A DNA stretch of 64,000 nucleotides, from NCBI RefSeq assembly GCF_032118995.1, contig NC_092649.1:30456927-30520926 (forward strand), read 5' to 3'. The notes under the pieces were generated by a model. It ran no database searches. It worked only from the letters and a program-made list of their open reading frames with translations, and was not told the DNA's origin. Each line of letters opens with the position of its first letter. Position 1 is the stretch's first letter. A program made the translations under genes and the position numbers. The stretch is from Asterias amurensis (taxonomy: Eukaryota > Echinodermata > Asteroidea > Forcipulatida > Asteriidae). Positions 1 to 64,000 of this stretch are shown here, in pieces.

Positions 1-214
1 CAGTCGAGATTTAAAATTTAAAAAATCGTTATTTGGTTAAAACCATCTCTTTAAATAAGATTCAGTTATTCAAACTAGGGCTAGGCCTAGGTCTACTTAC
101 TAAACCCAAGAACTAGGGGGTTCTTCATGACCCCCCCCCCCCCACCCAAGCCCTCTATAATTCCTTTGAATAAATGAGTTTTTTTAAAAGGCTGCAACAT
201 GGCTATAAAAATGT

Positions 215-385
215 ACTATAAAAAGAAACCCATGCTCTACAAACATAGCAACCACCCAAAGCAAACCAGTGTACTAAACCCATAGCAACCAGTGAGCTAT
301 GACTATACCAATCACTGTACTGTCATTATGGTAACCGATGTACTATACCCATAGCAACCACGTACTTAACCCATAGCAACATCAG
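215..385. repeat. Degenerate short tandem repeat
   Basis: The phrase CCCATAGCAACCA with a following GTACTA recurs about six times with variable spacing. It looks like a decayed minisatellite; no function is visible. Confidence 0.55.
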
Positions 386-396
386 CTTCTAGGTAC

Positions 397-543
397 CTAG
401 ATGTCTTTAACTGCTGTGTGTAGGCCTACTGCTTCTGCTGTAGTTAAAGCAACGACTCCGTCGGCTTTGTCTCTGAAAAATAAATACTCATCTCCGATTT
501 CACCAAACTCTTCCAAATTCATCTTAGGACACATTGAAGCCAT
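397..543 (-). other. Small ATG-initiated open frame of unknown status
   Basis: A 48-codon frame starts with ATG (MASMCPKMNLEEFG...) and ends with TAG. It lies directly against a palindromic block (about 545-600) built from CCTAAGTTAGGACG and its complement, a terminal-repeat-like signature. It could be the first coding piece of a decayed DNA transposon or a chance frame. I do not recognise the protein. Confidence 0.15.
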
Positions 544-3265
544 CCTAAGTTAGGACGGGTTACTCGTCCTAAGTCGAGTTAGAATTAATCCTAGTGTTTC
601 GTGTAATCGGCTGCTTGCTTTTGAAAAATAAAACACTTTGTGAGTCTCAACCTCAAAAAAAAAAAGAATGCTGAAAAGTACAACTAGGGAAATTAAGTTT
701 TAACCTCGCATTGAAGGAGCAAAGTAGTATACAAACACCACTGTATATCAAACAATAAGTAAATCAACCATGAACACGTTGGAACCAACTATTCCCTTTA
801 AAATTCATGCCATTTTATTACCAATAATTTGTCTTCCTAATCATAATAATTTCATATCTTGAAGTAAACAAGTATCACAGCTAAATTTGATGAAGAAAAC
901 CCTTGTTTCACTTAGTACATCCAAGTAACAACACAGAGGGCGGGCTTCAGTTCTTCACAGTTGCAAACCCGTCAACAGAAGTTATATTGTTGCTTTAAAA
1001 TTCATGCCACTTGATGTGTTTTTTTTCTTTATTGGTCATTATTAAATTATTCAATTCATACAATCTTGACAAGTGATACATTTTTGTGGCGAACAAATTA
1101 AATTGTCCAGTGGTAAAGTATATCAAAGTTACATTGGTTCTTAATTAATACACATGTGATAAACACAAGTGTTGTGTGAAGTTTATCATCAGGTGCAAAT
1201 ACAAGGCATGATGCTTGGTGTTATTTAATTGGAGGATTGGAGGTCTTTATTTCACAATAGACCAAACCATGCCTAAAACACTGCCACACAAAAAACTCTC
1301 AAAGCGAATGGTGAAAAGAATTCTTGTCCATTTAGTTTACTCAGTGATGGCTTTATCCTCCAATCAAATGACAAAGTTACTAGCGCCCTTCAGTGTTTGA
1401 CTATTCTCATTTCTAGACCAGCCATCAACAAACCTTTCACAGATTTACAAAACACCCTCATAGAGGATGCAATAATACAATCTTGTACATTTTGGTGATT
1501 ACTTGGGCTTTACACAAAATAAATAATGAATGTTCTGTGTTCATGCAATGCAGAGAATATTTTCTTAAACTCTGCTTGGCCTTGTTGAATTTAACATTTG
1601 ATATTTTCACCTTTGCACTCCTACACAATCTATATTTGTACCAACTCCGCTCTAACTGACAAAGACCAACTAAGACATGTTATGGCATTTCCTGTGCAAT
1701 ATCATTCAGAAAGTGGTAAAGGTTGTCCTTTGAATGTTTCACAAGTCTGTGATTTACTCACTGAGGTAGAATCCACATCTACTTACGAAATCTATGTGAC
1801 AATAATTGCAATTTAATATATTCAATTTTGCATTTCATACAGAATGGTGAATTATTTTGCTAAGAGAATGTGACAAGGAGTTCTTTTGTCAGAGCTGAAG
1901 AAAGTGTGGCTGCACTTTATCACTAGCTCAGACCCAGCAAAAGAGAAAATTTAAAATTCATTTCATGAAGACGGAGTCAAATAATATACAAACAACTGTA
2001 CTTGAGCTTTGTCTAAATTGGCTGTTGTTGCTACAGCTGTTGCTAAGGACGTCCTATTCTTCAATGCAAGTTCTCATGACGATCAAATTACAGCCACTAA
2101 TTCAGACATGGCTTTAGGACCCCTCTCATTTCAACCTCGTGTTTCAGGCAAACCTAAATATAAAAAGTCTTTAAAAATAAAAAAAATCTTGGGGAGATAA
2201 AAGTTATGAACATCAAAGAAATTCATGTTTTAGAAGGGCTCTTCCATTTGCACCCCAAGCACGGAAACTCCCTCAGTTGTGCCACTGATTTCAGTAAAAT
2301 TGTTGAGCCCCCTTGCAGACTATGATTTTATAATAAACTAATTTCAACAATGGAAAGAGATTGAAATTAGAAGAATGTGAAAAGAGATTGAAATTAGAAG
2401 AATGACAATTCATTTCTAACCTTTTCAAGACAAACAGAGACGGTCTATACTATAACTTTACACCACACAATATAATATTGAAAAATATTTCACAGGATTA
2501 AAAATATACAGTCAGTACAAAAAACAACTTTGTATCAATTAGATTTCTTTCAGAGGTTTTTGTTCTGTCAATAACAAACAATGACATACAGCTCATTACA
2601 TTAATTAAGTCTTACAAGTAAAGATCATAACATACAGGATCTGACTAAACATTTGAAACAGTTACCATTACAGATACAGCACTTGATTCACAGACTCAGG
2701 TTATTGCCATCCATTTTGTGACTGGTATAAGTCAAGTATGAGTGACTACATTCATGATGTAGGGTCCTACATTTATGATGTAGGGTCCTACATTCATGAT
2801 GTTGGGTCCCATCTCTGCAACATAATCTGTGGAATTACTGCAAGCCTTACTGGAATGTATCGCAACCATACAGTTTCGAATCCTAGGTAATGTGTGACCA
2901 CAGTGTGTGACCAATTCCTTGTAAATGTTAACACTTGGCAAACAAATCACTCAGTTGGAATACTTTTTACACAAGAGATGAAAAAGGGTGTCCATCTTCA
3001 AAACACTTTACAAACAGACAACAAAACCTATATGTTCACAGTGTTCTTTTAAACCTCCCTAGTTGCAATGTACTTTGTTTTACTCCAGTGGAATTCAGAG
3101 ACATGTCTTGCACATTTTGAGGATGACAGACATCAAGAAACAACACTTCCTTGACACAGACCTCAAGAAACAACACTTCTTTGACATGATTTGAATTTGA
3201 CCCAGCCATGACATCATAATTCATGTGTTACCGTCAAGGTGTAAACCTACCTAAATACTTAGTGC

Positions 3266-4695
3266 TTATTTATGTTTCTTTTTGCCTTTTTTCTTGCTCG
3301 GGACCCGGCATCGAGGACAGTACCAATTTGACTCCGTTGGTTCTTCCTTGATACCTACACATGGCCTGGGAAAAAATAGAGAGAGGGAACAATTTACAAT
3401 GGAGTAACAAGCCAGGTTTTTTGTTCTTCTAAAGCCCTGCTCATATTTCATGCGAATGCGAAGTGAAATTCAACACCACCTCTTTGTTGAGCATAGCTTT
3501 ACTCTCCCAAATTAATTGTTGCAAATTTGTGTCATCAACATTTGTATCGCATTCACATGCGCATTCGCATTCGCATTCAGATTCGCATTCGCATTCGCAT
3601 TCTCATTCGCATTCCCATTCGCAGCGGGTATGAACCGGACTCAAGGCACCTTCTCATTGATAAAGGACACCACTTTGACAGGCATGACATTTGGTCCTAT
3701 GAAAAGGCTATGACTTATTTATCAAGTACATGTACAATATAAACATTTCAGGCTGATTTTAATTGAAACTTTTCAGGATTTGTCAGGGGCAAAACCAATC
3801 AAAAATCAGACCTAACTTAAGTAAAAAGAATATCATGCCTGTTTTGAGGAACATGTAATTAAAGGGGCACCAAGGCATGGCGATCGCCTCCATTGCCCAG
3901 TCCATGATCAAATTTCACAAACTACATTAACAGCAGAAATTATTGCTTAAAGATTTTCTATTCAGCAAAATAAGCAGGACACCAGTCACAGATGTATAGC
4001 GTTTGCATTTAGCAGATAATGTATGAAATACTGAAGTGTGTCTTACCAATGATACCAATCATCACACGTATCACATCCCACCATTGCACTCCCATCATCT
4101 GGCAATTTACAGTTTGGACAAATCCAAATCCTCTCTCCAGTGTCACTCTGAAAAAACAAAAATAGAATCCAGAAATCTAATTCAAAAATCTTACAAACAA
4201 CGAGTACACCAGACATTTTTTCAGTTAATCTGTCTGGACTTGATAAGAAAACAATAAAATACAACTCGAGTATGTTGGCATCACTGAGATAAAAAACAAA
4301 AACAAAGAATACACGCCAAGCGCAATTCTCAGCCAATTACACAGAAATTCAGCGCTTGTCATGTAAGCAAAGAATGGTGATCGTAAGCACAGAATTCAGC
4401 GATAAGCAGAGCCATAAAATCAGTCCCTGGTCCCTTACCACTACAGTTCCAACAGTCTCTAGAATAACAGTACGCTGAGCTGAGCTTCCTACTGTCACAC
4501 CAGCCCCTCCAGCTGGAGCACCTCCTGGTGATTTCTGGCCTGTTGCTGTTTTACCAGCTCCCTTTGTCATAGCAGGTTTCTCAACAGGGGCTTTTAGAGA
4601 TGCTTTTGTAGGTACCGAGATACCCTGATAAACAAAACAGAATCAGACACAACAAGATGAACGTTTGAATAAAAATAAATTTTCATTATTTATTA

Positions 4696-4735
<40 letters not shown>

Positions 4736-7700
4736 TCTGAGAAAAAAAGAATTAGCTGTTGCAAACTGCTTATGAACCAAAAGGACAATATGGTATGCAA
4801 AAAATAATTCATGACTTGACATTTCAACCCTTTATTGGTCTTTATTTCTGGTAATGAAACAAGGATTCCTCACAAGTGAACTTAATCACTGTAGCTTGCA
4901 AGCCTGTGGAAACCTGTAAACAAGGGTGCTTGCTCTATGAACCAGAAACACTGGGTTCCAAATTTAAAATCCAGTAAACTTGAGAGAGACACTTTGTTCA
5001 TAATCTCCCTTTATGAGGTGTTTTTTTATTTTATTTAATGTGGGTTAACAGCCCTCAACTTTTGGATCAGTATGCACTGATCGTCTTCAGGATGCTGCTG
5101 GACTCTGTTACAGCATACTACTAATGAGGTTTAGCTTGAAGGTAAGCTTAGCTTAATGTGCATATAGGCAGGAAACTAGAATAGAGTTAGCTTAGGCTTA
5201 GCTCTTTGATGCAAGCAAGTAGGAACTTAAACTGGATCCTACTGGAAGTGGGCGGGATTCAGTTAGTGAATTATTGACTGTTTCTAAGAGCAAGTTCGAT
5301 TGTGCGCCATGGTTAACTAAAGGTTGACTATTTTAAATCGAACTCAAGGGGAAGGCAGTGGAGTGTTCTCGATGACTCAAGTTAGTCATTCGAGTGAGTG
5401 CATCACTGCGCATGTACGATGCTGGTCAGCTGTCATTTACTGGTCGACTAAATGTTTGCATTCGAACTTGCTTCTAAGATTGTCTTACCTTAATGGGAGT
5501 GGTTGGCTGAGAGGTAACAGTTGACACAGCAGGGACACCCTTAGTTGGTTTAGCTATTGCTGAGAATGCCTTAGAAGCTGCTTTCCTTACAGGTGGTGCA
5601 GTCACAGGTATCTTAGGGGCTGGGGGAGATGGAGGTGGGGGAGATGGAGACCTGGGTGCGGGCGGGGAAGGCGGTGGAGATGCCACAACAGTTTTCTTGG
5701 GCTGCGATGCTTTCTTGGATTGGGATGCCTTCTTGGCAGCTGGGGTCTTCTTGGGTTTGGGGCTGGGAGAGCTGGATTGGGGGGATGGTGAACGAGGCGG
5801 AGGGGAAGGAGAACATGGGGGCGGAGATGGAGAGGGTGATTTCCGCCTTGGGGAGGGGGATGGGGAGGATGATGAGGATGATGAAGAGGAAGATGATGGG
5901 GTACGAGCTCTTGCTGGTGGTGGTTTGGGCATTTCTGATTGCTTCTTGATAAATCTACAATCAAATAAATTGAAAAATATATTTTTACTTTTATGATAAA
6001 TGAAAAAATTTCATCTGCCCTCATATGACTTGGGTTTCCCAACGGACCAATCCTCCTTGTAGACTCTAAACCCTTGAATAGGGTACCCTCCTAAAGAGAT
6101 TGAAAGGAGGTTGTTCGGTGGCCCATCCTTTGCATACAGTCTGTGCGCTTCTATTGTTCCACCGATGCAAAGCCCGTTTAACAACAACCAAGCAGATTTC
6201 CCACTAACATCTGACAATTGGCTTTAAGAGATCTATTTTTTCTTATTCTTCTTATAATCTTCTAAGCACTACTCACATTTTTGTGGCCTCTCCTTTTGAA
6301 GATGCAGCACCCATCCTCAATGTTATCTTGGGAACAATTAACTGGAAATAAAAACAATTCCAAAAAGACCATAATTATTGGATGACACTTGTTTTATCCC
6401 AAAGGCAGTGAAGTGTAAAAGTCACTCAGTATCGCCTCAAAATTGCTCCAAGTTATCCAACACTACATGCACTATTGAATATTTGCAGAACATTGTTACA
6501 AACTGTGGCTTTCTTTTTTTGTTACTTTATGGCTTTGCCATACGATAGTTTTCAAACTTCCAATGGCAACAATTTGGGCTGTGACATTCCAATTAGCCTT
6601 GTTGAGGTATGACGGTCACTATAGGATTGCACTGTTGGGTTTGGGTGTATAAAGACAAATTTACCTAAAACCAAATATTGTTATAGTAACATGTCCACCA
6701 TACCTTAAAATGGCTTATAGAAACACCATATCTCAAAATGGCTTATAGAAAGGCCTTTACTAAGCAAAGGTACAGATTAAGAGATGGATGCATGAATTAC
6801 CTTAGCTATTTTCTCAGGAGGTTCTTCTGAGGAGCTCTTGTCATCTTTCCCTCTCTTCACACCAGTGTTTCCATCTTTCTTCTTAGCCTTCTTGAGAGAC
6901 TCTCTCGCTGCCTTCACCTTAGCCTTTCTCTCCTTATCCTTGCGTTTCTTCTTCTGATTCATCTTATCTTTCTGTTGTTTCTCATCTGTCTTATCTCGAC
7001 TTGGACTACTGGATGCACTCTCTGACTGCGACACAAGACGTACCTTCATGGATTTCGGATTCTTGGTGATGATGTTGAGCTTAGCGATAGCTGGCTGCTT
7101 TTGAGAGTCTGGCTCTGTTTCTCCGTCCGAGCTCGGCCTCTTACCTGACAACTCTTGCAATTTACGTTTCTTATCCATTTTTTTCTTTTTCAGTTTGTCT
7201 TTTTTCATTTGGTCCTTTTTCCGTTTGGAACGCTCCTTCTTGGACACTTTACCGACAGATTTTTCATCACTGCTCTTCTTAGTTTTATCTTTCTTCTCTT
7301 TATTTTCCCTCTTGTCTTTTGAATCAGACTTATCTGTTTTGATGAGAAGTTTAAGTGATGTCGCAGATGTGGTTGCCCCTTCACTGTCCCGCCAGGCATG
7401 TTTAAATAACAGCTTTGGAGGCAAAGATTGTCCTTTACTACTAGACTTCTCCTGAGTAGATTTGTTTGCCATATCAAGAAGTCCACCTTTACCCTTCTCG
7501 TTGGTTTTATCTTTACCCTTTTCTTTAACTTTATCCTTGCCCTTTTCTTTAGTCCTGTCTTCTTTACCATTCTTTTTACCAGGTTTATTGTCACTACTTC
7601 GAGCCATTTTGGATATAACAGATTCAATAGTGTCATTTATGCTGGCTTCATTTGCCACAACTTCCTCTTCATCGTCCACTATTAACCTTGCGGATGGGAG

Positions 7701-10032
7701 GACAGCTTTAGAAGGGTCTGGCGCCTCTCCACATGGATCAAACGTCTTGGAGGGTCTTGGCTTAGTATCCTCATCTTCAAAGTCATAAACATCCAAAGCA
7801 GATGGTTTCTTAGGGCTTGGACTCTTATCGTCATCACTATGATGCGTTGGAGTGATGGGTGCAGTCTCTGATGATTTCTTTGTTGTGATGAGTAACGTTC
7901 CGATATTAGGTCCTGTGACTTTAAGGCTCTTACTCCCAGAGGGCATTAACTCTTTGACTTTATCCATGATAACTACAGCTGGACTTTTGGGTTTCACTTG
8001 AAACACAGACGGAGCACCACTTGGTGAGAAAAACAAATGCTTTGGTGATTTGGGTTTGGGCTTTGGTGGGGTGATACCCTTTGCTTTAGATGATTTGAGA
8101 TCAATGTTAGCACTTGGTCGTGGAGATTTTGGGACTTTAGTTAGCAGCCCGTCCATTTTGGTATCTTGTTTTGAGAGAGGTATTTGGGGAAGACCACTTC
8201 TGCGTTCTACTAATGGTTTACGAGGAGGTGTGGTCGCAACAGGAAGCCTGCCTTCTCTCTTAGGTGTTATTTCTCCATTGATACCCATGGATATTGCTGT
8301 TAGCTCTCGGGGTGTGCCATCATCAATTAGCCGCAGTCTCTTATAGTTAAATTCACTGGCTGGACTAAGAAGCTCACGTTTATCACCTCGAGGTGAGTTG
8401 GGACTCATGAGGGGTGTGTGTGGCTCGTAGCCATCAATATCAATTGACATCCGAGATGAATGGGATAAATCCATTGAATCAAGACCTTCACCATATTCTG
8501 CAAGATTGATACAAATAAAAAGTGTTACATTTGTAGAAATTGCAGAGTTTAGAAAGTCATTATTCAAATTATTAGAGAGCTTCCTTCTTTTTTAAGAAAT
8601 AGTGGAAATAAAATGATGTTGAAATTAAATTACCCCCCCCCCCCTTTGCAGGCCTGATGCTTTGCTCTTGAAAGGGCAAGAGCACTAAGGAGTTTTCTTG
8701 TAAATTGATCTTGGGTTGTTTCAAGTAGCACTGATGTAATGACAAGCAGCCGACTTCAAAAAGAGACAAAGATCATGCGAATCAGTAACAGTTGCTAAGT
8801 AAAGTTTGATGTCACAATACAAATCACTATGGTAATAATGACAATTTGTCTTGCGATTATTTTGATTGTTTTGTAAAATCGGCCCTAGGTGCAATTGCCT
8901 CTATTTCCTTTGTGAAGTATCAGGGCATGCCCCTTTGATGTTAAGGTGTACCTACCTCCTGCAATGTCACCTAATGGTGGCATATGCTCTGGGATGTATT
9001 CCAACCTCTCCCTGCAATCTCTGCTTCCTGGCTGAGGAATCTGGAGATTGTTTCTCTTAGGAATCGGGAACGATGGTAGAGGATGAGCAAAGGGGATAGG
9101 TTCAACCTCCTTCAGGTATGTCTCCAGCTCATTCAAACGGACATGCATGTGGGAGAATGTCAAACCAACATCATCCAGGTTGGGATCAGTCCGACCATCT
9201 TGTGAGGAAAAACAAATCAAACAAATAATGTCAAACAAATGTTTCCAAACCAACAAACAAAATGTTGTGAAGTTTTTTAGACAATAATTTGTACAGCGCA
9301 AAGAGACCTTTTGTTGTATGAGCTGCATACATGTTTAGTATTATTATTTATAAAAACCAACATATTTTACATGTATACTTTCAAGCATAATTTACAATTA
9401 ACAACCGCTTACTGGTCTTTTTTGGGGTAAGCTTTCTAATGTATCAGTAGGGACTCTCTTTATCAAGTTTTAGTACTGCATGGACATTGATTTTTTTCAC
9501 AAATGAGGTAATACTTTACAAGTGAAACTCCGGTGAACAAAGAAAAATGAAGAAAACAGAATAGTAAATTTTTCTCTCATATATCACCCACAAAACATTT
9601 TCAAAATTGCTGTCTGGCTAGTCTGGTGAGGACTATGATGGGTTCTCATCACCAACTCAGTTTTCTGCTGATTTGAATTGCCAATACAATGTTTCTTTAA
9701 AGGTGGAGGTTTAGGATTTATGTCCTGTATTTACTTTTTTTTTTTTTTTTACAACTCAGCAGCCATAACTATGTATACATTGCATTGTAAACTATCACTG
9801 CCTGAAGAGTCAGTACTAAGGGCTATCTCCACCCTCCAAAACAAATCACATTCAGTCTTCACTTACATTGTTCAGCATAGCGGTGAGAATGTCTTGCTAG
9901 ATGTTCAAGGTATCTCTGCAAGACGTCTGTCAGAAGGTCACATGGTGTTGTATGTACAGCATGCCACCCCAACCCCTGGCACAGCTGGGCTACTGCAACC
10001 TTCAAAAGACTACGGCAGTATTCATCTGCCAT
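3266..10032 (-). CDS. TAF3: TAF3, TFIID subunit 3 (histone fold plus PHD finger)
   Basis: Spliced gene of 8 coding exons: 9867-10032, 8956-9198, 6801-8497, 6277-6341, 5489-5954, 4439-4624, 4047-4147, 3266-3365. Junctions are GT/AG and the phases join without a break, giving about 1007 residues (human about 930). The start is ATG in MADEYCRSLLK, in register with vertebrate TAF3. Residues about 3-77 are the BTP-type histone fold that pairs with TAF10 in TFIID. The block YGRTDPNLDDVG and the motif EYIP are near-identical to vertebrate TAF3. The large exon 3 and exon 5 encode a low-complexity Lys/Ser/Pro-rich linker with KDK/KEK runs. The last 66 residues form a C4HC3 PHD finger (CPNC 951-954, CDTC 966-969, H974, C977, CPRC 991-994) followed by a basic tail; in the family this finger reads H3K4me3 at promoters. 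The protein is nuclear. The gene is divergent from UBA3. Confidence 0.95.
4320..4431. mobile_element. Partial copy of a CATGGCTCTGCTT-type MITE
   Basis: The stretch GAATGGTGATCGTAAGCACA and the end AAGCAGAGCCATAAAAT match one end of the inverted-repeat element at 26265-26486. It lies in TAF3 intron 6 and stops about 2 bp before the donor hexamer of exon 6 (exon edge 4439). Only one end is recognisable. Confidence 0.6.
5289..5472. mobile_element. Short inverted-repeat element (MITE), 184 bp
   Basis: The ends AGCAAGTTCGA and TCGAACTTGCT are inverted copies. A 6-bp direct repeat TCTAAG flanks them (5283-5288 and 5473-5478). No coding capacity. It sits in TAF3 intron 5 and ends 10 bp from the donor hexamer of exon 5. 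Confidence 0.75.
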
Positions 10033-11813
10033 TTTAGCTCAGTCTACAACATCTGCTGGAAAAGATAAGGACAACCACTTCATGAAGTTTTGGTAACTTA
10101 CTTTTAGAAAATAAAGGTTTTGATTTTTATTCTTAAAGACTACTTGGTTCTGATACAATAAAACAAAAAGTTTTCTTCTAAAAAGCTATCAGTTTAAAAA
10201 AAAAGGCGCTAGACACTATTGTAAATTACTCAAAATAATTGCAAGCATAGAAACTTACTCGGTAATGAGCAATGGAGAGCTGTTGATAGTATAATACATT
10301 GAGAGGAACGGCTCCCTCTGAAGTAACATAGTTTTTGCGAAAGAAGTAATTTCTCACTAAAATATTTGAATTGATTTCAAGACCTCAGCAGAGATCTCAA
10401 ATTCAAGAAGCATCTGAACGCACGAACTTGTGCGACAAGGGTGTTTTTTCTTCCATTATTCTCTCACAACTTCAACAACCAAATGAGTTCAAATTTTCAC
10501 AGGGTTGTTATTTTATAAATGCATAATGTTGAGATACACCAAGTAAGAAAACTGGTCTTTGACAATTACCAAAAGTGTCCAACAGTGCCTTTAAGGTTTC
10601 AAATTGGCATCATTTTTCATTGTTATGGACAAAATAAATTATCTGACTGTTCCTATCTCCCCCAAGAATGACAGAATGTAGACACAGAAGAGCATGCACA
10701 ACCAACTAAATCATGAAAAATAAGCAATATATGGGTCTTTGGTAATCGCTATATTTTTGCTGTAAAACTTTTAAGGCCATTTGGAAACGTTTCCTAAATT
10801 TATTAGATAATAACAATACACACATGCCAAAATAAGCATAGTTAACTCTACTGGTCTGCTGTATAAAACCCATGTAACTGTAGTCTGTATATTAATCATA
10901 CATGTTAATAAACAACAACAAATTTAAAAACAATAACAATTATTTATTTATTTTAGTTTCAATTTTAAAATATAAACTGTTCCTAGAACATTATTCTATA
11001 CTATATTATATAAGCCTTTACGATAAAACAATTAAGTTATCTTATATCAACATAATCAATATCAAGTAAGTGCCAATCATTCCCATCCCACATTCTTTTA
11101 TGATTTGTGAACAAACAATAAATGACAAAAACAATTATAATATTTCGTTTGTAAATACTAAAAATAGGCCTACTACTTACTACTACCACCAAGTAATTTC
11201 ATTTTCAGAAAAGGTGCACACATACATGACAAAAATCTTGTTTACACACTAAGCCTCACATGGATCGAAATGGGGATGCTACGAAATATGACATCATTAA
11301 TTATTTAATAATTTCACACTGATTATAAAAATACAAAATAGACTACCTCCATGATTGAACGATATTTCGCCATATGTTTATGTACGTAAATTTGGTTGTT
11401 GTAGGCCTACGGCCAAATACACTGCACAAAATTACATTCATTTTCAATTGCTACCAAAACTGGTCTGTAAATCTCGGCAGAAAACGTTCATTATTTAAAT
11501 TATTGCGGCATTTCACTCTTAAGCAAATTAACTGTATATGCATTATTCTTACCCAAACGAAAATGGCTTTACTGGACGTCAAAATGTCATTTATTCTGAC
11601 AAAATTCTTGCAGCTAATTCACCGAATACAGGCAGGCGCCATCACCGCCGTCAAAAGTTCGCTACTTCACCGTTGAGGGCGCTGCAGTCATACGGAAAAC
11701 ATTTCTCTGTTTCATCAACAAGCAAGGGAAGCAAGAAGCTTGGCCGCATCGCGATCGAAAGTGTAAGGTTTATCACTTTTCCCTAAGTTAAGGCTGCGAT
11801 CAAGCCGACACAA
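10033..11813. promoter_or_regulatory. Divergent TAF3/UBA3 intergenic region
   Basis: The 1.8 kb between the start codons of TAF3 (minus) and UBA3 (plus) must hold both promoters. The left part contains a TTAA-bounded element (10194-10594) and then AT-rich DNA. The stretch 11620-11813 is richer in CpG (for example GCGCCATCACCGCCG and CGCATCGCGATCG) and is the likelier UBA3 initiation zone. No TATA box could be assigned with confidence. Confidence 0.6.
10194..10594. mobile_element. TTAA-bounded nonautonomous element, copy 1
   Basis: About 400 bp beginning TTAA with a degraded end and finishing AAAAGTGTCCAACAGTGCC plus TTAA. It is homologous, in inverse orientation, to the better-preserved copy at 36031-36415 (shared blocks include GGCTCCCTCTGAAGTAAC and AGTTTTTGCGAAAGAAGTAA). 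Noncoding. The TTAA ends suggest piggyBac-type mobilisation, which is an inference. Confidence 0.7.
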
Positions 11814-14800
11814 ATGGCAGATGAAAGGTAAGTGTTAAACTATGTTTTGTACAAGAAAAACGACTAAATATGGTTTGAATTACCGCTCTTCCGGCGGTGG
11901 GTTGGGGATGGGAAGCCAGTGCAGTAGTGAAATCTTGGATCAATCTTGATTGACTGATTGATTGATCGATTGATTGAATGATTGATCGTGTTGATGACAA
12001 GATGATTAAGTTTTAAGTTGATGATCCTACACCCCTACCACACGACCGGGAACCAAATGCATATGAATGGTAGTGGGGTAACAGGCCGGGGTGAGGTTGT
12101 TTTGATTACCCCCCCCCCCCCCATAATTAATTCCAGTGTCAATACAATTTTTGCAATGAATTTCAATGCAATGCTGACTGGACTCCCTTGGTAATGGGGG
12201 GGGTGTTTCTTCTTCCTTAAAAAAAGTTAAACTTATATTATAAATAAATGCAGCCTTTGAATGATAAAAGACAATAAAGATGTACGCACTACGTGTGTGC
12301 GCATGCGTAGATATACACACTCAAGCCAGGAACCTATATAATATAAGAGGACAATAGAGTCCATGGGATGGGAAAAGTCCACAGTTGGAAAGCAAGTACA
12401 AAACCAATGGGAGCTGTTGCAAAAAGTTAGGGTATTTAAACAAAACAAAAGAGGGACAATAGGAGGTCCGCGGTTGCAGGTGTGTACTACAACTTAATAA
12501 CAAGCTTGCGTGGGTTGGCTTGAGACAACATGAATATTGTGTAAGGTTGGACTCTTGCAAGTAAGACTCAACTACATATGACATTTGTTCGTAAACGAAC
12601 TTGTTCATGCTGTTTCGGGGCCTACAATACAAACACAGTCAATGTTTTAATTAAATAACAAACTACTGTACAATGATACTACAGCCTATTTGGTCAGACA
12701 GAGTCATAGTACTAGTAGGCATATTGGGTAACATTATAAACAATTGAACATAACTCATTTGTATACATTTTACAATTCTTCTTTAGTGTTGCCATGGAAA
12801 CCAGCAGGGTGGCGGAACAAGATTGGCCTGGGAGGTGGGCCCATCTCCGAAAGCTATTAGAGAGAACCGGCCCTTTTGCCCATCCAGACTTTGAACCTAG
12901 TCCAGAGGTAATGCATCTTAAGATACTCTTCATGTTGTGGAGAAAGAAGAGCCAAAGATGAACCATTCCTAAGTCTATGTTTACATTCATTGTACGTCAG
13001 AAGTTTGTCTGGATGTTGGAGCGTGAATTTTGTTGAAGGGGGTAGTGGGCTGTGTACTAAAGCAGTTCCGAGGTTTAAAAACATTACTGAAATGGGAAGG
13101 GGAAGTATTAAGTTTTATATCTCACCTCAGGGATCTCAAACATATGACGGCTCACGTAGCTACTTTCAACATGGAGTTCCTTCCTCAATACTTTCAGTTG
13201 CGACTTCACTCATAAATGTTGTCTCAGTTCTCCTTCACTGTCCAACATGTCCAAGAGAAGTGGATTGGAAATGGTGTTTGCTGAGATGCTTTTAAAAACC
13301 TGATTGTAGGAAGGGAAATTGAGAGTGATAACAATAACTGGGGTCTTATATAGTTCACAATAGCCTATGACCTAGATCAAGTCGTTTTACAACATTATTT
13401 TCTCACTGGGTAAAACACAACAATTACATCAAGCTCCTTTATATGAGTGCTAAGGGGTTGGTCCAACACAGCACTATATCAGCCTGGACGTGTTCCCATT
13501 AATACACCTAGGTTAAGAGAAGCAATTTATGGTTAAGTGTCTTGAGTGTTCATAACAGGGATTCAAACCGACAACCGATGTCTTTGACTTCGCTATCAGA
13601 AACTGAGTTTGAGGTGCTGCACTGCTCGGCCACAACTTTAATTTCATAATAAATTTGTAATTTTTCTCTCTTTTTATTTTGTATAGATTCTTGACTTTAT
13701 GCTGAATAATTGTAAAATCTTAGTGGTTGGTGCAGGAGGCTTGGGATGTGAAATCCTCAAGGGTTTGGTAAGTTTCTCAATTAGTTTCTAGCCACTCTAA
13801 ATCCACTGCTACTGATTTGTTATAGTTATTTTTGTTTCTTGTTTTAGTTGAGTAGCCTACATTTTCAATAGCACTTTTCACACTACTCGACTCCCCAGGG
13901 TTGCTCCCCTTGGTTGCCCCCGGGGAATAACGACCGGCCTTTTCACACTAAACTGCTTTACCCTCGGTCTGCCCTGGCAAATGAGCATCTTGGGGAATAG
14001 CCAACACCTCACTGCTTTGGGGTAGGGGTTTGGGTAAAACCGTAGTAGAAACGTGCAGCCAGAACCCTGTGGTATAGGGACACAGTGTGAAAGAGCGTTG
14101 AGTTAACTGTGGGTAGAAACAGTCTTTGGGCCTCCCTAGGGCCTCCCAGTTCTGTATTCCATTTGATACATGGTGAAAAGGCTTGATGTCAGCAGTCAGG
14201 AATGGCTTAGGGGGAAATTAACAGTGGTTCTTAAGAATATAAATCTAAAAGTGTTTATCTAGTCAACATTTTTGACATCAATAATGTTTAGTTGGTAAAA
14301 CAATACAAATTTTTGCACCCATTTTTAAGAAGAAAAAAAGCAACCAAGGCTTAATACAATGAATAAATTGGCAAATTAATACCTGTATGAAATGAACATT
14401 ATTACTTTGATTGCAGGCTCTGATGGGTTTCCGTCAAATTGATGTGATTGATATGGACACAATAGATTTATCAAACCTCAATAGGCAGTTTCTATTCAGG
14501 TAAGTAAATGAAGTATGACGTTATTACCCAACGCTACCAAACACTGTTTCAGCTGATTAGTTGTGATTTTGTGTAAAGATTTTTAATGCGATATCGCCTA
14601 ACATCACAAGGCCAAGGACGGCCACTTCAAGGTTAGGTCTACACTTTACTGATTTAGGCTATCAACCAAATCAACTGTCACCAGGAACACGTTGCTACCA
14701 CTCCTGGGGCCGAAACGGGTTACCCCCTACAACAGTCTCTAATGATGTAGGCATGGGTATCATCCACTAGGAGCCACCTACTCCTGGGGCCGAAACGGGT

Positions 14801-17800
14801 TACCCCCTACAGTCATTAAAGATGTAGGCAGGGGGGGGGGATTATCCACTAGTATCCTGGTTGGTAGAGCAGAATGCAATACCTTATCAACTTATGACTA
14901 TCTGCAATATTTTTGTGCTTAAAGTCACCTGGAAATAGAATTTGTTTTCTTTCAAACATAGGAGTATATGCTTACAAACAATAAAACAATTTTTTTAGTA
15001 AGTGTTTGTCATGATTTATATGTTTAAAAAATATATAAAGTTGTTTGGGGGGCTGACTCCGCCTACCCCTTTTGTGACTTCAATCGAGGCGGACTTTGCC
15101 TGCAATGCGTAGAGTAAACACACGTGCAAAGTACATGTACGTCCAAGTCGTGAGTTGGTACATTTCAAAAAGTGTTTTTCTGCATTCAGCAGCAATACAC
15201 CTGGTCGGAATTGCCGGAAAAAACAAAAAACTTTTGTTTTTGAAACGTACAAACTCACGACTTGGTCCGACATGTACTTTGCAATTGTGTTTACTCTACG
15301 CATTACAGGCAAAGTCTGCCTCGATTGACGTCACGAACAGTGCCCTCTCGGGTCGGGGTCTACTCTTAAATTTGTAAATAACATAAGAACTGATTTTTTA
15401 AAACCTTAGTTAACTGTTTAGTCACATTCCACTTATCAAAACACATATATTAGTGACAAAAGCTTTATTTTGAAAAAATACCACTTCCAGGTGACTTTAA
15501 AATGAGTTACTACTTTTTGAATTGTGCAATTCTTCCGAAAGGTAATGCAGGCCTGGAATTTCAGATTTGAAAGGGCAAGGCCATTTTCATTTTGCAAAGG
15601 GCACTTCCATTGGAAAATCTTAAAGTCCATAGGAAACTTTTGAAGGGGCACCAAGGCCAAGACCAGGGGCAGCAAAGACCATGGCTTCCGTGGTATCTGT
15701 GAAATTGCAGGCCTGTTAAGTGGTAGTCAAGAGTTTTAATAAAACTGTTATATTTCTTGATGTGCAGATTGAAGGATGTCGGTAAACCTAAAGCTAACGT
15801 TGCAGCAGACTTCATCAACAACAGAATACCTGGTTGCAATGTCACTCCGTATCCTTTACACTTTATTTCATCTGGTTCTTCATCATTAGTCATTCCTAGA
15901 AACACAGCTCTTGTGGGGATAGATCCATTTCCCATTTCCAAGTGTCATGACCAAGATTCGAACCCGCACCCCGATGAGTTAACCACCCAAACTTAAGTCT
16001 GGTGCACAAGGCCATTTTCACATGATGTTACCGCAAACCTCTCTAGGTAATAATACTTCCACCATGCAAAGTCTTAAATCCTACTCATCTCATTGTGGTT
16101 AATGATGAACTCCTTAATGGTTGACCTCAGACATTTCAAAAAGATTCAGGATTATGATGATACATTTTATAGACGTAAGTAAAGTAACTCTTCTCGTTTA
16201 AAATAACCTTGTATAAACCTATCCAACTCTTACACCACATGTACATGTAAGGAAGCCTTTCTACTCTATAACATGGTGGACTTTTTCAAGAGTCAAATAC
16301 CATTATAATGGGTATGTGTGTCAGTTAAGTTTGCTATTGATAATTAGCGCAGTTTAAAAACTAAATTTCTTGAAGCTTTGAAACTTCATGAAATTGAAGG
16401 TCTTGACGACTTATGTACATATTTTATGTACAACACGAAAACTAAAACGTAAAACTAAAACTAAAACTAAAATGTTGGTTTGTGCGTAATGTGTCTTTTT
16501 GTGGCATCACTGACGATGTGTTACTGCTCTATGAGCTTTTAAATACCATGATCTTGTTAGAATTGCAGTGAATGCTTGATGTAAAACCATTCATTGAGTT
16601 TGCATGGTGTGTAAACAAAACAAACACACAATGTTCTAAACAAGGGGAGTGCCTTTGCATACTGTTATCTTTCCCAGCATTTCATTTCTGTGAAACTTGC
16701 TTTAAATCATACGTTAGTTCTGATAAATGTATGGAAATATTTATTTGTTTTTAGAGTTTCACATCGTGGTTAATGGTTTGGATTCGATCATCGCAAGACG
16801 CTGGATAAACAGCATGATGGTAAGTTCAGGAATTTCATCTTTAAACATGTTAAAAGGGCAAGGCCATTTTTTGTGCAAGGGGAACTTCCATGCTTTGTGT
16901 ACTACATGTATATTATGTTAAATCTATGTTAATTTTATTGTGTACCCGAGATGTGGGGCAACAGATCTACGGATCACAGTATGTATTTGCTTTTGTTGTC
17001 CCTAGCCCATCTCGGGGTATATTGTCAATGTATTATGTTTTGTACTGTTATGGCAAATAAAATAATAATAATAATAATTGGAAAATATGAAAGTTTATTG
17101 GAAACTTTTGAAGGGGCACCAAGGCCAACACCAGGGCAACAGAAGCCTTTACCTCTGTGGCCTTGGGGGAGGGGGGGGGGGGTCAAGCTCTCTTCTAGGC
17201 AATAACTCAAGTCATCTCAACACCAAAGCTAGTACCACAGGCACAGTGCTTCCTACACTAATAGATCAAATGTTGTACTGTCTCTTTTATATCCGCTATA
17301 GTTGAGTTTATTAAATTATGAAGATGGTGCTGTGGACCCAACATCCATTGTACCAATGATTGACGGAGGAACAGAAGGGTTTAAAGGAAACGCCCGCGTT
17401 ATCATACCAGGAATGACGGCTTGTATTGAGTGTACGCTGGAGCTCTATCCACCACAGGTAAGGATCAGGGCCCAAGCTATTAAGTAGAAAATACTGCTAA
17501 GCAAATTTGTTTGCTAAGCAAAAAAATGGGATGGGAACCAGTGACAACCATGTAATTTCTATGCAATTGTTGTTTGTTACCTGTTTCTACTAAGCAAGTA
17601 ATTTTTCTTGCTTAGCACGTTTTTTGTACTTACAGGCTTTATGAAGGGCAGTAGACTTAGCAGGTCAAGTCATCGTTCTTGGAAATGTGTGCAAGCTCAG
17701 AACCATGTAACCAATTGAAAGTTACCTGCTACATGTGTATCTGCTGCCACCATGTGTTGAAAGTTTCCCCACAGGCATGAAGCTTTTAAAACCCTACAAG

Positions 17801-20800
17801 GGGCAGAGGTTTTGGAATAATACTATCTGTGTGGAAGGTCATCCACACATCTAGGTAGCATAGTTAGCCCCGAATTATGTTCCTGTATATATCCCTCATC
17901 TGATATACCAAGGGCACAGCAAAACAAAGGGTGAACCTACGTGATTATGGTTTGACCATAATCATTTGCCTCATGACACCCAGCACATCAACAGAGGCAC
18001 TTTCTCCATGCATGTGGTTGTACAACCTAATAAACCAGTGTGTGTACACTTTCTAATCCCAGTCCAAACCTTGTATATTATTCAACCAATGGCAATGTGG
18101 AGGCCCATCTATCTGGAGGTCACAATGAACCATGTGAAAGGTGAACAAATCATGAATATTCAGTTTTGTGTAAAGGTTCCTTAACACACAATTGAGGGAA
18201 ACGTATTCAAATCTTGTTCATATAATTTGTGGTAGGTTATCACAACTGATCCCAGAGATAGTGTAGTTATCGTGTAAAACTGCATTTTCCTTCACAAATT
18301 ATCAATAGATTAATATCTATGTTTCTCATTACAACTTTACCACTAGTTTTGTATGATGCCTTTTTATTTTCTCTATTACCAGATCAATTTTCCGATGTGC
18401 ACCATAGCTCATACACCCAGACTACCCGAGCATTGTATCGAGTATGTTAAAGTCCTACTCTGGCCTCAGGAATATCCATTTGGGAGTAAGTCTCCAACAG
18501 ATAATTTATTTTTAGAAATTTTATGATTAATTGATAGCTGGAATTTGATTTGTATATGACCATATTGATTTGTAGCAAATCTTCACACAAAGTGAGGAAT
18601 CTGCCCACAACCAAAATATCCATGTGTTGAGAAAATTATCTTTAAAAGTGATTTATTTTTCAAACAGTTGTTTTGAAAGAAAAAAAAACTTAAGATTGAG
18701 CAACCAAAGTAAAGCTGATCTCTTTATTCGTACAGAACAGACAATGTTTGTCATTCTTGTTTTTTGTATTTATTTATTCTTAAATTTATTCACCACTTTG
18801 TGAAAACGAAAAATGCAACCTGCCTGCTGAGCGCTGTGTACAAAACAATGGATGAGATTATTTTACATGCATTACACAACACATGGAACCCGACCAACGA
18901 CTTTACATCCCATCCTAAGGACGAAGCAAAGGTTAAGTGTCTTGCTTAAGAACACAAGTGTCACGACTGGGGCTTGAACCCACACTCTGCTGGTCAGAAA
19001 CACAACAGTTTGAATTCATTGCTCTTAACCGCTCGGCCACGACACTTCCACAAATAAATACCTTATATGTACACTGTATGTACATACGATGTATACTAAT
19101 TAGTACAAAACTATTGTGTGGTAGGTCCCAAAACTTGTTAACAACAATGATTTGTTTAAGAATTACAAGCCTTGAATACACAAACAAGATATAAACAACT
19201 CAATCATTCTAATTTGTTTTATTCCCAAGGTGATGTAGCCATAGATGGTGATGATCCAACACATATTCAGTGGATATTTGAAAAAGCACAAGAAAGAGCT
19301 GATCAATATAACATCATGGGGGTGACTTATAGACTGACACAAGGTGAGATAAGCAGGGTGAAAAATGAAACAATTGTAGTATGTGACTCATGGTATATGG
19401 TATAGCTTACGTGAGACACGAGGAAACGTTTCTTGGTGGGACAATCAAGTTGACATTTACAGTGTCGCAATCAGGGTGACAAATGGTTAGACATGCAGCC
19501 ACTATGCATTTCGGTTTGGGCCGCTGAAAGGTTAAACATTTGTTAAGTGAGTAAATAAAACAAGTTTTGAGTTTTGGTGGGAAGTGCATGGTTTAGCATC
19601 AACTCATGGGCCTTTTTTACGTAATTTGACAATTGTCAATTGGTACGGGCAACTTGCAATAGAGTGTGCCCTCTACAGTGTATTCAAGAAAGGCCATTTT
19701 CTCAAAAGCAGTCGGCTAAAAAACAATCACGCTGTCTGACCTGAATGAGGAAACATTCAACAGCTTTCAAAGTATTCCTTCTATTTCGTAAAAGCAGGGC
19801 AAATACAACCTTTACTGCTTTACAAACCACCAACAAACTGCGGAATCCCTTTATGAATTAAAAACCTTGAAGCATACAAATTCAAAAATGTTTATCAAAT
19901 TATGAATGACCAAGTTCCATTACATCAAATTTATATACAGGTTGCATATTTTGAGCACGTTACATATGTACTTCAAGCTAGAGATGCATCTACGTCACAA
20001 ACTGTTTCTGGTTAACGACCCATTTTGGCCTGATGCTCAGATATTTTTTAGTCTATGAATGTTACGTTGGAACCTTGTTTCTGGTTAGAGTGGCTATACC
20101 CCCCAGTCTTTCAAGGCGCAAGGTCTTTCAGAAACCACAATTCTGGTAAATTTGGTCAAATTAACATGAGTGACCATGTCATAGAGGGATATGGTGGACA
20201 CATAACTTTGAAATTATTAGGTTTGGGTAAATATCAGTTAACACCCAAACCAAACAGTGTACTCAATTGGCTCATACAATATAGTGTCCACCAAAAGACT
20301 ATACTTTATATCGACTACTCCGCATTAGTAGACATCAAGTTTTCAAAAGAACATAATCTACCCAGCAAGTAGACACACACACAGTGTTACCGCAAACCAA
20401 ATATACACTGATACATGTACGTCACCATGCCTCAAATCCCGTATATACTAATGTGTCCACTGTTATTGTATACCTAGGTGTAGTTAAGCATATCATACCA
20501 GCCGTAGCATCAACTAATGCAACACTATCAGCACAGTGTGTGACAGAAGCTTTCAAGATTGCATCAAGGTAAGTCAATCTGGTATTTTGAAATTATTCAT
20601 CAAATCTATTTCTTCTTCCAAGTAAAGTGCAGACTTCATGGTATGAATTTAACACACTGTGAGGTTGGTGCACACGCTGTCCAATTGATCAAAATCCACA
20701 GTTAAGTGTTTTTCTTAGAAACCGAATGAGTCTCTTTGCCAACAATAACTTTAAAGTCCACCCATGATTATTAAACTCCTTTTACAAGGAGCTCCGAAAA

Positions 20801-23800
20801 TGCAAAACCAATTTGATGAAATTCATATAAATTGCACCAGCGACCTTTTTGTTATAGAGCCGATGAAACGTAATTATTGTTGTTAAAATGTTAAAATGAA
20901 GAAATATTCTTCTAAAATGCCCATTTGTTTTTGATTTGTGACATTATTCACTGATAACCAAGGAGTCTGTATCCATTATTAAATTTAATCCATACATTTA
21001 TTTTTATACAGACATGTAGCTATAGAAATTAAATACACCAAATAGGAATGATAATTTCCAAGAAGTTGAAACTATACATCTATCATCTGCAATAACACTC
21101 TTAAACAGGTCCACATGTCAAAATTCACTTTAAATACACATCTGTATCCAAGCTTTATCTTTACTTGGGTGTTACTGACTACTAATGGTCACTGGTCCAT
21201 CGATGTGCTGATTGTGTCAGAGTTACTGGTAGAATGTTCGTCTAGGCAAAGTAGCGTCATGATGAGTGCTATTGGTTTTCTTTGATGTGTGTAGTGGTAG
21301 TCAAGAGTTTCATTGCAGTAATATTCTCTACAACAAATTTTCAACAAATTAATCTGGCTGGTGAGCTGAAAAGTTTACAGAAATCCTGGCAGTAAATAGT
21401 TAAGGTGTACATGTAGGTGGTGCTGTGATTGTCCTTAAGCTCTCAATGCGTTGATGGTTATCTTGATAGTCAATAATCCTCTGGGTCTTTAGTATTAATA
21501 GTCAAGGTGTACATGTAGGTGTTGCCGTGATTGTCCTTAGGCTCTCAATGCGTTGATGGTTATCTTGATAGTCAATAATCCTCTGGGACTTTCTTCCAAA
21601 GAGAGTCTTAAGTGCATCTCTGAAGCGTTTGTATTTGATTGCGTAAATGAGTGGATTGATGCTAGAGTTAGCTGCAGCAAACACTGTGGCTATATCATAA
21701 GGTATACCAGAGAGGTTGGCTGCTAAGGTGATGGTGTTTGGCAACCAGCAAATGAAGTACGCAACACAGACTAAGATAAGCGTCTTGATGACATTGCGAC
21801 GAGCTCGCAGAAGGGATTCCTCTTTGGTCTCTTGATTGGTCTGAGTTGAATTTGAAGACCCTGCCCCGGTGTGAAGATGTGATTCAGTAGTGCTCATTGG
21901 AACCGGGTCAGTTTGCCTAGCGCTTCGCTTCAGTACGACAGAGATATGAATGTATGCAAAGAGCATCGTCCAGGCCGGTGCAATAAATGATATAATGTTG
22001 GTTGCCTGCACGAAGGGGTTTAAAGGATTTTTTGAAGTGGGAGGTAGCGACACAATACATGTTTTCTCTTCTTCGGAGTAAGTAATCAAACCGAAAATCA
22101 AAAGTGACAGTCCAACTCCGAAAATCCACGTAATGGTTATAGCAATACCTGGTACCCACCAGCATGCTAGTAATGCTTGATACTTGAAGGGGTACACAAT
22201 GGCCAGGTAGCGTTCCAGGGTTACCAGCATCAAGCTGATTGCCGATGTTAAAAGAAACATCCAGAGGATGGATTCAGACTTCCAGAGATAACAGTACAAC
22301 CATCCAGAAAAACCATCAGGTAGTGTCTCTGAGCTTGGAATATTGAAAAACAACATCAAGACGACTGAGCCTAGTAAATCAGCAACTGCCTGATTGCAGA
22401 GGATAGCGTTAGTTACTGTATGCATGTCTGGTACTCGGCATATAGCAACACAAACTACAAAGTTCCCCAAAACACCAAGGATACCTATGACTGCACTGAA
22501 TGCACCCAAGACCTGCATCACCGTATCATCCATGGTGTCTAGTGAGCTACGATGCAGCATAAACAAAGTCTCGTTTACAGATAAACTATTTCCATAAACA
22601 TCAATCATTCTGACAATCGCTGTCTATTCTACTCAAATGCTTACTAACTTTGCCAACGTCATACTCTAGCTCATTTCGATAATAACCTCTCCTTCTTTGT
22701 GAAGTCTAACTAGCTTCAAGTTCCCACACGGTTTTATATAAACCTCTCAGTCACATCAAGCCCCTGTAATATGAAAAGTTCAAAGTCTAGTTTTTTTCCC
22801 ATTTATGCATCTATTGAACAAGACAGCTTTTCACTGACGCTGATGAATGACATAAAAGTGATTCGATTAGCAGCCTCTGACGATGTTAAAAATTGTCCAG
22901 CGTGGGTATTTTTCAATTCAGATCACGTAGCTGGGTCTAGTCGTTTGATTAACTTTGTTTGTGGCATTACTAATTGATTTTAAAAAAGAGTGGTGCTCAT
23001 CCCTTTTGTTTGTTATGGAGATTTATTTTCTGTTTGTATAGATCTTGTTGTTAGGGCCCGAAATCTGAAATCAAGATGTGGTTCAATTTTAATCCAGATT
23101 GTTGTGGGTAAATCGAGGTAGTGCAAGTCACATTTGTATCCAAACGAGAAAAAGGACACATAGAATACAATATTTTTTTTCTATGAAATTAGATCGTTGT
23201 TAATTCTGGGTATACCAAAATCTTTAAAGTAAAAATTTGAATTTTTTTACAACTACAATTTGAATTTGTCAAGTAATTTGTTTTCAGTCAAAATGTGAAA
23301 TTCAAGGCCATGAAATTCAAGGTAATTGACACCAGTTTAGCTTGAGTTTAGAGACATGTAATTTGTCCCCACTCTCATGAAGACTATCTTATGAAAAATG
23401 AGTGCACAAAATTAAAAATCTAGGGTTGCCAGTATCCCACCAATGTTGGTGTGACATGTACTTTGCATGTGTGGATTGGTGTAGAAGCTTACATTTCAAC
23501 CATTTCCCACCATCTTTAATTCCCACCATCTTTAAAACCATGTGACATTGTTATTGATTACAGCTGCTGTAGCCCACTCAACAATTACATGGTATTCAAC
23601 GACACTGCTGGCTTGTATACGTATACCTTTGAAGCTGAGAAGAAGGTGAGTAATCAACGTTAGCAACCTCCATTAGATACAATTACTCAGAAACCAGGAT
23701 TGACATCACAAACTTGCCGCCTCTCTGACGACTGATCGTGTGTTTCTTAAAACACACTCAAGATTTCCACATCCCAGCTCGAGTGTGAAAAATCAACAGT

Positions 23801-26800
23801 CCCTATTTTTGTTGGCGGTTTGTTGTTTTAGTTGCCGGGAGTGTGCAGGTTAATCTTAGACACCGAGGCATGGGGGTTGAGGGCAGACCACGCATTTAGC
23901 AATTTACTTGTGGGTCATTACTTTCGGGTAAATCATTTATAGGGCATCTTTAATATCAGAATGAATGCAGTGACATTGCCGTAGACTGGTTTGTAGCTTC
24001 TTGGAATTGCTAAATTAAAAACTGGGGTAACATTTCTACAATGGTGAGGCAGATCTCTTCAAACCGCCTTCAGATTTTTATTGAATGCAATTCTTAATGT
24101 TGATTCCTGTTGAGAGGATCTTTAAGTTCTCAAAAAATGATAGCCTAAAAAATGGCTTCAAGTATCATAGGATGCATTTAGTTAGTGAAAACTCAATTCG
24201 GTACATGTTCTAGATTATTCTTATAAGAACTGGTCTTGCCGTCTAATAGTGCAGTAGATTAGGAAATGGAGAAGCTTCATTATCAATAAGGCCTTGTCCT
24301 ACTGTTTACCTACTCCTTGAATACTTAAAAACAGAATTCAAATAAATTTTCAGTCACTTGAGTTTTAGAACAGATTCAATCTAAGTAGAGTTTCAAGTAT
24401 GGATTTTGAGTATGGTTGCAAGTACAATGAGAATGGTACTTGTGAAGTACTAAAACACAGGGACTTTGCTGGGTGCTATCTGTCTTTATAAATTTTACAT
24501 TTGTGGCATTATTCTAAAACCTGTTTCTAAACATCTGTCCAAGCAAAAAGCATGTCCCACAAGGTATTATTGTTTCTCCTTTAAAATGATTTTCCTGAAA
24601 AAACTGACTTTCTCAAACTTATTTTTTGTTCACATCTTGAACTTTCACAAAGCGCGTTTTAAAGTCTTGAGATGTTTATCGCCCCGGCCAACATGAAAGC
24701 GGAAGTTTAGCCAGTTTAATTTAGACCTGCCACTAACAGTCCTTAAATTGGCTCGGGACACCACTAGCGTTAAGAGCTACACGGATTACTCATTAACTTT
24801 TCTACTATGACTCTTTGGGCATGCAATGCATCACTGGAATGTATTAAACAGACACCACAAACAACCAACATGCATTGTATTTCAGCAATGTGCTGTATGA
24901 TGAAACAAAAATGTTCAACTGACAATGACTGATTGTACACAAAAATATCAGGTACATTTACAATAACCGGGCAAATATCATCCAAGTGACATTAATAACT
25001 CATTGAATTTGATTTGCCATTGTTGACTTTGTTGTACTTTCAAGTCAGCTAAGCACTCCAGGCATGCACAGCATACTTTATAAACTGTTCAATTGAATCA
25101 AATTTTAAGTGTAGTGGAATAAACATTATTGCTACAAAGCTAAGATCATGTTAGCAATTATTTTCCCAACAGTTTATGATTAAGTAGAGTTGGTTTGATG
25201 AGTGTGCGTGTGTTTTTACGGAACCAAAGAACAATCTGTGTTACATTGAATGCATGTTGTTCATAATCAAATCAAACAGTATTAAACAGTTTTTAATCCG
25301 TTAAGCCATCATACTAGTGTCAACAGACTGTTTGTAAACAAATGTTGTTTACTCCGCTAAAAAAGGATTACAAATCCATTCCCAGTTGAGACCTGGAATA
25401 TCGAGATAAGGAAAATATCAAACTACCCTGGACTGAAAACAAATTCCATGGAATCCTTTCAGAATAAGCACATGGGAATTGTAAACAAATCTCTAGCTGC
25501 AAACAGTAAACAAATCTCTTTGCCTTGGACTATTCTACCTCCATGAACTAATACTGGCTGAAATCATTCATGTCTATGCCAGATGGCTTGATGGGTTGCA
25601 ATTTGTCTGATTGATGGTTCCGACCATTTTAAAGATGTGTTCACCCAAACATTTTTTACATAATATTATGTTCTTTCTGTAAGGGTGTGAGTTGACAGAT
25701 GATTAGCACCTTTATAATTGTTGTTATTATAGGAGGATTGTATTGCATGCAGTCAAGTGCCTCAAGTATTGAAGTTTCCTGAAGATGCAACTCTTCAGAA
25801 TCTCTTAGATCACCTCACAGAGAGTGCTAGCTTGTAAGTATTTATCATGTATTTTTTAAAAATGATTGTCCAAATGAAAAAGTACCTTTAATTAATCTTA
25901 CGAGGCGTAGTGAGTACCACAGCGCTTTACAAGGAAACAGTACAAAGGCACAACATGTATTGGCTTGAGACAGATTGTTCTGAGCAATCAGTCATTGAAA
26001 AGGGAAGTTTCCAGATGTTTCTTGAAAATGTTGAACAGATTTAATGAGGAAGACATTTTAAAAGACATTGGGGGGGGGGGGGAGAGCACCTTTGGAACCA
26101 CTTAGAACCACTAGTAATAGTAAACTATCTAAACCAGAGCAAAGGCCAGCTTGTCCAGAATGGTCTGCTTGATGATGCTGTCTGTTATTTATTGTTTAAT
26201 AAGCGCTAGACTTTGGTAGGCTGAGACGGCTTGTTCCTTAACAGTGATGTTTCGATATTAACGAGGCCCAATTTCATGGCTCTGCTTTTTACCGAAGCAA
26301 AGAATAGGCACCTAGACCAAAAGTATTTCACAGGTTAGCGTGAAATATTTGCTTGTGCGCGTGCCTAGTCCACAATACTAAGCATTCTTCGCTTACACAG
26401 CTAGCGCAATTGACGCTTGCCAGTAAGCCGAGAATGGTGATCGTAAGCACAGAATTCGGCTGTAAGCAGAGCCATGAAATTGGGCCCTGGTCTATACTGC
26501 ATTAACGCTTCCTTATATTGAATGCTTTGCTTAACAGACAGATGAAATCACCAGGAATCACTACAACAGTTAACGGCAAGAATAAGACGCTTTATATGCA
26601 GAACCCTGAAGCCATTCGAATTAGGACAAAGGAAAACCTTCCCAAGAAACTCAAAGGTCAGTTACACCATGAATATTCATGTGAAAGGTCAACCACTTTT
26701 ATTTCCACTAGATACTTATACCAGAGATAATGAAGACATGAACTGTTAACAAACAACTGCATGTACGTACATATTTCAACTCCTTCACCAATGGCTTAAT

Positions 26801-27160
26801 GTCCATTCCGAAATGCAATAACGGTCAAGTGTCTTGCTCAAGGACACAAGTCAGTGCCCTGACCGGGACTCGAACCCACACTGTGCTGATCAGACACCAG
26901 AGCTTGAATCCGGTGCTCTTAACTACTCAGTCACAATATACTACATGTTTAACATGGAGTTTGTTTGGGTGTGTGTATTTATAATGCAGTAAACAATGAT
27001 TGCTTATTTATTGCACATACATTTTGAATTCTTCAACAATTGATTATTGTGGGTTTTTTCTATTTTCTTCCCAGAGCTTGGACTTGAAGAGAAGCAGGAA
27101 TTAATTGTTGCTGACATCACAGCGCCTGCAGCCCTTATCTTCTCTCTGTCTTACAAGTGA
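11814..27160 (+). CDS. UBA3: UBA3, catalytic subunit of NEDD8-activating enzyme
   Basis: 15 coding exons: 11814-11827, 12787-12907, 13687-13767, 14417-14499, 15768-15848, 16131-16174, 16755-16819, 17302-17457, 18383-18485, 19230-19343, 20478-20568, 23564-23645, 25733-25833, 26538-26656, 27075-27160. Phases join cleanly to 446 residues (human 463). With NAE1 the enzyme adenylates NEDD8 and carries it as a thioester before passing it to UBE2M; this drives cullin neddylation. Visible landmarks are the nucleotide-binding GAGGLGC (60-66), [16 protein letters not shown], zinc-site pairs CIEC (204-207) and CIAC (348-351), the catalytic cysteine in PMCTIA (about C221), [10 protein letters not shown], and the C-terminal ubiquitin-fold domain from about 357. 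Exon 5 uses the weak donor GTATCC and exon 14 GTCAGT. Intron 11 hosts an antisense GPCR gene. The stop TGA directly follows the codons for SLSYK. Confidence 0.96.
13440..13640 (-). repeat. tRNA-headed SINE copy (diverged)
   Basis: In UBA3 intron 2. Read on the minus strand it has an A-box-like GTGGCCGAGCAG, a B-box-like GGTTTGAATCC, then the family body ending with the AAGGGGTTGGTCC region. It is strongly diverged from the copy at 49507-49830. Confidence 0.6.
13871..14098. mobile_element. Possible MITE with CTTTTCACACT ends
   Basis: About 228 bp in UBA3 intron 3. The left end is GCACTTTTCACACT and the right end AGTGTGAAAGAGCG, which are imperfect inverted copies. The interior is GC-richer than the intron. 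I saw no clear target duplication. Confidence 0.35.
14695..14860. repeat. Tandem pair of about 75-bp units
   Basis: Two copies sharing CTCCTGGGGCCGAAACGGGT followed by TACCCCCTACA and a GATGTAGGCA block, in UBA3 intron 4. The second copy carries a G9-10 tract. Noncoding. Confidence 0.6.
14919..15500. mobile_element. TTAA-bounded foldback element, 582 bp
   Basis: The termini are TTAAAGTCACCTGGAA and its complement TTCCAGGTGACTTTAA, so TTAA is present at both edges. The interior is largely two inverted arms (about 15050-15175 and 15235-15335) sharing GCGTAGAGTAAACACA and CCAAGTCGTGAGTT. No transposase is present. It lies in UBA3 intron 4. TTAA edges fit piggyBac-type mobilisation, but this is inferred. 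Confidence 0.7.
15570..15718. repeat. Dispersed repeat, AAGGGGCACCAAGGCCAAG family, copy 1
   Basis: It contains AAAGGGCAAGGCCATTTTCA, GGAAACTTTTGAAGGGGCAC and CAAGGCCAAGACCAGGGGCA. Related copies are at 16845-17165 (interrupted) and 35010-35170, with fragments near 3865 and 52005. No coding potential and no visible terminal repeats; class unknown. Confidence 0.65.
15940..16020 (-). repeat. SINE head fragment
   Basis: Minus strand carries the B box GGGTTCGAATC and part of the tRNA-like head; the body is truncated. It lies about 95 bp after UBA3 exon 5. Confidence 0.55.
16845..17165. repeat. AAGGGGCACC-family repeat, copy 2, split by an insertion
   Basis: The left part (AAAGGGCAAGGCCATTTTTT...ACTTCCAT) and the right part (GGAAACTTTTGAAGGGGCAC...) together match 15570-15718. 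Between them, about 16893-17080, lies foreign DNA ending in CAAATAAAATAATAATAATA, like the 3' tail of a LINE or SINE. It is in UBA3 intron 7. Confidence 0.6.
18890..19050 (-). repeat. tRNA-headed SINE copy with intact A box
   Basis: Minus strand reads AGTGTCGTGGCCGAGCGGTT (A-box region typical of Leu/Ser tRNAs), then GTGTGGGTTCAAGCC (B box), then the body with AAGACACTTAACC. It lies in UBA3 intron 9. This is the best-preserved tRNA-like head in the window, but it is not a functional tRNA. Confidence 0.7.
21400..21603 (-). repeat. 102-bp in-frame tandem duplication at the GPCR C-terminus
   Basis: Two copies, offset by exactly 102 bp (34 codons), cover the end of the GPCR coding region and the DNA just after its stop. 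Over about 90 compared bases I count 5 differences: two silent, two replacement, one TGA versus TAA in the terminal codon. The distal copy is in frame with the receptor. Confidence 0.9.
21502..22608 (-). CDS. Class A (rhodopsin-like) GPCR, intronless, nested in UBA3
   Basis: A single-exon frame of 368 residues from ATG to TGA. Seven hydrophobic segments lie at about 32-57, 67-90, 105-130, 148-172, 200-224, 273-295 and 304-324. Family landmarks are GN in TM1 (N49), ADLLG with D77 in TM2, the C106-C184 extracellular disulfide pair, ERY at 132-134 (DRY variant), CWLP at 287-290 and NPLIY at 318-322. NET at 12-14 is a likely N-glycosylation site. The third intracellular loop is Ser/Thr/Gln-rich. 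It should act at the plasma membrane through heterotrimeric G proteins; the overall look is of a peptide-receptor-like orphan, and the ligand cannot be told. It lies antisense in UBA3 intron 11, so the two transcripts overlap. After the TGA, reading continues in frame (CTA first) for 33 codons to a TAA at 21400-21402 and repeats the tail. Confidence 0.93.
   Translation of the reverse strand: MIDVYGNSLSVNETLFMLHRSSLDTMDDTVMQVLGAFSAVIGILGVLGNFVVCVAICRVPDMHTVTNAILCNQAVADLLGSVVLMLFFNIPSSETLPDGFSGWLYCYLWKSESILWMFLLTSAISLMLVTLERYLAIVYPFKYQALLACWWVPGIAITITWIFGVGLSLLIFGLITYSEEEKTCIVSLPPTSKNPLNPFVQATNIISFIAPAWTMLFAYIHISVVLKRSARQTDPVPMSTTESHLHTGAGSSNSTQTNQETKEESLLRARRNVIKTLILVCVAYFICWLPNTITLAANLSGIPYDIATVFAAANSSINPLIYAIKYKRFRDALKTLFGRKSQRIIDYQDNHQRIESLRTITATPTCTP
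26265..26486. mobile_element. MITE with GGCCCAATTTCATGGCTC ends, 222 bp
   Basis: The left end GGCCCAATTTCATGGCTCTG and the right end CAGAGCCATGAAATTGGGCC are a perfect inverted pair. The interior has CGAGAATGGTGATCGTAAGC, also found in TAF3 intron 6. Noncoding. It lies about 50 bp upstream of UBA3 exon 14. Confidence 0.8.
26770..26938 (-). repeat. tRNA-headed SINE copy
   Basis: Minus strand has GTGTGGGTTCGAGTCCC (B box) and the body GTGTCCTTGAGCAAGACACT, in UBA3 intron 14. The A box is partly eroded. Confidence 0.65.
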
Positions 27161-27332
27161 GGAACCAAAACACCCAGCTTTTTCTATGCATCAGTATTTA
27201 TTCATGTTTGTAAAATAATGCAACAATAATGGGAGTGATTTCTTTTACAACACACTAGAATTAATGTAAGAATAACAGAGGGTGTTGTATGCGACAGACT
27301 TGAGACTGTATGTCACTCTTCACTAACAGCTG

Positions 27333-27457
27333 GGGTGGATTTCACAAAGACTTACGATTAACCTTATCTCAAGTTTTACCCGTCCTTACTAAGGAAAAGC
27401 CTTTAGTTTTTAATAACTCCTAAAGAGTCCTGAGGACTTCTTTGTGAAATCAACCCG
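27333..27457. mobile_element. Small MITE, TTTCACAAAG-type ends
   Basis: The left end GGGTGGATTTCACAAAGACT and the right end CTTTGTGAAATCAACCC are inverted copies about 125 bp apart. The same end type appears at 46263-46410. Noncoding. Confidence 0.6.
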
Positions 27458-29869
27458 TGGATTGTTGTGTTATGGATGATTCTGAAATGATTTTATATCA
27501 TTGGTTATGATGCTCTCAGCGATTAACACCATAAACATGCTCAACATTGTGGTTTGTAGCATAAAGCTATGTTGAATGGAACACTTACTTGTGTATTTAA
27601 GTCTTATGGGCCAATTACATTCATGTTTTTGTGCACAATCTTAAGTAAAATGTGTAAAAGTTTGACATTTTATTCTGTTGTAGTTATTTTGCATCTGTGC
27701 AATCATTTCCTATGTAGAATCTATTTGTGTGCATTAGTGCAAAGTGCTTACAGTATGATATAATGTCAGCCCATGCACATTATAAATTAAGACGTGGTAA
27801 GCTTGTAAAGACACAAATGTCGCCTAAAGTGACAGTAACACTAGGAATTTGACACCCAACCCACAACCCAAAAATTTGTAATGTTATCAGGTTCAACACG
27901 CACATATCATTTGAAGCACACACAAAATATGCATGGTCACTTGCAAATGTCAAATTGTTCCTCAACCATGCACATATTTGTCTGCGTCCAGGTTGACTTG
28001 GAACGTTACTGCATAAACAAACAGTAATGCTCTAGCCAATATACTTGCTACATTTTCATGTGCAAAATCAATGGGTGAACATAGAGTGTCATTGAATTAC
28101 AGTCAACATAACTAAATCAAGGATGCACAGCCTAAATCTGACACCCCTCCCCCTGATTCAATGGGTTTGTTAAATCACATATTGGTTTCCACTCTTGAAG
28201 TTACCATCAAGCCATGTTGATACAGTGTGATTGATAACCGAGGCGTGATGCATCTTCCCATGGGTGTAGTTTGTTCCACTCTTGAAGGTCTGTATAAATA
28301 ACATTCACACTGCAGGAATTGGTTTGATTACTTGCAGTATGCCAATTACAACCAGGGTAGAAATATCACGCACTAACGCCACAGACACTTTCTTTTACTT
28401 GTCATCAATTTGTATTGTACTATTTATTGGGGTGCAGTTTAGCATGTAAATTCTACCTCCACGGTCCTACACTAGACTTACACACTTGTTATTTTTGTAC
28501 ATTACGCATAAAAGAACAAGTTACCACGGCAAGGTTCTTCAATGGACCCCTATTTAAACAGCTTTTCTGTGCAGTCATAATAATAATTATAGGGGCCGTT
28601 AAAGACACTCCTAGCACAGGAGAGATGCAGTATCAAGTGGGCCTACAATGAGTCACATAGAGTGACACGCCCATGTTTCGATACCCTGACACCCTTTATG
28701 TATTTCCCAACTCCAACACTAGAGTTGAGAGCACTTGGAGGGGGGGGGGGATTGAAAGAGAGTATTCTCTGTCATGACCATAACCCAGACAAGACCAACT
28801 TGGCTACTTTATTGATGGGGAAAAATAGAAAACAATGATCTTTTGTTTGTTACATTTGAACATGAGAATGTTTACTGCAGCTGTTGTTTGCCATATTTTC
28901 ACAAGCTGCTGGCAGCCCTCGTTTCTAAAGAAAAAAGTCTAATTTATAAACAGAGGGTATGTGTGTGTCTAACGCCTAATGCTACTGAAAACACCAGTTG
29001 ATGATCCATCAATAAATACAAATGTAAATTGAAACAGTGTCTTTTCAGTTTCTAATTTAATCTGAATGTTTGCCCGAGTACAATACGTTTAGATTCTGGC
29101 TTCTGGTTTTTCAGGAAACTTGTAATAAACAAATCCCTGTATAGATGACCAATCAGCGACTTGAAAGAACATTCGCCAGTAGAGCTGACCAGAGTGTCTT
29201 ATGACGTCCTAGAAAACATCATGTTGATAAACATAATGTTAGTTCCAAACAGAAATGAATAAAACCAAATATCGATTGCCCCCACAACAGTACATGATTC
29301 CAGGGTACAATTCGTTATGGCGACTGTATAAGCTAACCAATTGTGCTTTACAAATGGCAAAAATAAGCAGGAACCCTTTCAAAATCTGTACACATGGCAG
29401 TGTATTTTTTAAGCAAAAAAACTTATTTGGTCAGCAGATTTGGTTCATTTTAGACTGCTTGTTTAAACTTTAGCAGCTCTATGAATTTGAAACTTGATTC
29501 CATAAAGCCTGGAAGCAGACAATTCCTGCCAACAGCAAATGACCTGTATCACAGTTTGTATTTCATAACAAGAAGCAAAGCAAACGATATGCTACCTTGC
29601 CAGCAGTCATCTTGTAAGCATATGAGATGACACAACAATGGAAATCCATTATGGATGCCCACACACATTATCAAATAAAAAGCGTCTACTGATTTAATCA
29701 TCAGGTACGCCAAGTTGAAAGACCCTATTAAGTAACACCTTGTAATGGTTTCTTCAGGTAATGTGTTGCAACCTGCAGCAAACCGCACCAACAACACTGG
29801 GGCAAACCCCTTCTCTTAACAATATAAGTACATGTATTGGCGCTTTGACATCAATATGCACAACATACT

Positions 29870-29998
29870 GGACCTACGTCCATAAAAAGCATTTATGGGC
29901 AAGTGTCTTGCCCAAGGACTCAAGTGCAATGACTGGGATTCAAATCCACAATCGGACAACAACATAACTTGAGTCCTGTGCACCAAACAGCTCAACAA
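29870..29998 (-). repeat. SINE head, diverged
   Basis: Minus strand carries GTGGATTTGAATCCCAGTC (eroded B box) followed by TTGGGCAAGACACTTGCC. No intact promoter boxes remain. Confidence 0.55.
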
Positions 29999-30204
29999 GG
30001 AAGACGTGTTTCAGTTTTTGAAACAACATTTTCTTGAACCGTTAAGTAAAAGGAACTAGCATAGAATATCTTAAACTATCTTCTCACATTTTGTGAGAAA
30101 TATGAAAAGGAGTAAATAAAATAATTATTGCAGCCTAAATTCATGAGGATACTTTATAATAATGCAAAATAAGTGTTCATTGTTCTGAATAATTTGTTTG
30201 AATT

Positions 30205-30376
30205 TTAGAACCATTTACATAGACCCTTGTAAGGGTTTCCAAGGTGATGCTGGAGGCACAATCTGTGGTCAACGATGCCACAACACCACGGGGAAGTGTA
30301 TTGCATTTATTTTATGTGAATCACGAAACAAACAGTATCAGTTGTACGTTGTTGCATCCAAAGGACAAGACAATTA
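30205..30376 (+). other. Exon-like open stretch, unknown
   Basis: After a pyrimidine-rich AG (TTTGTTTGAATTTTAG) there is an open frame of about 57 codons ending in TAG. It is cysteine- and glycine-rich (DPCKGFQGDAGGTICGQRCH...). It has no ATG and no matching upstream exon that I can find. It could be a terminal exon of an unseen gene, a decayed exon, or chance. Confidence 0.2.
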
Positions 30377-30511
30377 GAATTACATGTAAAAAGAGAGGTT
30401 TGCAATAACACACATGACACTGTGAAAAAATATCTTTCTCAAGAGCACCGGTGGTTAATGACTTTAGTCAAACTGCAGGCCGATACGCACGCTCAAATTG
30501 TACTTTGAAGG

Positions 30512-31437
30512 TTGATATGCACAAGTTGCAGACTGGTCTGTACGAATTACAGGCCAATTAGCACGGATTGCAGGCTGATAAGCACGAATTATAGGCCGGT
30601 ATGCACAAGTTACAGGCCCATAAGCACAAACTGCAGGCTGGTACGCACGGATTACAGGCCGGTACGCACAAGTGACAGGCCTATTAGCACGGATTGCAGG
30701 CTGATAAGCACAAATTATAGGCCGGTACGCACAAGTTACAGGCCCATAAGCACGAACTGCAGGCTGGTACGCACGGATTACAGGCCGGTACGCACAAGTG
30801 ACAGGCCTATTAGCACGGATTGCAGGCTGATAAGCACAAATTATAGGCCGGTACGCACAAGTTACAGGCCCATAAGCACGAACTGCAGGCTGCTACGCAC
30901 GGATTACAGGCCGGTATGCACAAGTGACAGGCCTATTAGCACGGATTGCAGGCTGATAAGCACGAATTATAGGCCGGTACGCACAAGTTACAGGCCCATA
31001 AGCACAAACTGCAGGCTGGTACGCGTGGATTACAGGCCGGTACGCACAAGTGACAGGCCTATTAGCACGGATTGCAGGCTGATAAGCACGAATTATAGGC
31101 CGGTACGCACAAGTTACAGGCCCATAAGCACGAACTGCAGGCTGCTACGCACGGATTACAGGCCGGTACGCACAAGTGACAGGCCTATTAGCACGAATTG
31201 CAGGCTGGTACGCACGGATTACAGGCCGATTAACACAAGTTACAGGCCCATTAGCACGAATTGCAGGCTGGTATGCACAAGTTACAGGCCTATTAGCACG
31301 AATTGCAGGCTGGTACGCACGGATTACAGGCCCATTAGCACGAATTGCAGGCTGGTACGCACGGATTACAGGCCGATTAACACAAGTTGCAGACTGGTCT
31401 GCACGCACAAAAGGCCGTTAAGCACAAATTGCAGTCA
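30512..31437. repeat. Higher-order minisatellite, 21-bp monomer in 126-bp sets
   Basis: The monomer is about 21 bp, with consensus near GGCCGGTACGCACAAGTTACA. Monomer variants (TTACAGGCC, TTGCAGGCT, TTATAGGCC, GTGACAGGCC) recur in a fixed order of six, giving a 126-bp higher-order unit. This is clearest from 30600 to 31200 and irregular towards the right end. Because 21 is divisible by 3, long open frames run through it; they are by-products of the period. Confidence 0.9.
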
Positions 31438-31934
31438 AACCTCAACAAAATCAAAATGTTATTTAAAATAATTTATTCTGATAGATTTAAGCTCAAATTC
31501 CCAGAAATCATAAAATAAAACCATTTAAAATGCTCTGCAGACTTCACAGAACAGCTTTTAAAAACTATGCATAAAAATCAAGTAAAAACATGCAGAGGAC
31601 CTTGTTTCAATTTCAGGTGCTTCATCTAAACTTGTAAAATTTGGATCCAGAATTCCCCCAGCTTTAAAGAATACCGAGGACAACCCAGGTGTAATTAAAT
31701 TCAGCCCATTCCTCTGAACATGCTTTCTGTTCCACTGCTACATAGAAGTGCATTTATGTCTTGTCTTAATGGACTCTGCAACAATACCCTTACTAAGAGT
31801 TCACAAGGGCAAGGTTCTAAACCCCCTTCTCTTGTTTTGATAAATGTATGTGTACTGGGTTCTTTCCGTGCATCACACAACACACATGATCTAAGGTTTT
31901 ATGTCCTACATGTATCTAAAGGATAAAGCAATCA

Positions 31935-32108
31935 TGGTTATTCAGTATCTTCCTCAAGAACCAGGACTCAAACCAAAACTCTGCCGATCAGAAACACCAC
32001 AACTTGATAAAGGAGACAAGTGTCATACCTGGGACTCGAACCCACACTCGACTGATCAGAAACAGCAGAGCCCGAGCATGGTAAGTTTTACCACTCAGCC
32101 ACAACTTG
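31935..32108 (-). repeat. Two SINE heads in tandem
   Basis: Two tRNA-like head copies follow each other (about 31950-32005 and 32015-32105). The second has a clean B box on the minus strand (GTGTGGGTTCGAGTCCC) and an A-box remnant (GTGGCTGAGTGGT). Confidence 0.6.
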
Positions 32109-32260
32109 CTCTGTGGTTGATAATACTCTGGAAGATTTCAAGGATAATCAAGTACTAAGACTTAATACATATATGTGTTACATCAAAATGGCAGCATAAA
32201 ATAATATGTACACTATGATATACAATTTAATTTGTTAATAATTAGCCAGTGAAGTTGATG

Positions 32261-35200
32261 TTATTTTTTTCTGCCTTTTGTAACCGTCGTCCATCCATCA
32301 TCATCAGTTTCAGGTTTTGGAGATTCTAAGAAAATAAAGCAGAGAAATAGGAAGATGTTATGTAATTGCTCATGATGGGATCAGCTAGTTAAAGTTTTAC
32401 AAAAGCAATATTTTAAGGTTGTTTACTTTTTCATCAAATTAAGATAACAATACATTACAAGTGTAGCTGAGAACTACATTTAGTCAAATTAGATGTTAGT
32501 TTTGCATCAGGGTTAAAGAACAAAACTTTTTTTGTCTGTGGATTTTTTTCTACAAAACTCGGGCAGTATACAATCAGTGCTTAAGATAATACACATCGGT
32601 GTAAGGGTAAAAACAAATTAGAAATTGTGTATACAAAGCAAGTTACAATATCACTGTTAAATCACCATGATCTAATTAGGGTTTGAATTACAAATTGAAA
32701 CAAACAACAATTAAAAAATCCTGATATACAAAGGATAATGTCATCATGAAATCAAGCAATATCACATAAATAACAAAGGATAAAGTCATCACATGAAATC
32801 AAGCAATATCACATGAAAATAACAAAGGATAAAGTCATCACATGAAATCAAGCAATATCACATGAAAATTACAAAGGATAATGTCATCATGAAATCAAGC
32901 AATATCACATGAAAATAGCAAAGAATAAAGTCATCATGAAATCAAGCAATATCACATGAAAATTACAAAGGATAAAGTCATCACATGACATCAAGTAATA
33001 TCACATGAAAATTACAAAGAACAAAGTCATCATGAAATCAAGCAATATCACATGAAAATAGCAAAGAATAAAGTCATCATGAAATCAAGCAATATCACAT
33101 GAAAATTACAAAAGATAAAGTCATCATGAAATCAAGCAATGTCAGTGTCACATGAAAATACCAAAGGATAAAGTCATCATGAATCAGCAACATCACATTA
33201 AAATAAAAGTCATCATGACATCAAGATTGTTATACCTCGGTAACAAACTGTGAAGTTTGATTGGTCGAGAACCAATCATGTGACGTGACGCGCAACAAAA
33301 ACGCATGTTACATGGCTCAACGGGCCGGGTAACATGAAAAGTGATGTACACCGGTGTACATCACTTTGATCGTTCCCGGCGTTGGTCGATTTCCAGCGCT
33401 GTGTCCGAAACAACCGCGGGTTCGAGGGAATTGTTTCTTGTTCGTCTGCGCTTGAAACAATGAATAGTCCATCGTAATAATGTTTGAAGACGACAACAGA
33501 ACTTCGAGAAGAGGAGTAACATTATTTTACAAAGGTATAACAAAACAATTGTTGCACGCTGTGACTGATGGGGGTCTATGGGTTTTGTACACTCGAGGGT
33601 GGAAATGGCACCCTCGAGTGTACAAAACGCCATAGAACCCGTCACAGCGTGTAACAATTGTATAATGTCACATGAAAATTAAAGTCATCATGACATCAAG
33701 CAATGTCACATGAACACAGCAAATACAAAAACACATCAATGTAAACACCAAGCATCAAATAACGTAGACAAGGAAATGTTAAAATAACACAGATATTAAG
33801 TAGAAAAATGGAAAAGAAGGATTCAGTGCATTGCCCATACACATAAGCGTCATGACCAGGATTCGAACCCGCACTTCAATTCCTAAACCACCCTGACTAG
33901 AGTTCACTGCTCTACCCTGCTCGGCCATGACACACTACATTAACATTTATGTTGAATTAGGTGGTCTAATCAAATTACCTGTTTTGCTAGGTTGTTCTTG
34001 ATTGTTGAATCCATTCATAACTGGTGTCCCGTCATTGGTACTCATCTCTATATTGCCCATCATGGCATGTAGATTATGTTCATGAGTTGGAGCATCATCT
34101 GTATCCTAGAACCAGACGGAAATTATACTCAATTTATTTATTTCAACTAAAGGTAAGAATACATTATATTTACAAAAAACATGCATAAAAACAAATTCCA
34201 CAACTTCAAGGAAACGGGATAACCCTGACACTCATGGACGACCCCCACACCATCTTGACATTTAAAGAACATTGCTCAAGGAAACAAGTGTCATTGAACT
34301 CACACCCAAGACCACCAGAACTTGAGTCTGGTGGTGCACTAGATCACTCAAACATGACACACTATAAAAAGAGAACAAACAAAGAACTCACACCCAAGAC
34401 CACCAGAACTTGAGTCTAGTGTTGCACTAAATCAATCAAACATGACACACTATAAAAAGACAAGAAACAAAGAACTCACACCCAAGACCACCAGACCTTG
34501 AGTCTAGTGTTGCACTAGATCACTCAAACATGACACACATTAAAATGACAACAAACAAAGAACTCACACCCAAGACCACCAGAACTTGAGTCTAGTGTTG
34601 CACTAGATCGCTCAAACATGACACACTATAAAAAGACAACAAACAAAGAACTCACACCCAAGACCACCAGAACTTAAGTCTAGTGTTGCACTAGATCGCT
34701 CAAACATGACACACTATAAAAAGACAACAAACAAAGAACTCACACCCAAGACCACCAGAACCTGAGTCTAGTGTTGCACTAGATCACTCAAACATGACAC
34801 ACTATAAAAAGAGAACAAACAAAGAACTCACACCCAAGACCACCAGACCTTGAGTCTAGTGTTGCACTAAATCACTCAAACATGACACACTATAAAAAGA
34901 GAACAAACAAAGAACTCACACCCAAGACCACCAGACCTTGAGTCTGGTGGTGCACTAAATCAATCAAACATGACACACTATAAAAAGACAACAAACAAAA
35001 GCTTAACAACAACGGGTCTAAAATTTCATTTTTGAAAGGGCAAGGCCATTTTCATTTAGCAAAGGGCACTTGTGTTTGAATCTCTTAAGGTCAATGGGAA
35101 ACTTTTCAAGGGGCACCAAGGCCAAGACTAGGAGCAATGGAGTCTATGGGCTCCATGGTCTTATTCCAGGTCTGTAGCAAACACAAAGGTAAAATCCCAT

Positions 35201-38200
35201 GATATAGTGAAAATACAGTCAAGATTTACAACTACTTATCAATGTAAGGGTACAAATTGAATTCTGATGTTTTAATCATTTCTGAAGGACATAAAATTCA
35301 CACTTATTCACAGGACAAAATTGGTTAAAATGCCAGAGGCTTGGACAGCGAGCTTTGTACATTGTGTTACCTCTGTATCTTGATTAGCAGCTGCTTGGCA
35401 GGAATCTAGGCTAGCTTTAGGTGTTTCTTGTATGCTCTGTAATACAACAGCATGGCTCCCTGATTTACACTTATCAAAATCACCACAAATCCTCTTCGAT
35501 ATCTAATGCAGGGATAAAAAAAAAAGCAAGATTTTTTGTTAATTCAGGGTTTACATGTATATCTGCTCAATGAAAACAAACATTTGTTGTGATTTTCTTC
35601 ATAGTATAGACCATGTGAACTTGGTTTACAATACATGGGACCTTGTACATTCTTTGGCTAGTCTGCCAGGCAAGATACTGTACTGATCAAATGGGAAAGT
35701 TGACTTTTTGTGTCATGATTTCCACATAAATCCAAAAGTTATGAAAGTAAAAGCTGCACAAGTTGTGAAATGTGCCCCCTTTCAACATATCAAAAGTTGA
35801 TAAGAATTAAACAGTTCAATTTTATGTTTTCTTCCATTGGGCTGTGTACAGTCCAGGCTCTATGGCTCTTTTGTAAACATGTGATGTCATAGGTCACACT
35901 GTCAATACAAAGCTTAATAATACTGTTTTAGTGTTCAACATCTCCTAAAATTTGATATCTAGTTTCAGACTCGTTTGTCGACAATGCCTCTCATTTACAG
36001 GAAAACCACACATCGATGTATCTCATCATGTTAAAGACAGTGGACACTATTGGTAATTGTCACAGACCAGTCTTCTCACTTGGTGTATCTCAACATATGC
36101 ATGAAATAACAAACCTGTGAAAGTTTTAGCTCAATTGGTCGTCTAAGTTGTGAGATAATAATGAAAGAAAAAACGACCATGTCACATGAAGTTGTGTGCG
36201 TTTAGATAGTTGATTTCGAGACCTCAAGTTCTAAACTTGATGTCTCAAAATCAAATCCGTGGAAAATTACTTCTTTCTCGAAAACTACGTCACTTCAGAG
36301 GGAGCCGTTTCTCACAATGTTTTATACTATCAACCTCTCCCCGTTACTCGTTACCAAGTGAGGTTTTATGCTGATAATTATTTTGAGGAATTACCAATAG
36401 TGTCCACTGCTTTAAGGCTCAAATCAGGAAAAAGGAAAGGTTTTTGAAGTCCATACCGATAACAAGCTTCCATCTTCAGCTCTTGTGTCAAATTCATTAT
36501 CCAGGATCTCAGAAATGAATCCCTCTAACTCATCAGGCTCAATGCCATCTGTAAACAAGTCCAGAATTAATCTTAATAAATAAAAATCATTTGTTGTTAG
36601 CATTCAATATACACAGGTGCATAACTGTTATGATAAAAAGAAATAACAACAAAGAAATGACATTGATAACAAGCTAAAAACTCACAATAAGAAAATCACA
36701 ATAAGAACATAAGTTGGAGAAAATCTATACATGTAAAAATACCACAATAAATAAATGATTGAACAAAACCAATTAAGAACTTCAGATTAGTGAGATATTG
36801 TTCAAATTTACAGTTACACAACAATTGGAAAAAGCATTGAGAATAAGACAATGAATATAGCACAGCAAGAACCATGACAAAGGAAAAATGAATCAGTTTA
36901 AAAAGATGTTCAGTACTGATTTAAAAACTTCAAAGCTACTAGCATTCCAAACAGTAAATACGTACATCCTTTTTTGGCAACATAACCAATTTGGTTTTTT
37001 TCTAGAGTTATAAAGTTATAAGCCCAAATAATGTTGCAGTAAGATAAATGTGTTAGGTTTTTCCTCTTCTTCCCCTTCTCGCTTATTATCCAAACAACGA
37101 ATAATAAAACCAATATCAGCCTTACCATTATCTTGAAACCAATTGTACACTGCATCTACCATCCATGAAGCTTTTTCTCGACCATGGATTCCACCATACC
37201 CATGATGGACGGCTAGCTGAAAATATGTGGAGAAAGCAGAGTGATAAATTCAAATCTAGAGTTTGGTTTAAGCAATAGAATAGGCCTAGTAAAAAGGTAT
37301 AACTTGGAATCTAGGATTATTTTTATAAACCCTAACATGCCACTCATTAGTTACGATAACGTAACCCTCATCTTGACAGTCGCCAGGCCGAAGGGTTACG
37401 AGATTCTTTCAATCGGCAAATGACAATCTGGTCCAACACGTACAATTTTGACAGCTAGTCACCAGATTTGCCCCACTTTTTACCACTTTCAAAAATCATG
37501 ACACAAATTCTGAGGGCATGAACTTAATCCTCAATGTCTAATGAACACTCGAAACACCATTGTCATAGGCATTGAGAAAATATTTTTTAAAGAAAAAGGA
37601 CAAAAACTTAAGCGTTTGCAAAGCGATGTGAGAGGTTCAAAATATAAACCTGGGAATTCGCTCCGGGATCTGGTAAGTTTTTGTCCTTTTTCTTCAAAAA
37701 TATTTTCTCAACTGTTTTATGAGTGTTCATTAGACATTGAGGATTAAGTTCGTGCCCTTTGAATTTGTGTCATGATTTTTGAAAGTGGTAAAAAGGGGGC
37801 AAATCTGGTGACTAGCTGTCAAATTATACGTGTTGGACCAGATTGTCATTTGCCGCTCGAAAGAATCTTGTAACTCTCCGGCCTGACGGCCGTCGGGAGG
37901 AGGGTTACGTTATCGCAACTAGCCACTCATTAGAAGAATGCAACAAGTTGGTTCTTGACAGTCGAGTCCCTTTTGGAAGAATAGAAAAATAATATTCACA
38001 TAGAATCATTTATGTACTAGGTAAAGAAACAACAAGAAAATTAGATATTACACAGCAATGTCCAGCTTGAAAATCACCAATACTTAGTCAGAGTTCATGC
38101 AGTGGACAATAAACCACTGACCTTCTTTGGCAAAGACAGGCTTAGCCTAAGCGCTCATAATTACTTCCCCTCCTGCAGAATGCTAGCCTCTTTAACCTTT

Positions 38201-39067
38201 GTCATGTTACATGCCCCGTTTGCATATTATGATATTGTCAATTGGGAAAAGTTTCCGTATGGCGCCTTTTTCATTCAATATGAAATAATACAGTATAATT
38301 TACCTCAATGAGATATCCCTTTTGTAAAAATGAGTGAAAAAGTGGTGGCGCCATACTGCGTTATCCGTCAATCATTGACTCAATGGAAACATTCCACATC
38401 GAACGGATGCTTCATTTTTTAGACTAGATAAAAATCTTGTTTTTTTACTATTCTTGTCATGCTTGCAATTTTTTGCATGCTTAGAAATAGAAGACTTGCC
38501 CTTTTTTAGTTTTTACTACTGTACTCAACAACAACTACAACTTACAAGTACAAGTACAACATTAATATTACACACACAATCACTCATTACAACAAAAAGG
38601 GCGATTTTTTGTGTATGGTGCAAACTTTCTTGATGATGAGCGAGTGCCAAATTGGCAAGTTGGTGTGATCTGTGATGTTCCCTGAAAGGATGCTTTGCCG
38701 ACTATATAATTCAGATTCAGATTCAGAAGTTTGTGGGTGCCGAAGTCTGAGTGTGATCCGGCATGTGTGTGTAGGGCACTCCGTGTGTAGTCGTAGTCGT
38801 ACAGTGTCACATGTCGGCCGGGCACATGTGCCGGGTTCGGTTGCATTGCAAAGCCAAAAGCAAACCAAAATTTAATAATTTTTAAAATTCGTTTGTATCA
38901 CATAAAATAATACAAGTGAAAATACTCTGACTCAATTCAAATTCATTGTTATTAAATGCCCAACACACACAAATTTAATTTAATACCTGGAGCACTGTCC
39001 ATCCGTCAAAAATGCTGGAAATACTTCGGTAGAAAATTCCGAGCGGCGAGTCGCAGGAGGCCGCCAT
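32261..39067 (-). CDS. TSR2: TSR2, pre-rRNA processing / eS26 chaperone
   Basis: Six coding exons: 38987-39067, 37126-37216, 36457-36548, 35371-35502, 33979-34105, 32261-32325, all joined in phase to 195 residues (human 191). The conserved core reads FDGWTVLQ, then LAVHHGYGG and REKASWMVDAVYNWF, then DELEGFISEILDNEFDT and EDGSL, the WGG-domain pattern of the family. The protein ends with the family's conserved DDDGWTTV and a basic GRKK tail. TSR2 is a small acidic chaperone that binds ribosomal protein eS26 and delivers it to the pre-40S particle. The middle part (exons 4-5) is acidic and poorly conserved. Introns are large for such a small gene because they carry a satellite, an amplified SINE head and several foldback elements. 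The start lies in the ATGGCGGCC context of a YY1-like motif. Confidence 0.93.
32729..33715. repeat. 46-49-bp satellite, about 10 copies, interrupted
   Basis: The unit contains AAAGTCATCATGAAATCAAG and CAATATCACATGAAAAT. Roughly ten copies run from 32729 to 33229 and one to two more from 33666 to 33715. The hairpin element 33230-33665 sits between. It lies in TSR2 intron 5 and is noncoding. Confidence 0.85.
33230..33665. mobile_element. Nonautonomous element with terminal hairpin
   Basis: The ends TTATAC and GTATAA are inverted, with further matching blocks inside (GTAACA and CTGTGA; about 17 of 24 positions). The right end is a hairpin with arms at about 33546-33601 and 33609-33660 containing TTTTGTACACTCGAGGGTG. 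A second palindrome (GATGTACACCGGTGTACATC) lies at about 33344-33363. TA at both edges would suit a Tc1/mariner-type insertion. It split the surrounding satellite. Confidence 0.7.
33815..33935 (-). repeat. SINE head copy
   Basis: Minus strand: AGTGTGTCATGGCCGAGCAG (A-box region) and GTGCGGGTTCGAATCC (B box), close to consensus. It lies about 45 bp from TSR2 exon 5, on its donor side. Confidence 0.7.
34255..34996 (-). repeat. SINE head expanded into an 88-bp tandem array, 8 copies
   Basis: A SINE head (AAGTGTCATTGAACTCACAC, the eroded B-box side) is followed by its own sequence repeated with a period of exactly 88 bp from 34293 to 34996. Each unit has ACTCACACCCAAGACCACCA, a TTGAGTCTAGTG block and GACACACTATAAAAAGA. 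Copies differ at a few sites. It lies in TSR2 intron 4. Confidence 0.85.
35010..35170. repeat. AAGGGGCACC-family repeat, copy 3
   Basis: It matches 15570-15718 over its length (AAAGGGCAAGGCCATTTTCA, GGGGCACCAAGGCCAAGAC). It lies in TSR2 intron 4, directly after the 88-bp array. Confidence 0.65.
36031..36415. mobile_element. TTAA-bounded nonautonomous element, best copy (385 bp)
   Basis: The left end TTAAAGACAGTGGACACTAT and the right end ATAGTGTCCACTGCTTTAA are inverted, with TTAA at both edges. The interior contains GGTCGTCTAAGTTGTGAGAT and GAGACCTCAAGTTCTAAACT with a partial complement. No transposase. Homologues are at 10194-10594 and 46976-47344. It lies in TSR2 intron 3, about 40 bp from exon 3. 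Confidence 0.8.
37348..37921. mobile_element. Mutator-like foldback element with 9-bp target duplication
   Basis: The ends TAGTTACGATAACGTAACC and GGTTACGTTATCGCAACTA are inverted. The arms extend about 230 bp each, with near-identical ACAATCTGGTCCAACACGTA and GACACAAATTC blocks. The direct repeat GCCACTCAT flanks the element at 37339-37347 and 37922-37930. Long terminal repeats with a 9-bp duplication are characteristic of Mutator-like elements. No transposase is present. It lies in TSR2 intron 1. Confidence 0.85.
38240..38369. mobile_element. Short palindromic MITE
   Basis: GTATGGCGCCTTTTTCATTC on the left and GAGTGAAAAAGTGGTGGCGC on the right are imperfect inverted copies around an AT-rich centre. 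Noncoding. It lies in TSR2 intron 1. Confidence 0.5.
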
Positions 39068-39074
39068 CTTGAAT
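39062..39074 (-). promoter_or_regulatory. YY1-like site overlapping the TSR2 start codon
   Basis: On the minus strand the start codon sits in CAAGATGGCGGCC, which matches the canonical YY1 motif (AAGATGGCGGC). In animals such sites near the initiator codon are common in TATA-less housekeeping genes. Binding here is inferred only from the motif. Confidence 0.5.
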
Positions 39075-42000
39075 GGAGAAAAAGTGTGTTAAATGTTTAC
39101 TCCAACAAGAATTTAAAGGCCACATCGGGATCGCGCCCTCAGCGTTGGAAATAATGCGTGTAAACAACATTTTCGTTAAATGCAAAAATATTCCCAACTT
39201 TTATGAAAGATACCTTTTTCTAAGATCTTTAAACAAAGCAATTTCCAAATATTATTAAACCTATATATCAAGCATACATACCTAAAACTTTCTCATGGGA
39301 TCAAGCTGATTTCTTACTAAATCCAACATGACAAAAACAGCCCTTTCAGGTTCACATTTATCATGGAGCAATAAACTAGATACACCTGGGTTAAGAGAAG
39401 CAATTTATGGTTAAGTGCATTGATCAACGCCACATTTGTTGACCTGGTATTAAACGCATGGTTACACATGAACAGGCCTTAAGTAATTCATTGCTAATCA
39501 TTTGATTTATACAAATAACAATATTGAAATAATGCAAACATTTATATTTTTTCTTAAATTTTAAATTGTTTATTACAAACAATCCAACCCAATATTCACC
39601 ACAATATTAAAATGTATCTCAACACACACAAATTGAGCATGAAAATCCAACAAAAACACCTCAACACCAGCTGACAATTAAATTAGTGAAGAAACAGCTT
39701 TTCAAACCCATGTAGGGGAAGCAGATTCATAAACAAATAAATAAAATAAAACCCCAAGTGAAAGATTGGATTTGCATGGGGCTAAATTTCAACTTATTTG
39801 TGTTTGTTAATGTTTTTGTTTTTCTTGATTTTGTTTAGTCAGGCACCTCTGGATTCCAATTGTTCACATCAAATAAAGCTTCACACATATTTGAAAATAA
39901 TGGATTGTATACATGATGACTGTTGCTACATTACCTTTACAAAGTTTCCCTTGTGTAATGTTTGATTTTGTTCTACAGCCGTCAGTCCTTTGAAACCCTT
40001 CATTTTGGCAAGAGGATATTGAAGGATTTGCAAGGGATGGAGTTATAATCCAGAATCTTTCATTTACAACTGAATTTAGAAAAGCAAATATTTAGTAGCC
40101 TACATATGGATCAATAAAATATAAAATTTGAAAGGGGTCAATATATTTTTTAAAGTACTTTTGATTTTTTTTAAACAACTTTGTTTTCTTTTTACATCCT
40201 TAATGCGTAGTCAAATCTTTTCATATCCTTACATTTTTCCAAGTGTTTTAATTATGCACGGTTTTTGTGGACAAACTACTTTATTTCACTGACATTATGC
40301 TAAATAAACAAAGACAAATCTACAAACACTAACTTGTACCATAATTCGACGACAAATAATTGCATTGAAAGAGTCAAATTGGAGTGAAAGTGCATTAAGT
40401 TCAATGAAATACAATGAGTTCAATTATATACATACACCATTAAATCACAACAAAAATAGCATCGATATTAAATAGTGCAGCAAGAATTCCACCAGGCTCT
40501 TTGATATCATTTTTAAAAAAACATATGATCCATTTTCACTTGAATAATTCCTCTAGAAAAAATAAATAATACTTTAAAAGGTTATTTGTCTGTTCCATCC
40601 AGACAAATCCAACCATTATAGGTTCCAGAAAAAATCGTCTTTCTGGCAAAATCACGCTTTCTATTTCATGTCTATCTGCAGCCAGGTGCTTTACAGACCA
40701 ATAAAGCAGCCCACAGTACTCTAGCATTTCACCCATAGTTATGTGTTTTCTAAAAGTATATTATTACCTATAAAGATGGCTGACTTGACATCGTGCGACC
40801 GAGTGGACTAATCGATCTGTGTTGACATTTTCTGGCAACAGAACAAACCAACTTGCACTGGAGGCCTATTCTGCGAGTGTGGATAAGAGAAATCTGAACT
40901 GTTTAAAACAATACATCGCTTAAAACACAACTCCCCCCCTCCAAAACGATGATCAAAAAATGATAATTTCATTGATGTCTTACACTGGCATTTAGTAGAC
41001 CAAATTAGGAACCTAAATCATCTTGAAGGTCAATTAAAATCACTTAGTCCAACAAACTTTCAACTTCAAAATTTTCATAACAAACATACATAAATTATGA
41101 AGGCGTCATTAACACGATAACTTGCAAAATGTTAAATTTAAAGGCATGATCCTATGCAGAATTAGTACTTGTTTTATGTCAATTGACAATTTATTTACCA
41201 CAAAACACACACATACAACCCAAAAAGCCCTTTAGTGCCACAAAAAGTACTTGCATTGCTTGGTCAGTCAGCCCCCACAACCATTGGTTGTTGGACACAG
41301 TTGATTGGGTATTGCTCAGAGAGAACTGCCGCACACGATAAGCTGTGCACCGAACTCTCCATCGGCGTTAAGCCTTCACCCATTAATGTCTTTTACATCC
41401 GAGGGCTCTGGCATCAGACCAGGACCCTGTAGCGCCTGGTGACCCAGACTGTTCCCGGTTCCCGGTGTCTAATCGAGCATCACGCTCCTGTTGACCCAAT
41501 CAAAGCAAAGATTCCACAAGAAATGAAAAGAATGGCGGACAGATATATGAAGCTCTCTAGACTCTGCAGACAGTTGGGGACAAAGAACTTTGATTCTGAT
41601 CGGACTGAATGATGCTCTTAGTAGAAGAGCTTCTTACAAATGCGGAAGAGGTTCCTTTTTGAAAAGAGTTTAAGAAGTGTTACTGCACAGCTTTGCATTC
41701 TTGGTCAGCATGGATGCTACATGCTGCAGTTATGTACATGCAGTTCTTATTGCTGTACACAGTGGTTTACCAACCACATGTGTCAACCATAACATGACCC
41801 TGCATTGCACGCTAAAATGTCTACTAAGAAATCTACAGTTCAAGCTGAGGCAGAAATGTTTTTTTAAAAGTCCAGTGATGAATCTGCCCCTCCTAACTAA
41901 AGCACAGTTACCCCCTGGACATAGGCAGGACTGGAGAACATGGAAGTCCCTCTATGGACTATGTACAGAGGTTGGATGATGCAAGATAACCATCTAGAAA

Positions 42001-43002
42001 TGGGGGTATATCGGCAATGATGACACCATATGCGATTGTGGCACATCACCCCAATCAATGCCACATTGATTACGATGCCCAGCCCTCGAGTAGCAGTGCT
42101 GCCTTGAAGACCGGAGGGCAAACAAGAAGGCTGTGTGATGCGCCCAATCCTGCCAAAACATTTTGAAGAGTAGAAAGATGGGCATTTTGGGTCAGATACT
42201 GTGCGCTTTATAAGTGATGTTTATTGCTATTATTATCATTAAATATTGATAGTCATTTTATACTTTTTGTGGCACTATTGAGCATTAATATAAACAATTT
42301 ACATCACTTTTAGATGAACATGATCAATTTTATATCATTCAAAATATAAGTCTTTTTTAAAGCAGTCATTTTCAAACTCTATACAAAGCAGCACCAGTTT
42401 TACAAAAATGTTCAGTTTTTGATCGTCACAAAATTAAGATCAGCAATGTATATTTAGTGCACTAAGTAACTTGCAAATCATCTGCCTAGAACCACGTCAA
42501 TAGTGGTGCACACTATTGGGGGAAGGGGGTAGGGTAAGGGTTTATCTACGATAAGGAGAGGTTGTATTGCACATAGTTTTCATTGTCCCTCCACCATGCT
42601 AACCAATAAGCCTCAGTGATGGAACCTATAAATGGATTGCATAAAGCATCATCAACCACCATCTTTGATGAAATGTGTACGCCTGCAAATCCTATTATTG
42701 GCGGAGAGTTTGTGCAAGCCCACACAAGCATACAATTTTCCATTGTTTATCATCAAATATAGCAGTCGATGATACTTTTAGCGCAAACCATCAATTGATG
42801 CTAATACATTGTCATGTGGCAATTATAAATGCTTATAAGATGAAGAGGAGGTTCGGGGAGGAGGAGGGGGAGGGGGAAGAGGGGGCGGGGGAAGAGGAAA
42901 GAGTAGGGGTGTTGGGCGGCACTTTGGAACCTGTCCTCCTGTTTTTGATTTGATCTTTTGCTTGGAGGTCAGACTTTGGGACCTATAAGGAGTCACCTGA
43001 TT
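39068..43002. other. Intergenic region, TSR2 promoter side to ALG12 3' end
   Basis: Both flanking genes are on the minus strand. The left end should hold the TSR2 promoter. A decayed LINE occupies about 41235-42185 and a G-rich purine tract about 42841-42918. A part-SINE fragment (ACCTGGGTTAAGAGAAGCAA) lies near 39385. Otherwise AT-rich with no recognisable gene. Confidence 0.6.
41235..42185 (+). mobile_element. Decayed LINE, C-terminal end of the reverse transcriptase ORF
   Basis: 41880-42130 in two frames gives DWRTWKSLYGLCTEVG and GYIGNDDTICDCGTSPQSMP followed by H-stop-LRCPAL. This is the W-x-x-L-x-R-x-x-T/E-G and CxCG...Q-x-M-x-H...CP signature seen at the end of many LINE ORF2 proteins. 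The frame shifts at about 41980 and several stops interrupt it. The left part (41235-41640) is less certain. Strongly degenerate, so an old, dead copy. Confidence 0.55.
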
Positions 43003-46000
43003 TCATGTTTGATTTCTTCGTTCCATGACGTATATCTTTGGTTCCAGCTTGATGTATGGTTTCTCCCTGAGACTTATACCAGAGAAGCCATGAATGACGC
43101 TTAGGATGTTGTGGGTTAGTCTGTAGGGCTGTAGGGTAGTGTTGTCATGGTGGGATGCACCAACGCATAGATGGGTATAAGACATCATGGCATTGCTGCC
43201 GGGGGTAAGATCTTCAGTTTTATTATATCTGTAGGCAAGAATTCACAATATGAAAATAGTCACAACATGAAATATGCAGAATGAAATCATTGTGTAAAGT
43301 CCACACAAACAACATCAACATGAAATATGCAGAATGAAATCATTGTGTAAAGTCCACACAAACAACATCAATCCATTCTTTATAAATGTGATTAGGTTAT
43401 TGCCAGTTGATGAACAGTTTATGTAATGACAACCGCAGAACCTTCTAAACCTTTATAAGGTGCAACATAAATCGGTCTCATAATTCATGAACTTCAAAAG
43501 CCGGCTTAAAAGACCATTCCTCCAACTTTCTCAGCTCCCTGGTGAGCATACAACCCCAAGCTGCTGAAATTAAAGCTTAGGGGTTAATCCAACACAATAC
43601 TGGCTCCGCCCTCTCACATTCCCATTTATACACCTGGGTTAAAAGTAGCAATTATGGTCAATCGCCTTGCTCAAGGAAAAAAGAGTAATGACAGGGATTC
43701 GAACTCACACTCCAATAATTCAACCATCAGAACTCATGTCTGATGCAGTAGACCACCCCCCCCCTTGGCCATGACACACCACTTGTTTGAAACTCTACTT
43801 GAAAACTTTATAGACCACAATGAATATTTAAAAACCCAAAAGTAGCCTTTAGTCAAGGCGCACGCGGCACACCGGATGGCACGCACAGCCCCAAAAATGT
43901 ACACACGAAAAAAGACCATCAACGCAAGCGGCAAAGCGCCTTTACCAACTCGTTTTGGGGGCCTTATGTTGTTTTTCTTTACATTTGCCAACGATTTTGG
44001 TGGGAGAGAATGTAATGAATTTGCATCGAACGTTCTTGTGACGTCATGCAAGTAATTGTGACTTCTTATTGGCCAGCAACTCACCACGCTAATGCATTAT
44101 GCATTACATTTCTCCCACCAAAATTGTTGGCAAATGTAAAAAAAAAAATAAGGCCCCCAAAACGAGTTGGTAAAGGCGCTTCGCGTCTTCGCCGCTTGCG
44201 GTGATAGTCTTTTTTTATGCGTTACATTTTTGGGGTTGTGCGTGCTATCCAGTGTGCAGCGTGTGCCTTGACTAAAGGCCAACCCAAGAGAGACTCACAT
44301 CCAGTGTTTGTTTATCTGAGTGAAACGAGAGACCCCGGTTTGAGCAGTAGCGACATCGATGTGAATATGGACATGATCTAGAAGAAGAAAGAAACATATC
44401 TCTGTTATTCAGTGCCAGCATGAATATAACAATGATAAAATAAATTTGATAGCCTCTAGACACTAGACACTTAGACAAAATAACATAAAATCAACAAAAC
44501 TAAGAAGTAGGGTATATATAGGCCAACACAAAGAATTAACGATCACAAAAGGCTAACTTAAACCATAGTATAGAAATAGTATATAAGCCTACAGTATCTG
44601 TATTGCTGCCATATAAATTACATGGCTATAACTAAATAATCATTTCCATTACCAGCAAATGAGTTGGTTTTAATCATGTAAATAATAATAACAAACTGTA
44701 CTTATATAGCACCTCACTGTCACAAAAACATCTCAAATCACTTTACAAAAGAAATGAGCAATTGATAAAAACAAAGATAGTAATAATAATAACATGACAT
44801 ATATATAGAGCACGTTATGCAAAAAAGCCTCAATGTTCAACACAAAATATTCAGCAATGAAGTATACACAACAACAAAAATGTGGATTCAAAGTGAAAAT
44901 CAGAACAGAGTCAGCTTGGTGAATATGAATGAATCAATTGAAAGTTACATTTTAGCATAGATTTGAAAATGTTCTTAGGGATACTGGAGTACAGATTGGT
45001 GAGGGATTTGTAAGTCAGAGGGAGAAGTTTAAAATATATGGGAGACAGGTAATACATAAATAATTCAATCAGTTTTGTACATACAATGTTCTTAAATAAC
45101 ATGTCTAGAATAAACACACACAAAAATACGAACCAAGCAGTTGTCGGTTTATGGATCATAAAGTTAATACAGATTTGTGAATGACATTACATTTGTAATC
45201 AACAATCATATTGCATGTAGACTTGATTTCAAGTCTTGTTCATCCACATCAGCCATGCAAAACACCATGCATCTACACACACTAAACTTGCAATTGAAGT
45301 GATTGTTTCATTTCAGGTAATACGGTAATGGCAATCAAGCAGACCAGATCACACTGATTACAGACTTGGAACTAAGACTACAGTGTTGTAACCAAGTCAT
45401 TTGTTCTCAAGTCAAGTCAAAAGTCAGTTTTCCCCCAAGTCACAAGTCATTTTTCCCTCAAGTCGAGTTAAGTAATTTTTCATCAAGTCAAGTCAAGTAA
45501 TTTTTCCTCATGTCAAGTCAAGTCACAAGTAACTTTAGCGCAAGTCAAGTCAAGTCTCAAGTCAGTGAAATTGGCGATTCGACTGGAGTCCAAGTCACTG
45601 ACTTGAGTCAACATGACTGCAAGGTATCAACTCACTGTTGTCTGGGGGTACTTCATCGTGGAGTTTTCTAAGAGCCACGCCTCCTGGGTAGTTATGATGA
45701 GATACTACTAGGAAGATTGTAGTGGCAGCCATGTTGATTAGAAAATGACCTACGACCCCTAAGGCTAGGATCTTCATAAATGCAGACTTGGTGAAACGTC
45801 GAAATCTGAAATCCATAGTAAAGTAAAATTGATTTTAACTGCCTCAGATTGAATTTTGTCAATGTTATAATGGTTGAAAGCCAAATTATTAAAAGTAATA
45901 CAATACGTCACCGTGAACATGTCACCAAAATACATAGTTTACTTCATGATGTGACAACAAACTTATATATATATATATATTTTGAAATCATCAAGCACGT

Positions 46001-49000
46001 CCAGCCATTCCTTGTTTAGCAAGGTGACAGTGGGTCTGAACCGCATCTCCGGCCACAACATCCAGACACCAGAGAATTATGAATCTCCAAAACACTCATT
46101 GAGGTAAGTACCCTAGATCCTGAACCACCCAGATGTTTACTGCATCACTAGATGTACATCACATTGTTTGGACACAATGTGCACTATTTTCCTCTCCCTT
46201 TGGTGACTGCTTTACTTCTTTCAGGGCAATTTTCAGAAAAAATCCTGAAAAATCACACCACTGGGCTAGATTTCACAACGCAATAAAATACATCGCAAGA
46301 CAAATTGTCTGTATTACCATAGTGATTTGCATTGTGACATCACACTTTACTAAGCAACTACGATTGATTTGCAGTTAAGAGCAATCTTGGCTCTTTGTGA
46401 AATCGGCCCCTGCTTTGTAACCTTATTCAATACTTACATATAAGACACAGCAACAGCAGCAGCAGTATTTAGCATAGGGAATGTGTAGATGATAAACCGT
46501 AGCTCCTTGTGTGGTAGAAATGAGAATAAGAACACAAAGCCAATTGGGGGTAGCAAGAACCGCCATATCCTACGGTCTACAAAGCAACCAATAGGAACGA
46601 GCATTAGACTGGAAGCCAATGCTCTGGGTATGGCAGAGTAGAAATACCACAAGAAAGGAGACGTCTGATTGGTGAACAATGTCAAGGAGTATTTCAGTCT
46701 GAGATAAACAGTTTTCTTGGTGTTTTTAAAATCAAGAACCTTAAAGAGTTCTCTTACTAAGAAAAATACAAAAAGATGTACATTTTTTCAGAAATATAGG
46801 TATCACAACGGTGGCAACTGCCTTTGTATATCAGTTACTACTCAAAAAGCATAAGTTACTACTACTTTATAGTCCATAACTACACAACGATACACCTGAC
46901 CTTAAAATGTGAAAGTTCAAGCTGTGACCAAAAGAATGTTTGAGAACATGTGTATTCCTTGACTCAAGTCACCTTTACTAATTGTCAAAGACCAGTATTC
47001 TCACTTGGAGTATCCCAGCATATCTGCATCAAATAACAAATCTGTGAAAACTTGGACTCAATTGGTGATCAAAGTAGCAAAATGATGAAAGAAAAACCAT
47101 CCTTGTTGCACAAAATTGTGTGCTTTCAGATGACTAATAAAATGATAAAGGCCTCAAGTGTTTTGATATTTGAGTCAGAAATTACCTCTTTCTCAAAAGT
47201 GACGTTACTTCAGAGGCAGAGTAGAAGGAGCCGTTTCTCACAATGTTTTATAATAACAACAGCTCTCCATTGCTTGTTTATACCAAGTACGTTTTATGCT
47301 AACAATTATTTTGAGTTATTAAATATAGTGTCCAGTGCCTTTAACTACAATGTTTTTTTAGTTGGAACTTGTAAGGATACGCCCCAGTTGCTGCTCTTGT
47401 TGAGTACAGTGTTATACCACAATACCGTCCCTTCTGGCCATAACCAATACTGCCAGAAGAAAGAATCTATCAGAACAGTCGAACCTGAAGGGCAATACAT
47501 GTGAGATAAGAAGAAGTAAATCAAGTAGGATTTGTTTGCAGTAAAACCATTTGAAATCTCTTTTGAGTAGTAGTGGTTCTGGAAATCTACCAGTTCTTTT
47601 AAGAACCAACACAACTTAAAAGAGGTGTTACCACAAACCTATCTTAGTTATATGTAAATTATACCAATATAAATATAGCTAAGAGTGGTTAGGATTTAGA
47701 AGGACAGGCTTGATACTTAACAGAGGCAATGGAAGCAAATGTTTCTATGCCCTTTACCGTTGTGTTGGCGCCCTTTGAAATGTTCTAACATTTAATTGTT
47801 AACCCCCTCAAAGATGTACTATTTACAAAACCAAACTCGTCTTGCCCTAAGACTAAGGCATGAGGCCTTGAAGTAAGGAATGGAATGGTGGAAGGATTAA
47901 TACATAATCACAGGATCAGAAAGAGTCAATAGAACAAGCAGAGTGAATGGGCAGACACAATCAAATGTACTAACAGCTATGCAGGGAAGCTACAGTACTA
48001 AAGGGTATCTTGCAAAACTAATGTTTGGTCCAAAGCCTGGTCTCAAAACCAAATTCACCTGTCTTTAGTGATTCTTTTGTTCAGTCTCAACACCCAGTGG
48101 TCTTAATCTGGGAATGTTGAGGTTTGGTATTGTTGTGGTTTTAAAAGCTGGATGGGACCATGACCTGATGTTCTTGTTTTTAAAACAAAATGTCTTTAGG
48201 TCTCGTTGTCTGTTTCAGACCTTACGCTTCGGAATTGATTCAGAGCCTTTGGGTCATAGTCTCAACCTAAGACACTTAATTACTCTAAAATAAATATTAC
48301 ATTACATAGAACTTACTTACCCAGACTTAGAACAGCTCCCACTATGCCCCATCCAATGAGGGCCAAGAAACTAAGCCTCTGTGATAACAGCTCCCCAAGG
48401 AGCATGAGACCAAGCAGCAAGCACAGCTCAAAACGAAATGTAATGATTGCAAACGCTGACAGTAAGATAAAATCTCTATGGTTCTGTTGCATCCATGCAC
48501 TGATTGCCTTCAGAGCTGAAAATACAATAATTACAAAAAATAACAGTTAAACAATTGAGTACAAACATCAAACAATTGTGTAACTTAAAAATCTCACAAG
48601 TTTTGGGAACAGATGGGATTAGTATTTGAGATGACACTGCATGAGTTATCAAAATAATGGCCCTTAACAGAAAATTCCATATCAATTTTTATTGCACATC
48701 AAACACTATTACCCCTTGTCACTGGGCCATTAAATTTCACCCATTAAACAGAGTATACAACCTGTACTGCCAAGTATGTAGAACACCAAGCTTAATCAAT
48801 CACAAGAACCATCTTTGCACTAACGGGAACCCATTTACTCTAGAGTGTCATGACCAGGATTTGAACCCACACCATGATGACTTATAGTCATCAACACTTG
48901 AATCAATGCACTAAACCACTCATCAACGACAGGCTAATATAAAACTCAACTACATGACAAAACTGCGGGACTAACATGAGTTCCCTGGGGAACACCCAGC

Positions 49001-52000
49001 CAAGGCCTTTGTAATGAGTATTTGATTAAAAAACAAGCCATGGATTTTTGAGGATTGGGATGCGTTTGAGACTAATTTTAACTCACCAATAGCCAAGGCG
49101 AAGATATTTGGTAGAGGTCGTGTGACATAGAACATGAAGTGAAACTGTGACAGCGTTATTAAAGCCAGGTAATTAGCCGTGTCGGATCCAAACATCCATG
49201 ACACCTGCTCACAAAAATCTCGAAAGGAGTGGATGACCAGGAACCCAAGGCAAGCTCGTACTGAAAGGAAAGCAAAACAAAAATAACTTGTTCAGATGAG
49301 TTTCCCGCCAAGGGAAATCTGCAAACTCACACAAGGGTATATAAACGGCAAGTTTGCAACAGCCAATCTCTCTCATACAAACATTGGTACAACGTCTGTG
49401 ATCGTAAACTGAATAAATCAATAAATTATGATCCAGTAACTGGACGACAATACTTATTCTGTAAAATCAGCAGTTAGCTTTGTAGGATTCTAACCCACAA
49501 CCTTGTAATAATAATAATAATAATAGACCGTTTTTATATAGCGTTTCCTCAAAGCGCTTCCGACAATATTACCCCTGGTCACCGGGCCTTAAATCATTCT
49601 TTAAACCATCTCAGCTCCCTGGGGAGTATACAGCCTGTGCGACAAATACATGCGCTACTCGGCTAAACCAATCACAAGAACCACCTCTGCCCTCACAGGT
49701 ACCCATTTACCCCTGGGTGGAGAGAAGCAATTATAGTTAAGTGTCTTGCTCAGGGACACAAGTGTCACGACCGGGATTCGAACTCACACTCTGCTGAACA
49801 GAAGTATCAGAGCTTGAGTTCGGTGCTCTTGTGATTGCAAATCCTGCAGTCTAACCATTGGACCTTGGTTAGCTTGGTAGGATTTGAACCCGCAACCTTG
49901 TGATTGCATATCCTGCAATCTAACCATTAGAACACGGTTAGCTTGGTAGAATTTGAACCCCCAACCTTGTGATTGCAAGTCCTGCAGTCTAACCATTTGA
50001 CCCTAATGACCAAGATGCCTTCAAATCTCCCAAATGCTGTACACAAAATGTTGAGGTTACCCATGCACCAATTTCTTGTCAATGTGAAAATCAATCAGTG
50101 CTGCAGTAACTGACCAAGGTTGATAACCTACTCTCGTCAAACAGTGTCCTCAAGTTCCATTGCAAATGAGAACAGCTAGCGCTTTCTCCACTTAAGCACT
50201 CTCATTGAAGCACTTTGTGCAAAGCCTCTACTCTCTACATCAGTATGTGTACCTCAAAATAATAATAACACTTCTTGGTTCTTATATAGCTCTTAATCAC
50301 AACCCTACAGACGTATCAAAGCACTCAATATTTCCCTGCAAGATATATGGAGCTGTGCTTTGAAGTACAATCTGTTTCTTTATAGCACCATGTCAAATTT
50401 ACAAGGTGCTTTGGCACAATATGCAGCCAATCAAACCAGAAACCCCTTCTCTATTTTATATTAAGTGCACTGGGTTATTTTAGGTAGATTATACAACACA
50501 TGAGACCAACTGTTGTTGCAAAGTGAGGTATTGGTTGGTTGTCTCAAGAAACACGCTGATAGTAGGATAGTGAAATCAGGCTTAAAGTAGTGCAAGTCTT
50601 TCACACACTAACAGACAACGCTTACCTATGTATTGAGTCACCATAGACGAAGCACCCAGTGCAGAAGCAATAGCAATGAAGGGTGATGCTAAACCAGAGA
50701 CTACCAGAGGACCAATAAACGTCCTTGGGACAACCCCGGGAAACTCCTGGTGATCATACTGAAACAGGAATCAATTACACTTAATAATAGTAATAAGAGG
50801 TGGTTCTTATCAAGGCGCTCCACAATATTATCATCCCTGTTCATCAGATATACACTGTACTTAGACCTTTCCTGAAACTTTCTCAACTCCCTAGGAGCAT
50901 TAAAACCCTAAGCTGCTTCAGTTAGCGCTAAGGTGTTAATCTAACACAATACCATCAGCCCTCTCATTTATACACCTTGATTACGAAAAGTGTTAAGTGC
51001 CTTGCTTAGGGACACAAGACTGATGACCAGAAATCAATCCGAACTCTGATGATACAATCATCAGAACATGAGTTTGATACAAACAGCTTGGTCACAACAC
51101 ACCATCTATGCCTAAGTGCTACGTCATCACCCTTTTCCAACACAAAAACTTTTTTTTGCCACAAGGAATTCAAATGTTAAAGCCACAAAGGGTGCACTAC
51201 ACACCTCCAATGTTGGTTTAATGGCGGCAAGTTCAATGAGGAATTCCATGTCAAAGTGGCATGCCTTCCGGGGGCTACATATAGTAAACCTACTTGTGTA
51301 CCAGGAGAAAAAGGTGTGTTCAAGTATATGAACATTGCTGGGGTGCCATATATACTCTGCATGGTATACTTACTGCAGTAATGTTGCTTTGATGGTAGAT
51401 GATATCATGCATAGCTTGAAGATTAAAACTCTCTTCTACTTTTGTATATGGGCAAATGTATAGATGCATCATTGGAACTACCAGTAGAAATAGAGACAGT
51501 AGGCCTCCCATACCCTCAGACTGCAGAGAAAAACAACAGTAGTTAAAACAACATTTATGAATACAAAATCTGGGTGTTCATGTGGCTCAGTGGTTTCTTC
51601 CCTGCATTTCTTGTCTGTGTACCCTGGTTAGAATCCTGCCTCAGACCAGAGCCTTGCATGTGGATTGGGTTTGCAGTCCCAAACTGACTGCGTGGGTTAT
51701 CAGTCCCAACCTGATTTAATGGGCTTTCAGTTTCAACCTGATTGCGTGGGTTTTCCCCATTTGGGTTTTCCTCCTAAATCAAAAACTGAAAATTCTTCAA
51801 CATCTTCTCTATCTTCAGGCCGCTATGGCGTTTTTTTTTTACTGCTGTGTGTGCTCTAGGTGTGATAGTCAAAGATGGGACAAAACAACTGTGTGAACTG
51901 TACCAAAGGCAAGCCTCAAATAGCCACATTGCTGAGGCGCTCTCTGCTTTTTCTGTGACCTTCCAATACAAATTTACATTTTCCACTTAAAGTGCCCCTA

Positions 52001-53060
52001 ATAATACCTGGGGACAATTTATCTGCCCCTTCAAGAGGGAAGTGCAAGCCCTGGATACATGTATCCTTCTTTTTGTACAGATTCTCTATCCTTATAATCC
52101 AATTACCCAGATTTCATCATCAACCAACCTGATGACTGAAGACATCATCATCATCCAAGCTGGAGCTAAGATAACCACCTTTATCGTCCGACCACGAAAC
52201 ACGTTTTGGCTTTCTTGAAACCATTGCAGCAGGCTTTGTTGGTTGGGTATAGGCCTCAGATGTATAAACTTTCCTCCTTGCCTTTAAGATTCAATAATGA
52301 AGGAAAAAATATAATTAGGCGATTACAAACAGCTCACAAACCAAAATGTATAAATGCAATAAATAGTTAATAGCCTCACATTCCGACCCTAGCAGAGTCT
52401 TTCTCGATGGCAGAATGACACATTTTAGTCCCGTCCGATTAGAAGGACTCTGCTAAGGTCAAAATGTCTGGCCATTAACTCTTTTTTTATTTTTATGAGA
52501 TGGAACCATAAGATGGAACCAGTCTATTATTATCAAATTCATCAAGAAGAAAATATTCAGAAAGTCCTAGTCCTAATGTAGGGCAGATATTTGAACGGTG
52601 ACGTCATATATTCAATACGGTCTAGAGGAAGATTGCTCTCACTCTCAAGTCCTAAAGCATTTCAAGGATTGTCGCCCTCTATTGACACTAGTAGTTTCTG
52701 GTGGTAGTGACCAGGGGGTGATCAATCATCACAAACACAACAAATTCACTCTCACTTTTCACTCATTGTATGACCTTTATCCTGTTTGGGGTAAACACAA
52801 GTTGATTTCCAGTCTGTTTGGTCAAGAGTGACAGATATTTCCGGTTGAATCTTTTCCTTCCTCTGTGGATTCAGCATATCTTTCCCATACATTACTCACA
52901 AAACAAAATGTAAACAAAAATCATTAATTTATTAATGTAAACAAAACAGCACACCAAAAAACTTAGGGTCAGTTGATAGTTAGTTAGTTAGCACCACAAA
53001 ACAAAAGGGAAGAAATATATGAGACACTTGAGGAAAAGGAAACAGATTACTCACCGCCAT
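43003..53060 (-). CDS. ALG12: ALG12, dolichyl-P-Man alpha-1,6-mannosyltransferase
   Basis: 11 coding exons: 53055-53060, 52129-52281, 51374-51520, 50626-50758, 49087-49260, 48321-48515, 47381-47484, 46438-46664, 45636-45805, 44299-44377, 43003-43228. All phases join, giving 537 residues (human 488). The enzyme is a multipass ER-membrane GT22 protein that adds the eighth mannose to lipid-linked Man7GlcNAc2. Landmarks are [19 protein letters not shown] in the first lumenal loop, [70 protein letters not shown] and [13 protein letters not shown]. Exon 1 encodes only Met-Ala. Exon 2 (51 codons) adds a polar N-terminal extension with SRKPKRVSW and DDDD that the human protein lacks. Exon 7 uses donor GTATCC. 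It is head-to-head with CCDC51. Confidence 0.95.
43263..43369. repeat. Perfect 53-bp direct duplication
   Basis: Two adjoining copies of a unit containing ATGAAATATGCAGAATGAAA and GTAAAGTCCACACAAACAAC, with no difference visible. It starts about 35 bp upstream of ALG12 exon 11 (intron 10). It is likely a recent tandem duplication. Confidence 0.85.
43530..43785 (-). repeat. tRNA-headed SINE, nearly full-length
   Basis: Minus strand: GTGTGTCATGGCCAAGGGGG (A-box region interrupted by a G tract), GTGTGAGTTCGAATCCC (B box), then the body including TTGAGCAAGGCGATTGACC and CAGGTGTATAAATGGGAATG. It lies in ALG12 intron 10. Confidence 0.65.
43843..44281. mobile_element. Mutator-like foldback element, 439 bp
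   Basis: The arms, about 185 bp each, share GCCTTTAGTCAAGGC, AAAGCGCCTTTACCAACTCG and TTTACATTTGCCAACGATTT in inverted form around a short centre. The flanks ACCCAAAAG (43834-43842) and ACCCAAGAG (44282-44290) are 9-bp direct repeats with one mismatch. No coding capacity. It lies in ALG12 intron 10, and the duplication ends 2 bp before the exon 10 donor hexamer. Confidence 0.75.
45395..45615. repeat. AAGTC-rich minisatellite
   Basis: Repeats of CAAGTCAAGTCAAGT with interspersed TAATTTTTC blocks, imperfect, in ALG12 intron 9. It ends about 15 bp from the donor of exon 9 (exon edge 45636). Confidence 0.75.
46263..46410. mobile_element. Small MITE, TTTCACAA-type ends
   Basis: GGGCTAGATTTCACAA on the left and CTTTGTGAAATCGGCCCC on the right are inverted copies. 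Same end type as 27333-27457. It lies in ALG12 intron 8, 28 bp from exon 8. Confidence 0.6.
46976..47344. mobile_element. TTAA-bounded nonautonomous element, copy 3
   Basis: The interior and right end match 36031-36415 (AGACCAGTATTCTCACTTGG, GGAGCCGTTTCTCACAATGT, TAGTGTCCAGTGCCTTTAA). The left terminal repeat is lost. It lies in ALG12 intron 7, with its right edge about 36 bp from exon 7. Confidence 0.75.
48690..48935 (-). repeat. tRNA-headed SINE copy
   Basis: Minus strand: GTGGTTTAGTGCATTGATTC, GTGTGGGTTCAAATCC (B box), then GTAAATGGGTTCCCG and GGTTCTTGTGATTGATTAAG of the body. It lies in ALG12 intron 5. Confidence 0.65.
49466..50000 (-). repeat. Three-unit tRNA-like tandem array, first unit split by a SINE
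   Basis: 69-bp units of GTTAGCTTGGTAGGATTTGA and CCTTGTGATTGCA...CAGTCTAACCATT repeat at 49472-49506 plus 49831-49865, then to about 49935 and 50000. On the minus strand each has TGGTTAGACTGCAGG and GCGGGTTCAAATCC, which resemble tRNA A and B boxes. They differ from the SINE head, so they represent a second tRNA-derived family. They lie in ALG12 intron 4. Confidence 0.75.
49507..49830 (-). repeat. Near full-length SINE with trinucleotide tail
   Basis: Read on the minus strand: an end-truncated tRNA-like head with B box GTGTGAGTTCGAATCCC, body AAGACACTTAACTATAATTG, GTAAATGGGTACCTGTGAGG, CAGGCTGTATACTCCCCAGG, AAGCGCTTTGAGGAAACGC, and a (TTA)n tail. Flanking CTTGT on both sides could be a short target duplication. 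Most other SINE copies in the window align to parts of it. Confidence 0.8.
50790..51100 (-). repeat. tRNA-headed SINE copy, diverged
   Basis: Contains GCGCTCCACAATATTATCAT, AACTCCCTAGGAGCATTAAA and CTTGCTTAGGGACACAAG, the body in the same order as 49507-49830. The B box is eroded. It lies in ALG12 intron 3. Confidence 0.6.
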
Positions 53061-53754
53061 TTTAGCAGGTTTTACCCACAAAGTGTGTCAGCGAATCATA
53101 GAGGTACGGGAACAAAAACGTCATTTACCGACAACTCAAAAAACGCCCACCCCAGACAACAAATTCACAAAACACAACCAAACAACGTCGAGCGGAAAAT
53201 TGGTCAGTAGTTGTATTTCGAAAAGAGAAATTCTGCTGTCCAAACTGCAACGCAGACAGGGCTTAGTTGAATATATGTCAGCTCTGTAAAAACTGCAAAT
53301 CTAGAAAGAAAGAAACATGAGGGAAATTATAGCGGCTAGAGTTACGTGCAGTCGATCGTGCGATAATAACTTGTTTGCCATACACATGTGTATAATTACA
53401 CTGGTACCAGTTCTGTCTGGCCATGAGGTTATTATGGAGTTTTGCAGACCTTGGCTGGACACCAGCTGTGATGATGAAACGTGCCTGCCTAACTGTTAAA
53501 CGAAAAAGTATTTGATTGGTTGACGGTCGATTTTATCAACAATTTAATCCAATCATATACAATCTTATAAATAACTTAGTTGGTAATTATGCACCCGGCA
53601 TTTAATAACCTTTGACCCAATGTCATTTTCATTGTATCACATTTCACTTCAGATGTGAGAACGAAAAAGGTGTGGTATTTATTTACAGAAAATGTTAAAT
53701 CCGTCATTAATTACGAATATACTAAAGTGACAAGTATTCTTTGAGTTAGTAAAC
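53061..53754. promoter_or_regulatory. Bidirectional ALG12/CCDC51 promoter region
   Basis: 694 bp separate the start codons of ALG12 (minus) and CCDC51 (plus). The ALG12 start lies in AAAATGGCGG, a partial YY1-like context. No TATA box stands out on either strand at a convincing distance. A shared promoter is inferred from the arrangement. Confidence 0.6.
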
Positions 53755-55277
53755 ATGGCAAGGCAGTTTGACTACAAGAAGCTGATTTTTATGCGATCTG
53801 TTCGAGCGTCGTCTTGCGGTTATTCATCGGTCTCTGGATCGGGTAAACCACCGGTAGCAAGTATTGCTAGCAAGCCCGACCAACCACCACTGGTGGCTGG
53901 CAGTGGTAGTTTATTGAGTAAAATAAAAGGAGATCAGAGATTACATTCTTTGGTGAACTCATATGAAGATGTTGTGGGAATTGGAGAAGTCAAACGCGCT
54001 CAGGAAAAAGTCACTCAGGTAAATTTCAGAATTGATCAATTAAATAAAAATAATTATTTTACTTTAAATATTAGTAATTTAGTAAAATATTTTTTTTTAC
54101 ATAAACAATTGCCTTTCTTTATGTATGTGTATCATCATGAAGTTTATGTTTACATGTGATGTGTATGCATTGAACCTTTATTGAAAATAACTTAGAGGGG
54201 CAGTGCGCTACATAAGATCCATAATTCTACCTCAATTCAATGCATGATCATAACATGCCTGTGGCTATGCAGAGTTATATTGAGGGAGAGCGCACAATAT
54301 ATGTATGCAGGAGTAACTGGGTGAGGTTTCATAATTCCTTATATACCGTCACACTCACAGGCCTGCTTTGATCATCATGATGACCCGCTACCTTTAAAGC
54401 TCCAAAGTCATAAATTCAGAGTTTTTTAGTAAACTAAGAGTCATAACCTTACAGTAACAGTCTTGGGTGGTTTTTTTTTTGCCAGATTGAAAAGTACTTC
54501 ATGGAGGTTCGTGAAAACGTCAAGAAATCTTCACAAAAGTTACACAACGTCCAATCTGACCTTCGAGCAGTACGAGCCAAGCTTGACAGAACGCCTCGCG
54601 ATGACGCCAAATTCTTAGAATATGCCACTGAAGAACATCTTATGATCCAGAGTGAGAAGAAAATCGAAGAAGAGCATGAGGCGATAGAGGACATGGAGCG
54701 TAGTGCATTTGCTAAGCTGTCAGTGGCTGTCAGAGAAAGCCATGAAAAGCAAAGATCACAAGAAGAGAGGACAAAATACTGGGGTGTTATAGGATCGATT
54801 GTGGGAACAATTATAGGGTTATTAGGTTCTACGATGATCAACCAAAGACGAATGCATGAACTGAGGACAATGGTCAGTGACCTTCAAAAGGATATTGGTC
54901 AGGACGGTCAGCTGAGAGATCTTCAAGGGTTTGTGGATAACATTAGAGGTGTTGTGAATGGTGCAGCAAAACAAGGTCAAGATCTTACCATCGCTTTGGA
55001 CAGTCTTGCCCAACAGCAGCAAGATGCCTTGAACACACAGGATAAGAATATCGCAAAGATGTTGAAGCAGCAGGAAGGGGTACTCTTACAGGAGCTTGAA
55101 GGGGTACGGCGATTCGCTTCTATCGGGTCAGGAGATATGACTACGCTTGAGGAGATGGTTAATAACGCTGAACAGAAACTAGAATGGGAAATGAAATTGA
55201 GTACTTTATCAACTGTTGTGTTTATCTACGGTGCTTTTGCCCTAACCCTGCCTATACTTTATAGTATATTTAAATGA
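53755..55277 (+). CDS. CCDC51: CCDC51 / MITOK, mitochondrial ATP-sensitive K+ channel pore subunit
   Basis: Two exons, 53755-54018 and 54486-55277, join in phase to 351 residues (human about 411). The N-terminus is Arg/Ser-rich and lacks acidic residues after the first few positions, as expected for a mitochondrial presequence. Family blocks are VNSYEDVVGIGEVKRAQEKV, LDRTPRDDAKFLEYATEEH, VAVRESHEKQRSQEERTKYW and the C-terminal LPILYSIFK. Two hydrophobic segments (about 187-206 and 328-350) flank a coiled-coil region, the known MITOK topology in the inner membrane, where it works with ABCB8 (MITOSUR). It is shorter than the human protein in the loop between the helices. It shares an intergenic promoter region with ALG12. 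Confidence 0.92.
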
Positions 55278-55563
55278 CATTTTGAAAAGCAAAATGAATC
55301 ATGTACAGTATTCTGTTTTGGAGTCCTTTATACCATTTTGGTGAAGTTTCTTGATTGTATGCAATTTTTTAAAAACAGCTCTTTGTAATCATGTTTCGGG
55401 GGGTATAAGTTGAGTGTTTTATAAATTACAATTGAATACACACATAAATGCTTCCCGATTTTCTCATAACAAACAAAAAACATTGTTGTTAAGATTTTAT
55501 ATTTCACTTTCCTGGTCCAGGGGTCGATTACACAAAACTCTTCCTAACTTAGGATTAGTCCTA

Positions 55564-55637
55564 GGCAATGCTAAGAGATAGGACCAGTCCTAAGTACTGA
55601 TCCTAACTTAGGACTGGTCCCATCTCTTAGCATTGCC
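55564..55637. repeat. Near-perfect hairpin, 32-nt arms
   Basis: Arm 55564-55595 and arm 55606-55637 pair at 31 of 32 positions around a 10-nt loop. The arms contain GGCAATGCTAAGAGAT and ACCAGTCCTAAG. It lies about 290 bp after the CCDC51 stop, probably in the transcript. It may be the centre of a MITE related to the palindrome near 545-600. Confidence 0.85.
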
Positions 55638-58600
55638 ATCAGATTGTCCTCGTTACCGGCCAGTACCAGCAGTGGTCACTGGAATGGTAAATTCAATCAA
55701 GGTTGCCTCAAAAACTAAAAAGTGCACATACCTGCCCCCACCCCACCCCACCCATGGATTAAGGGGTGGAATCATAGACTTGACTACACTTGAAATGTTG
55801 TGGTAGTGGCCTTCATGCTACCATACCACTCTCATAATGATCCTTCCAACAAATTTTGATCGATTGATCCTCGACTCGTTCCCAATCTCTTCAGAAAAAT
55901 GTTTTAGAAACACCTGAATGTTTTGTAGAAATCATGCCGATAGACAGACAAACAAATATACAAAACAAACACAAAAACGCAATCTCCTTTGTGGAAGCAA
56001 TTACTTGCCTTTTGTAGCGTATGCACATCAAACATAATATATTTTAACATAATTTTAAAAAGGGCAAGTTGGTTAGAATCCCTTTTGAGTGAATAACCTT
56101 TGGATTTTTTCCACCGGACTCTTGAAAGAACAGTGCTTAACACACATGGTGCGTGGGTAAAACAAAAGTGTTTGAAATGACACGTTTAACCGATTATATA
56201 ACAAAAACCACTTGTTTAGGTGCAAAGTGCAATCTTTTAAAAATACGCCGTACTCCAAAACTCCATTAAAATCTCACTTAACTCATTTTAACTTAAAATA
56301 ACCAACTTATTTCTTTGTTTTTAAATATACAAAACATGTATTTTGAATTGTTGTATCCAAAGAGCAAACTTTTATATAAACAACGAAATTCCAAAACAGA
56401 AACCAAACAGAGCAAATGCATCAAGGTCTTGATGTTTAAAATTAACTGATAGCTGTAAAGTTTGTATATTGTACTAAAAGCAACATGTATTTTGATGGAA
56501 TGGTAAAATGTTCAGGGAATTAAACATGCTTCCATTGACTTGTATTTTGGCTATTTTGCAAGAAATGTTTATGATATAAACTTCTAGCAAATAAAAATAT
56601 ACAACAGTAACTTGTTTACAGTTTACTATTGTTCCTTTTGTTTGTGTTTATCTGTAAGATGCATCGCAAATTTCTGGGCAAGTTTAAGGTAAAACATGTA
56701 ATTTAATAAGCAATTTTCCTTTGTCAAATAAGGTATAAACATCCGTTTGAGACACTGAAGGGGGGAAAATGTACAATTTGGTAATACCTAGTTTAAAACA
56801 CATCATCATTGGCGCAAATATTCAATAGGTACATACTCAGGGATGAACACAGTGAAACGAGCTATTGAGGAAATACAAAAATGAGTTATTATTGGACCAA
56901 TTAAAGCACCATATAGGGAAGCTCCCTTGGGAGATCATGAACTGATGGTTCAACACAAAAACTCAGACCAAAACCAGTCTCAAAACTAGTTTGGAAGAAT
57001 TTCAAACTAAAAAATGACATCTACATTCTGTACGGAACCAGTTCTCAGTATAACAGGAAAAAACAACACTGAAAGACTTGACTTTAATAAAATCTAGCTT
57101 TATTAGTCAAATCAATATAACAGATTACCCAATACCAGCCCCAGTAATACTAATCCTTACCTAAAACACGTACCACTTCGCATATTTCAAATATTTCCAA
57201 TACTTTAAATGAATTAAAACCCAAACCATATAGCTAATCACAGAGCAAAATATACATCTTATTTTAGGGGGTGGGGTTCCAAACACCAGAAATTGAGTCT
57301 AAGATTTAAGTTGCATAACATTAACTTTGATTGTTTTATTTTTTTGCCATCAAACCTGTGAAACCATTTTTACCGAACACACAGATCCTCGCCAGTTGAT
57401 TGGTGGAATGTATGTCACATGTTATCTTTTATTTTGCCATGCAGCGCACTCCAAAATTTAATATTGACCCCTTGCAAGCACGCACTACACACAGCGACTG
57501 TGCTACGCTCACCATTTTAGCATGTTTGGTGGTCAATAGGTTTATGTGTAAATGCCGTGTCGCCTAAAATCCGCACTCAAATGAATAACGCGCAGTGACA
57601 TTGACCACCAAAATGGCGCATCCAAGATTATTCTGATGATGACGTCAGGTGAATTGAGTCAATAGGAGTCCTATATCGATAGCTATAGGATGCTTTGTAC
57701 TGTTTCCTTGTTGATTTGTCCAAATGAGGCAAGGTTGTTTCACGATGAAATGATTGATGTCTACATGGAGTTCCCATGCTGTTTTGAAGGGGTTTTAGAA
57801 AGTGGAAAAGTTCCTGAATTATTTTTGTGTTTATGGTAAAACAAATTTGAAATGACAAGGCTCTAAGTGCGAGTTATATAAAAACTAAAATTTAACGTAT
57901 TTAGTTCAAGCATCGTTGTAGAATAGAATCACTTTGTGAAACCTGGCTTGTTCAATTCACTTGGCTTTGCCTGGTTAAATGGAAACGTTTAAAATGAACC
58001 TTGTGATTAGTCTGCAATCGATGAATCAATGTGTGCATTCAATATTTGTATAATATTGTCTGTTGCATAAGCATCTGCACCTGTTCATTTTTGGTTGCTG
58101 TTCAATGTGGTGCTGTTTATAAATCTTCTTCTGTTTTCGATTTAAAACTTTTTAATGTATATTTTTGTATTTTACCCAAACTGCGTCATCAGATGCGAAT
58201 AAAGAATCATGAACAATACATGTTCTATCTCTAGCAGAATAAGACCAAGTAAGCTTTTAAATTTAGAATAACCCATTTGGCCGATAAAAATAATCTCAAC
58301 TACAACATTAACATAAATATACAATATTGTTTCCTGAAATTTATATTTTTTCAAGGAAATGATGAAGATGTAAAAGGAATCAATCTATTCTAATCCCATA
58401 GGAACACATTTCCTTCAAGTGAGGAAATACTTCAACATCTCACTACTACCACTTTTAAGAAAAACATATATATTTATCCGGTATTAAAACCGTAAAAATT
58501 ATAACTATAATATGATTAATATACGTATTTCATCTAAAATAAAAATTCTGTAATTACAATTTTTTTTCGAATAATATCAACTTTGCAGCCTTAATAAATT

Positions 58601-59530
58601 CTAAACATTGAATAGTTTCCTTTCTCAAGGACAGCAAATATAGGAAATCATGAAGAAACTGCCCATTATTTTGGCCGAGTCTGTGGAAATTCAAGAAATC
58701 GCATCACCATTATATTAGCTTGATAGGAAAATGTGTGTAGTGTCAGAATTGCTGCTGAAGTTACTTCTACCCCCAATTATGTCTAATCACAACATGTCGT
58801 TTTAAACGTCATATTTTTGCCGCAACAAAATAGGACTAGAACCAAGTGTAGTTTATCCTGAGTTATGTGATGGATGCACTGTACTGGAAGAAGGCTGCAT
58901 AATTATTTGTGGCAGACACAATATTTTAAATTCAATATAGGATTGGGTGCTATGGTCCTACGATCAATTTACAATCCAAACCCCACCAAATTCACAACCA
59001 AAATTTCAAATTTGATCTACCCACAAAAAAAGGATGACAGAAGTATTTAGCCTTTTTAAAATCACACCAACCAATTTCACAACAGTATAATTAGAACATT
59101 ATGCTATGTGATATGAATACACATCTTTTATTGCCCTGATATAATTTTTTATTTTACAAACATGTGATTGGTCAGCAGTAGCACCTCAGTTGACAGCAAA
59201 GTCAGAGATGTCAAATTTTTGCTTAGAAAAAATATCTACTTCATGTATTACTTTGGTTACGATTTTGACCATGGATAGGATTGAGATTGTAAAGGTCATG
59301 ACCCATTGGTTCACAAGTAGCTGAACTTGGGCGTCCATCTGCACTACACCTACATGCCTGTGCATTGAAGACAAATGTCATGGGCCAGTCTCAAAGAAAA
59401 GATATCAAGCAGATCACACTAACAAATTAGTACTGCTTTTAACATATATTAAAACAAAAAAAACTCCACACTAACTAACTAGTTTATGTCTTGGGGGGGG
59501 AGTGTAGGACATTACCTTTGTTTTGCTTAG

Positions 59531-59738
59531 CTTCAAGTTACCACTGGACATAACTGGACAGTTGAATGTTTATGTTTTTCCTTCTTTGAGTAGAAAAGAA
59601 AAAGTGCTGATTAACAATTTATCATTGGATGAAATATTTGAATTTGTTGCAGACACTTTTAGATTCACAGAGGGATTAATTAGGAAGGATGGCTTATTAT
59701 ACAACGTAGTAGCTGCTAGGTACCGTTCCAGAACTTAA
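59531..59738 (+). other. Exon-like open stretch, unknown
   Basis: After TTTGTTTTGCTTAG there is an open frame of about 69 codons to TAA with no ATG. It has a regular amphipathic look (SRKEKVLINNLSLDEIFEFV...). No upstream exon was found and I do not recognise the protein. It could be a terminal exon, a fossil or chance. Confidence 0.2.
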
Positions 59739-60176
59739 GAAACATGTTATGCTTTCGCTTTAAGATGACCTTTGTTGTCATGGGGCCGCAAAACTATCTT
59801 GTATTATCTGTGTTCTCGTTACGACCGTGCTCGTATCTTCCATTTTTATTTTAGAAACACGCAGTTCAGGACCGGTGAAATGCCTCGTTTTAACTGGCGT
59901 CTTGATCCGAGATCGTGTTAACAACAGCCAACTTTACACCACAAAATACTTGATCAGAATAACCATCATACACCGTAACTTACTTAACAAGTGAACATTG
60001 AGACCATTAACCATTAACAATTATGATTGGTCAGTTTATGACATAGTATGGTCAGTTGACTAATAGGGAGGGCTGTTATGTATTCTTGGGATGATACGTT
60101 GATTACTAGTGTACTACAGTGTGGAGACTAAGGTCCCTCCAAGTAGAAGATCATTTTAAGAAATAGGTAAAGAGGT

Positions 60177-60470
60177 AAAAGTGAAATCAGAAGTGAAATC
60201 GGAGGTGAAGCAAGAGGTGAAATTAGAGGTGAAATCAGAGGTCAAATTAGAAGTGAAATCCGAGGTGAAGCCAGTGAAATCAAAGGTGAAATCAGAGGTG
60301 AAATCAGAGGTCAAATCACAGGTCAAACCAGAGGTGAAATCAGAGGTAAAATCACAGGTGAAATCAAAGGTGAAATTAGAAGTGAAATCAGAGGTGAAAT
60401 TGGAGGTCAAATTAGAGGTAAATTCAGAGGTCAAATCAGAAGTGAAATCAGAGGTGAAATTATTCAGAGG
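60177..60470. repeat. 12-bp minisatellite, about 24 imperfect copies
   Basis: The unit is close to GAGGTGAAATCA with variants (GAAGTGAAATCC, GAGGTCAAATTA). It begins about 25 bp after the ALAS stop, so it probably lies in the ALAS 3' UTR (minus strand). The 4-residue periodic frames through it are by-products. Confidence 0.85.
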
Positions 60471-60493
60471 TCCAATCCGAGATGACTTCTCCA

Positions 60494-61703
60494 TCATTCA
60501 GCCATTGATGCCATGGCTGGTCTGAAGATGCCATTCAAGAAGAATTCTCGCTCCAGCTGTGACAGCATGTCAAACGGCCGCGGTTCTTCACAGAACTTAC
60601 ACTCCATCAAGCTAGGCTGTCTGCTATCCTTGGCTGATGTATCTAGATGCAGACCACAGTCAGTCCAAGACTGGACCAAAGACTCAACAAATGTATCCAT
60701 CATGGCTGGGGTGTGGAACGGCGTGGGTGCAATGCGAAGACGTTCCTCACCTGGGGCAACCGTGGGGCAATTTATTGCTTGGACGTAGATGCCATATTTT
60801 TGAAGAAGGTAGTTGGCCACTTTTGTGTTGTCTTCTGCATTGCCAACCTGCAAGAGAATTACCAGCCAATAAAGTACTTTAGTAAACATTCTTAAAAACA
60901 CATTGGCATACAAGGTAGACAAGCAATTATTTCATAGATTTGAAAAAGTGGAATTCAAAGATAGTACTTATAATTGTATTTGTTATGAAATCTGAAGACG
61001 GTTTGGGTATTAACGTTAATATTGTCGTTTGTACTATCAACGCTGAAAGCTGATGTATTTTTAATAACATTAATAATAATAATGTACGTTTACAAAGAGC
61101 CAATATGCTACTCTTGGGCACATTACACATTACTACCCTTAGTGCCAGTTAGTTTACTTTAAGCAGCCTATGCAGCCAAGTATGTAGCGCATCAAACTAA
61201 ATCAATTACAATAACCATCTCTGCCCTCATAGGTACCCATTTACCCTCTGGGTACAGAAAAAATGAGGCTGCTTCCAAAATGGCAGCTGCGGCTATAGCT
61301 TTGTCTGTTGCTATCATGTGACATTACACGCTCAAAAAGCACCCACACTGGGGTCAAAAAGCGCCCTCACTGGGCTCAAAAAGCGCCCTCACTGGGCTCA
61401 AAAAGCACCCACACTGGGGTCAAAGGAGGCAAATGATTGGACGATAGCTAAAAACATGCGCGCCAGTGTAGGGTTCTATTGGTGTTACTAAGGATGTTGC
61501 TATACTTCAATGTGTGATTAGGTTGTGAACCAGCCATAGCCGATTCAGATACTAGAGTATGAATAGTGACTTACATGAATAGGAATGATATGACTTGGAC
61601 ATGTAATAACTGGTAGACCAGCTTCCTTGAGTCTACTGCGTAAATCTCTCACTGTCTCCTGATGACGTACGCGTAAAGTTTGGCCTTCTGGGCTACTTAG
61701 TAC
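60494..61703 (-). CDS. ALAS: 5-aminolevulinate synthase, last two coding exons (partial)
   Basis: Exons 61575-61703 (43 codons) and 60494-60847 (117 codons plus TGA) join in phase 0. They read LKEAGLPVITCPSHIIPIHVGNAE, YGIYVQAINCPTVAPGEERLRIAPTPFHTP and CKFCEEPRPFDMLSQ. This is the C-terminal lobe and terminal extension of ALAS, the PLP enzyme of the mitochondrial matrix that condenses glycine and succinyl-CoA in the first step of haem synthesis. The catalytic lysine and the PLP fold lie in exons upstream, beyond the window. The C-terminal extension is the part that in vertebrates gates activity and binds partners. I cannot tell whether it corresponds to vertebrate ALAS1 or ALAS2; invertebrates usually have one gene. 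Confidence 0.93.
61110..61262 (-). repeat. SINE body fragment
   Basis: Contains GCAGCCTATGCAGCCAAGTA and CTGCCCTCATAGGTACCCAT, matching the middle of 49507-49830. The head is missing. It lies in the intron between the two ALAS exons. Confidence 0.55.
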
Positions 61704-62426
61704 CTACAATAAACATTGATAGAATGGTGTTAAAAACAGCTATTTGAAAAGTACCACTGCTAGCAAAGTTACCTTTTTCACAAACAATAATAATAATAAT
61801 AATAATTAATAATAATAATAATAATAATAAGAATAGTTTTTAACCAGACCATATTTCTTAGCACTTTCCAATACTTGAAAGTGAAAAGCATACATCATTC
61901 TGGCAATACTATTTTAAATTGTATGGTCTACATACTCTATGGTCTCATGTAAGTTCTAACTACTTAATTGACAATCCGACAAAAAAAGCCCCCAATTACA
62001 GCCAAGGAAAGAATATAAATATTGTACAAGATACAAACATTTAAAAATACACTTTATAATTAATAATTAATTAATTTCAAAATGATTCAAACAAATACAT
62101 GTATGACATTGGAATACATTATATATGCAACTTTAAAAAATGAATGAAGAAAACAATGGATGGATTAATAATATAAACACAAACTAATATTAACAACACA
62201 TATTTTATTTGAACAACTGAAAGACACATCATTAATCAAATACACTTCTCAAATATGAATCATTAAACAGTACAAGAAAGGTAGAACACAGAAAAAAGAA
62301 GAAAGAAACAATTTAAAAATGCAAGCAATAATCTTGTGAATACTTCAATGACATCACACGTATATCAGTTATTGGTTCAGTAAAAAGCCCATAAACACTA
62401 GGCATGCTTGACTTCCCCCTCACCCT
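61704..62426. other. ALAS intron, AT-rich part
   Basis: Intronic by inference, as the next upstream ALAS exon is not in the window. It has an (AAT)n microsatellite (about 61787-61830). Nothing else recognisable. Confidence 0.5.
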
Positions 62427-64000
62427 TGTATGACCTCCCATTGGAGTGGGGAGGGGGTGGATGTGGGTAGGAGAGGCTGGTGCATGACCTCCCATTGGAG
62501 TGGGGAGGGGGTGGATGTGGGTAGGAGAGGCTGGTGCATGACCTCCCATTGGAGTGGGGAGGGGGTGGATGTGGGTGGGAGAGGCTGGTGCATGACCTCC
62601 CATTGGAGTGGGGAGGGGGTGGATGTGGGTAGGAGAGGCTGGTGCATGACCTCCCATTGGAGTGGGGAGGGGGTGGATGTGGGTAGGAGAGGCTGGTGCA
62701 TGACCTCCCATTGGAGTGGGGAGGGGGTGGATGTGGGTAGGAGAGGCTGGTGCATGACCTCCCATTGGAGTGGGGAGGGGGTGGATGTGGGTAGGAGAGG
62801 CTGGTGCATGACCTCCCATTGGAGTGGGGAGGGGGTGGATGTGGGTGGGAGAGGCTGGTGCATGACCTCCCATTGGAGTGGGGAGGGGGTGGATGTGGGT
62901 AGGAGAGGCTGGTGCATGACCTCCCATTGGAGTGGGGAGGGGGTGGATGTGGGTAGGAGAGGCTGGTGCATGACCTCCCATTGGAGTGGGGAGGGGGTGG
63001 ATGTGGGTAGGAGAGGCTGGTGCATGACCTCCCATTGGAGTGGGGAGGGGGTGGATGTGGGTAGGAGAGGCTGGTGCATGACCTCCCATTGGAGTGGGGA
63101 GGGGGTGGATGTGGGTAGGAGAGGCTGGTGCATGACCTCCCATTGGAGTGGGGAGGGGGTGGATGTGGGTAGGAGAGGCTGGTGCATGACCTCCCATTGG
63201 AGTGGGGAGGGGGTGGATGTGGGTAGGAGAGGCTGGTGCATGACCTCCCATTGGAGTGGGGAGGGGGTGGATGTGGGTAGGAGAGGCTGGTGCATGACCT
63301 CCCATTGGAGTGGGGAGGGGGTGGATGTGGGTAGGAGAGGCTGGTGCATGACCTCCCATTGGAGTGGGGAGGGGGTGGATGTGGGTAGGAGAGGCTGGTG
63401 CATGACCTCCCATTGGAGTGGGGAGGGGGTGGATGTGGGTAGGAGAGGCTGGTGCATGACCTCCCATTGGAGTGGGGAGGGGGTGGATGTGGGTGGGAGA
63501 GGCTGGTGCATGACCTCCCATTGGAGTGGGGAGGGGGTGGATGTGGGTAGGAGAGGCTGGTGCATGACCTCCCATTGGAGTGGGGAGGGGGTGGATGTGG
63601 GTAGGAGAGGCTGGTGCATGACCTCCCATTGGAGTGGGGAGGGGGTGGATGTGGGTAGGAGAGGCTGGTGCATGACCTCCCATTGGAGTGGGGAGGGGGT
63701 GGATGTGGGTAGGAGAGGCTGGTGCATGACCTCCCATTGGAGTGGGGAGGGGGTGGATGTGGGTAGGAGAGGCTGGTGCATGACCTCCCATTGGAGTGGG
63801 GAGGGGGTGGATGTGGGTAGGAGAGGCTGGTGCATGACCTCCCATTGGAGTGGGGAGGGGGTGGATGTGGGTAGGAGAGGCTGGTGCATGACCTCCCATT
63901 GGAGTGGGGAGGGGGTGGATGTGGGTAGGAGAGGCTGGTGCATGACCTCCCATTGGAGTGGGGAGGGGGTGGATGTGGGTAGGAGAGGCTGGTGCATGAC
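62427..64000. repeat. 54-bp G-rich minisatellite, about 29 copies, runs off the window
   Basis: The unit includes GACCTCCCATTGGAGTGGGG, AGGGGGTGGATGTGGG and AGGAGAGGCTGGTGCAT. Copies are almost identical. The only variation I see is A versus G in GGGT(A/G)GGAG, with G in the third, eighth and twentieth copies from the left. As 54 is divisible by 3, frames of over 500 codons run through it; these are not genes. The plus strand has closely spaced G runs (GGGG, GGGGG, GGG). It lies in the ALAS intron upstream of 61703. Confidence 0.95.

What the first reader, a model, noticed from the sequence alone, without database searches (positions are those of the whole stretch)
21400..21603. GPCR tail duplicated in frame behind a TGA-CTA readthrough context
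Sequence: the receptor ends at TGA (21502-21504). The next codon is CTA, and the frame stays open for 33 codons to a TAA at 21400-21402. The last 27 of these (QRIIDYQDN...TCTP) repeat the receptor's own C-terminal tail with one replacement (Thr to Pro), owing to a 102-bp tandem duplication (34 codons). Of four coding differences over the compared region two are silent. Established knowledge: UGA followed by CUA is the best-known leaky stop context in animals and is reported for some mammalian opioid-family receptors. Inference: a fraction of receptors could carry a doubled cytoplasmic tail, which would double any phosphorylation, arrestin or PDZ-like sites. The plain alternative is a recent neutral duplication whose length happens to be a multiple of three.
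Basis: partly seen in the sequence, partly recalled or inferred. Interest (0 to 1): 0.85.

Follow-up and report, generated by a model that had tools for sequence, protein, structure and literature searches.

The report
Receptor tail copied past its stop
In a sea star genome the end of a smell-type receptor gene, stop signal included, was copied once in tandem so that the second tail happens to stay in frame behind a stop of a leaky type; tail copies of this kind recur in this genome and nothing here shows that the second tail is made or needed.

Summary
The sequence observation is right to the base. A 368-codon rhodopsin-type receptor (minus strand, ATG at 22608) ends at TGA-CTATTA (21504-21502); a 33-codon open frame follows to TAA (21402-21400), and its last 27 codons repeat the receptor's tail. 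Two 96-bp copies lie 102 bp apart, 91/96 identical. The genome fits the Asterias amurensis assembly. Readthrough is possible but not supported as a function: UGA-CUA alone gave 1.5% in human cells (PMC4132726), the +7 G is missing, copy differences (2 silent, 2 replacement) are unremarkable under neutrality (21-31% of trials), and no RNA structure follows. The main new evidence is a control: among 102 receptor 3' ends of this genome, four others carry tail copies behind the stop, and in each the frame closes before the copy begins. Comparable local duplications touch 7 of 300 random points and 18 of 315 window points. Most likely this is the youngest of a recurring neutral kind that happened to be a multiple of three. 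TGA-CTA is rare here (1 of 102), which keeps the readthrough reading alive.

The parts
21502..22608 (-). single-exon rhodopsin-type (7tm_1) receptor gene, 368 codons plus TGA
   Evidence: open frame; Pfam PF00001 E 3.9e-35 on 367 of 368 residues; ATG at 22608
21497..21592 (-). copy 1 of the tandem unit: 88 coding bases, TGA, 5 bases of 3' flank
21491..21496 (-). 6-base spacer (AATACT on the minus strand) between the copies
21395..21490 (-). copy 2 of the tandem unit, 91 of 96 bases identical, stop now TAA
21502..21504 (-). first stop, TGA followed by CTATTA
21403..21501 (-). 33-codon in-frame extension that only readthrough (or removal of the TGA from the RNA) would translate
21400..21402 (-). 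second stop, TAA
20997..21002 (-). first AATAAA behind both stops, so both tails probably lie in one mRNA (inferred)
   Evidence: AATAAA and ATTAAA sought in 20400-21504
22733..22740 (-). TATA-like box about 130 bases before the ATG
   Evidence: pattern only
20477..20569 (+). UBA3 exon upstream of the intron that holds the receptor gene
   Evidence: matches NEDD8-activating enzyme E1 catalytic subunit, residues 272-301 of 1r4m_B
23520..23660 (+). open stretch with the next UBA3 exon found; the receptor lies antisense in the intron between
   Evidence: 24 residues of it match 1r4m_B 311-330; no Pfam hit for this short stretch; E2_bind domain further on at 26536-26655

Best explanation
A local tandem duplication copied the last 88 coding bases of a sea star chemoreceptor-type gene together with its stop codon and a few 3' bases. 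Both copies carry the stop position and CTATT, so these predate the duplication and the original stop still terminates the receptor for nearly all ribosomes. The second tail is 3' UTR that happens to stay in frame because the copies lie 102 bases apart. UGA-CUAUUA may let through a small share of ribosomes (about a percent by analogy; inferred), giving a trace of receptor with a second tail, with no sign of selection for it. Shown: the duplication, its frame, and similar tail duplications in other receptor genes of this genome. Inferred: neutrality and the leak level.
For: Tandem anatomy crossing coding sequence, stop and UTR. Of 102 receptor 3' ends from this genome, the target and four others (L041, L060, L068, L096) have tail copies of 60 bases or more behind the stop; in L041, L060 and L096 the copied stretch runs into the stop codon, in L068 it reaches to 31 bases before it. 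In all four the in-frame extension (9, 31, 18 and 0 codons) closes before the copy begins. L068 and L096 are neighbouring paralogs, so about four independent events with the target. The same comparison finds local duplications reaching the point at 7 of 300 random points and 18 of 315 points of the window, and tandem-repeat counts agree in kind (12 arrays under three copies of period 30 or more in 227 kb). For this gene 12% of simulated stop-spanning units, and 36% of those whose length is a multiple of three, give an open second tail; four events would give at least one such case about 40% of the time (inference). Neutral change gives 2 or more silent codons of 4 changes in 21-31% of open trials, and four substitutions leave the frame open in 87%. 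Tail ends drift in close paralogs: L020, L022 and L023 differ in where they stop.
Against: The stop context is unusual here: TGA-CTA is found in 1 of 102 receptor ends, the target, and TGA followed by C in 2 of 35 TGA ends. That a rare leaky context coincides with the one open tail copy is, by my rough estimate (inference, no call), expected in well under one gene per genome, though it was picked out after being seen. The 96 bases of copy 2 hold no indel although the heterozygous indel to SNP ratio is about 0.3 in this species (0.194% to 0.632%); this has little power. Parts of the copies in L041 and L096 lie in the receptor's frame, though behind further stops.
Confidence: 0.78

Rival explanations
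1. Selected stop codon readthrough: the UGA is kept leaky so that a set share of receptors bears a doubled cytoplasmic tail with extra Ser/Thr sites, ended by a tighter UAA.
For: UGA-CUAUUA context. UGA-CUA alone 1.5%; CUAUUA in the OPRL1 context at wild-type level; UAA about 6-fold below UGA in OPRL1 (PMC4132726). C at -5 as in strong contexts (PMC12233894). Both stops lie before the first AATAAA. OPRK1 and OPRL1 are receptors with extensions of 28 and 28-34 residues.
Against: +7 is U not G, -3 is not G and +9 is not C. The same paper notes that CUAUUA behind UAG did not stimulate in a plant system, and even UGA-CUAG contexts vary more than 15-fold (0.9% for LDHB). No silent-change excess. 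No structure: z +0.80. None of 101 other receptor ends has TGA-CTA. Tail copies in four other receptors are out of reach of one readthrough.
Confidence: 0.12
2. Leak without selection but with effect: the extension is translated at about 1-5% and changes desensitisation of a minor receptor pool by accident.
For: Same context data.
Against: The rate is borrowed from human cells. No echinoderm readthrough case showed in the 15 papers listed of 4,011 or in the 6 of 6 listed, judged by counts, titles and abstract starts.
Confidence: 0.06
3. An intron joins the two copies and removes the TGA, giving a longer or swapped tail by splicing.
For: An acceptor-like AATACTAAAG lies at the copy border.
Against: The only GT sites in 21381-21620 match 4-5 of 9 donor positions; the closest relatives match in one open frame.
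Confidence: 0.02
4. Assembly artefact.
For: Only one haplotype is held.
Against: Five differences in 96 bases, one place found in the genome; the published assembly that fits this genome used HiFi reads.
Confidence: 0.02

Closest known systems
UGA-CUAG readthrough genes OPRL1, OPRK1, AQP4, MAPK10 (PMC4132726)
   Same: UGA stop, CUA next, short in-frame extension; two of them are GPCRs with cytoplasmic extensions of 28-34 residues
   Different: +7 is U here; their motif is conserved in vertebrates and readthrough was measured in reporters; here the extension is a copy of the tail and nothing is measured
Tandem tail duplications behind the stop in other receptors of this genome (L041, L060, L068, L096)
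   Same: tail sequence, in three of four running into the stop codon, repeated within 400 bases downstream
   Different: 70-86% identical over stretches of 60 bases or more, mostly with gaps, and the frame closes before each copy
Starfish putative olfactory rhodopsin-type receptors, ApORs of Acanthaster (PMC5442662, passages)
   Same: large expanded rhodopsin-type family with tandem arrays; relatives here sit in arrays such as eight places in C12:19060312-19075737
   Different: this gene lies apart from such an array, inside a UBA3 intron; no direct sequence comparison with ApORs was made

Membership tests
UGA-CUA(G) readthrough genes | UGA stop followed by CUA | tested here: met
UGA-CUA(G) readthrough genes | G at +7 (CUAG) | tested here: not met
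   base is T
UGA-CUA(G) readthrough genes | open in-frame extension to a second stop | tested here: met
   33 codons to TAA; 17 of 102 receptor ends, target included, have 33 codons or more, so this feature discriminates little
UGA-CUA(G) readthrough genes | coding constraint on the extension | tested here: inconclusive
   2 silent and 2 replacement differences between copies; neutral share 21-31%; no ortholog reachable
UGA-CUA(G) readthrough genes | conservation of stop and extension in relatives | not testable with these tools
   the collections offered are bacterial, archaeal, viral and plasmid, apart from the window's own genome
UGA-CUA(G) readthrough genes | measured readthrough | not testable with these tools
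   needs reporter, ribosome profiling or peptides
Selenocysteine UGA | SECIS element in the 3' UTR | tested here: not met
   no Rfam family at gathering score in the window; that Rfam holds SECIS models is recalled
neutral local tandem duplication | adjacent direct copies without respect to gene parts, as found elsewhere in the genome | tested here: met
   unit crosses CDS, stop and UTR; background
rhodopsin-type GPCR (PF00001) | 7tm_1 profile over the cut-off | tested here: met
   122 bits against 30.5
starfish chemoreceptor-type GPCRs | expression in sensory organs | not testable with these tools
   no transcript data

The most novel reading that the evidence does not exclude
A tandem duplication across a leaky stop made a readthrough extension in one step: the new extension is a copy of a working tail, the proximal stop is UGA-CUA and the distal one is the tighter UAA, so the sea star now makes a minor receptor form with two tails. 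This would be a birth route for readthrough genes that starts from functional instead of random sequence, fed by the recurring tail duplications seen in this receptor family.
Probability: 0.1. Interest if true: 0.65.

Novelty: new member of a known kind. Interest (0 to 1): 0.27.

Why it matters
If translated, it would show how a readthrough extension can arise ready-made from a functional tail and would add an echinoderm receptor to the opioid-receptor cases. As it stands it is a clean, cheap test case: one reporter and one look at sister genomes decide it. The control shows why in-frame tail repeats alone are weak evidence of readthrough in genomes rich in local duplications.

Tried and rejected
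Selenocysteine reading (no Rfam hit); stimulating RNA structure; splicing around the TGA (weak sites by a simple consensus count); dispersed repeat or mobile element (one place found; that search skips very common words); PDZ doubling (logic, both ends TCTP; motif rules recalled). Ancestral state of the stop (TGA or TAA) could not be settled: paralogs are at most 46% identical over the matched stretches. A possible 4-base match (TACT) behind both copies, with a 2-base gap, would make the original unit 100 or 102 bases (by eye); left open.

Literature: I saw no paper on a tandem-duplicated tail behind a leaky stop in the listings (titles and abstract starts only; one search returned none, one search listed 15 of 4,011). 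I did not search for papers on tail duplications in starfish receptors as such.

Dropped or weak rows: one search was wrong (strand ignored) and was replaced. In one search the L030 row is not a real 3' end and L028 was flagged because its match runs past its stop; start 20 codons before the match end instead. The 102 ends are 30 loci plus 72 of 74 further places (counted by hand) reaching query residue 330 or beyond, out of 136 places; two places with internal TAA were left out. The stop was taken as the first in frame from 20 codons before the match end, so in multi-exon genes it may not be the true stop; relatives are not independent. L026 (28 bases) and L076 (a repeat within coding sequence matching 26-29 bases downstream) were hits not counted as tail copies. 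In one search the limits (40 bases, reaching within 31 bases of the point) were set after one search had been seen; by them the receptor ends score 5 of 102. Three of the seven random hits lie in one 10-kb piece, and the window points include long satellites and the target. Random DNA was 5 of the 60 pieces drawn. Some receptor loci overlap, so its 227 kb are not all distinct.

Full report
What is there. On the minus strand a single-exon receptor gene runs from ATG at 22608 to TGA at 21504-21502, 368 codons. It is a rhodopsin-type GPCR (Pfam PF00001, 122 bits). Searches used residues 2-368, since my query began one codon late. Behind the TGA the frame CTA TTA ATA CTA AAG ACC CAG ... stays open for 33 codons to TAA at 21402-21400. 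The last 27 residues, [27 protein letters not shown], repeat the receptor's tail with one replacement. The cause is a tandem duplication of 96 matching positions spaced by 102. Each copy holds 88 coding bases, the stop and five bases CTATT. The five differences are S/T, two silent, T/P and TGA/TAA. A DNA search found the unit at one place in the genome.

Which genome. G000 has 491.5 Mb in 23 contigs. C9 is 23,750,475 bases, C1 38,009,675 and C22 13,426,355. The Asterias amurensis assembly of PMC10625585 has 491.5 Mb, 22 chromosomes of 13.43 to 38.00 Mb and N50 23.75 Mb (passages). The totals differ by about 30 kb (491,506,623 here, 491,537,102 scaffolded in the paper). The identification rests on these lengths only.

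The gene. Relatives in the genome are at most 46% identical and many lie in tandem arrays, such as eight places in 15 kb of C12. This resembles the putative olfactory receptors of Acanthaster (PMC5442662, passages). The gene itself lies antisense in an intron of UBA3: the exon at 20477-20569 matches NEDD8-activating enzyme E1 catalytic subunit residues 272-301, a stretch in 23520-23660 matches 311-330, and the E2-binding domain follows at 26536-26655. A TATA-like box at 22740-22733 and an AATAAA at 21002-20997 frame it.

Could the stop leak. Loughran et al. (PMC4132726: first of six parts of the text, sections 15-16 and passages seen) report about 31% readthrough for OPRL1 and 13% for OPRK1 with UGA-CUAG, 1.5% for UGA-CUA alone, and a return to wild-type level when a CAAUUA hexamer is changed to CUAUUA in the OPRL1 context. 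CUAUUA is the hexamer here. They also note that the same change behind UAG in a plant system had no such effect. UAA in place of UGA in OPRL1 cut readthrough about six-fold. A later study (PMC12233894, one section and passages) finds C at -5, G at -3 and C at +9 frequent in strong contexts, and only 0.9% for LDHB although it has UGA-CUAG; here -5 is C, the other two are not met. So a leak of around a percent is plausible by analogy with human cells. No RNA structure supports more (121 bases, z +0.80).

Is the second tail selected. The four coding differences split two silent, two replacement. Neutral simulation gives at least two silent in 21-31% of open trials, and four substitutions leave the frame open in 87%. 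Copy divergence is 5.2% against a heterozygosity of 0.96% (k-mers) or 0.632% (SNPs) in the other A. amurensis assembly paper (PMC11090083, passages), so the duplication is probably older than typical polymorphism, with wide error on five changes. Neither result argues for or against function.

The control that carries my reading. I examined 102 receptor 3' ends of this genome (30 loci and 72 pieces). In five, the target included, 60 or more bases of the last coding stretch are repeated downstream of the stop. L041 has two downstream copies, one of which runs into the stop codon; L060 has one, which does; L096 has two, one of which does; L068, a neighbouring paralog of L096, has a copy reaching to 31 bases before the stop. 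Identities for these four are 70 to 86% over stretches of 60 bases or more, mostly with gaps. In all four the in-frame extension closes before the copy begins (9 codons in L041, 31 in L060, 18 in L068, 0 in L096), so one readthrough event would not reach it; parts of the copies in L041 and L096 do lie in the receptor's frame behind further stops. The same comparison, with limits set, finds local duplications reaching the point at 7 of 300 places in five random 10-kb pieces and at 18 of 315 points of the window, which includes satellites and the target, against 5 of 102 receptor ends. Tandem arrays under three copies and of period 30 or more number 12 in 227 kb. Tail duplication past the stop thus looks like background in this genome, and the target is the most similar pair. 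For this gene 12% of simulated units of 60-240 bases across the stop give an open second tail, so at least one open case among about four independent events is expected about 40% of the time (inference).

What remains odd. TGA-CTA occurs in 1 of 102 receptor ends, the target, and TGA followed by C in 2 of 35 TGA ends. The meeting of a rare leaky context with the one open copy is the residue that keeps the readthrough reading alive; it was noticed after the fact, and the context is itself part of the duplicated unit.

Verdict. As a mechanism I put 78% on a neutral, in-frame tandem duplication with at most trace readthrough, 12% on selected readthrough, and the rest on minor rivals. Sister genomes and population data would settle it; neither was reachable.

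Noticed in passing
window 20477-23660: The receptor gene lies antisense inside an intron of UBA3 (NEDD8-activating enzyme E1 catalytic subunit), with its own TATA-like box and poly(A) signal.
   Followed up: partly
L041, L060, L068, L096 (3' ends of other receptor genes): Diverged tandem copies of the receptor tail, in three of four running into the stop codon, lie within 400 bases behind the stop; L041 and L096 carry two each. I did not search the literature for this.
   Followed up: partly
L041 about 188-325 bases behind its stop: The second tail copy stays open over a 46-position aligned stretch, 59% identical to the receptor tail, in another frame than the receptor.
   Followed up: no
L016 2420-3205: A 267-base unit repeated 2.9 times overlaps the 5' end of a paralogous receptor's match.
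   Followed up: no
window 22674-22608: Two short upstream frames (2 and 9 codons) precede the receptor ATG in the same frame.
   Followed up: no
window 62430-64000: A 54-base satellite, 29 copies at 99% match, runs to the window's end; further arrays at 30547-31434, 32727-33206 and 34296-34999.
   Followed up: no
102 receptor 3' ends: C follows TGA in only 2 of 35 TGA-ended receptors but follows 14 of 67 other stops; relatives are not independent and no test was run.
   Followed up: no
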